Part shown: one piece after another, positions 1-53,767 of the stretch
Numbering within the stretch: the stretch's first letter is position 1
Layout of the letters: each line of letters opens with the position of its first letter
Source: a bacterium
Lineage (GTDB): Bacteria > Bdellovibrionota > Bacteriovoracia > Bacteriovoracales > Bacteriovoracaceae
DNA length: 53,767 nucleotides
NCBI GenBank assembly: GCA_030425045.1
Contig: JAUHVL010000023.1
Coordinates: 1 to 53,767 of the forward strand
Direction of reading: 5' to 3'
The notes under the pieces: generated by a model
Told to the model about the DNA's origin: nothing
Database searches by the model: none
Seen by the model: the letters and a program-made list of their open reading frames with translations, nothing else
Translations under genes and position numbers: made by a program

Positions 1-159
1 AACATCTCTTGTTTTAAAATAGGAGATGACCAATACTTGCCCGAAGGGTCGGGGCATGGATGACCCGATATTGGTTATCGCAAAACAAGGACGTTTTAAT
101 ATATTTTTTGTAAGTAATTGGAACTTTGCAAATATTATGAGTTTTCGACGTAAACTCAT
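1..159 (-). CDS. Possible 5' end of a gene running off the left edge
   Basis: On the minus strand a frame is open from an ATG at 159 to the window edge (53 codons). The first residues read MSLRRKLIIFAKFQLL, and GGAG abuts the ATG, which is too close for an ideal Shine-Dalgarno. The same stretch holds nested inverted repeats and two short plus-strand frames, so it may be non-coding. No family is recognised. Sequence to the left is needed to decide. Confidence 0.2.
   Translation of the reverse strand, partial: MSLRRKLIIFAKFQLLTKNILKRPCFAITNIGSSMPRPFGQVLVISYFKTRDV
8..89. repeat. Nested inverted repeats, possible structured RNA
   Basis: Three nested complementary pairs are visible: CTTGTTTT (8-15) with AAAACAAG (82-89), CCAATA (30-35) with TATTGG (69-74), and GGGTC (46-50) with GACCC (62-66). 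The inner part can also fold as CCCGA (40-44) with TCGGG (49-53), which excludes the GGGTC/GACCC pair. A T-rich run follows at about 94-109 on the plus strand. No known riboswitch or small RNA family is recognised. It could be a structured RNA, a palindromic element, or chance pairing in a coding tail. Confidence 0.3.
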
Positions 160-191
160 CTCCAATTAGAGGGATCAGTTTTTAAATCTCT

Positions 192-536
192 TTATTCTAA
201 ACATATAACAGTAAGTGTAATTGTTACTTTTCGCTGAAAAATAAACTTATCCAGTACAGCATTGTCAGTGAAATTAGATTTTTTATTTATATTTGTTGGA
301 AGTGGGCAAGCGACGTAAGCTTTATTCACAGCTTCTTGAAATGCTTCTATCTGAGCATTAAGTTTTGCTTCAGTGTTAGCAATAAAATCATGAACAGGGC
401 TAAAAGTGAACGAGTTCAAGTATGTTGCTTCCCCGATAATATTAATTTCTTTTTTTTCAAAGCTATTTGCCAGTACTGCATGAGAGAGAAGCAAGTAGCT
501 TAGTGCTGTCAGAATTAAAGTAACTTTTAGTTTCAT
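192..536 (-). CDS. Small exported protein of unknown function
   Basis: This 114-residue protein opens with a clear Sec signal peptide: Lys residues, a Leu/Ile/Ala-rich core and a likely cut after HAVLA near residue 24. The mature part is about 90 residues with two cysteines, which could form one disulfide in the periplasm, and it lacks any family motif I recognise. The ATG at 536 is preceded by GGAGTA with good spacing. That site lies in a hairpin with an upstream TACTCC. The gene stands alone downstream of pckA and is separated from it by an 11-bp inverted repeat. Function unknown. Confidence 0.65.
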   Translation of the reverse strand: MKLKVTLILTALSYLLLSHAVLANSFEKKEINIIGEATYLNSFTFSPVHDFIANTEAKLNAQIEAFQEAVNKAYVACPLPTNINKKSNFTDNAVLDKFIFQRKVTITLTVICLE

Positions 537-540
537 TATT

Positions 541-567
541 TACTCCTTTTTTGTATTTTGTGGAGTA
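541..567 (-). promoter_or_regulatory. Hairpin that covers the ribosome binding site of the small exported protein
   Basis: In the minus-strand transcript TACTCC (plus 562-567) is exactly complementary to GGAGTA (plus 541-546), the Shine-Dalgarno of the gene starting at 536. The 6-bp stem has a 15-base A-rich loop and would hide the ribosome binding site. Translational control is inferred; only the complementarity is seen. Confidence 0.4.
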
Positions 568-584
568 AATATAATAGAAGTGGC

Positions 585-616
585 AGTGATAAATAAAATT
601 GATTCTATTTATCACT
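585..616. repeat. Perfect 11-bp inverted repeat between pckA and the small exported gene
   Basis: AGTGATAAATA at 585-595 pairs perfectly with TATTTATCACT at 606-616 around a 10-base loop. It sits 20 bases after the pckA stop, so it could end the pckA transcript, but no T run follows the stem in the minus direction. It also lies just upstream of a TATTAT-like -10 for the next gene and could be an operator. Confidence 0.45.
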
Positions 617-636
617 GAGAGATAAAAAAATTATGC

Positions 637-2223
637 CTAACCGTTGTAAGTAGGAGCACCTGCAAGGTTAGTCTCATAAAAACGACCAAACTTTTTCATT
701 TGCTCATGGAAAGACTTCGCCAAGTTTTGTGCTTTTTGGTCATACTCTTCAGGATTGGCCCAAGATTCTTTCGGGTGAAGGAAAGACGTTGGAACATTTC
801 TAACGGCATGAGGTACTTTGAAGCCAAAGACAGGGTCTGTTTCTGTTGGAACAAGGTTTAATGTATTTGTTTGAACAGTTCTAATGATTTGTCTTGTGAT
901 GTTAAGTGGGAATCTCTGGCCAACACCATAGGGTCCACCAGTCCAGCCAGTATTAACTAGCCATACCTTGATATCGTACTTTTCAAGGTATTGACCTAAA
1001 AGTTCTGCGTAGACACTTGGATGTCTAAGCATAAAAGGAGCACCAAAGCATGGAGAGAAGGTTGCCGTCGGCTCTTTAACGCCAATCTCTGTTCCCGCAA
1101 CTTTTGCTGTATAGCCTAGGACAAAATAGAACATTGCTTGTTCTTTTGTAAGGCGAGCAACTGGTGGAAGAACACCAAAAGCGTCAGCTGTTAAAAAGAA
1201 AATATGAGAAGGAATTTTTCCTTGTGAAGATTTTTCAAGTTCATCTATGAAATCTAAAGGATAAGAACATCTTCCATTTTCAGTTAATTTATTGCTGTAA
1301 TAGTCAGGCTCACCTGTTTTTTCTGTAATCACAACGTTTTCTAACATGGCCCCAAATGTTGATGCTGCTTTAAAAATTTCTGGCTCGCCAGTTCTAGAGA
1401 GCTTATAAGTTTTTGCGTAACACCCACCTTCAAAGTTAAAAACTCCATCATCACTTAAGCCATGCTCATCATCTCCAATGAGATAAGTTCCCATATCTGT
1501 TGAGAGGGTAGTTTTTCCAGTGCCGGAAAGTCCAAAGAAAACAGAGACTTCACCATTTTCTAATCTGTTCGCACCAGCATGCATGGGAAGTATGTTAAAG
1601 TCTGGTAAGAGATAGTTCATTACACAGAACATACTTTTTTTGATTTCACCGGCATAAAAAGATCCAACAATAATTGTCGTCTTAGTATCAAAACAAGTAG
1701 TAATAACAGTCTCTGTTTTTGTTCCAAATTCACTAGGGTTGATGACACATCCAGGTGCATGAAGGATTGTAAAATCAGAATTATCTAAGTCACGTAGTGG
1801 ATAGCGGAAAAGGTACTTTGAAAAAAGTGCATGTTGTGGATGAGTTGAAATTAGTCTAACACCAATATTGTGTTCAGTGTGAGCACCGACACTTCTTTCA
1901 GTAATAAAAACATCGCCATTGTCGTTTAAGTAATTAATGACTTTTTCTTTTAGTTTAGAAAAGTTTTCAGGAGTCATTTCTGATAGAGCATTATCCCACC
2001 AAACTTTGTCTTTCGTATTTTCTGTTTTGACGACGTATTTGTCACCGGCAGAACGACCAGTATGTTTGCCTGTTTCGACAACCAGAGCACCATGCTTACT
2101 TAAACGTCCTTCGCCTTTTAGAATTGCTTGTTCAACCAAGGTATTCATCGGGCTATCTTTGTAGACTTTACCGTTAGACTTTTCTGTATTGATTCCAAGT
2201 TCGCGATAGTAGCTTAAATCCAT
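637..2223 (-). CDS. pckA: Phosphoenolpyruvate carboxykinase (ATP)
   Basis: This cytosolic enzyme converts oxaloacetate and ATP to phosphoenolpyruvate, CO2 and ADP, the entry step of gluconeogenesis from TCA-cycle carbon. The 528 residues match the usual length of about 530-540. Visible motifs are TGRSAGDKY near 51-63, the P-loop GLSGTGKTTLS at 231-241, the metal/kinase-2 segment LIGDDEHG at 248-255, and NTGWTGGPYGVGQR in the C-terminal lobe. AAGGAT precedes the ATG at 2223. The gene has its own promoter candidate in the 73-bp gap after the ABC ATPase gene. An organism feeding on amino acids would depend on it; that is inference. Identity is secure. Confidence 0.97.
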   Translation of the reverse strand: MDLSYYRELGINTEKSNGKVYKDSPMNTLVEQAILKGEGRLSKHGALVVETGKHTGRSAGDKYVVKTENTKDKVWWDNALSEMTPENFSKLKEKVINYLNDNGDVFITERSVGAHTEHNIGVRLISTHPQHALFSKYLFRYPLRDLDNSDFTILHAPGCVINPSEFGTKTETVITTCFDTKTTIIVGSFYAGEIKKSMFCVMNYLLPDFNILPMHAGANRLENGEVSVFFGLSGTGKTTLSTDMGTYLIGDDEHGLSDDGVFNFEGGCYAKTYKLSRTGEPEIFKAASTFGAMLENVVITEKTGEPDYYSNKLTENGRCSYPLDFIDELEKSSQGKIPSHIFFLTADAFGVLPPVARLTKEQAMFYFVLGYTAKVAGTEIGVKEPTATFSPCFGAPFMLRHPSVYAELLGQYLEKYDIKVWLVNTGWTGGPYGVGQRFPLNITRQIIRTVQTNTLNLVPTETDPVFGFKVPHAVRNVPTSFLHPKESWANPEEYDQKAQNLAKSFHEQMKKFGRFYETNLAGAPTYNG

Positions 2224-2263
2224 GTTAAATCCTTATGCTCTAGGTCAATTTTAAGATGGTGCT

Positions 2264-2292
2264 AGTTTACAATTTCCTGAAATACTTGCCAA
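2264..2292 (-). promoter_or_regulatory. Predicted sigma70-type promoter of pckA
   Basis: On the minus strand TTGGCA (plus 2287-2292) and TAAACT (plus 2264-2269) are spaced by 17 bases, five of six and four of six matches to consensus. The start site would lie about 35 bases before the pckA ATG. Confidence 0.4.
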
Positions 2293-2296
2293 GCAG

Positions 2297-3088
2297 TCAA
2301 GGCCCTTTTCGACCATGAAAACTACGATAAAGGGCCAGTGCATGATCGATGTCTGAGCCTTCATAAATGAGTTTGTGGTCTTCAATCAGGATGACTTTAT
2401 TGCAAACTTTTTTAAAGAGTTCGCTATTATGGCTGACAAGAATGACGGCGCCAGAGCGCTCAATTAGTTGGGTAATTCTCTCTTTTGCTAAGGCTTTAAA
2501 ATGTTCGTCGGCGCCATCGTAAACTTCGTCTAAGATTAATAAGTCACAGGGGACTGAGGTGACCACTGAGAGAAATAATCGTGTTTGCATACCTAGGCTA
2601 TAAGTATAAATGGGAGTTTCAAGTGCCTCGCCAAGGCCACTGAAATGACAGGCTTCTTCAATAACCTCTTCTAACTCTTTGAATTTTAGCCAAGGGTAGA
2701 GGTAATTTCCTAGTAGTAGCGCATTTTCTCTTCCTGTAAGAAAAGGGTCGACACAATTGGCGTGTGAAAAGATAGCTCTCGTTTTTTCAGGTACATTTAT
2801 TTCGCCATGTTGAGGTGTCAGCATATGGGCAAGGCAGCGGCATAGTGTAGTTTTGCCTGCTCCGTTTCTTCCAATGATGCCCAGCCGATCTCCTTTTTTT
2901 AAACTGAAGCAAATATCGTCGAGTACAATCTGTGAGCTACGCTTTGCAAGAAAGCTTTGGACAGGACTTTTGACTGTTTTGATAAAAAGGTCTCGTAAAG
3001 AGGCTTTCTGATAATGGTCCTGTTCGTAACTGACGTGAAGATTTTTTACTTCTACTAATGCGCGATCAGAGTAAGTGGTAGATGTCAT
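2297..3088 (-). CDS. ABC transporter ATPase, polysaccharide/teichoic-acid export type
   Basis: This is the nucleotide-binding subunit of an ABC-2 exporter of the KpsT/Wzt/TagH group. Those transporters move capsule, O-antigen or other glycans across the inner membrane. Walker A GRNGAGKTT lies at about 73-81, the signature is YSLGMQTRL, Walker B is LLILDEVYDGAD, and the switch His is in VSHN. A longer frame reaches 3127, but the ATG at 3088 has GGAG eight bases upstream and gives the usual start. It overlaps the permease gene by 23 bp, so the two are translationally coupled. Unlike Wzt it has no large C-terminal substrate-binding domain. The cargo is unknown. Confidence 0.88.
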   Translation of the reverse strand: MTSTTYSDRALVEVKNLHVSYEQDHYQKASLRDLFIKTVKSPVQSFLAKRSSQIVLDDICFSLKKGDRLGIIGRNGAGKTTLCRCLAHMLTPQHGEINVPEKTRAIFSHANCVDPFLTGRENALLLGNYLYPWLKFKELEEVIEEACHFSGLGEALETPIYTYSLGMQTRLFLSVVTSVPCDLLILDEVYDGADEHFKALAKERITQLIERSGAVILVSHNSELFKKVCNKVILIEDHKLIYEGSDIDHALALYRSFHGRKGP

Positions 3089-3836
3089 TTTTCTTACTCC
3101 TCCAGTAGCGATAAGTGATAGAACCAAGGGCGCCTATAAAAATAATACTTACAAAACAGTGGTAGCCAAGTTTACTTAGAGAGTGCTCATAAATTGCACC
3201 TCGAAACAATTCAATGAGGTGGAAAATAGGATTTAAATGTAAAAAAATTTGAAGGTTTTCAGGAATAATCTCAGGTGGATAAAAAATAGGTGTTAGAAAA
3301 TACATAATACTCATCACGAAACCAACAACAAACTTAGTGTCCCTGTAGGAGACATTGAGATAACTTAAAAAAATTGTAGTCACTGAAGCAAAGAGATAAA
3401 CCAAGACGAGCGATATCGGCATGGTAAGGAGATGAAGGCTCCAATGATTCGTAAAGGTTAAAACGGGAATTAAAATTACGAGGAAGGTAACGATAAAGTT
3501 AAAAAAATTATCTGTTACCTGACTCAAAATAAGAACCAACGGATTAACGGGAAGCCCTTTTAATAAATGTGAGCTCGACGTTAAAATGGGGATCCCCATA
3601 TCTAGACTGCTATTAATAAAAATCCAAGGCAATAATCCACCAAGAAGAAAGACGGTATAATGGGGCATCTCAATTTTCAAAACCATTTGAAAGATAAAAC
3701 TTTGAACTGAGTAAAGGATAATGGGGTTAAGAATAACCCATAAAAAACCAGTCCATGTTTTTCTATATCGGCTACGGATTTTATAAACCGTTTGTAAGTA
3801 AACTTGTCTGAAAAAATGAGTTTGTATCGCCATCAT
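3066..3836 (-). CDS. ABC-2 type transporter permease (polysaccharide exporter type)
   Basis: This is the membrane subunit paired with the ATPase downstream. It has the ABC-2 layout of about six membrane segments. The cytoplasmic N-terminal helix contains RSRYRKTWTGFLW, and NPIILY and LTPIFYPPEIIP are typical of the KpsM/Wzm/TagG family. An upstream extension to 3923 is hydrophilic and unlike the family, so the ATG at 3836 (or the adjacent ATG at 3833) is preferred, giving about 256 residues. There are no glycan synthesis genes beside the pair. The exported glycan or lipid cannot be told from sequence. Confidence 0.85.
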   Translation of the reverse strand: MMAIQTHFFRQVYLQTVYKIRSRYRKTWTGFLWVILNPIILYSVQSFIFQMVLKIEMPHYTVFLLGGLLPWIFINSSLDMGIPILTSSSHLLKGLPVNPLVLILSQVTDNFFNFIVTFLVILIPVLTFTNHWSLHLLTMPISLVLVYLFASVTTIFLSYLNVSYRDTKFVVGFVMSIMYFLTPIFYPPEIIPENLQIFLHLNPIFHLIELFRGAIYEHSLSKLGYHCFVSIIFIGALGSITYRYWRSKKNDIYHLL

Positions 3837-3958
3837 CTCTTTTTCGTGGATTTTTATAATATTATTGCAGCTTTTATTGTTGGTGTAATTAGCTCTTTTA
3901 CCTTTTTGACAGATATCTTCCATTCTCTTTTTAACGCTTTTTTGCTAGCATAAGCCCC

Positions 3959-4954
3959 ATGAAAAAAATAATTTTATCAGGCTCCACCGCCACAGGTGAT
4001 CTAACTATCGGCAATTATATTGGTGCAATCAATAATTGGAAAAGCCTCCAAGAAGAATTTGATTGCTTGTACTTTGTGGCCGACCTTCATGCCCTAACTG
4101 TAAAGCAAGACCCTGAGCAATTAAGAAAGCGCTGTTTGTCATTTTTTGCACAATACTTGGCCCTTGGTTTGGACCCCGATAAAAATACACTTTTTCTTCA
4201 ATCTCATGTTCCAGAGCATACTGAATTGAGTTGGGTGCTAACCTGCTTAACTCCCATGGGAAATTTAAATCGCATGACTCAGTTTAAGGACAAGTCTCAA
4301 CAGCATTCAAAAAATATTAATGCAGGACTTTTCACTTACCCGGTTTTAATGGCCGCAGATATTTTACTTTATCAAGCGGACTTGATTCCTGTCGGGGAAG
4401 ATCAGAAACAACACCTAGAACTTTGTCGAGATATCGTTGTGTATTTTGAAAACCACTATGGAGAAGGTGTTTTTAAAATGCCAGAGCCTTATATTGGTGA
4501 GCAGGGCGCGAGAATTATGTCACTCCAAGATGCTTCGAAAAAAATGTCAAAATCAGATGAGAATGAGAAAAATTTTGTTTCAATTATTGATCCACCAAAA
4601 AAGATTCAAAAGAAAATTAAATCCGCAGTAACAGATTCAGGTGAAGTTATTTCTTATGACCCCGAAAATAAAGCTGGGCTTTCAAATTTACTCACGATCT
4701 ATTCTGTTTTAAGTAAGAGAACCGTTAATCAGATTGTAAACGATTACGAAGGTAAGATGTACGGCCATTTAAAAGTTGATCTTGCCGAACTTGTCTGCGA
4801 AACCTTAAAGCCAGTACAAGAAAAATATGAAGATCTGATGAAAAACGAAGATCATCTTCAAGCACTCATGAAAAAAGGTGCGAACAAGGCGAGAGAAAGA
4901 GCAAGTGCTACGCTTAAGAATGTTTACGACCGTATTGGGCTTTTACCTCGTTAA
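3959..4954 (+). CDS. trpS: Tryptophanyl-tRNA synthetase
   Basis: This class I synthetase charges tRNA-Trp using ATP in the cytosol. The HIGH-equivalent TIGN lies at 16-19 within GDLTIGNYIGA, and KMSKS at 195-199. PVGEDQKQHLELCRDI, which holds conserved active-site and dimer residues, is also present. The length of 331 is normal. The start ATG at 3959 lies 123 bp from the divergent permease start. The next gene begins only 8 bp after the stop, so the two are probably co-transcribed. Confidence 0.97.
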   Translation: MKKIILSGSTATGDLTIGNYIGAINNWKSLQEEFDCLYFVADLHALTVKQDPEQLRKRCLSFFAQYLALGLDPDKNTLFLQSHVPEHTELSWVLTCLTPMGNLNRMTQFKDKSQQHSKNINAGLFTYPVLMAADILLYQADLIPVGEDQKQHLELCRDIVVYFENHYGEGVFKMPEPYIGEQGARIMSLQDASKKMSKSDENEKNFVSIIDPPKKIQKKIKSAVTDSGEVISYDPENKAGLSNLLTIYSVLSKRTVNQIVNDYEGKMYGHLKVDLAELVCETLKPVQEKYEDLMKNEDHLQALMKKGANKARERASATLKNVYDRIGLLPR

Positions 4955-4962
4955 CTTATTCT

Positions 4963-5556
4963 ATGCCAAAATTTATTCGTAAAACTAAAAACCTCATTAT
5001 CAGACCACTAGAAACTAATGATTATGATATTTGGAGAGAGTATTATCTTTCAATGGGAGAACCCTTAAATCAGTGGGATACTCGTGCCAGGAAAGACTCA
5101 GAACTTACTAGAAAAATATTCAAGAATGATCTTAAGCGAATAAAAAACTATTTAGATAGTGATCAGTCGATAAACCTCTTTGCCTTCGAAAAGAGAGTGG
5201 GTAAGATGGTTGGTGGTCTCAGTCTAATGTCGATTGTAAGGAGCCTTTCGCAATCTTGTTTTCTTGGTTACGGTATCCATCAGAATTTTTGGGGCAAGGG
5301 TTATGGAAAACAAGCGGTAGCGGCTATTATTGATATAGCTTTTAAGGATGCTCAACTACATCGTATTGAAGCTGGAATTGAACCCTACAATCGACGCTCT
5401 ATTATGCTAGCTAGAAGTTTGGGTTTAAGAAAAGAAGGTCTTAAGAAAAGGGCCGTCTTTATGAGAGGTGACTGGCGAGATCTCGTTATTTACTCTGCAA
5501 CTTGCGAAGACTTTGGGATTAAGTGGAAAAAAAGAGAGCTCCCAAAAAGACTATAG
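4963..5556 (+). CDS. GNAT acetyltransferase, RimJ/RimL-like
   Basis: The 197-residue protein has the RimJ/RimL-type GNAT fold. It begins with an N-terminal region containing LIIRPLETNDYDIWREY, and the acetyl-CoA loop GKGYGKQAVAAIIDIAF is near the middle. A late RIEAGIEPYNRRSIMLARSLG block is typical of N-terminal protein acetylases. It probably acetylates a ribosomal protein N-terminus or another amine. It follows trpS by 8 bp and lies tail to tail with rlmH. The exact substrate cannot be assigned. Confidence 0.85.
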   Translation: MPKFIRKTKNLIIRPLETNDYDIWREYYLSMGEPLNQWDTRARKDSELTRKIFKNDLKRIKNYLDSDQSINLFAFEKRVGKMVGGLSLMSIVRSLSQSCFLGYGIHQNFWGKGYGKQAVAAIIDIAFKDAQLHRIEAGIEPYNRRSIMLARSLGLRKEGLKKRAVFMRGDWRDLVIYSATCEDFGIKWKKRELPKRL

Positions 5557-5560
5557 AAAT

Positions 5561-5998
5561 TTATTTAGCATAAGGATGTTTATTCTTTATCGCTTGAGCA
5601 CGATAAAGCTGCTCGACTAACATGACTCTTGCCATTTGGTGAGGGAAAGTCATTTTAGAGAGAGAGATTTTGCCATTTGATCTTTCGATCACTTTGTCTC
5701 GATGACCTTCGTCGCCGCCAATTGCGAGGACTATTGTTGGTGAGATTTCAAAACGATCATATAACATTTTAGAAAAGTCTCGGCTGGTAAATTCATCTCC
5801 CCACTCTGCGAGAATATAAAAAGGGAGAGTACGTTTGGCCTCTTTTTCAAGTGACGTTAGCTTCTCTAGAACTTGTGTATCTTTTAACTCGTGGATATTG
5901 ACTTCGAAATCGTTGATTCTTTTATAGTAATCGTATTCAACTTCTTTAAGGTGCTTGTCTTTTAGTTTTCCAATGATGAGAAGTTCTACTCTAAACAT
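5561..5998 (-). CDS. rlmH: 23S rRNA pseudouridine-1915 N3-methyltransferase RlmH
   Basis: This SPOUT methyltransferase methylates pseudouridine 1915 of 23S rRNA helix 69 in assembled ribosomes. The 145 residues include the knot elements: AIGGDEGH for the cofactor loop and a C-terminus LSKMTFPHQMARVMLVEQLY ending in HPYAK. The family normally has IGGPDG, so D-E-G-H is a small deviation. Its ATG overlaps the rsfS stop (TAATG), the last step of the obgE-rsfS-rlmH operon. Identity is strong. Confidence 0.94.
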   Translation of the reverse strand: MFRVELLIIGKLKDKHLKEVEYDYYKRINDFEVNIHELKDTQVLEKLTSLEKEAKRTLPFYILAEWGDEFTSRDFSKMLYDRFEISPTIVLAIGGDEGHRDKVIERSNGKISLSKMTFPHQMARVMLVEQLYRAQAIKNKHPYAK

Positions 5999-6459
5999 TA
6001 GAAGAAGTCTCTATCGTCTTCGTCAGAGATTTTCTCAGCAGCTTCGGCATCATCAGAACTAAAATAGTACTCTTGTGGAATAGGGATTGATTCAGCATTT
6101 AACCAAAGATCTTCAATGGCGTAAGCTGGTCTTGCAGACTCCATAAAGATATGGCAGATAATATCTCCTGTATCGAGCAGTATCCAATCTGAAGTTTTCA
6201 TTCCTTCTTTAGAGTTAATGGTTTCACCAAGCCTTTTTAGTTGCATTGAAATCTCATCAGCAATGGCATTGGCTTGTGTGATATTGCTAACAGAGCAAAG
6301 GACAAAATAGTCGGCAATGGCATTTTCGTTGGCCATTTTAAGAACTTTTAAGTTGATTGCTTTAAAGTTCCCCATAATCCAAGCTGAGCACATAGCGAGA
6401 CTTTCGGAGGTCTCGTTATAAATTTTATCAATTTCTTTTGTAATAAATTCTTTACTCAT
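5998..6459 (-). CDS. rsfS: Ribosomal silencing factor RsfS
   Basis: RsfS binds ribosomal protein L14 on the large subunit and blocks subunit joining when nutrients are short. This 153-residue protein carries the family core: ADYFVLCSVSNITQANAIAD, then GMKTSDWILLDTGDIICHIF and AYAIEDLW. It has a family-atypical acidic C-terminal tail of about 25 residues with DDAEAAEKISDEDDRDFF. Start and stop overlap both neighbours (ATGA with obgE, TAATG with rlmH). This implies coupled translation of three 50S-directed factors. Confidence 0.93.
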   Translation of the reverse strand: MSKEFITKEIDKIYNETSESLAMCSAWIMGNFKAINLKVLKMANENAIADYFVLCSVSNITQANAIADEISMQLKRLGETINSKEGMKTSDWILLDTGDIICHIFMESARPAYAIEDLWLNAESIPIPQEYYFSSDDAEAAEKISDEDDRDFF

Positions 6460-7457
6460 GACTTAAGTGCCCTTTGCATTAAATGTTTAAGTGGTTCTAT
6501 ATTGTAACCAGAGACAGCAGATATGGGTAAGACTTTTCTATCTAGCTGTTCTTCGAAAAACTGTTTATATTTCTCTATTTCCTCTTCTGTCATAGCATCA
6601 ATCTTTGTTAAACAAACGATTTCTCTTTTGTTTAAAAGTTCTGAATCATACTTTTCGAGCTCAGAGCGGATAACAACGTATTGTTCGAAGGCTTCAAACT
6701 CATCTAAGCACCATGAAATATCGATCAAATGAACAAAAGCTTTCGTTCTTTCAATATGCTTTAAAAATCTAATTCCGAGACCTTTTCCGTCAGCTGCATC
6801 TTCAATGAGCCCAGGGATATCTGCGACAACAAATGAATTGTTTTCATCTATTTCTACCACACCTAAATTTGGAGTTAACGTTGTAAAAGGATAGTCTGCA
6901 ATTTTTGGTTTTGCCGCTGATATTGTGGAAATACAAGTCGACTTACCAGCGTTGGGAAGTCCAATAAGAGCGAGATCGGCAAGAAGTTTTAATTCAAGCT
7001 CTAGCTCTAATGTTACTCCGGGTTTTCCTTCTTGAGCATATTTCGGTGCTTGGTTGGTAGAACTTTTGAAGTTCATATTTCCAAGACCACCTTGCCCGCC
7101 TTCAGCAATGAGAACTTTTTGTCCTTTCTCACTGAGGTCGGCCAAAATATCGTTTGTTTCAGCGTTTCTAATAATTGTTCCCACGGGAACAGGAATGATG
7201 AGATCCTCACCGAACTTTCCATTACGTTGGCTACCAGCTCCTGGTTCTCCACTCTCGGCTTTGAAAACTTTTCTTCCTCGAAATTTTGCAAGTGTATTTA
7301 AGCCTTCATCACATTGGAAGTAGACATTTCCTCCGTCGCCACCGTTGCCACCATCGGGTCCACCAAAAGGCACGAATTTTTCGCGACGAAAGCCGACACA
7401 GCCATGTCCGCCGTTGCCTGAGCTTATTGTAATTTTGACCTCATCTATAAACTTCAC
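6456..7457 (-). CDS. obgE: Obg family GTPase
   Basis: This large-subunit assembly GTPase also links to the stringent response in many bacteria. The N-terminal 158 residues form the glycine-rich Obg fold (GGPDGGNGGDGGNV near 32-45). The G domain has G1 GLPNAGKST at 166-174, DIPG at 213-216, LTKID at 283-287 and ISAVSG near the end. At 333 residues it lacks the variable C-terminal extension of some relatives. It is first in the obgE-rsfS-rlmH operon and is set off from rpmA by a terminator-like hairpin. Confidence 0.97.
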   Translation of the reverse strand: MKFIDEVKITISSGNGGHGCVGFRREKFVPFGGPDGGNGGDGGNVYFQCDEGLNTLAKFRGRKVFKAESGEPGAGSQRNGKFGEDLIIPVPVGTIIRNAETNDILADLSEKGQKVLIAEGGQGGLGNMNFKSSTNQAPKYAQEGKPGVTLELELELKLLADLALIGLPNAGKSTCISTISAAKPKIADYPFTTLTPNLGVVEIDENNSFVVADIPGLIEDAADGKGLGIRFLKHIERTKAFVHLIDISWCLDEFEAFEQYVVIRSELEKYDSELLNKREIVCLTKIDAMTEEEIEKYKQFFEEQLDRKVLPISAVSGYNIEPLKHLMQRALKS

Positions 7458-7543
7458 ATTTTACCTATTCGTTCCTCTAAAAAAGATTGTAGCCAATCAA
7501 ACTCCCGGCCTTCTGAGCCTCCGTTGGATACAGCCCGTCCTGG

Positions 7544-7581
7544 GCATAAAAAAAGGGAATTCAAATGAATTCCCTTTATGC
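7544..7581 (-). terminator. Rho-independent terminator after rpmA
   Basis: On the minus strand AAAGGGAATTC pairs with GAATTCCCTTT (plus 7567-7577 and 7552-7562) around a 4-base loop, and the stem runs directly into a run of seven T. Outer GCATAAA/TTTATGC arms extend it. It lies between rpmA and obgE and should end or attenuate the ribosomal protein transcript. Confidence 0.8.
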
Positions 7582-7613
7582 GTTTTTTCGGACCGCCTGA
7601 CAGTAAATTCTTA

Positions 7614-7865
7614 CTAAGCAACCACCGAAACTGTTTGTTTGTTTTTGTTGTAATGACCAAACTGAACTTTACCTTCAACAGTAGCGAAAAGAGTAAAATC
7701 TCTTCCCATCTTCACACCGTTACCAGCATGAAACTTAGTTCCTTTTTGTCTTACAATAATATTTCCGGGGAGAACATGCTCACCACCGTACTTCTTCACA
7801 CCACGCATTTTAGGGTTTGAATCTCTTCCGTTATTGGTCGAACCACCAGCTTTTTTATGTGCCAT
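7614..7865 (-). CDS. rpmA: 50S ribosomal protein L27
   Basis: L27 lies at the peptidyl transferase centre, its N-terminal tail reaching the tRNA CCA end. The 83-residue protein starts [16 protein letters not shown], the highly conserved tail, and continues with [19 protein letters not shown]. It begins directly with MAHKK, so there is no cleavable N-terminal extension of the type found in Firmicutes. AGGAG precedes the ATG. It follows rplU by 12 bp. Confidence 0.98.
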
Positions 7866-7877
7866 TATATTCTCCTA

Positions 7878-8240
7878 TTACTTTAAATACTTCTTCGCGT
7901 TTCTTGATTCTGGATCAATTTTAGCAGAATCTGAACCATTGCTAACTTCTGTAATCAAAAGAGATGTATATGGTTGTCTGTGACCATTTTTCTTTTGATA
8001 ACGACCTGGCTTTCTTACGAAAACAGTAACTTTTCTACTTCTGTCGTGCTTGATTACTTTTGCTGTAACTTTAGCTCCACTAACAACAGGAGTTCCAATA
8101 GCTGGCTTATCACCACCTACGAAAAGAACTTTATCAAATTCAACCTGAGAGTTAGCTTCGTTATCAAGCTTTTGAACATCGATGACGTCTCCCGCTTTAA
8201 CTTTAAATTGGTGACCACCGATTTCTACAATTCCGTACAT
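7878..8240 (-). CDS. rplU: 50S ribosomal protein L21
   Basis: L21 is an early-binding large-subunit protein. The sequence starts MYGIVEIGGHQFKVKAGDVI and holds the typical VTVFVRKPGRYQKKNGHRQPYT block. The family is about 103 residues; this one is 120, with a C-terminal tail after TSLLITEVS. GGAG lies six bases before the ATG. First gene of the rplU-rpmA unit, with a near-consensus promoter about 70 bases upstream. Confidence 0.97.
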   Translation of the reverse strand: MYGIVEIGGHQFKVKAGDVIDVQKLDNEANSQVEFDKVLFVGGDKPAIGTPVVSGAKVTAKVIKHDRSRKVTVFVRKPGRYQKKNGHRQPYTSLLITEVSNGSDSAKIDPESRNAKKYLK

Positions 8241-8316
8241 ATTTTTCTCCTCTGACAGGGAACGGGGAAGGAAACCTTGCTTTTACCCGAGACCTAGTCT
8301 TAATGAATAGCCTTGA

Positions 8317-8345
8317 TTTCTAGTAAATTTAACAAGTTCTGTCAA
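8317..8345 (-). promoter_or_regulatory. Predicted promoter of rplU-rpmA
   Basis: On the minus strand a perfect TTGACA (plus 8340-8345) is followed after 17 bases by TAGAAA (plus 8317-8322). The predicted leader is about 70 bases and contains a small AGAC-TAG-GTCT hairpin before the GGAG ribosome binding site. It lies in the 154-bp divergent region shared with the gene at 8395. Confidence 0.6.
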
Positions 8346-8394
8346 TCTAAAGTTTCGTAATCTGGTTGTCGATAAACAAATGAGGTGTAGTATC

Positions 8395-9201
8395 ATGGAA
8401 GAGAATTTTACGTATTTCCAATATCATAGAGATCATAACTATCCTATTTATCTTAGGATACAGCTCAATCAATTTGACCCTAACCTCCCGAACTTATTAA
8501 GTAAAATGCATTTTGTACCCCTTTCGGAAGATGAGGCAAAGGGTGTCGGCCAGGTTCTCGAAGAACAATCGAAAGCGAGAATTTTAACCATAAAAATAGC
8601 TTCTAATAAGGTAGCAAGGCATGTCGACTATGCAGTAGAAAGCGACCGTTTTGGTCCGGAAAGTATAATGCCAAAAGAGGGTTATAGGCTTTATCGCTAT
8701 AAGAATATGGGGCTTATGGTCTACTCGTTTGTTACACAGAACTGGGAGCTCGGAGCTCATGTTAACTTTGGCTCAGAAGATAAAACTCTTACCTCACGTA
8801 CTATTTTAAATCGTTATCTGGCTTGGAGTCTCTACTCATTCGGAGTTGTAGGGATTTGGGGCGTTCCTGTGGATGAGGGAATTGTGGTTTTGGGACAACG
8901 TGAATCTGAAGGCGAAGCCGTTTATATCGACTTGAAAAAATATAAAGTTCTTTCAGAAGACGGTGTTTCCTTTTTCCCAAGCCGTTTTAAAATTTTACGA
9001 TTGGACAGTACCTTGAGCGATCGCAATATTGTGATGAACCAAGGACAACTTTCAAGTTTTCTTGCGACTCAATCGACATTTATGGACTATAGCGGCCTCA
9101 ATATTCCTATTAGGCAATTGATAAAAACTCTTTCTGGGCTGGCCGAAGGTGTAGTTCATCCTCGTGATCTCTTTCGCCCGAGAACAGATCTTAATCCTTA
9201 A
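8395..9201 (+). CDS. Protein of unknown function
   Basis: This soluble protein of 268 residues has no signal peptide, membrane segment or motif that I can assign. GAGGTG at 8382-8387 supports the ATG at 8395 rather than the in-frame ATG at 8380. The mix of beta-strand-like hydrophobic stretches (GVVGIWGVPVDEGIVVLGQ) and charged loops suggests a compact alpha/beta domain. It sits divergently from rplU and 38 bp before lgt, so it may be co-transcribed with lgt. It is probably a lineage-conserved cytoplasmic protein. Confidence 0.7.
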   Translation: MEENFTYFQYHRDHNYPIYLRIQLNQFDPNLPNLLSKMHFVPLSEDEAKGVGQVLEEQSKARILTIKIASNKVARHVDYAVESDRFGPESIMPKEGYRLYRYKNMGLMVYSFVTQNWELGAHVNFGSEDKTLTSRTILNRYLAWSLYSFGVVGIWGVPVDEGIVVLGQRESEGEAVYIDLKKYKVLSEDGVSFFPSRFKILRLDSTLSDRNIVMNQGQLSSFLATQSTFMDYSGLNIPIRQLIKTLSGLAEGVVHPRDLFRPRTDLNP

Positions 9202-9239
9202 TAGATGACACGAACCTGATCATTATCTAAGATAGTGAT

Positions 9240-10040
9240 ATGAATAATTATGTCGTAGATTTTGATCCTGTTATTTTATCCCTCGGTCCCGTTGCTATTC
9301 GTTGGTACGGCTTGATGTATGTGATTGGTTTTATCATCACAAACTATCTGATGAAAATTTTATCTCGTAGAGGCTTTTTTAAAGTTAAAGAAGAAGAGAT
9401 TGATCAGTTTATGACTTTAATGCTGCTTTGTATGTTTATTGGGGCGAGAGTATTTTATGTCTTTATATACAATTGGGATTATTACTCTCAGCATCTGGCA
9501 GAAGTTCCAGCTGTTTGGCAAGGTGGTCTTAGTTTTCATGGTGCTTTAACAGGACTAATTCTCGGTGGCCTATGGATGGCCAAAAAATACAACCTTACGT
9601 GGGCACAAGTCATGGATGTTGTGGCATTGTCAGGAACACAGGGATTATTTTTTGGAAGAATGGGGAACTTTATTAATGGAGAGTTATACGGCCGCGTGAC
9701 GAACTCTTCTTTTGGAATGATTTTTCCAAGTGGTGGTCCTTATCCAAGGCATCCTTCTCAACTTTACGAAGGTGTGATGGAAGGAATTATATTGAGTCTT
9801 ATTTTGTGGTTGGTTTATCCTCGTTTAAAGTCTTATGGATACCTCTCTTCGATTTTTCTTTTTGGGTATGGCTTCTTTCGCTTTATCATCGAATTTTTTC
9901 GCGAACCAGATGCTCAACTTGGATATTATTTTGGTTTTATGACCATGGGCCAAATTCTCTGTACCATCATGATGATGGTAGGAATCTCGGCTTGGCTTCT
10001 TACAAATAAATTTAAAGAACATCAAAAAATATCAATTTAA
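9240..10040 (+). CDS. lgt: Prolipoprotein diacylglyceryl transferase
   Basis: Lgt moves diacylglycerol from phosphatidylglycerol to the lipobox cysteine of prolipoproteins in the inner membrane. This is the first step of lipoprotein maturation. The 266 residues form about seven membrane segments. HGAL lies at 100-103 and the Lgt signature GRMGNFINGELYG at 139-151, followed by RHPSQLYE. The window encodes several lipoproteins that would be its substrates. The next gene starts on the base after its stop. Confidence 0.97.
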   Translation: MNNYVVDFDPVILSLGPVAIRWYGLMYVIGFIITNYLMKILSRRGFFKVKEEEIDQFMTLMLLCMFIGARVFYVFIYNWDYYSQHLAEVPAVWQGGLSFHGALTGLILGGLWMAKKYNLTWAQVMDVVALSGTQGLFFGRMGNFINGELYGRVTNSSFGMIFPSGGPYPRHPSQLYEGVMEGIILSLILWLVYPRLKSYGYLSSIFLFGYGFFRFIIEFFREPDAQLGYYFGFMTMGQILCTIMMMVGISAWLLTNKFKEHQKISI

Positions 10041-11093
10041 ATGACACCAAGAAAATTAAAACTTTTTTATTTCTTAACTTTTTGTCTCGTTATTTTGTTT
10101 ATTGAGGTGATTGGGTACGCGTTAGTATTTTGGAAGTTTGATATGTGGCCCTACACTCTAGGACGAATTAGCCTTCATAACGAAGTTACTCAATATGAAG
10201 AGGATCATCCTTTTTTGCCTTACTTCCCCAGAAAAAATGGTAAGGAAGCACATATTACTTATAATTCTGTTGGAGGAAGAGGTCCCGAGCCTGACAATCC
10301 AAAAAAGCGAGTTCGAATTTTAACATTTGGAGGTTCGACAACTTTTGGAAAGCCATTTCTTTGGAAAGATACATGGCCTGGCAAACTTCAAACTTTATTG
10401 GGGAGTGATAAGTATGAAGTTATTAATGCCGCATTAAATGGTTCAACCTCAAATGACACTCTTGTTAATTTTGCCATTAGACAATCTGACTTAAAGCCTG
10501 ATTACGTTATCATCTATCATGGTACTAATGATTTGGAGTCTTCATTTTCAGATAACTTTCGATCTGATTATGCTCATCGAAGAAAAAGTATTGGTGTTAA
10601 TCCTTTTCCTTTTTTTAATAAACTTCCAAAAATTTTTAACCTTTCTACTATTTTTCTTGGAGCAAGAATTTACTTAATTGGTCATCGTGGACGGTTGGAT
10701 TATTTATATACGAGAAGAACGACTTATAATTGGAAAGATGGTCCCTTTGGTTTAGATACTTTTGAAAGAAACCTTACTCATATGAACTCGCTTTCGAAAG
10801 GAATCGGTGCTGAGACGATCGTCGGAACTTTTCTCTATTATAAGCCATGGGCAAAACAAACACAGGGACAAGACTTTGCTGATGGTTGGGAGAGGGGGAT
10901 TCATCTTCAAAATAAGATTATTAGAAAGCTTGGTCAGGACTTGAATAAGCTTCATGTCGTTGATCTAACAAAATCAATAGAACCTTCATTGGATTACTTT
11001 GTCGACTTTTGCCATTTTACTCATAAGGGTAATGACTACATGGCCTCCCAGTTCTTCGATAAAATTAAAGAACTAGAAAAAGGTAAAATCTAG
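10041..11093 (+). CDS. Membrane-anchored SGNH/GDSL hydrolase-like protein
   Basis: An N-terminal membrane segment (residues about 8-30) anchors a periplasmic SGNH-hydrolase domain. Block I is FGGSTTFG with the nucleophile candidate Ser99. Block III is HGTNDLE (160-166), and block V is DFCHFTHKGND, supplying Asp and His. The fold acts on ester bonds of lipids or acylated glycans; the substrate here is unknown. The ATG directly follows the lgt stop, so the genes are coupled. Length is 350. Confidence 0.82.
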   Translation: MTPRKLKLFYFLTFCLVILFIEVIGYALVFWKFDMWPYTLGRISLHNEVTQYEEDHPFLPYFPRKNGKEAHITYNSVGGRGPEPDNPKKRVRILTFGGSTTFGKPFLWKDTWPGKLQTLLGSDKYEVINAALNGSTSNDTLVNFAIRQSDLKPDYVIIYHGTNDLESSFSDNFRSDYAHRRKSIGVNPFPFFNKLPKIFNLSTIFLGARIYLIGHRGRLDYLYTRRTTYNWKDGPFGLDTFERNLTHMNSLSKGIGAETIVGTFLYYKPWAKQTQGQDFADGWERGIHLQNKIIRKLGQDLNKLHVVDLTKSIEPSLDYFVDFCHFTHKGNDYMASQFFDKIKELEKGKI

Positions 11094-11650
11094 TTTCCGG
11101 TAAATTTAGAAATCTGAAGTTTTTCCAGAAGGTTTTCAAAGGTACCCAAACCTTGGGGAACATCATTGATGACAGCATTGATATAAAGAGGATAACAAGT
11201 AATGGTACAACTGCCACTATAAGTAATCTTCATACCCTGTTCATTGTTCCAGGTATAAACAGCGCTTCCGTAGTCTTTTATATAACCATCTTGTTTTCCA
11301 AAGCGGTTGATTAATGCTTGATGAAGAGTATCGTGAAGAAAGTATGAGGGAAGTCTGGAGTAAAAAGAAAGTATTGTGCCATCGGTGTGGACTTGGAAGA
11401 AAACAGGGAAGCGATAACGCAGGCCTTTGACCACAACTCGATAAACTTTTTGGACTCCAAGACCCTTTAGTTCTTCTGGGTTTTTATAAGTCTTTTTTAG
11501 CTCTTCAAAACTTTTGCCTGGGTAAAAAGGCAAGAACTCCTCAAATTTAAAATCGAAATCAGGCTTTATCTTCGTATCTTCCGCCGTATCTTGAGCAAAG
11601 ACGGCAAGTCCCAGAACGATAAGAATGAATATAACTATTTGTTTTTTCAT
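11090..11650 (-). CDS. Exported protein of unknown function
   Basis: The 186-residue protein begins with a Sec signal peptide (KK, then a hydrophobic core IVIFILIVLGLAVFA, cut probably before QDTAED). The mature part has one region rich in aromatic and basic residues and two cysteines close together (SCTITCYPL). No family is recognised. It lies tail to tail with the SGNH hydrolase gene, overlapping by 4 bp, and head to head with the symporter gene. Confidence 0.7.
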   Translation of the reverse strand: MKKQIVIFILIVLGLAVFAQDTAEDTKIKPDFDFKFEEFLPFYPGKSFEELKKTYKNPEELKGLGVQKVYRVVVKGLRYRFPVFFQVHTDGTILSFYSRLPSYFLHDTLHQALINRFGKQDGYIKDYGSAVYTWNNEQGMKITYSGSCTITCYPLYINAVINDVPQGLGTFENLLEKLQISKFTGN

Positions 11651-11771
11651 ACCTTTTTAACTTAACTTGTCACATCGTTTAATCAACTTTATAGATTGGT
11701 CAGAAATAAATTAAAACTTTGTTAGTATCAATATTTATTTAGATACGTAGTGTTATTTTAACATCACTTAT

Positions 11772-11785
11772 TCAAGTTAACTTGA
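11772..11785. promoter_or_regulatory. 14-bp perfect palindrome before the symporter gene
   Basis: TCAAGTTAACTTGA is fully self-complementary and ends at the first base of the GAGGGG ribosome binding site of the symporter. A similar AACTTAACTTG lies near the start of the divergent gene at about 11658-11668. A further TGTTA-TTT-TAACA repeat lies at 11751-11763. An operator controlling the symporter is plausible; only the symmetry is seen. Confidence 0.35.
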
Positions 11786-11795
11786 GGGGAAATAA

Positions 11796-13043
11796 ATGCA
11801 GGAAAGCTCTAAGAAGGAAGCTCAGAGAATTGGTATCGCCATGATCGCTGGTTTAATCATCGGTTTGATTATTCATAGTTTTGGGATGAACCAATATATG
11901 GAGTATGTAAAACCTCTCGGTACCGTTTTTATTCGTCTTCTCAAAATGGTGATTGTTCCCCTGGTTTTTTCTTCAATTTTTATGTCGATGATTAACCTTG
12001 GGACACCCGAGGCTTTAGGTTCCATGGGTCGTAAAGCTGTTCTTTATTATTTTATGACCACGGCCATTGCCGTCTTTTTTGGTTTAGTATTTGTGAATAT
12101 TATTAATCCAGGAATTGGTGCTGATCTTGGAGGAGCAGGTCTCGATAAACTAAATTCAACAATGGCTCAAAAAGTTCAGGAACAAGAGGGACTTTATAAT
12201 ACGGTTTTAAATGTCTTAATTGATGCCATTCCTACCAACCCGGCTGCAGCTCTTGCAAATGCGACAGTTTTACAAATTATTGTTTTCGCCATTTTTCTAG
12301 GAGTGATGTCTCTTTATTATCCTGATCGTTCAAAAAACTTAAAAGGTGTGATGGAAGATGTCGAAGGTTTATCCATGGCGCTAACTCATGCCATTATGAA
12401 GTTTGCTCCGATTGGTATTTTTGTACTGATGATGGATGTGATGGCGAAATCGGGAACGACGGCAATTATATCTCTTTCTAAATATGTTTTAACTGTTGTT
12501 GTCGGCTTACTTGCCCATGCTGGCTTTTTACTTTTTGTGGCGACAGTAAGGTTAAAAAAATCTCCTCTTTATATTATTAAAAATTTAGGTGCACCTATAC
12601 TAACTGCGTTTTCTACATCTTCATCTGCGGCCACACTTCCTATTACGATGACAGCTGTGGAAGAAAATATTGGTGTCCGTAAAGATACAGCGAAGTTTGT
12701 GTTACCTCTTGGCGCTACCATTAATATGGATGGTACGGCATTGTATGAATCAGTTGCTGCTATTTTTATTGCTCAGGCCTATGGATACGATTTAACGATT
12801 GCCCAACAAATCATTATTTTTATGACTGCTTCATTAGCGGCTATTGGAGCTGCAGCGATACCAGGGGCAGGTTTGATTACCATGTCGATTGTTCTTGGAG
12901 CTGTTGGTTTACCTCTTGAGGGGATTGGATTAATCCTTGCTGTAGATCGTTTACTCGATATGTTTAGAACTACCGTTAATGTTTTTGGGGACTGTGTTGG
13001 AACAATTGTTGTTGATAGTCTTTTAAAAGAAGAAAAAGTCTGA
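11796..13043 (+). CDS. Dicarboxylate/amino acid:cation symporter (DAACS family)
   Basis: This inner-membrane secondary transporter couples uptake of glutamate, aspartate or C4-dicarboxylates to Na+ or H+. The 415 residues show the family marks. These are the serine-rich motif STSSSAATLPITM, the NMDGTALYE cation/substrate segment (LGATINMDGTALYE), and a late GAGLITMSIVLGAVGLP re-entrant region. GAGGGG precedes the ATG at 11796. Sequence alone does not separate GltP-type from DctA-type substrates. Confidence 0.93.
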   Translation: MQESSKKEAQRIGIAMIAGLIIGLIIHSFGMNQYMEYVKPLGTVFIRLLKMVIVPLVFSSIFMSMINLGTPEALGSMGRKAVLYYFMTTAIAVFFGLVFVNIINPGIGADLGGAGLDKLNSTMAQKVQEQEGLYNTVLNVLIDAIPTNPAAALANATVLQIIVFAIFLGVMSLYYPDRSKNLKGVMEDVEGLSMALTHAIMKFAPIGIFVLMMDVMAKSGTTAIISLSKYVLTVVVGLLAHAGFLLFVATVRLKKSPLYIIKNLGAPILTAFSTSSSAATLPITMTAVEENIGVRKDTAKFVLPLGATINMDGTALYESVAAIFIAQAYGYDLTIAQQIIIFMTASLAAIGAAAIPGAGLITMSIVLGAVGLPLEGIGLILAVDRLLDMFRTTVNVFGDCVGTIVVDSLLKEEKV

Positions 13044-13102
13044 ACTAAATGATCAGAAATTTCCGGATTGACGGTATCATCGGTTTATTCGAAAATAGAC
13101 TG

Positions 13103-14635
13103 ATGTTGAATTTGTTGAAAAAAATTAATTACCCCCTCTTTATATTTCTTACTCTGGCTTCTGGTTGTTCAAATGTTGAAGTTGTTAATAAGACTCCTGT
13201 TGAGCAACCTATTTTGGTTAAACAGGAGCCAAAGCCTGTTGTCAGAACTCCTCTTGAAACAAAGGCGATTGAAGCGGCTAAAGAAGCAGAAAGAGAGGAT
13301 GATCCCAATCGAATCATTGGTTCTTCTCAATTAGAAAAGCCGCTCGTTCACCATCATAAGACTTACTTCCTCTATGGGGCTGAACATTTAAATTTAGATA
13401 ATCTTTATTTTGATATCCCCGTTGTTTATAACGACGCTGTTAAAAAGTGGATTAAATATTTTCTTGGAAGAGGAAGAGGATTTTTCGAACGTTATAGTGC
13501 GAGAGCGGGAAGATATGCTCCTATACTTGGAAAAATTTTAGAAGAGCATGGACTTCCTCGTGATTTAATCTTTCTTGCCATGGCCGAGTCAGGTTTTCAA
13601 AATAAAGCAAAATCTTGGGCAAAGGCCGTTGGTCCTTGGCAGTTTATGCCGGCCACAGGACGAAGATATGGTTTAGAAATAAATTGGTATTTTGACGAAA
13701 GACGCGATCCAATTAAAGCATCCATTGCAGCTTCTCGTTACCTTAGTAAACTTTATAATGATTTTGGTGCGTGGGAATTAGCTGCTGCTGCCTATAATGC
13801 TGGTGAAGGAAAAGTTTCGCGAGCTATCTCTCGTTATAAAACGGAAAACTTCTGGAAACTTCGTCGTGGTCGCTACCTAAAAAGTGAAACAAAAAATTAT
13901 GTGCCAAAGATTATGGCCTTGGCGATTATCGGCAAAAATCTTAGATCATTTGGTTTTGAAGATATTGATTTTTACGAGCCTCTCGATTTTGAAGAAATTA
14001 TTATTAAACCGGCCACAGATCTTATGGCGTTAGCTGAAAGAATGGAAGTTGATTTCGAAGAGATCCAAAGACTTAATCCTGAAATTCTAAGATGGTTTTC
14101 TCCTCCTACTATTTCTGATTACCGTTTAAGAGTTCCGGTAGGCATGAAGAAAAACTGGCAGGATTGTTGTAGCAAAGAAGAAAACTATCCCTATGCTAAA
14201 TCCTTTAAAAAATACTACGTAAAAGGAAGTCGATCCAATCTAAAAGATGTGGCACGGAAGTTTAAAATTAAAGATAAAAAAGTTCTCGAATGGCTCAATG
14301 ATTATTCTTCGACGAAAAGATTAAGCAGAGGCCAGGTGGTTTATCTTCCTTTTAGAGAAGGCCAAAGTATTCGTGCTCCTATGTATGCTGACCTCTATGA
14401 AAAACCTCGTAAGAGTGTGATTCGTCGTCGCGTTTATCGTAAGCAAATCCGCAGAGCATTAAAGAGAGGAGCTAAAATTACCTCTCCTAAAAAATACTAT
14501 ACTGTTAAACGCGGTGATAGTTTGTGGTCTGTCGCGCAAAAAACGGGAACTTCAATAGATACCTTGATTGTTACCAATTACCATATCATTAAGCATCGCA
14601 TGATTCGTGCAGGCGATAAATTGGCCGTCAGATAA
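13103..14635 (+). CDS. MltD-like lytic transglycosylase lipoprotein with LysM
   Basis: The protein would cleave peptidoglycan between MurNAc and GlcNAc with formation of 1,6-anhydroMurNAc. From the ATG at 13103 it has a lipoprotein signal ending ASGC (Cys22). An SLT domain follows, with catalytic Glu162 in LAMAESGF, the GPWQFMPATG block and AAAAYNAGEGKV. Two less typical LysM-like segments come next, and a clear C-terminal LysM contains YYTVKRGDSLWSVAQ. A longer frame from 13049 would put 18 residues before the signal peptide and is less likely. It follows the symporter closely. Confidence 0.9.
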   Translation: MLNLLKKINYPLFIFLTLASGCSNVEVVNKTPVEQPILVKQEPKPVVRTPLETKAIEAAKEAEREDDPNRIIGSSQLEKPLVHHHKTYFLYGAEHLNLDNLYFDIPVVYNDAVKKWIKYFLGRGRGFFERYSARAGRYAPILGKILEEHGLPRDLIFLAMAESGFQNKAKSWAKAVGPWQFMPATGRRYGLEINWYFDERRDPIKASIAASRYLSKLYNDFGAWELAAAAYNAGEGKVSRAISRYKTENFWKLRRGRYLKSETKNYVPKIMALAIIGKNLRSFGFEDIDFYEPLDFEEIIIKPATDLMALAERMEVDFEEIQRLNPEILRWFSPPTISDYRLRVPVGMKKNWQDCCSKEENYPYAKSFKKYYVKGSRSNLKDVARKFKIKDKKVLEWLNDYSSTKRLSRGQVVYLPFREGQSIRAPMYADLYEKPRKSVIRRRVYRKQIRRALKRGAKITSPKKYYTVKRGDSLWSVAQKTGTSIDTLIVTNYHIIKHRMIRAGDKLAVR

Positions 14636-14733
14636 TTCTCAACTAAGCTATGCATTAAGTAGTGACCAATGCTCCTTTATTAGGCATTATTTTCAATTAA
14701 CTGAGTGTTTTATTTTGTTCAAAGGAGCTCTCC

Positions 14734-15861
14734 TTGAGTCGTTTTAGTGATCTAAGAAAGAAAGATGAAAAGTCTGAAATTGAGTCGTTATATTTTCGTC
14801 ACCTTGTAATTGGTAACGACATTTTTACCATTGCTAAATTTTTTCAATTGAAAAAACAATTTGGTGATGAGGTTGCACTGGTTTGTGATTTAGAGCTTAA
14901 AAGAGAGACATTAATTCCTAGGGGTCCTACGACTTTAAGAGGAAAGCAAAATATAGAGCTTTTTAAAAGCCTTTATCCAAACGCAAAAGTCGAAGAGCAA
15001 GAAAAAGAGCCCATGTTTTTTAAAGAAAAAGAATGGCGAAGCTTTAAAGGAAGAATGAAGCCAGAGAAGCTTCTCTATCAAGAAGAGTTTTTTATGGAGT
15101 CTGGCGCCAATATCGATTTAAAAGAATTGTTTGATTTCTTAGACGACGAAACGGTCTTTGAAAAATTAAATGATTTAAGATTTAAAGCAAGTGTTAAGAA
15201 CCTACTTCATAAAGAGGCGCCTTACGATCTTGTACAGCCTGCTAAGTATTGTGCAGAGCTTGCTGATGGTAAAGAAATTGGCTGCGAAAAGCTTTATTGG
15301 GGGCTAGGTCCAGATAAGTTTGTAAATCACTTTAAAGACCCTGGAATGTTAAGTGATCAGTGTATTGAATACTGTGAAAGAACACAGACGCCGGCCATGC
15401 TAGTGGTTGCTTTTCAATTATCAAAGCAGGTTGGAGATTTAAACTCAACGAAGTTTATCCCCCTCAGTTATACCCATGAGTGGGGGCATTTTATTGGAGA
15501 GTTTTTACAAAGAGGAGATGAAAATTGGGCAGAATTTATCTGTTACGTGGACCCAAATCACAGCTCTGAGCAAGATTTGGTAAAAAAAATCCACCTTCTT
15601 AAAAGAAGTTTAGACAAAATTTATGAAAATTTTTCCTCTTTTTGTCTTAATGAACAGGTGCTTTTCGTTCCAAATTCTCCGTGTCTAAAAATTGACGATA
15701 AAGACTTTTTGAATATCAAAGAGAATAACGGAGATGTTAGTTTCGTTAGTTATAATGCGCCTCTTGGGGATTTTCTTGATGGCGTTTCTAATTTCGAATA
15801 TTCAGATATTCCCGTTTCGTTTTTTTCAAGAGGGATATCAAGTCTTCATACGAATGTTTAG
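14734..15861 (+). CDS. Protein of unknown function with a possible degenerate dinucleotide-binding start
   Basis: Translation probably starts at a TTG (14734), supported by AAAGGAG eight bases earlier. The 375-residue protein is soluble, without signal peptide. The N-terminus FRHLVIGNDIFTIAKFFQL followed by VALVCDLEL recalls the beta-alpha-beta start of FAD/NAD(P) oxidoreductases, but the glycine motif is incomplete. There are six or more cysteines spread along the chain (CAEL, GCEK, QCIEYCER). No catalytic motif is assigned. It stands alone with its own leader of about 100 bp. Confidence 0.65.
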   Translation: MSRFSDLRKKDEKSEIESLYFRHLVIGNDIFTIAKFFQLKKQFGDEVALVCDLELKRETLIPRGPTTLRGKQNIELFKSLYPNAKVEEQEKEPMFFKEKEWRSFKGRMKPEKLLYQEEFFMESGANIDLKELFDFLDDETVFEKLNDLRFKASVKNLLHKEAPYDLVQPAKYCAELADGKEIGCEKLYWGLGPDKFVNHFKDPGMLSDQCIEYCERTQTPAMLVVAFQLSKQVGDLNSTKFIPLSYTHEWGHFIGEFLQRGDENWAEFICYVDPNHSSEQDLVKKIHLLKRSLDKIYENFSSFCLNEQVLFVPNSPCLKIDDKDFLNIKENNGDVSFVSYNAPLGDFLDGVSNFEYSDIPVSFFSRGISSLHTNV

Positions 15862-15908
15862 ACACAGTTTGTTTTGTAAAAACTGAGTAAAAAAAAAGTT
15901 TCGGATTG

Positions 15909-15937
15909 TTGACTTTTATAGGAAGGAAACAGACAAT
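15909..15937 (+). promoter_or_regulatory. Predicted promoter of the outer-membrane protein gene
   Basis: TTGACT at 15909-15914 and GACAAT at 15932-15937 are separated by exactly 17 bases, five of six and four of six consensus matches. This gives a leader of about 80 bases that contains the palindrome at 15984-16007. Confidence 0.45.
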
Positions 15938-15983
15938 CAAAAGTAAGAAGAAATTTTTTTAATAACTTTTGAAATAAAAAACA

Positions 15984-16007
15984 TGATTACACTAATTAAT
16001 GTAATCA
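15984..16007. promoter_or_regulatory. 24-bp near-perfect palindrome in the leader of the outer-membrane protein gene
   Basis: TGATTACA (15984-15991) is matched by its exact complement TGTAATCA (16000-16007), and the 8 bases between are almost self-complementary. It ends 7 bases before the AAGGAG ribosome binding site. As RNA it forms an 8-bp hairpin that could stabilise an abundant mRNA; as DNA it resembles a dimer operator. Confidence 0.45.
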
Positions 16008-16027
16008 ATTTTCAAGGAGAAGATTAG

Positions 16028-17212
16028 ATGAAAAAACAGATCGCACTTGCAACTACAGCTGCTGCGCTTCTCTCTACAGGTGCCTATGCATCTAAAGCGA
16101 GAATGCAAGCACTTGGACAAGACACTCAACGTGGTTCTTATTTCTTGAACGATTCAAGAAATGTATTCAGAAACGCTGCCGGTGTTGCTTCAATGAACAA
16201 TTACATGATCACTGAATGGGGTACTCAGAACAATGCTGAAGATTCTCATGGTGGTGAATCGCCAGAAGGTGGTATCTTTAGAAACGCTGGCTCTTATAGC
16301 TACGGTCTATACTTTGGTTCTGACGTAGGATCTCAAGATAACCGTAGAACTGCTGCAACTGCTACAGGTTATGCTGGAAGTACAGCTACTTTTGGTGGTT
16401 TCGGTAACACAGCTCTTGCTGACCGTGCTAACGAACTTGATCTTTTCTTTGGTGGAGACATGGGCGTTGAGTGGGGAGCTAGACTTTCTTATCACAGAAC
16501 TGCTGAAGGATTCGCTACTAAAACAAGCGGATGGGGACTTGGTCTTGGTATGAACATGGGTGACCTTGGTGCATACTTAAACTTAGGTCTTAAGGACGAG
16601 AGTGAGAACACTCCTACAACTGGTGGTTTAATGACGTGGGAAGCTGATACTGCTATCAATATTGGTGTTGACTATGACTGGAATGCTTGGACATTCTATG
16701 CTGAGTACGACACTCTTGGATTTGAGTATGCTTCAAACCCTCAAATTGCTAAAAATACTTCTGAGCAAAAAACTATCACAGTTGGTGCTGGTCACGTTCA
16801 CGAGGTAAGTTCAACTTCAATTGTTGCAACTGAAGTTCACTATAAGAACATCAAGGCTGAAGACAAAGATGGTTCAGTTACTACTAACGGAACTACAGAG
16901 CTCAAGACTAACTACATTAATTTAGCTCTAGCTTATGAGACTGATGCTACTTCTTGGTTAACTCTAAGAGGATCAATCATGCAAAGAGTTCTTATGGATA
17001 GTGCTCAAACAACTGTTGGATCAACTCAAACATCAAGTACAATGAGTGACTCAACTGATGTTGCTGCTGGTGCAACTCTTAACTTTGGTAAGTTAAAAGT
17101 TGACGGTATGATCGGTACAGATGCTGCTGAAGGTTCAGCAACTCGTACAGAAAGAGCTACTCTTAGACTTGATAGTTTAATGTCTAGAGTTGGTGTACAC
17201 TACTGGTTCTAA
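16028..17212 (+). CDS. Outer-membrane beta-barrel protein, probably abundant
   Basis: The 394-residue precursor has a signal peptide (MKKQIALATTAAALLSTGAYA, cut near residue 22). It then has alternating amphipathic strands rich in Gly, Thr, Ser, Tyr and Trp, and ends VGVHYWF with the C-terminal Phe that BamA recognises. A strong AAGGAG site, a good promoter, a strong terminator and codon choice more uniform than the neighbours suggest high expression. A porin-like or structural role is inferred. There is no match I can name precisely, and TonB-box or plug-domain features are absent. Confidence 0.85.
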   Translation: MKKQIALATTAAALLSTGAYASKARMQALGQDTQRGSYFLNDSRNVFRNAAGVASMNNYMITEWGTQNNAEDSHGGESPEGGIFRNAGSYSYGLYFGSDVGSQDNRRTAATATGYAGSTATFGGFGNTALADRANELDLFFGGDMGVEWGARLSYHRTAEGFATKTSGWGLGLGMNMGDLGAYLNLGLKDESENTPTTGGLMTWEADTAINIGVDYDWNAWTFYAEYDTLGFEYASNPQIAKNTSEQKTITVGAGHVHEVSSTSIVATEVHYKNIKAEDKDGSVTTNGTTELKTNYINLALAYETDATSWLTLRGSIMQRVLMDSAQTTVGSTQTSSTMSDSTDVAAGATLNFGKLKVDGMIGTDAAEGSATRTERATLRLDSLMSRVGVHYWF

Positions 17213-17243
17213 TTTAAAACAAATTAAAAGTTTTAAATATAAA

Positions 17244-17271
17244 AACCCCGGCTAAGGCTGGGGTTTTTTTT
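17244..17271 (+). terminator. Rho-independent terminator of the outer-membrane protein gene
   Basis: AACCCCGGC and GCTGGGGTT form a 9-bp stem (one G-T pair) around TAAG, followed by eight T. It ends one base before the left inverted repeat of the transposase element. Confidence 0.93.
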
Positions 17272-17293
17272 GGTACGTCCACACTTTTGGGAC
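17272..17293 (+). repeat. Left terminal inverted repeat
   Basis: It begins GGTACGTCCACAC and ends TTTTGGGAC. All 22 positions are complementary to the right copy. The internal GTCC and GGAC can pair. Confidence 0.88.
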
Positions 17294-17301
17294 TGACTGT
17301 G

Positions 17302-17895
17302 TTAATAATTTCTCTTTTTAACTTCTTTGAAAATAGACTTTCTTAAGCCTTTTTTGATTTGATTCGATTTTTCGAAATCAAGTTTTTCGTTAATAAAGCT
17401 CAGATTACTTTCTAGTTGATCAAGTTTTGTAAAATCAAATGGAGTTTCAATATTATTAGATGTGTAATGAAGAGTAGAGTAAGGATAGTTTTCACACTGC
17501 TCTGTAATGCCAGCCCTTAGGGGATTTTGATAAATATATCTAAAGACATTATGAAAGTAGCGATGATTCTTTATAAGGCTCCATTTGTAATTACTTCCAA
17601 ACATTCGATTTTCTTTATTGCTTGCTATTCTGAGTAGGTCGCTAAAAGTTTTATTGAAGTGATACATAAACTGGTCAATATCATTGTTAGGGGTTCTGAT
17701 TAGGAGGTGATAATGATTTGCCATCAAAACAAATTGAGAGATTTTAGCAGGATTATTTTTCTGAGCCTTTTTAAAAGATTTAATTGCGATTATCCATACG
17801 TAATCAAGTGGAATATCAAACCATTCTTTATGATTAGACCTGGTCGTGATGTGATAAAAGTATTCTGAAGTTCTAATGAGGTTTTTTCTTGGCAT
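17302..17895 (-). CDS. REP-associated tyrosine transposase (Y1/HUH family)
   Basis: This single-strand DNA transposase nicks and rejoins DNA through a 5'-phosphotyrosine. The 197 residues show the early block HITTRSNHKEWFD, then FVLMANHYHLLIRTP with the metal-binding HUH motif His61-Tyr-His63. The late RYIYQNPLRAG holds the candidate nucleophile Tyr120 with a polar residue four positions on (Asn124), as in the family. All key residues are present, so the enzyme looks active. It lies inside the terminal inverted repeats. No tnpB-like or accessory gene accompanies it. Confidence 0.9.
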   Translation of the reverse strand: MPRKNLIRTSEYFYHITTRSNHKEWFDIPLDYVWIIAIKSFKKAQKNNPAKISQFVLMANHYHLLIRTPNNDIDQFMYHFNKTFSDLLRIASNKENRMFGSNYKWSLIKNHRYFHNVFRYIYQNPLRAGITEQCENYPYSTLHYTSNNIETPFDFTKLDQLESNLSFINEKLDFEKSNQIKKGLRKSIFKEVKKRNY

Positions 17896-17966
17896 TAGAT
17901 ATGTAAATAATAAATAGACAAGAAGTTAAACTCTATAGGTAATCTAATTCACTTATGATGCGTAAG

Positions 17967-17988
17967 GTCCCAAAAGTGTGGACGTACC
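17967..17988 (+). repeat. Right terminal inverted repeat
   Basis: It begins GTCCCAAAAGTG and ends TGGACGTACC, the exact reverse complement of 17272-17293. It lies 2 bp past the trmL stop codon. Confidence 0.88.
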
Positions 17989-17990
17989 TT

Positions 17991-18440
17991 TTAGGGGTTT
18001 TTGATTTGTCGGAGGGATTCGTAGGCTGCGGCGGTGACTGTGTTGGATAGGTTGAGGGAGCGGATGTGTTCGGAGAAGCTTGGTAGGGAATAGCTTTTTT
18101 CAATTTCAACGACTTCTTTTGGTAGGCCGGAGGTTTCACTGCCAAAAACAAGGAAGCAATCTTCTTGATAGGGTGCTTGGTAATAAGTTTTTTCAGCAAA
18201 CCGGCTGAAGTAAATCAGGTTTTCAGGATTGGTTTTATTGAGAAAGTCATTCCAGTTTTCGTATTCGTAAAGTTGAACATGTTTCCAATAATCAAGACCT
18301 GCTCTTCTTACGGCTTTTTCAGAGAGATCAAAAGAGATGGGATGAATGATATGGAGCTTGAGCCCTAGGGCAACACAGGTTCGACCAATGGTACCTGTGT
18401 TGCCGGGAATTTCAGGACAATATAAAACGATATTAAACAC
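17991..18440 (-). CDS. trmL: tRNA (cytidine/uridine-34-2'-O)-methyltransferase TrmL
   Basis: TrmL, a SPOUT enzyme, methylates the 2'-O of the wobble base of certain tRNA-Leu species. The 149 residues show the family blocks in order: LYCPEIPGNTGTIGRTC, RRAGLDYW, LVFGSETSGLP and the knot segment SLNLSNTVTAAAYE. The start is GTG at 18440, overlapping the pepA stop by 8 bp. The stop falls about seven residues earlier than in the E. coli protein, directly next to the transposase element. A slight C-terminal trimming by the insertion is therefore possible. The catalytic core is complete. Confidence 0.93.
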   Translation of the reverse strand: MFNIVLYCPEIPGNTGTIGRTCVALGLKLHIIHPISFDLSEKAVRRAGLDYWKHVQLYEYENWNDFLNKTNPENLIYFSRFAEKTYYQAPYQEDCFLVFGSETSGLPKEVVEIEKSYSLPSFSEHIRSLNLSNTVTAAAYESLRQIKNP

Positions 18441-19947
18441 TTTTTAAATATTCTACTAATGTACGAACCATAATTCCTGAGCCACCTTTTGAGGGACAGT
18501 AAGGAAGGTGAGATTGGCTATCGCCACAACCTGCGATGTCGAGGTGTGCCCAAGAGATTCCTTCTCCTACAAAGTTTTCAAGGAAGGCAGCAGCTTTGGC
18601 CGTTCCACCAAATCCGCTTTTGCCAATATTTTGAAGATCAGCAATTGGTGATTTCATATCATCACGCCACTCTTGAATAATAGGAAGTTGCCAAATATAT
18701 TCATCTGTCGCTTTAGCAGCTTTTTCAAGTTTATCTTTTAGTTTTTCATCATTACCCATAAGTCCACAAACTTCAGTTCCAAGGGCAACCAAGCAAGCTC
18801 CCGTCAAAGTCGCGGCATCAATAATAGCGTTTGGCTTTAGGTCACTGGCATAACTTAAAACGTCACCGAGAACGAGTCTTCCTTCGGCGTCAGTATTGAG
18901 AATCTCAACAGTTTTACCATTTCTCGCTGTAACAATACTGTCTGGGTAAGTCGCTTGATTATTAACGGCGTTATCGGTCATCCCAAGAAAACATGAGATT
19001 TGTACAGGAAGTTCTAATAAAACAGCAGCTCTAAAAGCGGCATAAACAGTTGCTGAACCACCCATATCAAACTTCATATTTACCATCGATTTCGATGGCT
19101 TAAGTGAATAACCACCAGAATCAAAAGTTAAACCTTTACCAACAAAGGCAATATGCTTTGTATTTTTTGTTTTCTTGGCAGGAGTATAAGTCAGGTGAAC
19201 AAGTCTTGGTTGGTAGTTTGAGGCGCTATTAACCGAAAGAAACATTCCCATTTTCTCTTTTTTAAGCTCTGGCTTTCCAAGAATTTTAACCTTAACTCTT
19301 TTAAGGTTCTTCTTAACATCAGCTTCAATTCTTTTTGCATAGCTTTCAGAGTGAAGCTCGTTCGGTGGAGCATTGACGAGGTCACGACAAAGGTTTACCG
19401 AGTCTGCGACTTTGATGGCCGAGTCGACGGCAGCCTCCGCTTTTTTTCCAGCGGACTTTTTAGTTTTTGTTTCTAAAGTAACACCTTCAAGTTTGATGGG
19501 ATTAGGTGCTGTTTTATAGTCGTGGCAAAGGTAATTCGTAAGAACCAGTGACTCTGTCACGAGATAAGCTGTTCTTTCAAGACCACCTTTTACTAACATC
19601 GTGTCGAGATTGATTCCGATACTTGAAACCGTTTTGTGCTGTGACTTAAGCATATTGGCGATAGCCTTTCTTAAGCCTTCATCGTTGAGCTTTGATTTTT
19701 CACCAAGACCGATCGCTAAAATTCTTTGACCATCAAAGTCAAAAGAATAAGACTGACCAGCAGATCCATCAAAATGATGACCGGTATTAAGCTCTTTATA
19801 AGTGATTTGATATTCTTTAGGCCAAGTAGAGGTAATGGCCGACTTTTCTTCTTTTTTGCCTTTGGTTGTTTTCTTTTGAAAAGCACCAACAACGATGATT
19901 TCTTGCTCACTAGCTGTGGTAACATTAAACTGAATTGAGATATCCAT
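18433..19947 (-). CDS. pepA: Leucyl aminopeptidase (M17 family)
   Basis: This cytosolic hexameric two-metal exopeptidase removes N-terminal residues, preferring leucine. The N-terminal macrodomain-like region covers about 1-170. The catalytic domain shows GKGLTFDSGGYSLKPS (metal Lys/Asp), KFDMGGSATVY, and the M17 signature NTDAEGRLVLGD. The length of 504 is normal. The first gene of a two-gene unit with trmL; AGGAG lies before the ATG. It fits a lifestyle based on recycling peptides, which is inference. Confidence 0.96.
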   Translation of the reverse strand: MDISIQFNVTTASEQEIIVVGAFQKKTTKGKKEEKSAITSTWPKEYQITYKELNTGHHFDGSAGQSYSFDFDGQRILAIGLGEKSKLNDEGLRKAIANMLKSQHKTVSSIGINLDTMLVKGGLERTAYLVTESLVLTNYLCHDYKTAPNPIKLEGVTLETKTKKSAGKKAEAAVDSAIKVADSVNLCRDLVNAPPNELHSESYAKRIEADVKKNLKRVKVKILGKPELKKEKMGMFLSVNSASNYQPRLVHLTYTPAKKTKNTKHIAFVGKGLTFDSGGYSLKPSKSMVNMKFDMGGSATVYAAFRAAVLLELPVQISCFLGMTDNAVNNQATYPDSIVTARNGKTVEILNTDAEGRLVLGDVLSYASDLKPNAIIDAATLTGACLVALGTEVCGLMGNDEKLKDKLEKAAKATDEYIWQLPIIQEWRDDMKSPIADLQNIGKSGFGGTAKAAAFLENFVGEGISWAHLDIAGCGDSQSHLPYCPSKGGSGIMVRTLVEYLKSV

Positions 19948-20019
19948 AAAATTCTCCTGGGATGTGAAAATAAAAGATGGATTAAACTATCAATAATGAC
20001 GGAGTTTGTCTAAAAGACC

Positions 20020-21189
20020 ATGTTTAAAATCACTCAACGCTATCTTGCTTCAACATTTATTCTCCCTTTTGTCTTGAGTACTGTTTTTTTCATTACCTTT
20101 TTATTAATTTTTAAACTCTTTAGTCTTATTCGAATTGTGACTAATAAGGGTGTGGAGATTTGGGTTGTTTTTGAACTGATGGGGCATATCGCTCTCTCCT
20201 TTATTCCTATGGCCGTTCCGCTGTCTGTACTTTTTGCGACTATGTATACGCTTAATAAAATGTCTGAAGATTCTGAAATTGTTGCAATGCGATCTTTTGG
20301 CCTAACGAAATTACAATTATTCACTCCCTTTTTAATTCTCGGCTTCATCGTTGCTGTTTTAACTAACACAATGGGGCGAGAAATGATTCCTTACTCTAAG
20401 ACGCTGTTTAAAAATACGATTATCCAGCTAACGTCTAAAGGGATGATGACGGATATTAAAGCGGGACAATTTTTTACAGAAATTCCCAAGGTCACTCTCT
20501 TTGCAGAGGATGTGAAAGGTAATGGTAATATTTTGCATGAAGTTTTTATCCGTATGGATAATGATAACGGACTTGAGCAACTTATTTATGCTGAAAAAGG
20601 TGTGTTGATTAAGCAGAGTATCAGTGAATATCTTACTCCTTCGATGAGACTTCATCTTACCAATGGAAATATTGTTAAAAGAAATTCTCAAAAACAAGAA
20701 GTTGAAAAAGTTTTATTTGAGCAATACGACTTTCCTATAGTCTCTGGTGGAGACCTTTATGGCTTTGTAACGAAAGATAGTATGCGTACAAATAATGAAC
20801 TTAAAGAGGTTATCAATCAGTATCGTAAGGACAAAGAAAATATCGAAATTGATGGAGTTGCTGAACACGAAAGAGGAGCTTACGGTGGTATTATCGAAAG
20901 ACTTCCTCGGAGTGAGTTAGAGTACTGGGGAAGAATTAATGCTGGTATTCAGATTTTAACTTTTGTTTTAATTGGCTTTGGGCTTGGGATTAAAAAGGGA
21001 AGAGGACGGACACGTAACTCTGGAGTGATGGGTCTGGTCGTTTTAACAACATATTATGCACTCTTTTTTCTTGGTATCAGTATGGCAAGAAAACAGCAAA
21101 TCCCAACGATCGCTGCTGTTTTTGCACCGACATTGATCGCGGCAATCATTGGATCTTATTTTTATCGTAAAGTTGATTGGTTAAGCTAA
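20020..21189 (+). CDS. LptF/LptG family permease of the LPS transport system
   Basis: LptF and LptG form the membrane channel of the LptB2FG ABC complex that extracts LPS from the inner membrane. This 389-residue protein has the YjgP/YjgQ layout. Three membrane segments come first, with SEDSEIVAMRSFG as the coupling helix that contacts LptB. A periplasmic beta-jellyroll of about 130 residues follows (DIKAGQFFTEIPKVTLFAEDV), then three more membrane segments. No second permease or lptB is adjacent. I cannot decide between F and G. Confidence 0.9.
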   Translation: MFKITQRYLASTFILPFVLSTVFFITFLLIFKLFSLIRIVTNKGVEIWVVFELMGHIALSFIPMAVPLSVLFATMYTLNKMSEDSEIVAMRSFGLTKLQLFTPFLILGFIVAVLTNTMGREMIPYSKTLFKNTIIQLTSKGMMTDIKAGQFFTEIPKVTLFAEDVKGNGNILHEVFIRMDNDNGLEQLIYAEKGVLIKQSISEYLTPSMRLHLTNGNIVKRNSQKQEVEKVLFEQYDFPIVSGGDLYGFVTKDSMRTNNELKEVINQYRKDKENIEIDGVAEHERGAYGGIIERLPRSELEYWGRINAGIQILTFVLIGFGLGIKKGRGRTRNSGVMGLVVLTTYYALFFLGISMARKQQIPTIAAVFAPTLIAAIIGSYFYRKVDWLS

Positions 21190-22632
21190 TTAGAACTGAT
21201 CAGAAGTTTCTACTGTCCCATCTCTCTTATAAATAAAAAGTGGAAGTTTATACTTTGTTCCGTTTTCTTGTGGGAATACTAAACTCTTAACTCCCGAGGC
21301 AGACGTCAGCTTTAACGGCTTATTGTTGAGAAAAATTTCAATGGCGTTAATATTTCCTAAGAACAATCTAATTTCTTTTCCTCTAATTAATAAATTTCGT
21401 CCTTCTTTGAGAACAAACTTTTTGATGGGCTTGTCGTCAGACTTATATGTTAACCAACTATTACCTTTGGATGCCTTGATAAAAACATTTTGATAGCCAG
21501 CAATAATCGCATTTTTAAAGCGACTTGGAATCATTTCATCAATTTGATCTTCTGTTTTGGTTAAATCGACGGCATAAAGGTCACCTGTTATTGGAGTAAA
21601 TTCAATCTTTTTTTCTTCCTCTTCTTTTGTCTCTGCTTTTTTCTCTTCTTTCTTTTCTACGACTTTAACTTCTTCTTTTTTGACTTCGACTGGCTTTACT
21701 TCCTCTTTTTTTAGTTCAGGTTTTGTTTGAACAACTTCCTCTTTCTTTTTGGCGACAGGTGGAGGAGTTTCTATTTTTACTTCAACGGTTTGCTCAGGTG
21801 TTTCTGTCGTATTCTCTTCTGTGTCGGTAAGAGCTTCTTTTTTTAAAGGCGTTTGAGAAGTGACGACTTTAATCGCTGGAGTTTCAACGGGAGCTTGGAC
21901 GACTTTCTTTTCGTCATTTGAGCGTGTGAAAAGAAAAATCCCCGCACTGATACCGATAAAAGCAATAAAGAAAATAAGATATTTTAAATTGAACTGTTGT
22001 TTAGGTTCTTGAATGGGTGAAACATGAGACTCTAGGACGACTGGGTTTTTACCTGAATCGTAATGTTTTCTAGCGAGATCTAAGCAATGCTCTTGATCAA
22101 GCCCTAACGTTTTTGCATAGCTTTTCACATACCCATAAACATAAGTTTTATTGGGAAGCTTTGAAAAATTATCATCCTCAAGATATTCAAGGTTGGTATG
22201 ACTAATTTTAGTATTTTGAGAAATATTTTTTAGACTAACACCTTTTTTGATTCGTTCATTTTTAAAGTATGAACCAAGAGTTAAATCTTGATTTGGTGAG
22301 TGTTCTTCGTTGGCCATTTCCATATGTTCTTCTTTATTTTCGTTATCGTTTAGATTCTCTGATGAAATCTCTTCCATTGATGATAAGTTTTGAGAGGAAG
22401 AAAAGTCTGTCGTAATATTTTCTCGATCTATCTTTATGCCCGAAAGAGTTCCGTCGAAAGAAGCATTTTCGAAGCTTGTTCTCTTTTCAATATTTTGTTG
22501 TTCTGAGGTGAGTTCACTTACAGATGGCATTGAAATACTTTCTTCAACATTTCCCATAAAGGTTTCGTTTGAGCTTTCTCCATTTTGAGAATGCTTCTTA
22601 CGATTTGAGTTTGTTTTGCGTCTTTTTGCCAT
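21190..22632 (-). CDS. RodZ-like protein: HTH domain, membrane segment, C-terminal DUF4115-type domain
   Basis: RodZ-type proteins link MreB filaments to the cell-wall elongation machine. Here a Cro/Xre-like helix-turn-helix spans about 118-183, including LGSYFKNERIKKGVSLKNIS and YVYGYVKSYAKTLGL. A membrane segment lies at about 217-236. A Lys/Glu/Pro/Val-rich linker to about 345 and a C-terminal beta domain ending with residues on ligand-type strands complete it. Unusually, 115 acidic, Ser-rich residues precede the HTH. The ATG lies 2 bp after the stop of the TPR lipoprotein gene, so the two are coupled. Confidence 0.82.
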   Translation of the reverse strand: MAKRRKTNSNRKKHSQNGESSNETFMGNVEESISMPSVSELTSEQQNIEKRTSFENASFDGTLSGIKIDRENITTDFSSSQNLSSMEEISSENLNDNENKEEHMEMANEEHSPNQDLTLGSYFKNERIKKGVSLKNISQNTKISHTNLEYLEDDNFSKLPNKTYVYGYVKSYAKTLGLDQEHCLDLARKHYDSGKNPVVLESHVSPIQEPKQQFNLKYLIFFIAFIGISAGIFLFTRSNDEKKVVQAPVETPAIKVVTSQTPLKKEALTDTEENTTETPEQTVEVKIETPPPVAKKKEEVVQTKPELKKEEVKPVEVKKEEVKVVEKKEEKKAETKEEEEKKIEFTPITGDLYAVDLTKTEDQIDEMIPSRFKNAIIAGYQNVFIKASKGNSWLTYKSDDKPIKKFVLKEGRNLLIRGKEIRLFLGNINAIEIFLNNKPLKLTSASGVKSLVFPQENGTKYKLPLFIYKRDGTVETSDQF

Positions 22633-22634
22633 AT

Positions 22635-23504
22635 TTAAAATTTAATAGATTCTACTTCTTTTCTTTTTGGTTGGAAGTTTTCTCGTTTAGGTTTTCTCGT
22701 CATCTTCCGAATGTTTCTTTGCTTTTTTCTCATCTGAGTTATATTGATGGTTCTCAATTTCCTCTTAGACCAAACGGCTTCAGAAGACTCTGGAAAACTA
22801 CTTATGATTTCTTTAAATTTGAATAACGCTCTTTGGTGCTCATTTAATTTAAGAAGAGCATCGGCAACTTGATAATGTGGTTTGGGATCATTCACACAGG
22901 TTCCACTAGATGCTTTTTTAAAATACTCTAGTGACTGATGGTATTCTCTTTTTTGATTTGCAATAAGCCCAAGTTGATAGAAAGAAGGACAGTAACCATC
23001 ATTTTCTTTAACTGACTTTAATAGATTTGCAATGGCTTTGTCTGTTCTTTTGTAAACCAAATCGATGAGTGCAAGATTATAATAAACACGATGCTGAAGT
23101 GGATAAGTAAGATCTTTCAAAACTGTAAGATATTCTTGCTTAGCCTTCCCGTATTGTTTCTCATGCATATAAATTGAGCCGAGGTTATTACGGGCATCAC
23201 TATTTTTGGGATCGATTCTAAGAGCTCTATTGAGATGCTCTTTAGCTTTAGGAATATTGTTTTTAAAAAAATAGGCCATCCCTAAATTGTTGTGGGCCTT
23301 AGGATTGCTATCATCGTATTCAATTGATTTAAGAAGATTCTTGAGAGCAGCTGTATAGTCTTTGATAATTAAAGCACGTGATCCATGAACGTAATAAAGT
23401 TCAGCTTTTTTTTCTTTAGGGGATTTTACTCCAGGAGTATTTGTGGCACACCCCGTCAGGGCGATAAATAAAGCAATGAGGATGGTAAAATTTAATTTCT
23501 TCAT
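22635..23504 (-). CDS. TPR-repeat lipoprotein, PilF/PilW-like
   Basis: A lipoprotein signal ends in LTGC at residue 19. At least four tetratricopeptide repeats follow, with NPKAHNNLGMAYFFKNNIPKA and DARNNLGSIYMHEKQYGKA as the clearest. The fold resembles PilF/PilW, the pilotin that places the type IV pilus secretin in the outer membrane, but a general scaffold role is equally possible. The C-terminus is strongly basic (RKKQRNIRKMTRKPKRE), unlike PilF. It is directly upstream of the RodZ-like gene. Confidence 0.8.
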   Translation of the reverse strand: MKKLNFTILIALFIALTGCATNTPGVKSPKEKKAELYYVHGSRALIIKDYTAALKNLLKSIEYDDSNPKAHNNLGMAYFFKNNIPKAKEHLNRALRIDPKNSDARNNLGSIYMHEKQYGKAKQEYLTVLKDLTYPLQHRVYYNLALIDLVYKRTDKAIANLLKSVKENDGYCPSFYQLGLIANQKREYHQSLEYFKKASSGTCVNDPKPHYQVADALLKLNEHQRALFKFKEIISSFPESSEAVWSKRKLRTINITQMRKKQRNIRKMTRKPKRENFQPKRKEVESIKF

Positions 23505-23563
23505 AGGATTTATTGTAAGGACTCACCACTTGAAGATCAACATTTCTGTCAATGTATTTTGAG

Positions 23564-24673
23564 CTATTTTCGAGTTAAAAAAGTGAGGACTTCAAGGTGA
23601 TGTGTCCCTGGAAAAAAATCAAAAAATTCAATCTCTCGAACTGAAAATTTATCTTTTACTTTGAGTAAATCTCGAATCATGTTTGGGTAAAAACAAGAGA
23701 TGTAAATGATATGTTTAAAGTCAAATTGAAGGCAAAATTCATTGATATTTTTTAATCCACTTCGGGGAGGATCAATAATTAGGAGATCAAACTCCTTTGG
23801 CATGAGAGTGCTCAAATTCTGTATCGCTTTTTTGTGATAAATATTTTGTGAGATAAAAGTTTGGCCCTCTTTAGACTCAGGAAGGTTGTCATAGTTATCT
23901 ATAATCCATGAGTTATATGTACTTTTAACAGAAGAAAGATTTCCATTACCACCAAACAAGTCCATAACCGACCGTGGAGAACATTCATCAATAATGCTTG
24001 AAACTTTTTGGAGAAGGAGTTTGTTTGACGCGTCATTAACTTGAGTAAAGCCTCCTGAGGCATAATGTTCATTGAAAAAAAGCTCAACTTTGTCATCTCT
24101 TTGTTGAAGCTCTAAATGTCCTTGGTTTTGTTCATTTTTAACGAGATCGATCCATGCCTGATTCTCATAAAGCGCGTTGATTTTTTGAGAAATCTTAGAC
24201 GAGGGCAGTTTGCAATGAGGTACTTCGACAATTTTGTTGGTGATATTGTTGATAAGACCCAGCTTTTTTTTCCGTAGATCATAGTGGAGCTGAACTCGGT
24301 TTCTGTAGTGGAAGCGGTTTTTGGCCGGAGTGACCTTTAGTTTTAAATTTTCGCCGAGTTTCTTTAGCTGATGTTTTGCGGCCGTCGCTTTTAAGGCCAT
24401 TTCGTTTGAGTAGTCAGTGTGTAGAAAAGAACACCCAGTACACTCTTCAAAATGTGGGCATTCGGGAACAATTCTGTTACAAGACTGCTCCAATAGATTA
24501 ACTTTTTGAGCAAACTGAACTTTTTTACTCTTTTTATAAATGATCGCTTCACCAGATTCGTCTGGTAATGTTTTAGGAATAAAACTTACTTGATCGTTAT
24601 AGTGGGAGACTCCTTGCCCAAGAGAGTCGATATGTTTGATTTTAAAAGGAATTAATTGCTCTATTTTTTGCAT
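23564..24673 (-). CDS. RlmD/TrmA-type RNA (uracil-5-)-methyltransferase
   Basis: The enzyme would methylate C5 of a uridine in rRNA or tRNA using S-adenosylmethionine. A TRAM-like N-terminus precedes the iron-sulfur cysteine cluster CPHFEECTGC (with an earlier Cys). The Rossmann domain has DLFGGNGNLS for cofactor binding, IIDPPRSGL and the nucleophile Cys in YISCFYPNM. Family members usually have SCNP here, so Phe-Tyr in place of Asn is a small deviation. The 369 residues are shorter than E. coli RlmD (433). The iron-sulfur cysteines favour RlmD over TrmA. Confidence 0.88.
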   Translation of the reverse strand: MQKIEQLIPFKIKHIDSLGQGVSHYNDQVSFIPKTLPDESGEAIIYKKSKKVQFAQKVNLLEQSCNRIVPECPHFEECTGCSFLHTDYSNEMALKATAAKHQLKKLGENLKLKVTPAKNRFHYRNRVQLHYDLRKKKLGLINNITNKIVEVPHCKLPSSKISQKINALYENQAWIDLVKNEQNQGHLELQQRDDKVELFFNEHYASGGFTQVNDASNKLLLQKVSSIIDECSPRSVMDLFGGNGNLSSVKSTYNSWIIDNYDNLPESKEGQTFISQNIYHKKAIQNLSTLMPKEFDLLIIDPPRSGLKNINEFCLQFDFKHIIYISCFYPNMIRDLLKVKDKFSVREIEFFDFFPGTHHLEVLTFLTRK

Positions 24674-24692
24674 TTTTTAACTTAGTAAGTAC

Positions 24693-26435
24693 TTGGATTA
24701 TCATATAAGAGTGAATAAATCATTGTCTAAATACTCTTTTCCTTTGGAATTGTTTTTTAATGGGATTTTTATCCTGTTCTATTCGATTATGTTTTTTAAT
24801 CGGATACCTGAATTTCTCCAAGAAGAGCAAGTTGATTTGATTATCACTGTAGGAACTTACTTAGCTCCTGTGATCGTAGGCTGTGTTATTGTGATGAACT
24901 TTCTTAGTAGCCGTTCGATTGAAGAGTATGTAAGAAATCATATTTTTTCTATTACTGTATTCGTACCACTTCTCATTACTTGGGGAGATAGTGATTTCGC
25001 CTTTTGGATGAGTTCAACCCATCTTCTTTCAACAGTGATTTCTCTCTACGATAAGAAGCCTGTTAAGAAAGATGTGATCGAGCCTGTTCAGGCGATAAAG
25101 AATAATTTAAAACTTAAGCCCGCACAATTAGTCATTATCTCATTTTTCAGTGTGATTATGATTGGAACATTTTTATTGATGCTTCCCGTTTCTTCCGCAG
25201 AAGGAAAAACGATGGGTTTTGTTGATGCCATTTTTATGGCCACATCGGCAACCTGTGTAACGGGACTAGCGACAAAGTCAATGTCTACGGACCTTTCCTT
25301 TTTTGGCCAGATCGTTATTTTGATTTTGATTCAAATTGGTGGCCTTTCCATTATGACCTTGTACTCTTCTCTCACCATTCTTTTAGGTCAGTCTATGGGA
25401 ATGAGAAATAGAATCATGATGCAAGATCTTTTAGATGTGAGCAGTTTAGAAGATCTCTTTGTTATGATTATGGATATTATTAAATATACTTTTTTTATCG
25501 AGCTGTGGGGGGGGATCGTTCTTACCATTGCCTTTACCTTTGAAGGCTTTGAATTTGGAAATGCTCTTTATTATGGTTTTTTCCACAGTATCTCTGCATT
25601 TTGTAATGCGGGCTTCTCTCTTTTTGATACCTCTCTCGAATCTTATGCTACTCAACCGCTAATCCATGGAACGATTTCTATTCTTGTTATCCTTGGTGGT
25701 CTTGGTTTTATCGTTTTAAAAGAATTAAGAGAAGTGATTACTAAAGGTAAAAGACTTGTACGACTTGGAGTTCACACAAAAGTTGTTTTAACTTCATCAC
25801 TGCTTTTAACAATTGCAGCAGCCATTTTTATTTTCTTTGGAGAGTTCTTACACGCTCTTGATAATTATTCTCTCTGGGAAAAAATTCAAATATCATTTTT
25901 TCAATCAGTGACACTTAGAACTGCTGGCTTTAATACAATTCCGCTTACAAACCTTCACACTTACACTCTTTATATTATGACGTTAGTGATGTTTATTGGT
26001 GGGAGTCCTGGTTCAACTGCTGGTGGTGTGAAGACCACAACTCTTGCGATCTTGGTTCAATCAATTATGTCGACGTTAAAAGGTGATAAGAAGGTTCAGG
26101 TTTTTGATCGGGCAATTCCTTCTCATATTGTTGTGCGTGCCATTGCCCTAGTTTTTATCTCGATTATTATAACAAGTTTTTTTATTTTCGTGATGATGAA
26201 GCTAGAACCCAATCAAAGCTTTCTCTCTCTCTTTTTTGAAGTGGTTAGTGCGTCAGGGACAGTTGGGTTAAGTTTGGGTATAACACCGTTTTTATCGACG
26301 GCAGGTAAGCTTGCCATATCAATGTTGATGTTCACCGGGAGGATTGGGCCTTTAACGTTGATTCTCGCTATCGGACAACAAGAAAAGTCGATAGGAAAAT
26401 ATGACTATCCTGATGGAAGGGTGATGATCGGTTAA
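24693..26435 (+). CDS. KtrB/TrkH-type potassium transporter, membrane subunit
   Basis: This is the pore subunit of a Ktr/Trk potassium uptake system. It shows the four pore-loop units of the family: TSATCVTGLA, CNAGFSLF, RTAGFNTI and ASGTVGLSLG. GGSPGSTAGGVKTTT lies between the third and fourth. An extra N-terminal membrane region precedes the core, making 580 residues, longer than KtrB. The start is unclear: TTG at 24693 or GTG at 24711, neither with a good ribosome site. KtrA follows 42 bp later. Confidence 0.93.
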   Translation: MDYHIRVNKSLSKYSFPLELFFNGIFILFYSIMFFNRIPEFLQEEQVDLIITVGTYLAPVIVGCVIVMNFLSSRSIEEYVRNHIFSITVFVPLLITWGDSDFAFWMSSTHLLSTVISLYDKKPVKKDVIEPVQAIKNNLKLKPAQLVIISFFSVIMIGTFLLMLPVSSAEGKTMGFVDAIFMATSATCVTGLATKSMSTDLSFFGQIVILILIQIGGLSIMTLYSSLTILLGQSMGMRNRIMMQDLLDVSSLEDLFVMIMDIIKYTFFIELWGGIVLTIAFTFEGFEFGNALYYGFFHSISAFCNAGFSLFDTSLESYATQPLIHGTISILVILGGLGFIVLKELREVITKGKRLVRLGVHTKVVLTSSLLLTIAAAIFIFFGEFLHALDNYSLWEKIQISFFQSVTLRTAGFNTIPLTNLHTYTLYIMTLVMFIGGSPGSTAGGVKTTTLAILVQSIMSTLKGDKKVQVFDRAIPSHIVVRAIALVFISIIITSFFIFVMMKLEPNQSFLSLFFEVVSASGTVGLSLGITPFLSTAGKLAISMLMFTGRIGPLTLILAIGQQEKSIGKYDYPDGRVMIG

Positions 26436-26477
26436 ACTATTAGTATAAGTATTTAAAATTTATAACAAATATAAAGT

Positions 26478-27170
26478 ATGATTGTAGCAGTAATAGGACT
26501 TGGAACATTTGGAGCAAAAACCGCAGTAAGGCTTTATGAAAAAGGAGCTGAGGTTATTGCTATTGATAAAAATGATGAGCTGGTTGATAAGATTAAAGAC
26601 CGTGTTACTCATGCTGTTGCTCTAAACGTTACTGATGAACGTTCCTTAAGATCGGTTAATATTTCTGATGTCGATGTTGCCGTGGTGGCGATTGGTGATC
26701 ATATTGAGCAAAGTATTATGGCCGTGACCATGCTTCGAAAAATGGGTGTGGGGCGAGTGATCGCCAGGGCCACATCAACAATTCATGAGCACGTACTCCA
26801 TGAAATTGGTGCCTCTGAAATTATAAAAGTTGAAGAGGAAATGGGTGAGATCATTGCTTCAAAAATTGTAGCTCCCCACGTTTTACAACGTTATAACTTT
26901 GCTGCTGGATATTCCATTGTTGAACTTCGCTTAGGTAAAAAGTTTGAGGGCAAAACGCTGGTAGAAAGTAAAATTAGACAGAATTATTCACTCAATATTG
27001 TGGCCTTACAAAAAAGAGTGCCTTTCATTTCCGAAGATGGAAAGGCTGCTTATAAAGTTGAAATCAATGATTGTCCTATGCCTATGGATGTTATTGAGGC
27101 TGACGATATTGTGGTTCTCGTAGGAAGTGAGAAAAATTTTAATAAACTTTTTGGGGAACTGACTGAGTAG
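26478..27170 (+). CDS. ktrA: KtrA/TrkA-type regulatory subunit with RCK domain
   Basis: This cytosolic gating subunit binds nucleotides (ATP/ADP or NAD) and opens the potassium channel subunit. The N-terminal Rossmann motif GLGTFGAKTAV starts at residue 7, with acidic Asp30 ending strand two (IAIDKND). An RCK_C domain occupies about 135-230 (SIVELRLGKKFEGKTL). At 230 residues it carries a single RCK unit, as KtrA does, rather than the double unit of TrkA. It is paired with the gene upstream, and the next gene's ribosome site overlaps its stop. Confidence 0.93.
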   Translation: MIVAVIGLGTFGAKTAVRLYEKGAEVIAIDKNDELVDKIKDRVTHAVALNVTDERSLRSVNISDVDVAVVAIGDHIEQSIMAVTMLRKMGVGRVIARATSTIHEHVLHEIGASEIIKVEEEMGEIIASKIVAPHVLQRYNFAAGYSIVELRLGKKFEGKTLVESKIRQNYSLNIVALQKRVPFISEDGKAAYKVEINDCPMPMDVIEADDIVVLVGSEKNFNKLFGELTE

Positions 27171-27178
27171 GAGCGTAA

Positions 27179-28396
27179 GTGAATTTATCACTAAGAGGAA
27201 GAGTGACATGGAGTTTTTTTATAGCCAATATTTTGGTTTTGACTCTCACGTTTGTTGTTTTTGACTTCCTTAATAATCTTAATAAAGAAATTGAAAATAT
27301 CTCGGTTGGCTTTAATCGAAAGTCGTTATTGATGGATGAAATTCGGATTTCGGCTGTTTCTCTCTTAAAGTATCAAAGACGTTTGTTGACCAATAAACCA
27401 ACTCCTGAGCAAGTTGAAAAAGTGATGGGTCTTTGTGAGTCTTTTACTTCGCAGTTGTATACTCTCGACTCTCTCTATCAAGACCCTGAAGCCAAAAAAG
27501 TTGTTGGGCAGATGTTGTCCTACGTGGATTCCCTAAAGTTGTTACTTTCAAAGGGAGCCATTTTTAATCGGGGAGGCGCAGGGATCTCTACCATTGGAGA
27601 GCTAGCCGATAAAATTCTCGATGCCTTTTCGGAGTTTCAAGATATTCAATACTTTGAAAGTGTCGAGCGAAACAAACAAGTCAAAACAATTATCGACGAA
27701 ACCAAAAGACATATGATGATTGTTCTTATTATTGGTTTTCTCTTCACGATTATTTTAGCTCTGGTTGTTCCGGGGAAAATTGCCCTGCCTTTTAAGAAAA
27801 TTAAAGATGCGATTCGTGAGCTAAGAGATTGTAACTTTGATGTCTCCATTTATTATAGCCAAGACGATGAGATCGGAGAGATTGCTAGGGAAATGAACAA
27901 AATGATTCATGCTTTCAAAGTTTTTGAAGAATTGCGTGCCGATAGAATTTCACTTGAAAATAGAAAGTTTGGAGTTTTGGCCAATATGGTTAAAAAACCA
28001 GTGATGGTTGCTAACGCAGAGGGGAGTTTGATCTATTTAAACGATCAGTCTTATTCCTTGTTGCAGGTTCAGTCTGAGGATGTCATAGGAAAAGAAATGA
28101 CTGACACGATTGTTCCTCAGTCTTTAATTGAGACCTATGAGTTGGCCATTAAACGTCGTTCGAAGATAGAAAATATTGAAATTGTCATCGCAGGAAAAAA
28201 TAACGAAGTAGAAGAAGTGTCTGAGACAGAAATTGATGAGAATGGTGTCTATCAAGAAGCAGAAAATGGTGAAGAAGAAGTGAAGTCACCTCTTGAGCCA
28301 CTCTTTCAAGGCTACGCTAATGTTATTCCAATTCGAGGAAAAGAAAGTTCTCTCGACTATTATTTAATGGTTCTTTCAAAAGAAGTCTTTACTTAA
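27179..28396 (+). CDS. Membrane HAMP-PAS protein coupled to the potassium uptake genes
   Basis: The 405-residue protein starts at GTG, with AGGAG overlapping the ktrA stop. It has a membrane segment at about 10-29, a helical periplasmic sensor region of about 150 residues, a second membrane segment at about 179-197, a HAMP linker at about 198-250 and a PAS domain from about 268 (NAEGSLIYLNDQSYSLL). It ends with an acidic stretch and a short tail. No histidine kinase, GGDEF, phosphatase or methyl-accepting domain follows. It could signal through the KtrA/KtrB complex or through another partner. Confidence 0.82.
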   Translation: MNLSLRGRVTWSFFIANILVLTLTFVVFDFLNNLNKEIENISVGFNRKSLLMDEIRISAVSLLKYQRRLLTNKPTPEQVEKVMGLCESFTSQLYTLDSLYQDPEAKKVVGQMLSYVDSLKLLLSKGAIFNRGGAGISTIGELADKILDAFSEFQDIQYFESVERNKQVKTIIDETKRHMMIVLIIGFLFTIILALVVPGKIALPFKKIKDAIRELRDCNFDVSIYYSQDDEIGEIAREMNKMIHAFKVFEELRADRISLENRKFGVLANMVKKPVMVANAEGSLIYLNDQSYSLLQVQSEDVIGKEMTDTIVPQSLIETYELAIKRRSKIENIEIVIAGKNNEVEEVSETEIDENGVYQEAENGEEEVKSPLEPLFQGYANVIPIRGKESSLDYYLMVLSKEVFT

Positions 28397-28433
28397 GACT
28401 AAAAAATTATGTAAATATTTCACGATTTTAGCT

Positions 28434-28446
28434 GCTCACTGTGAGC
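28434..28446. promoter_or_regulatory. 13-bp palindrome in the promoter region of the gene at 28490
   Basis: GCTCACTGTGAGC is a perfect 6-1-6 inverted repeat. It lies 3 bases before TATGCT, a possible -10, and so in the -35/-10 spacer, where a repressor would block transcription. No regulator is assigned. Confidence 0.35.
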
Positions 28447-28489
28447 CTATGCTAAATTACGCTTATTAAAATTTTCTAAGGAACATCCT

Positions 28490-28972
28490 ATGAACACACT
28501 AAAAAAATTAGTTTTTTTGTTTTTATTTAGCTTACCGACATTAGCTGCACTACCAAACTATGGAGTACCTGGTTACTTTTACTCTTATCACAATGGTACC
28601 AGAGAGATTTGTCATATGAATTTTTATTCAGAGGATGAGTCAATTCACGGGATGGAGGTAACGCTAAGAACGAGAGAGGGTGAAACTTTCAAGTTTGAAA
28701 ATATTAGATCAGGTAGTAGGTCATCGGGCTTAGGAATCAGTGAAGGAACACTTATGCTAGGTAAACAAGACGGATATGAATACTTCCTGAAGTATCATAT
28801 CAAAGATGGCATCGCTAATTACAACCTTATCAGATCTGGGTGGGTAAGCTCAGGAAAGATTGTTGGTAGTTGTAATAATATGGACCTTCTTACAGTACTC
28901 CTAACAGATGAAGATAAAATGGAGACATTTGAAAGATGGTATCCTAATGCAGAGTTGATTCTACAAAACTAA
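28490..28972 (+). CDS. Exported protein of unknown function
   Basis: A signal peptide (basic start, then FLFLFSLPTLAA) precedes about 140 mature residues with two cysteines far apart (ICHMN and SCNNMD). These could form one disulfide. The mature sequence is rich in Gly, Ser and Tyr with beta-strand character. AAGGAAC precedes the ATG. The gene is alone, with a palindrome in its promoter region and a good terminator behind it, so it is a separate transcription unit. No family recognised. Confidence 0.7.
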   Translation: MNTLKKLVFLFLFSLPTLAALPNYGVPGYFYSYHNGTREICHMNFYSEDESIHGMEVTLRTREGETFKFENIRSGSRSSGLGISEGTLMLGKQDGYEYFLKYHIKDGIANYNLIRSGWVSSGKIVGSCNNMDLLTVLLTDEDKMETFERWYPNAELILQN

Positions 28973-28979
28973 TTCATAT

Positions 28980-29019
28980 TGTGATCTCTTTAGTAGAGCT
29001 TGAGAGATCACACCTTTTT
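28980..29019 (+). terminator. Rho-independent terminator
   Basis: TGTGATCTCT and AGAGATCACA form a perfect 10-bp stem around a 13-base loop. TTTTT follows at 29015-29019. It ends the exported-protein transcript. Confidence 0.75.
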
Positions 29020-29040
29020 GTTCAAGAATACACACTAATT

Positions 29041-29059
29041 AGCACTGTTACACAGTGCT
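29041..29059. promoter_or_regulatory. 8-bp perfect inverted repeat upstream of lepA
   Basis: AGCACTGT (29041-29048) and ACAGTGCT (29052-29059) flank TAC. No T run follows, so it is not a terminator. It lies 65 bp before the lepA ATG and may be an operator or the start of a leader hairpin. Confidence 0.35.
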
Positions 29060-29123
29060 CCCTAGAGAATAGATTGCTTTAAAGTTCCCAATATTATTAG
29101 GCTTGTGGTAATCTCAGCTCCTA

Positions 29124-30923
29124 ATGGATTTAACAAAAATACGTAATTTTTCAATTATTGCCCATATTGATCACGGTAAGTCTACTCTTGCTGATCGATT
29201 ATTAGAGGCTACCAAAACAGTTTCTGATAGAGAAAAAAAAGATCGTCTTTTAGATAATATGGACTTGGAAAGAGAGCGTGGAATTACCATTAAAGCTCAA
29301 ACGGTTCGCCTTACTTATAAAGCCAAAGATGGTGAAACATATTATATCAATCTTATCGATACTCCAGGCCACGTGGACTTTACTTATGAAGTTAGTCGTT
29401 CACTGGCTTCTTGTGATGGAGCTCTCCTTGTTGTTGATGCTAGTCAGGGTGTAGAGGCACAGACTCTGGCCAATGTTTATATGGCGCTTGAGCACGATTT
29501 AGAAGTTCTCCCCGTTTTGAATAAGATTGATTTGCCTCACGCTGATGTTGATAAAGTTAAAGAAGAAATTGAAGACATTATAGGTCTTGATGCAAGTGAG
29601 GCTGATCAAGTCTCAGCAAAAAGTGGTATTGGCGTTGAGGACTTATTGGAAACAATTGTCGAAAAAATTCCTGCTCCGATAGGAGACTACAATGCTGATC
29701 TTCAAGCACTTATTTTTGATTCCTGGTTTGATCCCTATCAAGGGGTAGTGGTTCTCGTTCGAGTTATGAACGGGGTCATTAAAAAACGAGATAAGGTTTA
29801 TTTTAAGCATTCTGAAAGTGAGTATGAAGTTTTAAAACTTGCCGTAAATGCTCCATTCTTTTCCGAGGTTGATGAACTGGGAGCTGGTGAAGTTGGAATG
29901 ATCATTTGCGGAGTTAAAACGATCCGTGATGTAAAAATCGGCGATACATTAGTTCACGCCAAGAAAAAAGATACAAGTTCTCTCGCTGGTTACGAAGAAG
30001 TAAAGCCGATGGTTTTTTGTGGGATCTTTCCTGTTGAGTCTCATGACTATGCGGCACTAAAAGAGTCATTAGAGAAGTTGGCGCTTAACGATGCAAGTTT
30101 TACTTTTGAGCCAGAGACTTCTGCGGCCTTGGGGTTTGGATTACGCTGTGGTTTTCTTGGGCTTTTGCATATGGGAATCATACAAGAAAGATTGGAGCGA
30201 GAGTTTCAATTGAACTTAATTTCCACTGCTCCTTCAGTGAATTATCAAGTTAAAATGCATACGGGAGAGACGATCGAAGTCTCAAACCCTTCTGAGTTAC
30301 CTGACTCTACTCTCTATGAATATATTGAAGAGCCGGTTGTTGCTCTTTCTATTCACGTTCCCAATGAGTACACCGGAAATATTATTAAGCTCTGTGAAGA
30401 AAGGCGTGGGTGTCAGACAGATATGAGGTATATTACTCAAGATAGGGTACAAATTTTCTATGATCTTCCTCTGAGTGAAATGGTTTATGATTTTTACGAT
30501 AAATTAAAAAGTATTAGTAAAGGTTATGCTTCCATGGATTATGAGGTGAAAGGTTATCAGCAAGCTGACCTCGTAAAAGTTGATATCTTACTCAATGGCG
30601 ATAGTGTGGATGCTCTTTCCATTATTTGTCACCGCGACAATTCCTTCTATAAAGGTCGTGATTTGACGCAGAAACTACAAAAACTTATTGGTCGACAGCA
30701 ATTTGACATTGCGGTTCAAGCGGCAATTGGTGCTAAAATTATTGCACGAGAAACCGTAAAAGCTCTGAGAAAAAATGTCTTAGCTAAATGTTACGGTGGA
30801 GACATTAGTCGTAAGAGAAAATTATTGGAAAAGCAAAAAGCAGGTAAGAAAAGAATGAAGATGGTTGGAGCAGTAGAAGTTCCTCAAGAAGCATTCTTAG
30901 CTGTTTTAAAAACTGACGAGTAG
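29124..30923 (+). CDS. lepA: Elongation factor 4 (LepA)
   Basis: LepA is a translational GTPase that acts on ribosome assembly, initiation or back-translocation. The 599 residues match the family. G1 is [14 protein letters not shown] near residue 12, G3 is DTPGHVDF, and G4 is NKIDLPHAD. Domains II, III and V follow, and the LepA-specific C-terminus [18 protein letters not shown] is present. It is followed after 3 bp by the gene at 30927, so it heads a transcription unit. Confidence 0.97.
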
Positions 30924-30926
30924 AGA

Positions 30927-31559
30927 GTGCATCCCGATTTAAGAGAACATTATGATAATGCCCTAAGATTATTTTCTGATGAAGATAATTATAAATATCT
31001 TCTTGAGGCACAAAAAGAGTATTTTGATTTAACAGGCAAAGTACATGAAGAAGACTATAATTATGAAAATAGAATGAATGCTTTTCATGATTGGTATCTT
31101 CTACAGTTTATTTCTAGAGATGGCCGTGCACCTGCTATTGAAATCTATATGCGAGAAAGAGGAATTGATGGAGAGATTAAAAGATCTTTTCTTGAGTTTC
31201 ATTACACTCTTTTGGAGTTTAAGGGTACAAGTTTAAGAGGACATTATGTCGTCGATGACTTGATTACGGGAAAAAAGATTACTTTATCAAAAAATCATCC
31301 TAAGTTATCTCTCATAAAGGGAGAAGTTTTTATCGCCCGAGTCCTAACTTATAATAATGAAAGTTTCTTAATGAATGGACTTTGCGTGCTTCCTGAAGAG
31401 GCGATTGGGATTGTAAAAAAACAAGCAAAGTTTATTAAAAAGAAAAAGAATTACGGTAAGGAAAATATGTTCTTACTTGTCACGGAATCTCTCAATACGA
31501 AATGGCAACGTTACGGTCACGTCGACGTTAAGAAAATCTTCGTTTATCCAGAATTATAA
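30927..31559 (+). CDS. Protein of unknown function downstream of lepA
   Basis: The 210-residue soluble protein starts at GTG three bases after the lepA stop. It is rich in Tyr, Glu and Lys, with helical segments such as KYLLEAQKEYFDLTGK and a more beta-like centre (RGHYVVDDLITGKKITL). It has no signal peptide or catalytic motif that I recognise. Its stop overlaps the ATG of the next gene (TAATG), so it is coupled to the glycosyltransferase-like gene. Possibly a lineage-specific cytosolic protein. Confidence 0.7.
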   Translation: MHPDLREHYDNALRLFSDEDNYKYLLEAQKEYFDLTGKVHEEDYNYENRMNAFHDWYLLQFISRDGRAPAIEIYMRERGIDGEIKRSFLEFHYTLLEFKGTSLRGHYVVDDLITGKKITLSKNHPKLSLIKGEVFIARVLTYNNESFLMNGLCVLPEEAIGIVKKQAKFIKKKKNYGKENMFLLVTESLNTKWQRYGHVDVKKIFVYPEL

Positions 31560-32596
31560 TGAATCTATTTGGCTTTGGTCTTTTAAGAAATGGTGTGAAG
31601 TACGATTATTGTTTTCAAGAAAGTCTACAGTCTCTTAGTGATATAGTCGAAGAAGTATATTTGGCCCTTGGGGATTCTGATGATGGAACAGAGGAAAAAC
31701 TAAACTTTTTGAAAAATTTAAAGATACTTCCTACAGTGTGGAATTTAGAAAATAGGGAAGGTGGAATCATCTTATCTGAACAGACGAATATCGCCCTTGA
31801 TTCTCTAAGAAAAGATCATCACGGTGAACAGGATTGGGGAATTTATCTCCAGTGTGATGAAGTCTTCCATGAAAGTGATTATGATTTAGTAAAAAGAGAT
31901 ATTCAAAAAGCACAGGAAACAGGTTGTGATGTCGTGGCTTTTCGTTATCTGCATTTTTGGCAAAGTCATCATAAAATCGCAATTAATAAGAAATGGTATC
32001 CCCAAGAAATAAGAGCGGTTAAACTGGACTCTAAAATAGAATCGTGGGGAGACGCTCAAAGCTTTCGTCATTATGAGAAGGTTTATTATAGTGAGGCTCG
32101 AATTTTTCACTACGGTCATGTGAGAGAAGAAGATAAATATAAAGATAAAAAAGAAAGCATTTTAAAATTATATCATTCTGATAAAAAACTTCCTAAATAC
32201 CAAAGAAGAGAAAAGCGCTTTGATAATCAAACGGAAACGTTAAATTTCTGGGGGCTACATCCTGCCGTTATGAAAAACCGAATTGAGCGTTTGGGAGAAA
32301 AATGGCTGCCTGAAAAAAAAGAGAAAGTTTATATTGTTGGAAAAAAAGAAGAAATAGATATCGATATTCCTTTTAAAATTTATGCTAACCATCTTGTTTG
32401 GGTGAAAAGCATTTTTGAAGTTCCAAAAAATGATCGAAGAACGAATGCTGTTATTTTAAAGCCAGACCTTATTACTAAGTTTATATACCCATCAAATATT
32501 CCCGATGCTATGAGAAGTAAATTGGCCAAGCCGTGGAATTTACGTTTCAAATCATTATTAAAGTTTTACGAAAAAGATATCGGTGTTGAAGTTTAA
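31559..32596 (+). CDS. Glycosyltransferase-like protein, GT-A type
   Basis: The 345-residue protein has features of a short GT-A fold. These are an early aspartate-rich loop (LALGDSDDGTEEKL), SEQTNIALDSL, and YLQCDEVFHESDYDL, where Gln-Cys-Asp-Glu sits at the expected acidic metal site. FHYGHVREEDKY comes later. It is clearly related to the protein at 45690-46571, which shares the same blocks in the same order. The last 95 residues are extra and not assigned. It overlaps the previous gene by one base. Donor and acceptor are unknown. Confidence 0.72.
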   Translation: MNLFGFGLLRNGVKYDYCFQESLQSLSDIVEEVYLALGDSDDGTEEKLNFLKNLKILPTVWNLENREGGIILSEQTNIALDSLRKDHHGEQDWGIYLQCDEVFHESDYDLVKRDIQKAQETGCDVVAFRYLHFWQSHHKIAINKKWYPQEIRAVKLDSKIESWGDAQSFRHYEKVYYSEARIFHYGHVREEDKYKDKKESILKLYHSDKKLPKYQRREKRFDNQTETLNFWGLHPAVMKNRIERLGEKWLPEKKEKVYIVGKKEEIDIDIPFKIYANHLVWVKSIFEVPKNDRRTNAVILKPDLITKFIYPSNIPDAMRSKLAKPWNLRFKSLLKFYEKDIGVEV

Positions 32597-32621
32597 AGCG
32601 TAGTTTTTCGATAAGGTAGTG

Positions 32622-33470
32622 ATGAAAATACTCTTGCTACTCTTATTTTTAACAATCATTTTACCACTATTTGCTGAAAATCGAGTTATTGAAACTGAGT
32701 TATTAAGTGTTCACCCAACACAGATGGAAATCGGTGAAGAAAGAATAAACGAAAAAATTGATGAGTATTATAAAAAGTGGCAAAAAAAATATCCTAATAG
32801 TGAGAAGTCCTTTGAGCAATATGTTGCTTCAGAGTTAGTGCCTAAAAAAAAATTCCCTGCAGTAATAGGACCCGATGGAGCGATTTATATCCTTGATGGT
32901 CACCACAGAACAACGACGTTTACCAGAATTTTAAAAGATCATCCTAGTCTATTGAAAAGTGCATCCTATAAAGTTGAAATTATTGCTGACTATTCACATG
33001 AGACGATGAAGCGTTTTGCTGTGAGATTGATTGAGGAGATGGGAAAGGGGTATTTTCCTCGAGAAATTAGAAATAAAAATTTATCTGCAGAGAAACTTTT
33101 AGAATTACTTCCAAACAGTGTGGAGGGACTAGAGGATAGTCCGATGAGATCTTTAATCGGTAAAATATTTGATGATGTTGAATTAGAAACAGACTATATG
33201 AAAGATTATATTCAATTTTATATTGGAGAGTTTGTTGAGGATTTAGAGATAGAGATTGATTACGAAAATCTTCTTTCTGATGAAAATGTGGAAAGAGTGA
33301 AAAAGGCCATGTTTAAAAATCCTGATATTGTAGAGTATATGCTGAGCAGCCCTCGATCAGAGGAAACAAAAGCTCTTAATGAGCAGCAAGTTATTAATGT
33401 CATCAATGAAGTTATAAATAAAAAAGAGCGTAAAGGTTGTGCGAGCTCTCTTAGGCTATTGTTCCGCTAG
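32622..33470 (+). CDS. Exported ParB-like (ParBc_2 type) protein
   Basis: The protein has a signal peptide (ILLLLLFLTIILPLFA) and a ParB/sulfiredoxin-fold domain in the first half. HPTQMEIGEERINEK is followed by PAVIGPDGAIYILDGHHRTT, the family's conserved DGHHR block. The second half is acidic and helical, ending in a basic tail. The ATG at 32622 has AAGG upstream; an overlapping GTG at 32619 is less likely. ParB-like nuclease domains usually act on DNA or bind nucleotides, so export is notable. It overlaps the convergent gene by 15 bp. Confidence 0.78.
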   Translation: MKILLLLLFLTIILPLFAENRVIETELLSVHPTQMEIGEERINEKIDEYYKKWQKKYPNSEKSFEQYVASELVPKKKFPAVIGPDGAIYILDGHHRTTTFTRILKDHPSLLKSASYKVEIIADYSHETMKRFAVRLIEEMGKGYFPREIRNKNLSAEKLLELLPNSVEGLEDSPMRSLIGKIFDDVELETDYMKDYIQFYIGEFVEDLEIEIDYENLLSDENVERVKKAMFKNPDIVEYMLSSPRSEETKALNEQQVINVINEVINKKERKGCASSLRLLFR

Positions 33471-34454
33471 TTCAAATTCTTCTGTTTCACTAAGCTGATG
33501 TTTTTTACCACTAAATAAATAAGGGAAAATACCAAGGAGGTTGATACTAACTTGGAGTAAGAAGTAGAGGTTAAAAAGAGATGCTCCACCAGAAACATTG
33601 ATAAAGTTGAATAGCTTATCAAAAATAGCGTGACCAATTCCCACGCCTGCAGGAGAAATCGGGACGGCCACAGCAAGAAACCCTACCGGGATAAAGGTAA
33701 TAATATAAGGCATTGGAATATACTTTCCATAGAATGGAGAAGTTAAAGAGTAGAAAGCGGTAAGAGTCACTAGTTGGATGGCAATACTTAAGCCAATAGT
33801 TTTGAAGATTACGGATTTACTTTTACCGATAGTCCAAAATTCCATTAACGTTTTATGAATTCTTTTTCCTAAAACGGGAACCATGGCGGCATATTTTAAA
33901 AAGAGTTCTTGAATTTTCTTAGGAGCAAAAAGACTGAAGATTAAAACCACAGCACCAACAAATAAAAATAAGTTGAAATGAATAAGAGTTTTCATTTGTG
34001 GAGAAATCGCCGTGATTGTTTCGTAATAAAAAATACTAGAAAGACCTAAGATAACCAGTAGGCCACTTAAGCCGATCACGCGATCAATAAAAACAGATGT
34101 GACTAGGTAAGTTTTACTAATATTAGGGTCGAGATCTTTAGCATAAACGAGTTTAACGAGATCTCCTGTCACGGCACCTGGTAAGAAGGTATTAAAAAAG
34201 AGACCTATCCAGGTAACTTTTACGATGCCAAAAAAGGATAATTTTTTACTAGAATTGATCTCAAGCAAAAGAAGCCAACGGTAAGAAAGTAACATCGTTT
34301 GAACAATAAGCAGCAAGAACGCATAAAGCCATGTGTTGCCTTGCTTAAAAGAGCGGCCAATAAGACTAAAATCTAGCTTGTCGCTTTGCACGAGCCAATA
34401 AATAATGGCCCCAGCAAAAACTAATTTTAAGGTTGTTTTAATTATTCCCTTCAA
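33456..34454 (-). CDS. Flippase-like integral membrane protein (LPG synthase TM/UPF0104 family)
   Basis: This is a 332-residue protein with about eight membrane segments of the family that includes the N-terminal half of MprF. Members are thought to move lipids or lipid-linked intermediates. The family block lies at about 88-107 (FFNTFLPGAVTGDLVKLVYA), where Arg/Gly residues of relatives are partly replaced. A late PISPAGVGIGHA segment is also typical. There is no C-terminal lysyl-transferase domain. It is divergent from ugd across 83 bp, suggesting an envelope-related role. Confidence 0.85.
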   Translation of the reverse strand: MKGIIKTTLKLVFAGAIIYWLVQSDKLDFSLIGRSFKQGNTWLYAFLLLIVQTMLLSYRWLLLLEINSSKKLSFFGIVKVTWIGLFFNTFLPGAVTGDLVKLVYAKDLDPNISKTYLVTSVFIDRVIGLSGLLVILGLSSIFYYETITAISPQMKTLIHFNLFLFVGAVVLIFSLFAPKKIQELFLKYAAMVPVLGKRIHKTLMEFWTIGKSKSVIFKTIGLSIAIQLVTLTAFYSLTSPFYGKYIPMPYIITFIPVGFLAVAVPISPAGVGIGHAIFDKLFNFINVSGGASLFNLYFLLQVSINLLGIFPYLFSGKKHQLSETEEFELAEQ

Positions 34455-34468
34455 ACGTATTCCACTCT

Positions 34469-34488
34469 GGTAGGATTGTGGTAGGATT
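34469..34488. promoter_or_regulatory. Two 9-bp direct repeats in the promoter region of ugd
   Basis: GGTAGGATT occurs at 34469-34477 and 34480-34488, one helical turn apart, in the divergent region between the flippase-like gene and ugd. Tandem sites one turn apart often bind response regulators. The regulator is unknown. Confidence 0.35.
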
Positions 34489-34537
34489 ATACAGTTTAAA
34501 ATCTAGCTTGTAATTAATATATTTTGAGAGGATTGTT

Positions 34538-35860
34538 ATGAAAGTTTCTGTAATCGGAACAGGTTATGTAGGTTTAGTGTCGGGCACATGTTTTGCTGAA
34601 ATTGGTCATGAAGTAACTTGTATCGATATCGATGATAAAAAAATTGAGACCTTAAAGAAAGGTGAGTCGCCAATCTTCGAACCTGGTCTAAGCGATCTTC
34701 TTAAAAGAAATCAAAAAACGGGACGTTTAAACTTTTCAACAAGTTACGACTCTTGTGCTGATGCAGACTCTATTTTTCTCGCTGTGGGAACTCCTCCTGG
34801 TGATGATGGTAATGCTGATCTTAAATATTTAAAAATGGCCGCTGAGACTGTTGGCGAGCTTGTTAAGGAAAATGGAATAATTGTAATTAAATCGACGGTT
34901 CCTGTTGGTACATGCGATATGATTGAGAATTTAGTCGCGACAAAAACAGATAAGAAATTTCATCTCGTGAACAATCCAGAGTTTTTAAAAGAAGGAACTG
35001 CTGTTGAAGACTTTATGCGACCAGATCGTGTGATCGTAGGAGCGAAAGAAAAGTTTGCCTTTGATAAAATGGATGAGCTTTACGCTCCCCTTGTGGCCCA
35101 AGGAAATCCAATTCAACATATGAGTAATTTATCTGCTGAAATGACGAAGTATGCTGCGAATAGTTTCTTGGCCACGAAGATTTCATTTATTAATGAGGTA
35201 GCAAAACTTTGTGATTTAACAGGTGCTGATATTGAACAGGTGAGAAGTGGGATTAGTAGCGATGTTAGAATTGGGAAACACTTTCTTTATTCTGGACCGG
35301 GCTATGGTGGATCATGCTTTCCTAAAGATGTGAAAGCCTTGATGTATACTGCGAAAGAAAAAGGGATGACGTTTAAAATTATTGAGGCAACTGAAGCAGT
35401 CAATGATGCTCAAAAAACATATATGTTTGGTAAAATTAAAAATCATTATGGTGATGATCTTACTGGTAAAAGATTCGCTTTCTGGGGAGTTTCCTTTAAA
35501 GCAAATACGGACGATGTGAGAGAATCCCCAGCCATTTATATGGCCAGTGCTTTAACTGAAGCAGGAGCTGAAGTTCATTTTTATGATCCCGAAGGTTCGG
35601 ACAATTTTGAAATAGAAATGAAAGAGTTCAAGCATGCTGAAGGAAAATTAAGAAGATTTGAAAATATGTATGAATGTCTCTCTGACTGTGATGGACTTGT
35701 GACAATGACAGAATGGAGAGAGTTTCGAATTCCCGCTTTTGATATGATTAAGTCGAGACTTAAGACTCCTGTAATCTTTGATGCTAGAAATTTATATAGC
35801 ACTGAGAAAGTTCTTGGTTATGGTTTTAAATATTTTGCCATCGGAAAACATATTGAATGA
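34538..35860 (+). CDS. ugd: UDP-glucose 6-dehydrogenase
   Basis: Ugd oxidises UDP-glucose twice to UDP-glucuronate using NAD+, feeding capsule, lipid A or other polysaccharide synthesis. The NAD motif GTGYVGLVSGTCFAEIGH starts at residue 7. NNPEFLKEGTA is present, and the catalytic Cys260 lies in GPGYGGSCFPKD. The GVSFKANTDDVRESPA block belongs to the C-terminal NAD/UDP domain. The length of 440 is usual. GAGAGG precedes the ATG. Its stop overlaps the start of the next gene (ATGA). Confidence 0.97.
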   Translation: MKVSVIGTGYVGLVSGTCFAEIGHEVTCIDIDDKKIETLKKGESPIFEPGLSDLLKRNQKTGRLNFSTSYDSCADADSIFLAVGTPPGDDGNADLKYLKMAAETVGELVKENGIIVIKSTVPVGTCDMIENLVATKTDKKFHLVNNPEFLKEGTAVEDFMRPDRVIVGAKEKFAFDKMDELYAPLVAQGNPIQHMSNLSAEMTKYAANSFLATKISFINEVAKLCDLTGADIEQVRSGISSDVRIGKHFLYSGPGYGGSCFPKDVKALMYTAKEKGMTFKIIEATEAVNDAQKTYMFGKIKNHYGDDLTGKRFAFWGVSFKANTDDVRESPAIYMASALTEAGAEVHFYDPEGSDNFEIEMKEFKHAEGKLRRFENMYECLSDCDGLVTMTEWREFRIPAFDMIKSRLKTPVIFDARNLYSTEKVLGYGFKYFAIGKHIE

Positions 35861-36636
35861 AAATTGCTGTCTATCAACTTTGCTCACAGCTCGACTTTAA
35901 ACCAAATCTTGAAAAGATAAATCGTGCAGCAGCAGAAGCTTCTCAAGCGGGAGCAGTAGCCCTTTTTCTTCCCGAATGTTTTTATTCCATGAGTGATGGC
36001 TCAAAGCCCACCCCTTATCTCGTTGAAAAAAATAATGAACATTTTGAAAATATCAGATCTATCGCGAGAGAAAATAAAATCTACCTTCTTGGTGGAAGTG
36101 TTGCCTACTTTGAGCAGATCGTAATCAATAGAGTTTTAAATTTTGATGATAAGGGTAATGAGCTACCACACTACGATAAGATGCATTTATTTTCGTGCGA
36201 TATAATTCGCGATGGAAAGAGAAAGAAAATAGATGAGGCTGATATTTATACACCTGGGAATAAACCTCAACTTTTAAATATTGAGAGTTGGAAAATAGGA
36301 CTCGGGGTTTGTTTCGATCTTCGCTATAGTGAAATGGCAAAACGTTATCATGATGAGGGTGCAAAAATCTTAACATTTTCATCGGCTTTTACAGTACCTA
36401 CTGGAAAAGCTCATTGGCATACTCTTTTGCGAGCGAGAGCGATTGAAAGTCAGTGTTATGTCATTGCTCCAGCTCAATGGGGAAGGCATAACGATAAAAT
36501 TCAAACATATGGGCACTCTCTTATCGTTGATCCTTGGGGAGAAGTTCTTGCTGATGCTGGTGAAGGTGAATCTCTTATTTATGCAGAATTAGAAGCTGAG
36601 AGAATCGATCAAGTTCGTTCAATGGTTAAAATGTAA
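35857..36636 (+). CDS. Carbon-nitrogen hydrolase, Nit1/Nit2-like
   Basis: This nitrilase-superfamily amidase carries the Glu-Lys-Cys triad. Glu40 is in LFLPECF, Lys108 in HYDKMHLF and Cys152 in GLGVCFDLRY. Close relatives are omega-amidase or deaminated-glutathione amidase (Nit1/YafV-like), which repair side products of transaminases. The 259 residues and the N-terminus MKIAVYQLCS fit. Its ATG overlaps the ugd stop by 4 bp. The pathway link with ugd is unclear, so this is probably a convenience operon. Confidence 0.9.
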   Translation: MKIAVYQLCSQLDFKPNLEKINRAAAEASQAGAVALFLPECFYSMSDGSKPTPYLVEKNNEHFENIRSIARENKIYLLGGSVAYFEQIVINRVLNFDDKGNELPHYDKMHLFSCDIIRDGKRKKIDEADIYTPGNKPQLLNIESWKIGLGVCFDLRYSEMAKRYHDEGAKILTFSSAFTVPTGKAHWHTLLRARAIESQCYVIAPAQWGRHNDKIQTYGHSLIVDPWGEVLADAGEGESLIYAELEAERIDQVRSMVKM

Positions 36637-36718
36637 ATCTCTACCATTTAAAAGCCGATTAATCTTTCTATGTTAAAATAAACATAAATTTTATTAACCA
36701 AAAAAAGGAGATTACTTC

Positions 36719-37543
36719 ATGAAGAAGTTAAACCTATTATTACTGTTTTTATTATTATTTACAGTTTCATGTGCCACGAATAAAAGTTCTGATCGTGGAC
36801 CTGCTGCAAGTAATGATGTTGCCATTGAAAGAGTCGCTGAAGCCTGTGATATCGATGAAGATTTTCTTGGTGACCTCGTCGATAATAATGCTGTTCCAGA
36901 TGAAGCACGTTATCTTTCCGGAGGAGGAGGTTTTCAAACTTTTCTGATGAAAGATGGAAGACTTGTTATTGTTTCTGGAGTGAGAAAAAATTCAAGTAAC
37001 AAATGTAAAATAGATCACCTAAAAATTGATGAAGGTGAGATTACGTCGACATTTGCTAATGGTAGAAGGTTATTTATGGCCGTAAGAAATACAAGAGGAA
37101 GTGGACGAGTCTATGTTATGACTGCCGTTAAAGATCAGGATGCTCGTGACCCTTATCAAGTGCACGAAATAAAGTATGATCACAGACGTTTTGCCAATGC
37201 TTCAAGCTTTGAAAGAAGAACCATCAAAGTAGGAAGTAAGAACAAATACGGTGTGGCTGTCATTCATCGCGATGGTCATGCTTATAATAGAGAGCTGAAG
37301 CCGTGGGAGTGGGGTGATAATAACGAGTATATTACTTCAAAAGAACACGCCGTAAAAATTGATTTAATTCCAGTTAGGCCAAGTCAGCGTGTCGTAAGAA
37401 TTGAGAGACCGAGAGTTGAGACGAGAAGACCTACGGTTACTTACTTACCAAAGCCACCAAAGACATGTAGAGCTGAAGAAAAGATTAGTTTTTTCTTTGG
37501 ACTATTCTCCATTTCAAATAGTGTAGAAGTACCTTGTTCATAA
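36719..37543 (+). CDS. Lipoprotein of unknown function
   Basis: A lipoprotein signal (LLLFLLLFTVSC, Cys19) is followed by about 255 residues without known motifs. The centre has beta-rich stretches such as RLFMAVRNTRGSGRVYVMTA. The C-terminus is basic and Pro-rich and then carries a Cys pair (TCRAEEKISFFFG and VPCS) that could form a disulfide. AAAGGAG lies before the ATG. A 6-bp inverted repeat (TATGTT/AACATA) sits at 36669-36686 in its leader. A strong bidirectional terminator follows. Confidence 0.75.
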   Translation: MKKLNLLLLFLLLFTVSCATNKSSDRGPAASNDVAIERVAEACDIDEDFLGDLVDNNAVPDEARYLSGGGGFQTFLMKDGRLVIVSGVRKNSSNKCKIDHLKIDEGEITSTFANGRRLFMAVRNTRGSGRVYVMTAVKDQDARDPYQVHEIKYDHRRFANASSFERRTIKVGSKNKYGVAVIHRDGHAYNRELKPWEWGDNNEYITSKEHAVKIDLIPVRPSQRVVRIERPRVETRRPTVTYLPKPPKTCRAEEKISFFFGLFSISNSVEVPCS

Positions 37544-37565
37544 AATTTTCTAGAAATAAATAATG

Positions 37566-37592
37566 AAAGCCGGTTTCATACCGGCTTTTTTT
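37566..37592. terminator. Bidirectional terminator between convergent genes
   Basis: AAAGCCGGT and ACCGGCTTT make a perfect 9-bp stem around TTCAT. A T run follows on the plus strand, and the A run before the stem gives T on the minus strand. It serves the lipoprotein gene and the LysR gene, whose stop lies at its edge. Confidence 0.88.
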
Positions 37593-38460
37593 ATTGCAAA
37601 AAGCTATCGAGGTAATCTTTTAACGATACAATCAGGTGGTCTTGTTTATAATCTTTTTTATAAATGACTTTTAGATTAAATTGCTGTTCTTCTAATAACT
37701 CGACAAAACTTCCTCTTTTAAGATCTTTTTTTTCAAGGAAATTGGGAAGAATAGCGACGCCTAAGCCTTGTCTTACTAATGAGTAATGAGAGAGTAGACT
37801 ATTTGTTGAGATTGTAATTTTTGTATCTGGCCAAATCTTTCTCATCCTTGTCACTGTTGGAAACTTATAGTTCTTTTCGTCATCAATTTCTCTTGAGCCG
37901 ATAAAAGATGTGATGATTCTTTGTGAGTTTGCATATTTTTTTGCAATGACGAGATTAAAGGTCACCGGAATCTTCTCGAGAATAAACTGCTTTCCTGTTT
38001 TTGGTGTATGGAAAAAGAGTCCAACGCTTCTTTCATCTTTATTCATTTTTTCTATCATCTCAGCGCTTGTACTCACAATGACTTTGGGGCGAATTCCTTT
38101 TTTGGTAAATTCAAGTTCATCGTAAGCACGGGGTAATATTCTCGAGGCGATCACGTCATTGGTGTAAATAGTAAATGTTTCCTTTAGAGGTATTTCTTCT
38201 TGTTTTGAAAAGTGGAGAATGTCTTCAACTGTATTAAAAATTTCATCACATTTAGAAAAGATAAACTCACCTTCTGGCGTTAGTTCAACACCTCTGCCTG
38301 ACTTTTGAAATAACTTTAAGTCCAAGTCATATTCAAGGTTTTTAACTGTTTTACTTAAAGCAGGTTGTTGAATATAGAGCTTTTCTGAAGCTTTGGAGTA
38401 ACTTCCAGTTTTTGCTACGGCATAAAAATAACGTAAATGATTTAGATTTACATATTCCAT
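37591..38460 (-). CDS. LysR family transcriptional regulator
   Basis: This is a DNA-binding regulator of about 290 residues. The N-terminal winged helix-turn-helix reads LNHLRYFYAVAKTGSYSKAS with PALSKTVKNLEYDLDLKLF, the LysR pattern. An effector-binding domain follows. NhaR is the nearest familiar type by the N-terminal sequence, but the signal is not known. The ATG at 38460 fits the family N-terminus. A GTG six codons upstream is also open. A palindrome with a T-N11-A core overlaps the start. It is divergent from the phosphodiesterase gene at 38552. Confidence 0.92.
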   Translation of the reverse strand: MEYVNLNHLRYFYAVAKTGSYSKASEKLYIQQPALSKTVKNLEYDLDLKLFQKSGRGVELTPEGEFIFSKCDEIFNTVEDILHFSKQEEIPLKETFTIYTNDVIASRILPRAYDELEFTKKGIRPKVIVSTSAEMIEKMNKDERSVGLFFHTPKTGKQFILEKIPVTFNLVIAKKYANSQRIITSFIGSREIDDEKNYKFPTVTRMRKIWPDTKITISTNSLLSHYSLVRQGLGVAILPNFLEKKDLKRGSFVELLEEQQFNLKVIYKKDYKQDHLIVSLKDYLDSFLQ

Positions 38461-38468
38461 ATTGGAAT
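38454..38468. promoter_or_regulatory. LysR-type box overlapping the regulator start codon
   Basis: ATTCCATATTGGAAT has perfect 6-bp arms around TAT and fits T-N11-A, the LysR recognition pattern. It spans the ATG at 38458-38460, which suggests autoregulation. Binding has not been shown. Confidence 0.45.
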
Positions 38469-38551
38469 GAGTTAGCACTAATATATATATTATTCAACTA
38501 AAAAGGCCAGTGCTAGGCTATTGATGAAAATCTTATGAAGGAGCAGTAAGT

Positions 38552-39358
38552 ATGCGTTTTCTATTAGTTTTATTGATCATTTCACTAGAGGTTAAGGCCA
38601 TCACGGTTACCAGTTTAAACCTACAATGGTTTGGTAGAGGCGGAATTATAGAAGGCACCGTGAGTGATGAGTTTAGAGGAAAACGGATAAAAGACTTCCT
38701 TTATAATGAGTTACCAAAAAGTGATGTTTATGTTTTTCAAGAAGTCACAGCTCCAGAGTTAATCAAGAAGACTTTTGATGATCTTGCTTGTGAAAGTTAT
38801 TTCAACGAAATTGAAAGACATCAGCATGTGGTAACATGCCATCAAAAAGAAATCACCAGTGACCATGAAGCAAACTTTCAGGTTAAGTTAGGGAATCCTC
38901 AAATGCGAGCAGCAATGATTTCTAATCTTGTTTTAAAAAATAATAAGAAAGTAAAAGTTATTGGCCTTCATCTAAAAGCAGGAAGTGAAAAAACTAATTT
39001 TAGAAAACAGCAGTTAATAAAACTAGAAGAAGATATTTTTGAAAATAGACCAATGATTATCATTGGTGATTTCAATGCCTATCCCAAAGATAGAACATTA
39101 TTAGAGCAAGATGATGAAGTTATATTTAATGAAGTATTGGCACCATTTGGTTTTGTTAAGTCTCCCATCGATTATAAAACGTTTTTGTGGAGAGAAAAAA
39201 GGGTTTTTGATTTAGCTTGGTATAAAAATCTTGTCCTTAAAAAAGCCGCTGTGTATGGGCCTTGTCGTTTGGATAGTGTTAGTTATCCTTATAGTAGTCA
39301 TGATTTTTATAGAAGATTTGTTTCAGATCATTGTGCTATTCAAGTATCGTTTGAATGA
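38552..39358 (+). CDS. Exported endonuclease/exonuclease/phosphatase family protein
   Basis: This metal-dependent phosphodiesterase has the EEP fold, shared by DNase I, exonuclease III and sphingomyelinases. A short signal peptide precedes ITVTSLNLQWFG. The catalytic series is Asn in SLNLQW, Glu in VFQEVTAPE, His-Leu-Lys in GLHLKAGS, GDFNAYPKD, and SDHCAI at the C-terminus. All active residues are present. Export suggests degradation of extracellular or prey nucleic acid or lipid, an inference from the fold. GAAGGAG precedes the ATG. The LysR gene is divergent. Confidence 0.87.
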   Translation: MRFLLVLLIISLEVKAITVTSLNLQWFGRGGIIEGTVSDEFRGKRIKDFLYNELPKSDVYVFQEVTAPELIKKTFDDLACESYFNEIERHQHVVTCHQKEITSDHEANFQVKLGNPQMRAAMISNLVLKNNKKVKVIGLHLKAGSEKTNFRKQQLIKLEEDIFENRPMIIIGDFNAYPKDRTLLEQDDEVIFNEVLAPFGFVKSPIDYKTFLWREKRVFDLAWYKNLVLKKAAVYGPCRLDSVSYPYSSHDFYRRFVSDHCAIQVSFE

Positions 39359-40125
39359 CCAAGGATTTGCTTTTTCAAAAGACCGAATCTTTTAAAAAAA
39401 GTAATACCCATCTCAAGAGGAAGTTCACCCACTAGATTAAAAAGATCGTCATCTGAAATAGAGACGATCTTTTCTTTTATTATTTCAAGTTCAGGCATAT
39501 TAAGGGATTCGATAACATAATTGGGGATTCTAAGATCATCTTCTTCAGCAAGTCTTGAAATAAAACTAAAACCATGATCGATAAGAAAGAGATTTAGTTC
39601 GGGGTCAATTAAAATATTACCAGGATGGCGGTCATACTCGGCCAAGAGGTAATCAAAAACGATATTTTTATGGTAATCCTCATCACTTATTGTAAGCTCA
39701 GCAAGATAGCCATCTTTTGCCCTTTCAATAAAAAGCTGAAGAGAACCAACTTCGCCAAAAACATTTCGTTCTACCGTAGGGGGAACCAAGTCAAACCCAA
39801 ACGTATCAGAAATTTCATAGGCAGCAATTTCTGCTAAATATTCAGTATTTCTATCTTGTTTTTCTGGTTTAAATACGGCCCTTGTTCCATCTTGAAGTGT
39901 AACGAGATAAACAGAATTATCACCAGCAACAATTCTTCTGATATCACCTTCAATGGGCATTTCTTTTAATTTTTTAACAATGCTTACTGAAGAGCCAAGT
40001 AAGCGATCTAAATTTGAAAGACAATCATGAGAAATTGTAGATGAAAGAGAGCGGGAGTTTTGATAATTGAGGTGGCCACAACCGCACAATAAAAAAATAA
40101 ATAGTAAGAATAGCTTTATGTTCAC
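39340..40125 (-). CDS. Lipoprotein with a kinase-like (PI3/4K, Fam20C-like) domain
   Basis: The 261-residue protein carries a lipobox (LCGC, Cys16). A predicted kinase fold follows: Lys86 in TRAVFKPE (nucleotide), Glu99 in EYLAEIAAYEIS, VPPTV, then EYDRHPGNILID with Asp165 and Asn170, and the metal Asp183 in LFLIDHGFSF. This combination resembles PI3/4-kinase-like and Fam20C-like proteins. The lipobox places it outside the inner membrane, where ATP is scarce, so its donor and target are open. It overlaps the convergent phosphodiesterase gene by 19 bp. Confidence 0.72.
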   Translation of the reverse strand: MNIKLFLLFIFLLCGCGHLNYQNSRSLSSTISHDCLSNLDRLLGSSVSIVKKLKEMPIEGDIRRIVAGDNSVYLVTLQDGTRAVFKPEKQDRNTEYLAEIAAYEISDTFGFDLVPPTVERNVFGEVGSLQLFIERAKDGYLAELTISDEDYHKNIVFDYLLAEYDRHPGNILIDPELNLFLIDHGFSFISRLAEEDDLRIPNYVIESLNMPELEIIKEKIVSISDDDLFNLVGELPLEMGITFFKRFGLLKKQILGHSNDT

Positions 40126-40174
40126 AAAATCTTATCGGCTTTTAATTTAATTTGATGAGTTTATTCAACTTTAC

Positions 40175-40666
40175 TTATTGATCAAGAAAATGCTGATAGA
40201 GATGGACATCGAGAACTTTTCCAAACTTTTTTCCTACTTTCTTTAAAGTTCCTGTCTCAATAAAACCAAGCTTTTGGTGAAGGTGAATACTGGCCAATGC
40301 CTCACAGGAAATTTTAGAAATAAGAGTCCTAAATTGGTATTCTTTACCATGCTCAATAAGGCGGCTAAGAAGAGCTTTTCCTATTCCTTTTTTTTGAAAA
40401 TCGGGAGCAATATAAATGGCTATTTCTCCTGATCCTTCATAGGCCAGTCGGTCTGAAACAGGGGAAAGTGATGCCCAACCTTTTATAAGGTTACTCTCTT
40501 TAAAAACGAAAAGGGGATAAGTCTCATTAAATTTTTCAAACCATGGAGTTTGTTCTGAATTTGTTTTTATTTCTGTATCAAAAGTCGCGGATGTATTAAG
40601 AATCGCCCAATTATAGATCTCGACGATGGCGGGGAGGTCGTGACTTTGCGCTTTTATAATACTCAT
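40175..40666 (-). CDS. GNAT acetyltransferase, phosphinothricin/methionine-sulfone type
   Basis: The 163-residue N-acetyltransferase matches the Pat/MddA group. EIYNWAILNTSATFDTE starts near residue 15, TPWFEKF follows, the acetyl-CoA loop is QKKGIGKALLSRLIEH, and the family motif HLHQKLGFIETG lies near the C-terminus. Relatives acetylate methionine sulfone, methionine sulfoximine or phosphinothricin. In environmental bacteria this is housekeeping detoxification. Single gene, divergent from the GT2 gene at 40707. Confidence 0.92.
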   Translation of the reverse strand: MSIIKAQSHDLPAIVEIYNWAILNTSATFDTEIKTNSEQTPWFEKFNETYPLFVFKESNLIKGWASLSPVSDRLAYEGSGEIAIYIAPDFQKKGIGKALLSRLIEHGKEYQFRTLISKISCEALASIHLHQKLGFIETGTLKKVGKKFGKVLDVHLYQHFLDQ

Positions 40667-40706
40667 AACTAGTCATTTTTAACGCTTTGAAGTACCTTAG
40701 GCAAGT

Positions 40707-41915
40707 ATGAAAAAAGTATCTGTGATTATTCCCGCTTACAACGCGCAAAAGACAATAGAAAAATGTCTTCAAAGTATTTTGGAATCGGATTTTGAAACTA
40801 ATGATCTTGAAGTGATCGTTGTTAATAATAACTCAATCGATAATACTTGTGCTCTGGTCGAAAAGTTTCCCGTCACCCTTATACATGAAAAAGAAAAAGG
40901 ACCGGCCTTTGCTCGAAATGCAGGAGCAAAAAAAGCAACAGGGAAGTACTTGGCCTTTTTGGATGCAGATACCTATATTGAAAAAGACTGGTTTGATGAG
41001 CTCTTAAAAGTTATGGCATCACCTCTTGTTGGTGCTGCTTGTGGACCTATTTTTCCTTGTAAAGAACAAGGCAGTGGAAGCCTTAACGATTTTAGATATC
41101 GTATGATAAAAGCTTCAACGGGGGGAACATTCAATATTCTCGAGCTAGTAGTTCGAGAGTCACCCATGATTAATTCTGCCGCTTGTATGTATCGAAAAAG
41201 TGCTTTTGACTTCGTAAATGGTTTTGAATCGCGATTAATTCGTCACGAAGATATCGATCTTTCAAAAAGATTATGCGTTGCTGGATATGATCTTGCTCTG
41301 GCACCAAAAGCAAAATGTCATGTTCAGTTTCACGGAGAAGGGTGGCTTGATTATTTCAAACGATCTTACCTTCATGGCTATTATAAAAATGATTATATAG
41401 CCAGATGGCAACAGGGAATAAAAATTGAGGGAGGGACTGATCGTCAACCTGAAGCGAGTGAGCACAGAAAAGTTTTTAAAAAACAAAGCTTTGCAAACTC
41501 TTGGTGGGCCATAAAAAACATTATCAAATTCTCGCTACTGAGTATATTCAAGCTAGATTCATATTGGTTTAAATTAATGCTTATGGATGTGGTTAAAATT
41601 ATTGGTCAGCTACGAGGTCATTACCGCAGAAAAATGTTTGCTCCTGTCGTGGTTAAACTTTTGCCAGCTGAACTAAGAAAAAGAGTTGTTGATATTGGAG
41701 GAGGGCGAGAGATCGAGCTTTCTTCTACGATTCGAGTTATCAGAACACCATCTCCCTACGTATTAGATATCAATAAAGGAATGGCCTTAGAGCTTTCAAG
41801 AAACAACGGACTTGCTGCTGTCTTTTTACTTGATAAATATATGGGGGTGGATACATCTGAACTTTATCAAAGTGAAGCCTTCAAAAGAGTGTTGGCAAAA
41901 AGTTTTCTGATTTAA
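40707..41915 (+). CDS. Family 2 glycosyltransferase with an unassigned C-terminal domain
   Basis: The GT-A domain covers about residues 1-290. It starts KKVSVIIPAYNAQKTIEKCL, with GPAFARNAGAKKATGKYLAF leading to the metal motif Asp86-Ala-Asp88, and RHEDIDLSKRLCVAGYDLAL as the acceptor/base region. No membrane anchor is evident, so it is probably membrane-associated. The last 80 residues (RKRVVDIGGGREIELSSTI onward) form a small extra domain that I cannot assign. It probably extends a surface glycan. Confidence 0.88.
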   Translation: MKKVSVIIPAYNAQKTIEKCLQSILESDFETNDLEVIVVNNNSIDNTCALVEKFPVTLIHEKEKGPAFARNAGAKKATGKYLAFLDADTYIEKDWFDELLKVMASPLVGAACGPIFPCKEQGSGSLNDFRYRMIKASTGGTFNILELVVRESPMINSAACMYRKSAFDFVNGFESRLIRHEDIDLSKRLCVAGYDLALAPKAKCHVQFHGEGWLDYFKRSYLHGYYKNDYIARWQQGIKIEGGTDRQPEASEHRKVFKKQSFANSWWAIKNIIKFSLLSIFKLDSYWFKLMLMDVVKIIGQLRGHYRRKMFAPVVVKLLPAELRKRVVDIGGGREIELSSTIRVIRTPSPYVLDINKGMALELSRNNGLAAVFLLDKYMGVDTSELYQSEAFKRVLAKSFLI

Positions 41916-42144
41916 TATCTTCAAAAAGTTAACTTCAAAAAGTTAACTGACAAAAAAAATTTGCAGAGATTTTTTTCTAAAAAAAACTAAACGTTAAATA
42001 TTTTCAATAAGATACATTTTTTTAGTTGATAAAACTTATCCGAAACCCATGATTGTGAGAAAATAAATTATTAGATATCGGTTAAGTCGTTAATTTCTAT
42101 GCGCTTTGAACCGATACAAGTAGTACGTTAGCGGAGATAAAAAC
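41916..42144 (+). other. 229-bp AT-rich non-coding region upstream of the large membrane protein
   Basis: The 14-base unit CTTCAAAAAGTTAA is repeated in tandem at 41919-41946. A T-rich tract follows at about 41971-42030. An inverted repeat TATCGGTT (42076-42083) with AACCGATA (42109-42116) lies in the presumed leader. No open frame of note and no clear promoter was found. Confidence 0.5.
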
Positions 42145-44871
42145 GTGAAGTTTTTAAGATTTTTTAAATGTATATTTTTCAGTTATTTGCTGTTTATCGT
42201 GCAGTTAAATGTTTCACTTATTCCCTTCAAACAAGGAATACCTCATAAGACTTTTGTGAAAGTTAATCTTACCCACGAAGGTGTTTATGCTCAGGCAGAT
42301 TCCATGACAAGTATGGCGAAGTCTGAAAGTAATGACTTCAAAAGACATTATCTCCCGATGATTGTCATGCTTGGTATTGGAACAATGTCCTTTTTTATTT
42401 TTAAAAATTTAGAGAGGCGAAGTGCCGACATGATTATTTTTCTCATTGGGGGAATAATTTACTTTGCCAATGTCGTGATGGGATGGACTGAGGAAAATAA
42501 AGCATTTGAGAAATTACCTGATGAAATTCAAATAGATTCTCAAGTGGATGCTTTAGAGCTTCAGAAGAAGTCTTTTGAAGATGTTCTTGCTATTGCCGAG
42601 AAGAGATACAAAATGCAAATGGCAGCAACGGCCACATTTGCAGCAGCATCAATTGCTGCCATGATGGCCTATATGAAAGAAAGGTCAAATACGACTCAAG
42701 CACAATCTCGGATAGCAGGAAGTATTTCCGATGCACAGGGGGCTTGTGCAAGGGATTCTCAAGTTGCTTCAGGGCAGTGGTTAATGGCCGAAAATAGAGA
42801 ACCGTTAATGTCAAATTGTCAAAGGCAAACCACTGAGATTGCTAATGGATTAAATCAGGTACAGGGAGATGTTGCACAAGTAGCTGCACTCAATGAAAGA
42901 GTTGCTGATCCAAGAGGATCGGATAATGCTAACACATTATTAGAACAAGCGAATGATAGACTCGCAGAACATGCTGCAAGAGTTGATCATCCAGTAGATG
43001 TGAACCTTCATCGTCGATTGCAAATGGCATCTCTTCGAGGAATAACCTATGAAAATCAAGTCATAAAAAAAGATCCTATATACTTTGAGGATTTTAAAAC
43101 GGGGGTCATTTATAAAATGATCCCTAGAACTTTACATCGAGAAAATGATCGTAATGTGAGTTATGTTGAAAAATACCTGACAGATGAAGAACTCAAAGAC
43201 TTTTCTAAAGAAGATATTGATTTTTTAAATTTCTTAAAGATGGATATCAATTTAATTGATACCTTGATTGCTAAGTCATATGCAGGGCTAGGAAGCTGGT
43301 TTGGTTTTGGAAGTACAACAGCTGAAGCTGCTATAGATACTGCATCTGATGCTATTGGTAATGAAATTGGAAACGCTACAAGTATGGACCTGAGTAACTT
43401 TAACTGTAGCGACAATTCAAGCTCTGGCTTATGTCAAGGGACGAGTACTGAAAATAATCGTAATCAAGCTTATGTTCAACTTGCTGGTGGTATACAAAGT
43501 GAGGTACAGGGAGCGATGGCGGAAAGAGCTGTCGGGTCTTTAGCAAGTGCGACTGCTCAAACTAGTGGCTGGCGTGCGTTCGGAAGATTTGTAGCTGCCA
43601 GAGCTGCAACTGTACTCGTTGTTGCAGCAGGGGGCTTAGCTGCATCAGCTACTGCTCCCATTGCAATTTCAGTTGCTGGCTTAGCTCTTACAGCAATGAG
43701 TGCTTATGAACTTGCGATGCTGGGAGTCGCAGCCTATGAAGCTTACTCTAAAAACTCCATGGCACAAGAGCAACTTGAAAACACTGTAGATGATATGGGA
43801 GATTTTGGAGCTAATATCACATTGTTTTATAAAAAGTCGTTTTTAGATTATTTTCTCCCTAGGGCTTATGCTTTTTCTGGATTAGATGTTGCCAATAATG
43901 GAAGAAGTGCGTTAGCAGAGTCAACAGGTGAGGGAATGAGAGAAGTCGATCGATTTATTTTCAATCCCAAGGGAAGAATGATTGTATATGGTGCTGTCAC
44001 AGCTTTATCCGGAGTCATTATGGCCAGTACGAAATCTATGATTGAAAACCTGAAAGGCGACATCGAGCAAATAGATGGAATTATAGAAGGGATGAACGAC
44101 AACCAAGTTAATAATAGTCGTTACTTATATAAAAGTATTAACCATATTTTGAATTACTTAACCAATGATGCAGTTGCATCTAAATTGAAAACAGTAGATA
44201 TCGGAACAAAACTTCCTTGTATACAGCCAATTAAAAACAGGAAAGACTCTTGTGCAAATTTAAAGCTTTTACATCGTAGGTTTACTCCAAGCACATCATA
44301 TAAAAATCCTGAAATCTTAAATCAAGCGTTTAATACAATTACAGAAATTGGAAATGGTTTAAACGGACAAAGTAGAATAAGTAACGAAACAATGAGAAAA
44401 ATTGAGGTACTCGCAAGCGTTGCTCCTATTATGGTTGGAATTCAAGAAAATACAGAAAAAATAGTCAATAGAGAAAGAAGGAAAAGTGGAGATAAGCCTC
44501 TAAATTTCAAAGCTCTGCAAAATCTTTTTATGAATAGAATGTATAAAAGAACAGAGTATATTTTTAAAAAGCATAATGTTTCTGAAATTGATTTAGCTAA
44601 ATTAACCTCTGGCTCGTTGAAAAAAGCAAAAAGAACCCATGGGGAAAGAAAGCTTGTTCCTAACATAAAGAATAATGCTGAAGACGAAATATTAGAAAAT
44701 GAAAATTCTCATGACAGAGATATCGTTTTACATCATCAAAAAAGAGACGTTTCTAGTACTGGTGAGAGTTATCAGCTTGATGATATTAATAAAGATTCGA
44801 ACTTGGATATATTCAAGATTATTTCGCGAAGATATTTAATGATTAGAGATAAAAAAATAAAAGTCGAATAA
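42145..44871 (+). CDS. Large membrane protein of unknown function (908 residues)
   Basis: Translation starts at GTG with GGAG eight bases before. Residues about 7-27 form a signal-like segment and about 70-115 two membrane segments (LPMIVMLGIGTMSFFIF, MIIFLIGGIIYFANVVMGW). A helical, possibly coiled-coil part follows, then an Ala-rich segment near 160-180. A second hydrophobic cluster lies at about 490-535 (VLVVAAGGLAASATAPIAIS), and another membrane segment near 615. A long polar tail with many Lys/Asn completes it. No enzymatic motif is seen. It is monocistronic. A structural envelope or pole-associated role is possible but not supported by a motif. Confidence 0.72.
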   Translation: MKFLRFFKCIFFSYLLFIVQLNVSLIPFKQGIPHKTFVKVNLTHEGVYAQADSMTSMAKSESNDFKRHYLPMIVMLGIGTMSFFIFKNLERRSADMIIFLIGGIIYFANVVMGWTEENKAFEKLPDEIQIDSQVDALELQKKSFEDVLAIAEKRYKMQMAATATFAAASIAAMMAYMKERSNTTQAQSRIAGSISDAQGACARDSQVASGQWLMAENREPLMSNCQRQTTEIANGLNQVQGDVAQVAALNERVADPRGSDNANTLLEQANDRLAEHAARVDHPVDVNLHRRLQMASLRGITYENQVIKKDPIYFEDFKTGVIYKMIPRTLHRENDRNVSYVEKYLTDEELKDFSKEDIDFLNFLKMDINLIDTLIAKSYAGLGSWFGFGSTTAEAAIDTASDAIGNEIGNATSMDLSNFNCSDNSSSGLCQGTSTENNRNQAYVQLAGGIQSEVQGAMAERAVGSLASATAQTSGWRAFGRFVAARAATVLVVAAGGLAASATAPIAISVAGLALTAMSAYELAMLGVAAYEAYSKNSMAQEQLENTVDDMGDFGANITLFYKKSFLDYFLPRAYAFSGLDVANNGRSALAESTGEGMREVDRFIFNPKGRMIVYGAVTALSGVIMASTKSMIENLKGDIEQIDGIIEGMNDNQVNNSRYLYKSINHILNYLTNDAVASKLKTVDIGTKLPCIQPIKNRKDSCANLKLLHRRFTPSTSYKNPEILNQAFNTITEIGNGLNGQSRISNETMRKIEVLASVAPIMVGIQENTEKIVNRERRKSGDKPLNFKALQNLFMNRMYKRTEYIFKKHNVSEIDLAKLTSGSLKKAKRTHGERKLVPNIKNNAEDEILENENSHDRDIVLHHQKRDVSSTGESYQLDDINKDSNLDIFKIISRRYLMIRDKKIKVE

Positions 44872-44875
44872 AAAA

Positions 44876-45346
44876 CTATTCTTGAATTGTTAAGTTTGTA
44901 GATGAATTAGGATTATCTTGAGTATTTATTTCTAGTGAATCTAATCTTCGTTGATAATTTGAGCTTGCTTCATCAGCTTGTCTACTATTAATTTTACGAA
45001 TTATTGTTGTTAAGGTGCTGCTTCCAGTAGAGTTCGAGCAGTCAGAAATCATAACTTTTTTAACAAACCGACCTCTGACAGTAGCAAAACAAGTGTATTC
45101 TACATTTTCGAAAGTAAATGAAATGTCATACTGATCTAAGCCAGATGTAAAATAAAGTAATGCTGAACTAACTTGTTGTAGGGCAGATAAATTTTGTGCT
45201 TCTCGAACAATAAGATTTTCAAAGCTACTATATCTTGACATCTCAAGAGCAGCTAAAATATATCTTTGGCCATATTCCTCATTTTCTGTAAGTTCTGCGT
45301 TCAAAGAAATAGGAAAAGTTAAAAGTAAAAAAAGAATAAATTTCAT
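44876..45346 (-). CDS. Exported protein of unknown function
   Basis: The 156-residue protein has a signal peptide (FILFLLLTFPISLNA, cut near residue 17) and two cysteines (YTCFATV and SDCSNS) likely to pair. The mature region starts helical and then has beta-strands (YDISFTFENVEYTCFATVRG). The C-terminus is Ser/Asn/Thr-rich. It is convergent with the large membrane protein, 4 bp apart, without a clear terminator. No family recognised. Confidence 0.7.
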   Translation of the reverse strand: MKFILFLLLTFPISLNAELTENEEYGQRYILAALEMSRYSSFENLIVREAQNLSALQQVSSALLYFTSGLDQYDISFTFENVEYTCFATVRGRFVKKVMISDCSNSTGSSTLTTIIRKINSRQADEASSNYQRRLDSLEINTQDNPNSSTNLTIQE

Positions 45347-45425
45347 CGATAGGCTCTTGTTAAACTGCTATCATTATAACATAAAATTGGATTCTGATAT
45401 AGGAATAATAATCAGGTACTTAGAG

Positions 45426-45683
45426 CTATGTGAAGTAAGGGTTCTCGCCTTCTTCATGAACTGTGACGTCCACCACTTCAGAGATGTCTTCAAAATTTTC
45501 TTTAATAAGTCTTTCGATTCCATCTTTTAACGTTGCAGAGGAGCTCGCACAGCCTTGACAACCACCAGTGAGACGAATGAAGACTTTGTCATTTTCAATA
45601 TCGACGATTTCAGCATTACCACCATGAGACGCTAGAGAAGGTCTAATTGTACTGTCGAAAAATTTTTCCATTGCTCTAAACAT
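45426..45683 (-). CDS. NifU-like C-terminal-domain (Nfu) protein
   Basis: The 85-residue Nfu domain delivers iron-sulfur clusters to apoproteins. The cluster-binding CxxC sits in LTGGCQGCASSSATLKDGIE. The N-terminal PSLASHGGNAEIVDI is the usual family start. The protein consists of this domain alone, without a NifU-N or HesB part. It lies 6 bp downstream of the glycosyltransferase-like gene on the minus strand, so is probably co-transcribed. Possible clients in the window include the RlmD-like iron-sulfur methyltransferase, by inference. Confidence 0.93.
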   Translation of the reverse strand: MFRAMEKFFDSTIRPSLASHGGNAEIVDIENDKVFIRLTGGCQGCASSSATLKDGIERLIKENFEDISEVVDVTVHEEGENPYFT

Positions 45684-45689
45684 GTATTC

Positions 45690-46571
45690 TCACTTGATAA
45701 TCTTAAAGTTTTTATATTCCCCAATACGGTATCCAGTCAAGTTTTCAAGCCAGTCACTTAGGCATAACCCTATATTTTTCCATTCGTGATTTAGTGGTAG
45801 ACTCATAATGTCTAAGTCATTTTTATTTTTTTTAATCCACTGATCCATAACTTTGGGATGACTTTTTTGAAAAGGCTTGAGACCCCAAATTCTTTGATAA
45901 CGAAAGTTTTTACTTTGGTGATTCTCTCCGTGATAGAGCTTATCAAAGTCTTGAGCTTTTCTATTCATGATCTCTTGCTCTCTCGCCCAACCGTAATGAA
46001 AAACATGGGCCTTCGTTTGAAAGCACTTTATTTTTGTTCCATCTTGATGGCGAAAACCTTGAGCGTCTTTAATAGATCTAATAGTCGGTAAATTCTTCAA
46101 TAAACGAAGTTCACGACGGTAGGTATTTCTGGTGTGTTTTACAATATCGGTGTTGCCATAAAAATGAATATAGTTGAAGACGACTCCCTCTGAATCAGGA
46201 TCTTCAAACAGCCTTTTCATCTCTTCTTTGATAAGAGAATACTCTTGTTCATGAAGAACTTCATCCCCTTGAAGATAAAAGGCGAGATCCCCAGAGCACT
46301 TCTCTAAAGCAATATTTGTTTGTTGAGAAAGAATGAGTCCATCCTTTTTTATTTTTGGATCCCAGTAGGACTTAATAAAAACGTATTTTTCGTCATTCAG
46401 CTCTTTTTGTAATAATTCCCAAGTGCCGTCATCTTGAGTGCATTCAGGATCAGAAAAGCCAACATTGATAATCACTTCATCACAAAGAGGAGCTAGACTT
46501 TTGATACTTTCAATATAGGGAAAGCCTAAAGTGATGCCGTTATAGATTAATGTAAAGCCAGATACTTTCAT
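45690..46571 (-). CDS. Glycosyltransferase-like protein, paralogue of 31559-32596
   Basis: The 293-residue GT-A-like protein starts MKVSGFTLIYNG. It shares in order with the 345-residue paralogue SQQTNIALEKC, FYLQGDEVLHEQEYSL, FNYIHFYGN, RRELRLLKN, IKDAQGFRHQDG and VFHYGWAREQE. Gln-Gly-Asp-Glu is the likely metal site. It lacks the extra C-terminus of the paralogue. RsmE is 14 bp upstream and Nfu 6 bp downstream, giving the order rsmE, this gene, nfu. The substrate is unknown. Confidence 0.78.
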   Translation of the reverse strand: MKVSGFTLIYNGITLGFPYIESIKSLAPLCDEVIINVGFSDPECTQDDGTWELLQKELNDEKYVFIKSYWDPKIKKDGLILSQQTNIALEKCSGDLAFYLQGDEVLHEQEYSLIKEEMKRLFEDPDSEGVVFNYIHFYGNTDIVKHTRNTYRRELRLLKNLPTIRSIKDAQGFRHQDGTKIKCFQTKAHVFHYGWAREQEIMNRKAQDFDKLYHGENHQSKNFRYQRIWGLKPFQKSHPKVMDQWIKKNKNDLDIMSLPLNHEWKNIGLCLSDWLENLTGYRIGEYKNFKIIK

Positions 46572-46585
46572 GGTGTGATTGTAAC

Positions 46586-47284
46586 TTAGTTTTTTAATAA
46601 ATGGTATTGCCCTAAAAGCACAAAAGTTGCTATTTCCACCCTTAAAATACTTTCTGCAATTTTGATTGGCAGATAATCATTCTCTTTCAGTACTTGCTCT
46701 TCGTTTGCTGTCCATCCTCTCTCAGGACCTATGGCAAAAGTGATGGGATCATTATAATTAATGTCATAATCACTGAGATTTTGGTCAGTATTAAAACTTA
46801 GAAAAAATTTTTGCTTATTCTTTGATAGCGGAAACTCTAGAGAAGTATAAACCTCTGGTAAATTAAAATATGTCCCAGACTGTGCTAAGCCTAGATGAAG
46901 GTATTGTTCTTTTCTTTCAAAAACTTTGGAGTCCAAATAACTTTTCTCACTTAAGTTTGCTTTGAAAAATTCAAACTTATTGACGCCTAGACTGGTACCG
47001 TGTTCTAAAACTTTCTTGATGGTTGGTGGACGGCATAGGCCGACTTGTAAATGTACATCGGAGTGAAGACCTGACGATAGAGCTTTAATTTTCACCGTTA
47101 TTTTTGAAGATGTCATATCTTTAATTTCACCAGTGGCCAGAGCTGAGTTTAAAAGGCAGATCTTAAGCGAGTCTTTAGGCTTTAATTTTAAAATATTGTT
47201 AATATGATCAACGATGTGAGGTTCTTCGATCACAAGGAGATCATTCTCTTTTACATCTTGTTTATTTATGACGATTCGGTTCAA
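46586..47284 (-). CDS. rsmE: 16S rRNA (uracil-1498-N3)-methyltransferase RsmE
   Basis: RsmE methylates N3 of U1498 in the decoding region of 16S rRNA, acting on assembled 30S subunits. The 232 residues have an N-terminal PUA-like domain (about 1-70) and a SPOUT knot with FAIGPERGWTANEEQVL and ILRVEIATFVLLGQYHLL. The family form is IGPEGG; Arg replaces the first Gly here. First gene of the minus-strand set with the glycosyltransferase-like and Nfu genes. Confidence 0.94.
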   Translation of the reverse strand: MNRIVINKQDVKENDLLVIEEPHIVDHINNILKLKPKDSLKICLLNSALATGEIKDMTSSKITVKIKALSSGLHSDVHLQVGLCRPPTIKKVLEHGTSLGVNKFEFFKANLSEKSYLDSKVFERKEQYLHLGLAQSGTYFNLPEVYTSLEFPLSKNKQKFFLSFNTDQNLSDYDINYNDPITFAIGPERGWTANEEQVLKENDYLPIKIAESILRVEIATFVLLGQYHLLKN

Positions 47285-47353
47285 CTTGTTATCCTAAAAT
47301 CAAGCACTTCAAAACTCTTAGTGATAAAATTCTTGTAACATTTATTCTTTGTG

Positions 47354-48130
47354 ATGCGAATCTCTTTTTGTTTTATATTGCCTGGTGACGATGTTCTTGT
47401 AGAGGATGAGTTTATTACAAATCTTTTGTGTTCTCGAAATGTTATGTGTTTAGCTGTTTTTAAAGATGATGTTTCCTTGTCTCGCTTTTCTTGTAAAAAC
47501 TCACAGATCCTTCTTACTCCTGCAGATTGGAAAAATGTAAAACTCTCAAGCTCGTTATTAGCAACTTATCAGTCATTAAAAGGAGTAGAAAATTTATTTA
47601 AACTAAGCAAAGAGAGATTCTGCATCTTTATCGATGATTTCGAGTCACTGCTCTTACAAGAGGAACTTTTATATTTTATCTTAAGTCATGATTTATTTGT
47701 TTTTGCACGTTGCCGCTCTACTCAGACAATCCATTATTTTAGAGATCATTTTAACTTAGATGAAAGATATCAAGTCATAGGACAAGAAAATTCATCAATT
47801 AATAAAAAAAATTGTAAGTGCCCGGATCAAATGATTCGCTTTTATAAATGGAGTAGAGATACCAGTACTGGCCGAGTTCTTTATATTTCCCCCATGACGC
47901 TTCATTCTTTTTACCGACTAACAAAAGTATCATGTTTAAAAGCGATTTATTTTCATCCCTCCATTACCATTACAGAAAAGCTGATCGTGAAATGTTTATC
48001 TCTTAAAAACTTTGATGGTGAACATTTGGAAATAGTCGGCAACTTCGAAAAAAATCAATCAGATGGAATACTCCAAACGTTGAAAGGGCTCATTCTTAAG
48101 CAATTTATCCAATGGCAATACGGGATTTAA
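47354..48130 (+). CDS. Protein of unknown function upstream of recO
   Basis: The 258-residue protein begins MRISFCFILPGDDVLVEDEF; a GTG one codon earlier is also possible. No ribosome site is evident. It is soluble, with about ten cysteines, three of them close together (CKCPDQ region and C before). FCIFIDDFESLLLQEELLYF and EHLEIVGNF suggest an alpha/beta fold. Nothing points to a known enzyme. Its stop lies within 10 bp of the probable recO start. Divergent from rsmE. Confidence 0.65.
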   Translation: MRISFCFILPGDDVLVEDEFITNLLCSRNVMCLAVFKDDVSLSRFSCKNSQILLTPADWKNVKLSSSLLATYQSLKGVENLFKLSKERFCIFIDDFESLLLQEELLYFILSHDLFVFARCRSTQTIHYFRDHFNLDERYQVIGQENSSINKKNCKCPDQMIRFYKWSRDTSTGRVLYISPMTLHSFYRLTKVSCLKAIYFHPSITITEKLIVKCLSLKNFDGEHLEIVGNFEKNQSDGILQTLKGLILKQFIQWQYGI

Positions 48131-48138
48131 TTGATAAG

Positions 48139-48924
48139 ATGTACACCATGCAGCAGAAAGTTGAAGGCATTATTTTAAGTAAAACTCCTTATCAGGACCG
48201 TCATCTGATTTGCTCGTTATTACTCCGTTCTGGAAGAAAAATTTCGGTGATGTTTTATGGTGGGCAGTCCGGAGGAAAAAAGGCCAAAGTAACCGGTTTA
48301 GAGTTAGGTCACTTGGTAGAAGTCGCCTTTTCGTATTCACGAGGTAATGAGCTTTACCGTGCCAATAGTTGGCTTGTTAAGTGGCAACATGGAAAAATCC
48401 GTTACAATTATCACGCCTTTTCTCTCATGTGTTTTTACTTAGAGCTTGCTTCTCATATGGCCCAGGTTGATGATCTTCACGATGACTTAGGAGACGTGGA
48501 TATTGGGATATTTCGAGCGATTAGCAATGCGCTTTTTCATCTTGAAACGGCGGTGGAGCAAGAGAAATTCAACCTGGGCTCAGAGTTGATTTTATTTTTT
48601 TGTAAAATTCTTTTTGAGCAGGGGATTTTTCCTCAGCTGGATTACTGCTGTTTCAGTGAACAGAGTCTTGCAGAACTCGAAGAAATTGTTTTAGTGCCAG
48701 ACCACGGGGGTTTTGCCGTACCCTCAATGGTTCATCATGAACAGATGGATGGTAAAACCGGAAAAAACCTGTGGAATACCTTAATGGTCGTGAAAGATAC
48801 TCCTTATCAGAAACTTTGGGAGCTTGAGACTGACAGAGCGATGATTAATCAACTATGGAATTATTTTTGTTATCAAATGCACTGGAAGCGAGACGAGTTC
48901 AAAACCTTTTCGGCAATGTTTTGA
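48139..48924 (+). CDS. recO: DNA repair protein RecO
   Basis: RecO anneals single strands and helps load RecA onto SSB-coated DNA in the RecFOR pathway. The N-terminal OB fold starts with KVEGIILSKTPYQDRHLICSLL and GRKISVMFYGGQ. A helical domain follows. The usual zinc cysteines of RecO are largely absent; only the pair in LDYCCF remains. In-frame starts at 48112, 48139 and 48148 are open. I chose 48139 because the family usually begins a few residues before KVEGI and this avoids overlap. About 261 residues. Confidence 0.85.
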   Translation: MYTMQQKVEGIILSKTPYQDRHLICSLLLRSGRKISVMFYGGQSGGKKAKVTGLELGHLVEVAFSYSRGNELYRANSWLVKWQHGKIRYNYHAFSLMCFYLELASHMAQVDDLHDDLGDVDIGIFRAISNALFHLETAVEQEKFNLGSELILFFCKILFEQGIFPQLDYCCFSEQSLAELEEIVLVPDHGGFAVPSMVHHEQMDGKTGKNLWNTLMVVKDTPYQKLWELETDRAMINQLWNYFCYQMHWKRDEFKTFSAMF

Positions 48925-48956
48925 CATGCTGCGATCAGCCCATCTAGAATGGCCTT

Positions 48957-50669
48957 ATGAGATTTAAATTATTTAAACAGCTCTATCCTTATATTATGCC
49001 TTATAAAATGAAGGTCTTTGGCGCCATCTTGTTTGGTCTTTGTATCGCGGCGATTAGTGGACTTCAGCTCCGCTTGATCAAGCCGATTTTCGATCGTGGT
49101 CTCAGCCCAAATGCTTCAAAAGAAGAGGTTTATTGGTTGGCGGGACAACTTCTTATTTTTGGTCTTTTAATGTTTCCCTGCCGCTTTCTTCATTTTTATT
49201 GGCTTCGCTTTATCATGGACCGTGCCACCTGTACGGTAAGAGAAAATATTTTTAGAAAGTTAATTCATTTACCCACAACGTTTTTTGTGAAAAAGAAACA
49301 AGGTGATTTGGTTTCCCATCTGATTAACGACTCACAAGTTTTTGCAGGAGGGTTTAAGGCCCTTCTCGATCTCATTAGAGAGCCAGCAAAAGCAGCTGTC
49401 TTTTTGGGGATGGCATTTTTCGCTGATTGGCAATTAACTTTAGTTATCTTCTTTATGGCCCCGCTTCTTATTACTATTTTTGCCATTAGTGGCAAGCAAG
49501 TTAAGAAGAATCAAAAAAATGTGCAGGATAATTACGGTCAGCTTACTCATAATATTTCAGAGGGGATTAGTTCCCATAAAATAACGAAAGCATTTAATTT
49601 ACAAAATTATGTCAGTGAAAGGTTTAATTTCGCTCAAGGAAAGTTTTTCAACTCTCAGATGAAAACCACCTTCGTTGAAGAAATGGCCCATCCTTTCGTT
49701 GAAGTCGTTGGCGCCATGGCCTTTGCTGGAGTGATTGTTTTTGCTCACCACCGTATTCAAAATGGTGCGACCACGGTGGGAGAGTTCATTCAATTTGTTG
49801 GGGCACTTGCCCTTTTTATGGACCCCATTCGAAAATTCTCACAGGCCAATATCAAACTATCACAAGCTTCTGCAGCGAGAGAGAGATTAGACCAAGTTGA
49901 AACAATTTTATCGGAACCAAATGAAGGAAAAGAGAAAACACTTCATTTTAATGAGCAAATTGAAATTAAAGACTTAACGTTTTCGTATGGAGAAGGAAAT
50001 GTTGTGAGTGATTTAACTCTCACAATTAAAAAAGGCCAGAAGGTGGCCTTTGTTGGGGCATCAGGCTCAGGGAAGTCTACATTAATGAGCTTGCTCTTAA
50101 GACTTTATCCTATTTCGGAAGGAGAAATCTTACTCGACGGGAAAAAAATTGAGGATATTGAACTTATGTCTCTTAGAAGTCTTTTTGGTTTTGTCGGGCA
50201 AGAGATATTTTTATTTCACGATTCGGTAAAAAATAATCTTACTGTAGGGGGAGAGTTTACTGATTCACAAATTAAAGAAGCACTAGATATTGCCTATGCG
50301 TCAGAGTTTGTCGATAAACTGCCGCAAGGACTCGATACTTTTATTGGTGATCGAGGCACGAGACTTTCAGGTGGACAACAGCAAAGGTTATGTATTGCCA
50401 GAGCGTATTTACAAAACCCTGATATCTTTTTATTTGATGAAGCAACCTCTGCTCTTGATAACGAATCAGAAAAAGTTGTGCAAAAAGCATTAGAGAATTT
50501 AGCGGGAAATAAAACAGTCATTGCGGTCGCTCACCGATTAAGCACGGTTCAGGACTTCGATCAAATCTTTGTCATGAGAGATGGTATTGTTGTCGAGCAC
50601 GGAATTCATCACGATCTCTTACAAAAACAAGGGGAGTACTCCAAGCTCTACTCCCTTGGCACGATTTAA
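48957..50669 (+). CDS. MsbA-like ABC exporter (fused membrane and ATPase domains)
   Basis: This half-transporter forms a homodimer. Six membrane segments over about 20-300 precede a nucleotide-binding domain. Walker A GASGSGKST lies at 367-375, the signature LSGGQ at 470-474, Walker B FLFDEATSALD from 491, and the switch His in AHRLST. The length of 570 and the N-terminal region IKPIFDRGLSPNA match MsbA, which flips lipid A-core across the inner membrane. A multidrug role cannot be excluded. 32 bp after recO. Confidence 0.92.
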   Translation: MRFKLFKQLYPYIMPYKMKVFGAILFGLCIAAISGLQLRLIKPIFDRGLSPNASKEEVYWLAGQLLIFGLLMFPCRFLHFYWLRFIMDRATCTVRENIFRKLIHLPTTFFVKKKQGDLVSHLINDSQVFAGGFKALLDLIREPAKAAVFLGMAFFADWQLTLVIFFMAPLLITIFAISGKQVKKNQKNVQDNYGQLTHNISEGISSHKITKAFNLQNYVSERFNFAQGKFFNSQMKTTFVEEMAHPFVEVVGAMAFAGVIVFAHHRIQNGATTVGEFIQFVGALALFMDPIRKFSQANIKLSQASAARERLDQVETILSEPNEGKEKTLHFNEQIEIKDLTFSYGEGNVVSDLTLTIKKGQKVAFVGASGSGKSTLMSLLLRLYPISEGEILLDGKKIEDIELMSLRSLFGFVGQEIFLFHDSVKNNLTVGGEFTDSQIKEALDIAYASEFVDKLPQGLDTFIGDRGTRLSGGQQQRLCIARAYLQNPDIFLFDEATSALDNESEKVVQKALENLAGNKTVIAVAHRLSTVQDFDQIFVMRDGIVVEHGIHHDLLQKQGEYSKLYSLGTI

Positions 50670-50953
50670 CGTGTTTGCTTAGCTAGAATTTTATATTCAA
50701 TTACTTTACAGTTTGCCGTCTTTTTAGGTTTTGTTTTATCGCAAATGAGTCTTAACTCATACGAGTCGGAATTATTGTACTTATGTTTTTTAGTAAGGAA
50801 TTGTTCCATTACCACAAGAGAGCCTTTTTGAAGTTTAACTTGTTTCAATGTCTTTTGATCTTCCTTAGAAGTCTTGTCGTATTTTTCAACATAGCTAAAA
50901 GTTGATGGTGAACTTAGTAAGATATATAGTGCTATCCAAAATATATTTCTCAT
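50666..50953 (-). CDS. Small exported basic protein of unknown function
   Basis: The 95-residue protein has a signal peptide (WIALYILLSSPSTFS) and a mature part of about 75 residues rich in Lys with two cysteines (LICDK and ANCKV), probably a disulfide. Its ATG overlaps the stop of the Cys-rich gene upstream (ATGA), and its stop overlaps the MsbA-like gene by 4 bp. No family recognised. Confidence 0.68.
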   Translation of the reverse strand: MRNIFWIALYILLSSPSTFSYVEKYDKTSKEDQKTLKQVKLQKGSLVVMEQFLTKKHKYNNSDSYELRLICDKTKPKKTANCKVIEYKILAKQTR

Positions 50954-51651
50954 TGTCTTAATGTCCTTCTTCTTGATTCAATGACTTCCATGTCCATTGC
51001 CTCTAGCTCTGCTCTCGCTCGATCTAATGCTTCATCAGCGGCACAAGTTTTGATATCTGTAGGGCATTGTCCCTCTTGGGCCATACAGTAAATACTCCAG
51101 CGACCTGAACCGTAATCGGAATCATTTTCACATCTCATGACTCCTGTACAAGAAATAACAACTTCTCCAACGCAGGAAATGGTGCCATTGATCGGACAAT
51201 CTCTTCCGGTATTTTGAATCATTTTTCTACTATGAAGGTACATCCTGTCGTAACTTCCTTCTAAAATGCAAGTAGGAGCAGGAGGTATATTATCTCCCGT
51301 GTAGACCTGTGAAACAGTATATCTTTGTCGACCGTTGTACCAAGTGATCGTATTAGGACCTCCTGATACATTAGCTTCGTCTTGTATTCTTCTTTCTTCA
51401 GTGGCCCCGGTTTCGGCATTTCGAAATCTTAAAACGTATTCTTTACAGGGACATCTGAAGGGACCTGCGGTTGTGTCTTCGTAATATTCGATAGGAGGGG
51501 AAAGTCTTTGGCGAAACCCATCAGAAAACTCTATCTCAATTGGCTCAGTGCTATTTGTCTGAGCGTAGTTTAATAAGGTTTCTGTAAAACCTTGATTCGC
51601 TTGTAAGCTTAAAGTGAAGAAAAAGAAAATAAGTCCAACGATTTTTCCCAT
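50950..51651 (-). CDS. Exported cysteine-rich protein of unknown function
   Basis: A signal peptide (LIFFFFTLSLQA) leads to about 215 residues with ten cysteines, mostly in the last 150 (CPCKEY, PTCILEG, RDCPING, ISCVG, ISCTG, RCEN, YCMAQ, QCP, TCAAD). An even number suggests several disulfides, as in extracytoplasmic proteins. A helical tail with many Arg/Glu follows. It is coupled to the small basic protein gene. The first gene of the set upstream is broken. No domain is recognised. Confidence 0.72.
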   Translation of the reverse strand: MGKIVGLIFFFFTLSLQANQGFTETLLNYAQTNSTEPIEIEFSDGFRQRLSPPIEYYEDTTAGPFRCPCKEYVLRFRNAETGATEERRIQDEANVSGGPNTITWYNGRQRYTVSQVYTGDNIPPAPTCILEGSYDRMYLHSRKMIQNTGRDCPINGTISCVGEVVISCTGVMRCENDSDYGSGRWSIYCMAQEGQCPTDIKTCAADEALDRARAELEAMDMEVIESRRRTLRQ

Positions 51652-51722
51652 AAGGTCTCCATCATAATTAATAGACTTATTTTATAGTGATATGAGTTTA
51701 CTTATTAGCGGTAATCTTTTCC

Positions 51723-52097
51723 TTAAAAAAGGTCACCCTCAAAACAACGCCAGTAAGAGCTTTCAAGAGTATTATTACCATATAGTTGAGCAATAAAACC
51801 TTCTTTCTCATCACCTTGGTCTAGATGAACAATAAGTGTTTGTTTTTGGCCATCGAGATTTCTAAAGGTGTCTTTTCCCCCTCTTTCATCGACCCACATA
51901 TTGGCCATTTTTAAGGGTCTATTGCGTTCACCTTTATTCCAGATGGTCATCTCAAAGTGAGAGTCCATATCGAAAATACTCATATATTTTTGAGTACTTC
52001 CGCGCTAAGGAGAATGAGCCGTTTCATAACACGAATAATCGGCAAAGATTGAGAAACTCGATAATAAGACTGTAAGTAATAAAATTAGTTTTTTCAT
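51723..52097 (-). pseudogene. Exported-protein gene interrupted by an in-frame amber codon
   Basis: On the minus strand an ATG at 52097, preceded by AGGAAAGG, opens a signal peptide (MKKLILLLTVLLSSFSIFA) and DYSCYETAHSP. Then TAG stands at 52005-52007 (codon 31). The same frame continues without further stops for 93 codons to 51723. It includes MSIFDMDSHFEMTIW and ends WRCFEGDLF, a second Cys that could pair with the first. The downstream ATG at 51983 has no ribosome site or signal peptide. The simplest reading is a nonsense mutation or sequencing error. Confidence 0.75.
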
Positions 52098-52264
52098 GGA
52101 CCTTTCCTATCTTAGGACTTCTTAAAGTTGAATGAAAAACTGATAACTCGGTAATATTTTTAGTCTTCTCAGGCAATTTTACTCATTCTGGCAGCTGATA
52201 GTGGTCATATATTAAAATGACTTTTCAAGAGAAAATGAACTTTCGATAAGAAAACGAGGAATAA

Positions 52265-53224
52265 ATGAGCGAGAAATTAGTTGAAGATATTAGAAAAGTC
52301 AGCGCAAAGGGACCTGATGAAGTTATTAAGTACTTTAAAAAAGAGAAGTTAGTCCCCGTAGAGGTCTTAAATAAGATATCAAAATCAGAAAAGGGAAAGA
52401 TCGTTTCAGAGCATTATCCCTACAAAGACAAAATGCGACGTTTTCAATATGAGACGGAAAAAAGAAAGCTGCAAATTGAGTTGGTTAAGTTTCAAAATTG
52501 GGTAAAACAAAATGGCCAAAGAGTTGTCATGATCTTTGAAGGTCGAGATGCGGCTGGAAAAGGGGGAACGATTAAACGCTTTATGGAGCATATGAACCCA
52601 CGGGGGGCTCGAGTTGTCGCTCTTGAAAAGCCAACAGAGGTTGAGTCTGGGCAATGGTATTTTCAGCGTTATATTTCACAGCTTCCCACAGAGGGAGAGA
52701 TCGTTTTCTTTGACCGCTCTTGGTACAACCGCGCGGGTGTCGAGAAGGTCATGGATTTTTGTAATGAGCGAGAATATATGGACTTTGTTGCTCATACTCC
52801 TAAGTTCGAAAAAATGCTCATTAATAGTGGAATACACCTAATCAAATTTTGGTTTTCGGTCTCTCGAGAAGAGCAGTTGAGAAGGTTTGTCTCACGAATC
52901 ATGGATCCTCTTAAGCAATGGAAAATTTCTCCAATGGACTTGGCTTCCCTTAACCGTTGGGAAGATTATACGGAAGCAAAGGAAAGTATGTTCTTTTTCA
53001 CAGACACTCCAGAAACACCTTGGATTGTTATACGAAGCGATTGTAAAAAAAGGGCCAGGTTAAATGCTATTCGTTATGTCCTCAATCAGTTTGAATACAA
53101 GGGGCGAGATTCCTTGGCCATTGGTATTCCCAATCAGAGCATCATCGGGCCTGCGGCAGAAATTTATGAGCCTGACGAACTTATTCACCGCGAGATATTT
53201 GAGAAGAAGGGTTATAAAAAATAA
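52265..53224 (+). CDS. ppk2: Polyphosphate kinase 2
   Basis: PPK2 enzymes use polyphosphate to phosphorylate nucleoside mono- or diphosphates, regenerating ATP or GTP. The 319 residues show the P-loop FEGRDAAGKGGTIKRF at about 91-106, the lid segment with PRGARVVALEKPT, Walker B FFDRSWYNRAGVE at 148-160, and DPLKQWKISPMD. The size and sequence fit the single-domain class. AAACGAGGA lies before the ATG. A monocistronic gene with a leader of about 165 bp after the broken exported gene. Useful for energy buffering, which is inferred. Confidence 0.95.
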   Translation: MSEKLVEDIRKVSAKGPDEVIKYFKKEKLVPVEVLNKISKSEKGKIVSEHYPYKDKMRRFQYETEKRKLQIELVKFQNWVKQNGQRVVMIFEGRDAAGKGGTIKRFMEHMNPRGARVVALEKPTEVESGQWYFQRYISQLPTEGEIVFFDRSWYNRAGVEKVMDFCNEREYMDFVAHTPKFEKMLINSGIHLIKFWFSVSREEQLRRFVSRIMDPLKQWKISPMDLASLNRWEDYTEAKESMFFFTDTPETPWIVIRSDCKKRARLNAIRYVLNQFEYKGRDSLAIGIPNQSIIGPAAEIYEPDELIHREIFEKKGYKK

Positions 53225-53291
53225 CGTTCTTTGTAATAGTTGTGTCATTTAACTTTTGCTGCGCCTCTTTTCTAAAGTTTGAGAGGACACC

Positions 53292-53357
53292 ATGAGTTTT
53301 CTTCGGTATATTTTAGAGGTCAATTTCCGGAGAATTACGTGTCTGAAACCAATCTAA
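53292..53357 (+). CDS. Possible 21-codon leader peptide overlapping the glyS start
   Basis: An ATG at 53292 with GAGAGG five bases upstream opens [21 protein letters not shown] and ends in TAA at 53355-53357, inside glyS in another frame. It contains no glycine codon, so it is not a classical attenuator. It may be a translational coupler or a chance frame. Confidence 0.3.
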
Positions 53358-53767
53358 AGTCTCTTTCTGAATTAACCAGTCTATCGAAAAGACGAGGTTT
53401 TCTATTTCAAAGTTCTGAAATTTATGGTGGTGCAGGTGGCTGTTGGGATTACGGGCCTCTTGGAATTGAGTTAAAGAAAAATGTACAAAATCGTTGGTGG
53501 AAGGCGATGACTTTTCGCGAAGACGTTGTTGGTGTTGATGCATCAATTTTGATGAACCCAACAGTTTGGAAGGCATCCGGTCACGTTGATGGGTTTAGTG
53601 ATCCTATGGTTGATTGCCGAAATTGTAAGTCTCGCTTTAGAGCGGATCAAATTGATGTTACCAAGCCCTGTACCAATTGTGGTGAAAGTGATCAGTTTAC
53701 GGAACCAAAAGATTTTAACCTGATGTTCGCTACTCAAATGGGTCCCGTTCAAGATAGTTCCTCTACG
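53339..53767 (+). CDS. glyS: Glycyl-tRNA synthetase, alpha2 type (5' part, runs off the right edge)
   Basis: This class II synthetase charges tRNA-Gly. Only 143 codons are in the window. The start is GTG at 53339 with GGAG six bases upstream. The opening [20 protein letters not shown] and [12 protein letters not shown] are typical of the homodimeric alpha2 GlyRS found in eukaryotes, Firmicutes and some Bdellovibrionota, not the alpha2beta2 form of most Proteobacteria. A zinc-like cysteine set follows (DCRNCK and PCTNCGE). The 3' end lies beyond the window. Confidence 0.93.

What the first reader, a model, noticed from the sequence alone, without database searches (positions are those of the whole stretch)
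39340..40125. Lipoprotein with a full set of kinase-like catalytic residues
Lys86, Glu99, Asp165/Asn170 in EYDRHPGNI and Asp183 in LIDHGF fit a PI3/4K- or Fam20C-like kinase, yet the lipobox LCGC sends the protein outside the inner membrane. Secretory kinases are known in eukaryotes. A lipid-anchored bacterial one, possibly acting on host, prey or envelope components, would be unusual.
Basis: partly seen in the sequence, partly recalled or inferred. Interest (0 to 1): 0.6.

Follow-up and report, generated by a model that had tools for sequence, protein, structure and literature searches.

The report
Exported lipoprotein kinase of predatory bacteria
This gene encodes a kinase of the PI4-kinase/Fam20 type that carries an export signal and a lipid-anchor motif, and many other members of the same largely predatory bacterial phylum carry relatives that also look exported, so these bacteria may phosphorylate something outside their own cytoplasm.

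Summary
The 261-aa ORF at 39340-40125(-) has a signal peptide ending in a lipobox (L13-C14-G15-C16) and passes the Pfam cut-off for PI3_PI4_kinase. With 46 relatives the core folds with high confidence (pLDDT 91, pTM 0.89). It matches PI4K type II best (Z 17.5, 206 residues), then Fam20 (15), CtkA (14.5) and HipA-type kinases (10-12). Lys86, Glu99, Asp165, Asn170 and Asp183 are kept in 59-63 of 64 relatives and align with PI4KII-alpha's catalytic residues.

It is not a lone oddity. A profile finds relatives in 78 of 369 genomes of its phylum (Bdellovibrionota by named relatives). By a simple test 47 of 59 carry export signals, against 52 of 152 neighbouring genes. Some are lipoproteins, some secreted, some very large multidomain proteins.

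It is not a member of Fam20, PI4KII, SCO1664 or HipA proper; features of each were tested and not met. Most likely it is an active, membrane-tethered kinase working outside the cytoplasm. Substrate, ATP source and a role in predation are inferred. I found no paper describing this Sec-exported branch.

The parts
39340..40125 (-). Gene for the 261-aa exported kinase-fold lipoprotein (GTG start, stop included)
40081..40125 (-). Signal peptide, residues 1-15
   Evidence: hydrophobic stretch with one Lys; relatives keep a signal peptide
40078..40089 (-). Lipobox L13-C14-G15-C16; predicted lipidated Cys16, Gly at +2
   Evidence: modification itself not testable here
39955..40077 (-). Linker, residues 17-57, with the conserved Cys35
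   Evidence: low pLDDT at 21-44; Cys35 position conserved in short relatives
39358..39954 (-). Kinase core, residues 58-256
   Evidence: pLDDT 91 core model; VIA-align Z 17.5 to PI4KII
39868..39870 (-). Lys86 (FKP), ATP-binding lysine
   Evidence: 63 of 64; aligned with PI4KII-alpha and Fam20
39829..39831 (-). Glu99, helix-C glutamate
   Evidence: 60 of 64, 3 more Asp
39616..39633 (-). Catalytic loop DRHPGN, Asp165 to Asn170
   Evidence: 60 and 62 of 64
39577..39579 (-). Asp183 of IDHG, metal-binding aspartate
   Evidence: 59 of 64

Best explanation
The gene encodes an active kinase of the PI3/PI4-kinase superfamily, closest in fold to PI4K type II and Fam20. Sec exports it, and it is probably lipidated at Cys16 and held at the outer membrane by a flexible linker of about 40 residues. 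There it would transfer phosphate from ATP to a hydroxyl on an extracytoplasmic substrate (protein, glycan or lipid of the envelope, or of prey during attack). Shown computationally: fold, complete and conserved catalytic set, export signal here and in most relatives. Inferred: lipidation, outer-membrane location (no Asp at +2), ATP from prey or lysed cells, substrate, and role in predation.
For: PF00454 above cut-off, and in 37 of 46 relatives at E<=0.01. High-confidence model matching PI4KII at Z 17.5, Fam20 15, CtkA 14.5; the earlier full-length model gives the same order. A profile of 46 relatives finds Fam20A and PI4KII-alpha in the PDB at about 4e-17, with the catalytic residues aligned. 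Catalytic residues kept in 59-63 of 64. All 8 first relatives begin with a signal peptide by eye. By a uniform test 47 of 59 relatives have an export signal against 52 of 152 neighbours (Fisher p 2e-9); among the 37 whose profile match starts after the signal-peptide columns, 29 do (p 2e-6), so the profile does not cause the excess. Lipoboxes also in L096/L098/L099 and L084/L085, and apparently in the Myxococcota relatives L110 and L112.
Against: No activity or localisation data. SignalP could not be run; the signal peptide is short (15 residues), with one positive charge and Cys at lipobox -2. ATP is scarce in periplasm and medium, so a source must be assumed. No conserved partner gene points to the substrate. 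Whether this organism is a predator was not tested; relatives are patchy, missing from most genomes even of its own family.
Confidence: 0.62

Rival explanations
1. The domain is exported and folds as a kinase but does other chemistry (for example AMPylation or glutamylation, as in SelO and SidJ) or acts as a nucleotide-binding sensor.
For: The kinase fold is known to host such activities (established knowledge). ATP is scarce outside the cytoplasm, which would suit a sensor.
Against: The full canonical kinase set is under strong conservation, with nothing inverted or lost, unlike pseudokinases such as Fam20A (PMC5413348).
Confidence: 0.16
2. The kinase is exported on the way to prey or another target cell: the family are predation effectors, and the window's lipoprotein is the membrane-held form that acts on the prey envelope.
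For: Spread through Bdellovibrionota; giant exported proteins with the kinase at the C terminus; other PF00454 kinases are injected effectors (PMC7298712).
Against: Patchy presence, missing from many genomes of the same family. Nothing here shows delivery, and this organism's lifestyle was not tested. A role on its own envelope is equally open.
Confidence: 0.3
3. The real start is internal (ATG at codon 56), giving a cytosolic kinase, and the upstream stretch is chance.
For: Met56 exists in frame and leaves the kinase core nearly whole; the GTG has no strong ribosome-binding site by eye.
Against: Relatives keep a signal peptide and then a Cys at the position of Cys35, both upstream of Met56; the open frame continues to the GTG.
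Confidence: 0.06

Closest known systems
Phosphatidylinositol 4-kinase type II (PI4KII-alpha/beta)
   Same: Best fold match (Z 17.5, 206 residues, 3.4 A); FKP lysine, single helix-C Glu, DRxxxN loop and IDNG/IDHG motif align.
   Different: Eukaryotic, works on the cytosolic face, held by a palmitoylated CCPCC motif (established knowledge); the window core has no cysteine and is exported.
Fam20 secretory-pathway kinases (Fam20A/B/C)
   Same: Work outside the cytosol; second-best fold match (Z about 15); AEIAAF, VPPTV and DNG motifs shared.
   Different: Fam20 has Glu where this family has Asn170. The extra catalytic Glu (ceFam20 Glu213; PMC5413348) is not conserved here, 2 of 46, although the window itself has Glu95 there.
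SCO1664 family (TIGR03843)
   Same: 45 of 46 relatives match at E<=0.01.
   Different: Score 50.6 against a cut-off of 172.4.
Helicobacter CtkA and HipA/HipT kinases
   Same: Same kinase fold (Z 14.5 and 10-12); CtkA is a bacterial kinase reported to act outside the cell (established knowledge).
   Different: 12-14% identity; no HipB-like partner here.
CotH spore-coat kinase
   Same: Bacterial kinase-fold protein acting on an outer structure, distantly related to Fam20C (PMC7821199).
   Different: Only 1 of 46 members matches PF08757; the window does not.
Injected bacterial PI kinases (LepB, LegA5, OpiA, Risk1)
   Same: PF00454-type kinases leaving the cytoplasm (PMC7298712); LepB found at Z 9.2.
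   Different: Delivered into eukaryotic hosts by dedicated secretion systems, not by a Sec signal with lipobox (established knowledge).

Membership tests
PI3/PI4-kinase superfamily (PF00454) | Score above the curated Pfam cut-off | tested here: met
   35.6 against 27.1 bits
PI3/PI4-kinase superfamily (PF00454) | ATP Lys, DRxxxN catalytic loop, DxG metal site | tested here: met
PI4K type II | Catalytic-domain fold | tested here: met
   Z 17.5 over 206 residues, rmsd 3.4
PI4K type II | CCPCC palmitoylation motif in the kinase domain | tested here: not met
   no Cys after Cys35; motif known from the literature in general
PI4K type II | Phosphorylates phosphatidylinositol | not testable with these tools
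   needs an enzyme assay
Fam20 | Glu at the position of Asn170 (DRHHYE) | tested here: not met
   Asn in 45 of 46; Fam20C sequences
Fam20 | Second essential Glu four residues before the helix-C Glu (ceFam20 Glu213) | tested here: inconclusive
   not conserved in the family (2 of 46), but the window has Glu95 there; role of Glu213 from PMC5413348
Fam20 | Match to PF06702 | tested here: not met
   no match for the window at E<=10; 9 of 46 relatives at E<=0.01
SCO1664 family (TIGR03843) | Score above the curated cut-off | tested here: not met
   50.6 against 172.4
HipA toxins | Adjacent HipB-like antitoxin gene | tested here: not met
   same-strand upstream gene is a GNAT acetyltransferase, downstream gene is convergent
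CotH | Match to PF08757 | tested here: not met
   no match for the window
Bacterial lipoproteins | Signal peptide followed by a lipobox Cys | tested here: met
   LCGC at 13-16, -2 residue atypical
Bacterial lipoproteins | Cleavage by signal peptidase II and acylation of the Cys | not testable with these tools
   needs globomycin sensitivity or mass spectrometry

The most novel reading that the evidence does not exclude
Bdellovibrionota, and perhaps Myxococcota, run an extracytoplasmic phosphorylation system based on a Sec-exported branch of the PI4KII/Fam20 kinases, in lipoprotein, secreted and giant multidomain forms, used on prey or on the predator's own envelope; a prokaryotic counterpart of the Fam20 secretory-pathway kinases.
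Probability: 0.3. Interest if true: 0.8.

Novelty: new variant of a known kind. Interest (0 to 1): 0.55.

Why it matters
Phosphorylation outside the cytoplasm is established in animals (Fam20) but has few bacterial examples beyond CotH and injected effectors. An exported kinase family spread over a largely predatory phylum would give a testable enzyme class for how such bacteria modify prey or their own surface. Bacterial sequences that match PI4KII and Fam20 equally well also bear on where those eukaryotic kinases came from.

Tried and rejected
Internal start removing the lipobox: rejected on relatives' signal peptides and the conserved Cys. Chance motif match: rejected by Pfam, fold and conservation. 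HipA toxin: no HipB, weaker fold match. SCO1664 equivalog: far below cut-off. Operon clue to function: neighbours are ordinary (GNAT upstream; convergent secreted EEP-type protein; glycosyltransferase), no gene family is shared by the neighbourhoods beyond a few close relatives, and promoter/terminator scans gave nothing above chance. Paralogues: none in its own genome. PADLOC matches are weak and probably reflect the common kinase fold. The search for related loci with the first 9-sequence alignment failed for lack of conserved stretches; a tighter alignment worked. The comparison of A3 with A2 was uninformative because the two share sequences. Literature searches found no description of this exported family; the library is open-access papers only, so absence is weak evidence. 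Model coordinates are not exposed, so pocket distances were inferred from sequence alignment and fold match.

Full report
What is there. The minus-strand ORF at 39340-40125 encodes 261 aa from a GTG start, with a stop codon 3 codons upstream of it. It begins MNIKLFLLFIFLLCGC, a short signal peptide ending in a lipobox, continues through a low-confidence linker (residues 21-44) and then a kinase core. Pfam gives PI3_PI4_kinase at 35.6 bits, above its cut-off. NCBIfam's closest model is SCO1664, far below its cut-off.

Relatives. The window lies in a 3.97 Mb genome with one copy. A single-sequence search of 59 genomes found homologues in 8 other genera of its family, and every one of these begins with a signal peptide by eye. 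A profile found relatives in 78 of 369 genomes of the phylum, 54 of 182 genera. Named relatives are Bacteriovorax, Halobacteriovorax and other Bacteriovoracaceae or Bdellovibrionales, with distant ones in Polyangia and one Oscillospiraceae, so the phylum is taken to be Bdellovibrionota.

Catalytic residues. Across 64 aligned domains Lys86 is kept in 63, Glu99 in 60 (3 more Asp), Asp165 in 60, Asn170 in 62 and Asp183 in 59. A profile of 46 cores finds Fam20A (3.7e-17) and PI4KII-alpha (3.9e-17) in the PDB. The FKP lysine, the helix-C glutamate, the DR loop and the IDNG/IDHG motif align with PI4KII-alpha and, except for Asn170, with Fam20. Asn170 and the single helix-C Glu follow PI4KII. Fam20C has Glu in place of the Asn, and its second catalytic Glu (ceFam20 Glu213, replaced by Gln in the pseudokinase Fam20A; PMC5413348) is not conserved here.

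Fold. A model from 9 sequences reached pLDDT 80.7, and a core model from 46 sequences reached 91.3 with pTM 0.89. Both rank PI4KII first by VIA-align (Z 17.9 and 17.5), then Fam20 (15.8 and 15.1), CtkA (13.8 and 14.5) and HipT/HipA. The kinase fold is therefore secure; the exact placing between PI4KII and Fam20 is not.

Export. A simple uniform test (a charged start, a hydrophobic stretch, no later transmembrane segment) passes 47 of 59 homologues and 52 of 152 neighbouring genes (Fisher p 2e-9). Among homologues whose profile match does not include the signal-peptide columns it is 29 of 37 (p 2e-6), so the result is not built in by the profile. Several failures carry a visible signal peptide by eye (for example L008, L066, L068). 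Related sequences are not independent, so these p values are only a guide. Lipoboxes occur in the window, in L096/L098/L099 and in L084/L085, which fall in three places of a quick tree read without support values. In all of these the residue after the Cys is not Asp, which by the E. coli Lol rule suggests the outer membrane. The two Myxococcota relatives also appear to have lipoboxes. Relatives on viral contigs show no signal peptide by eye, so export is not general to this kinase class.

Chassis. The same domain occurs alone (window, L002, L003), as a lipoprotein, at the C terminus of proteins of 529-1464 aa with unrelated N-terminal regions (L041, L042, L044, L045), and as 2-3 copies in one protein (L043, L089). 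Different chassis around one kinase, mostly with export signals, suggest that the exported location matters to its function.

How it most likely works. After Sec export and lipidation the kinase would hang from the membrane on its linker and phosphorylate a substrate outside the cytoplasm. ATP would have to come from outside; during intraperiplasmic predation the prey is a possible source, which is inference. Substrate class cannot be read from the fold: PI4KII phosphorylates lipid, Fam20C protein, Fam20B xylose.

Novelty. Each ingredient is known: PF00454 kinases, Fam20 secretory kinases, CotH, and PI kinases injected by pathogens (PMC7298712; PMC7821199). A Sec-exported, sometimes lipid-anchored branch spread across Bdellovibrionota was not described in the papers found; a comparative-genomics study of these predators does not mention kinases in its main text (PMC11656739). 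I file it as a new variant of a known kind.

Noticed in passing
L041:5464-9855(-) and L042:2717-6235(+): Giant proteins (1464 and 1173 aa) with several copies of a repeat like LYLLSEKQFNALPDGTVLYSIDGxRKIKGVDDI before the C-terminal kinase; the repeat has no Pfam match.
   Followed up: partly
L043:4529-9445(-): 1639-aa ORF with two tandem units, each an HExxH-like region followed by a kinase domain; no signal peptide found, and the true start was not examined.
   Followed up: no
L089:2949-7934(+): 1662-aa exported-looking protein with three kinase domains in a row.
   Followed up: no
L044:6422-6880(-), L045:24-455(+), L048:3043-3540(-): A small gene family of about 150 aa (signal peptide visible in two) sits directly upstream of the multidomain kinase gene in three loci and could be a partner.
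   Followed up: partly
window 40021-40023(-) and short relatives: By inspection about 19 of 29 short members have exactly one cysteine in the mature chain (lipobox Cys aside), just after the signal peptide (Cys35 here). A single conserved Cys in an exported protein is odd; a disulfide-linked dimer is one possibility.
   Followed up: partly
L113-L123: Viral contigs (IMG/VR) carry relatives without signal peptides, some with two kinase genes in a row (L114, L123); PHROG family 3162, function unknown, matches 36 of 46 family members.
   Followed up: no
window 38552-39358(+): Exported-looking EEP-type (endonuclease/exonuclease/phosphatase) protein, convergent with the kinase gene, 3' ends overlapping by 19 bases; Pfam score just below cut-off.
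   Followed up: partly
window 42145-44871(+): 908-aa protein with an N-terminal hydrophobic stretch and no Pfam match.
   Followed up: no
window 36719-37543(+): Predicted lipoprotein (FTVSCATN) of 274 aa without a Pfam match.
   Followed up: no
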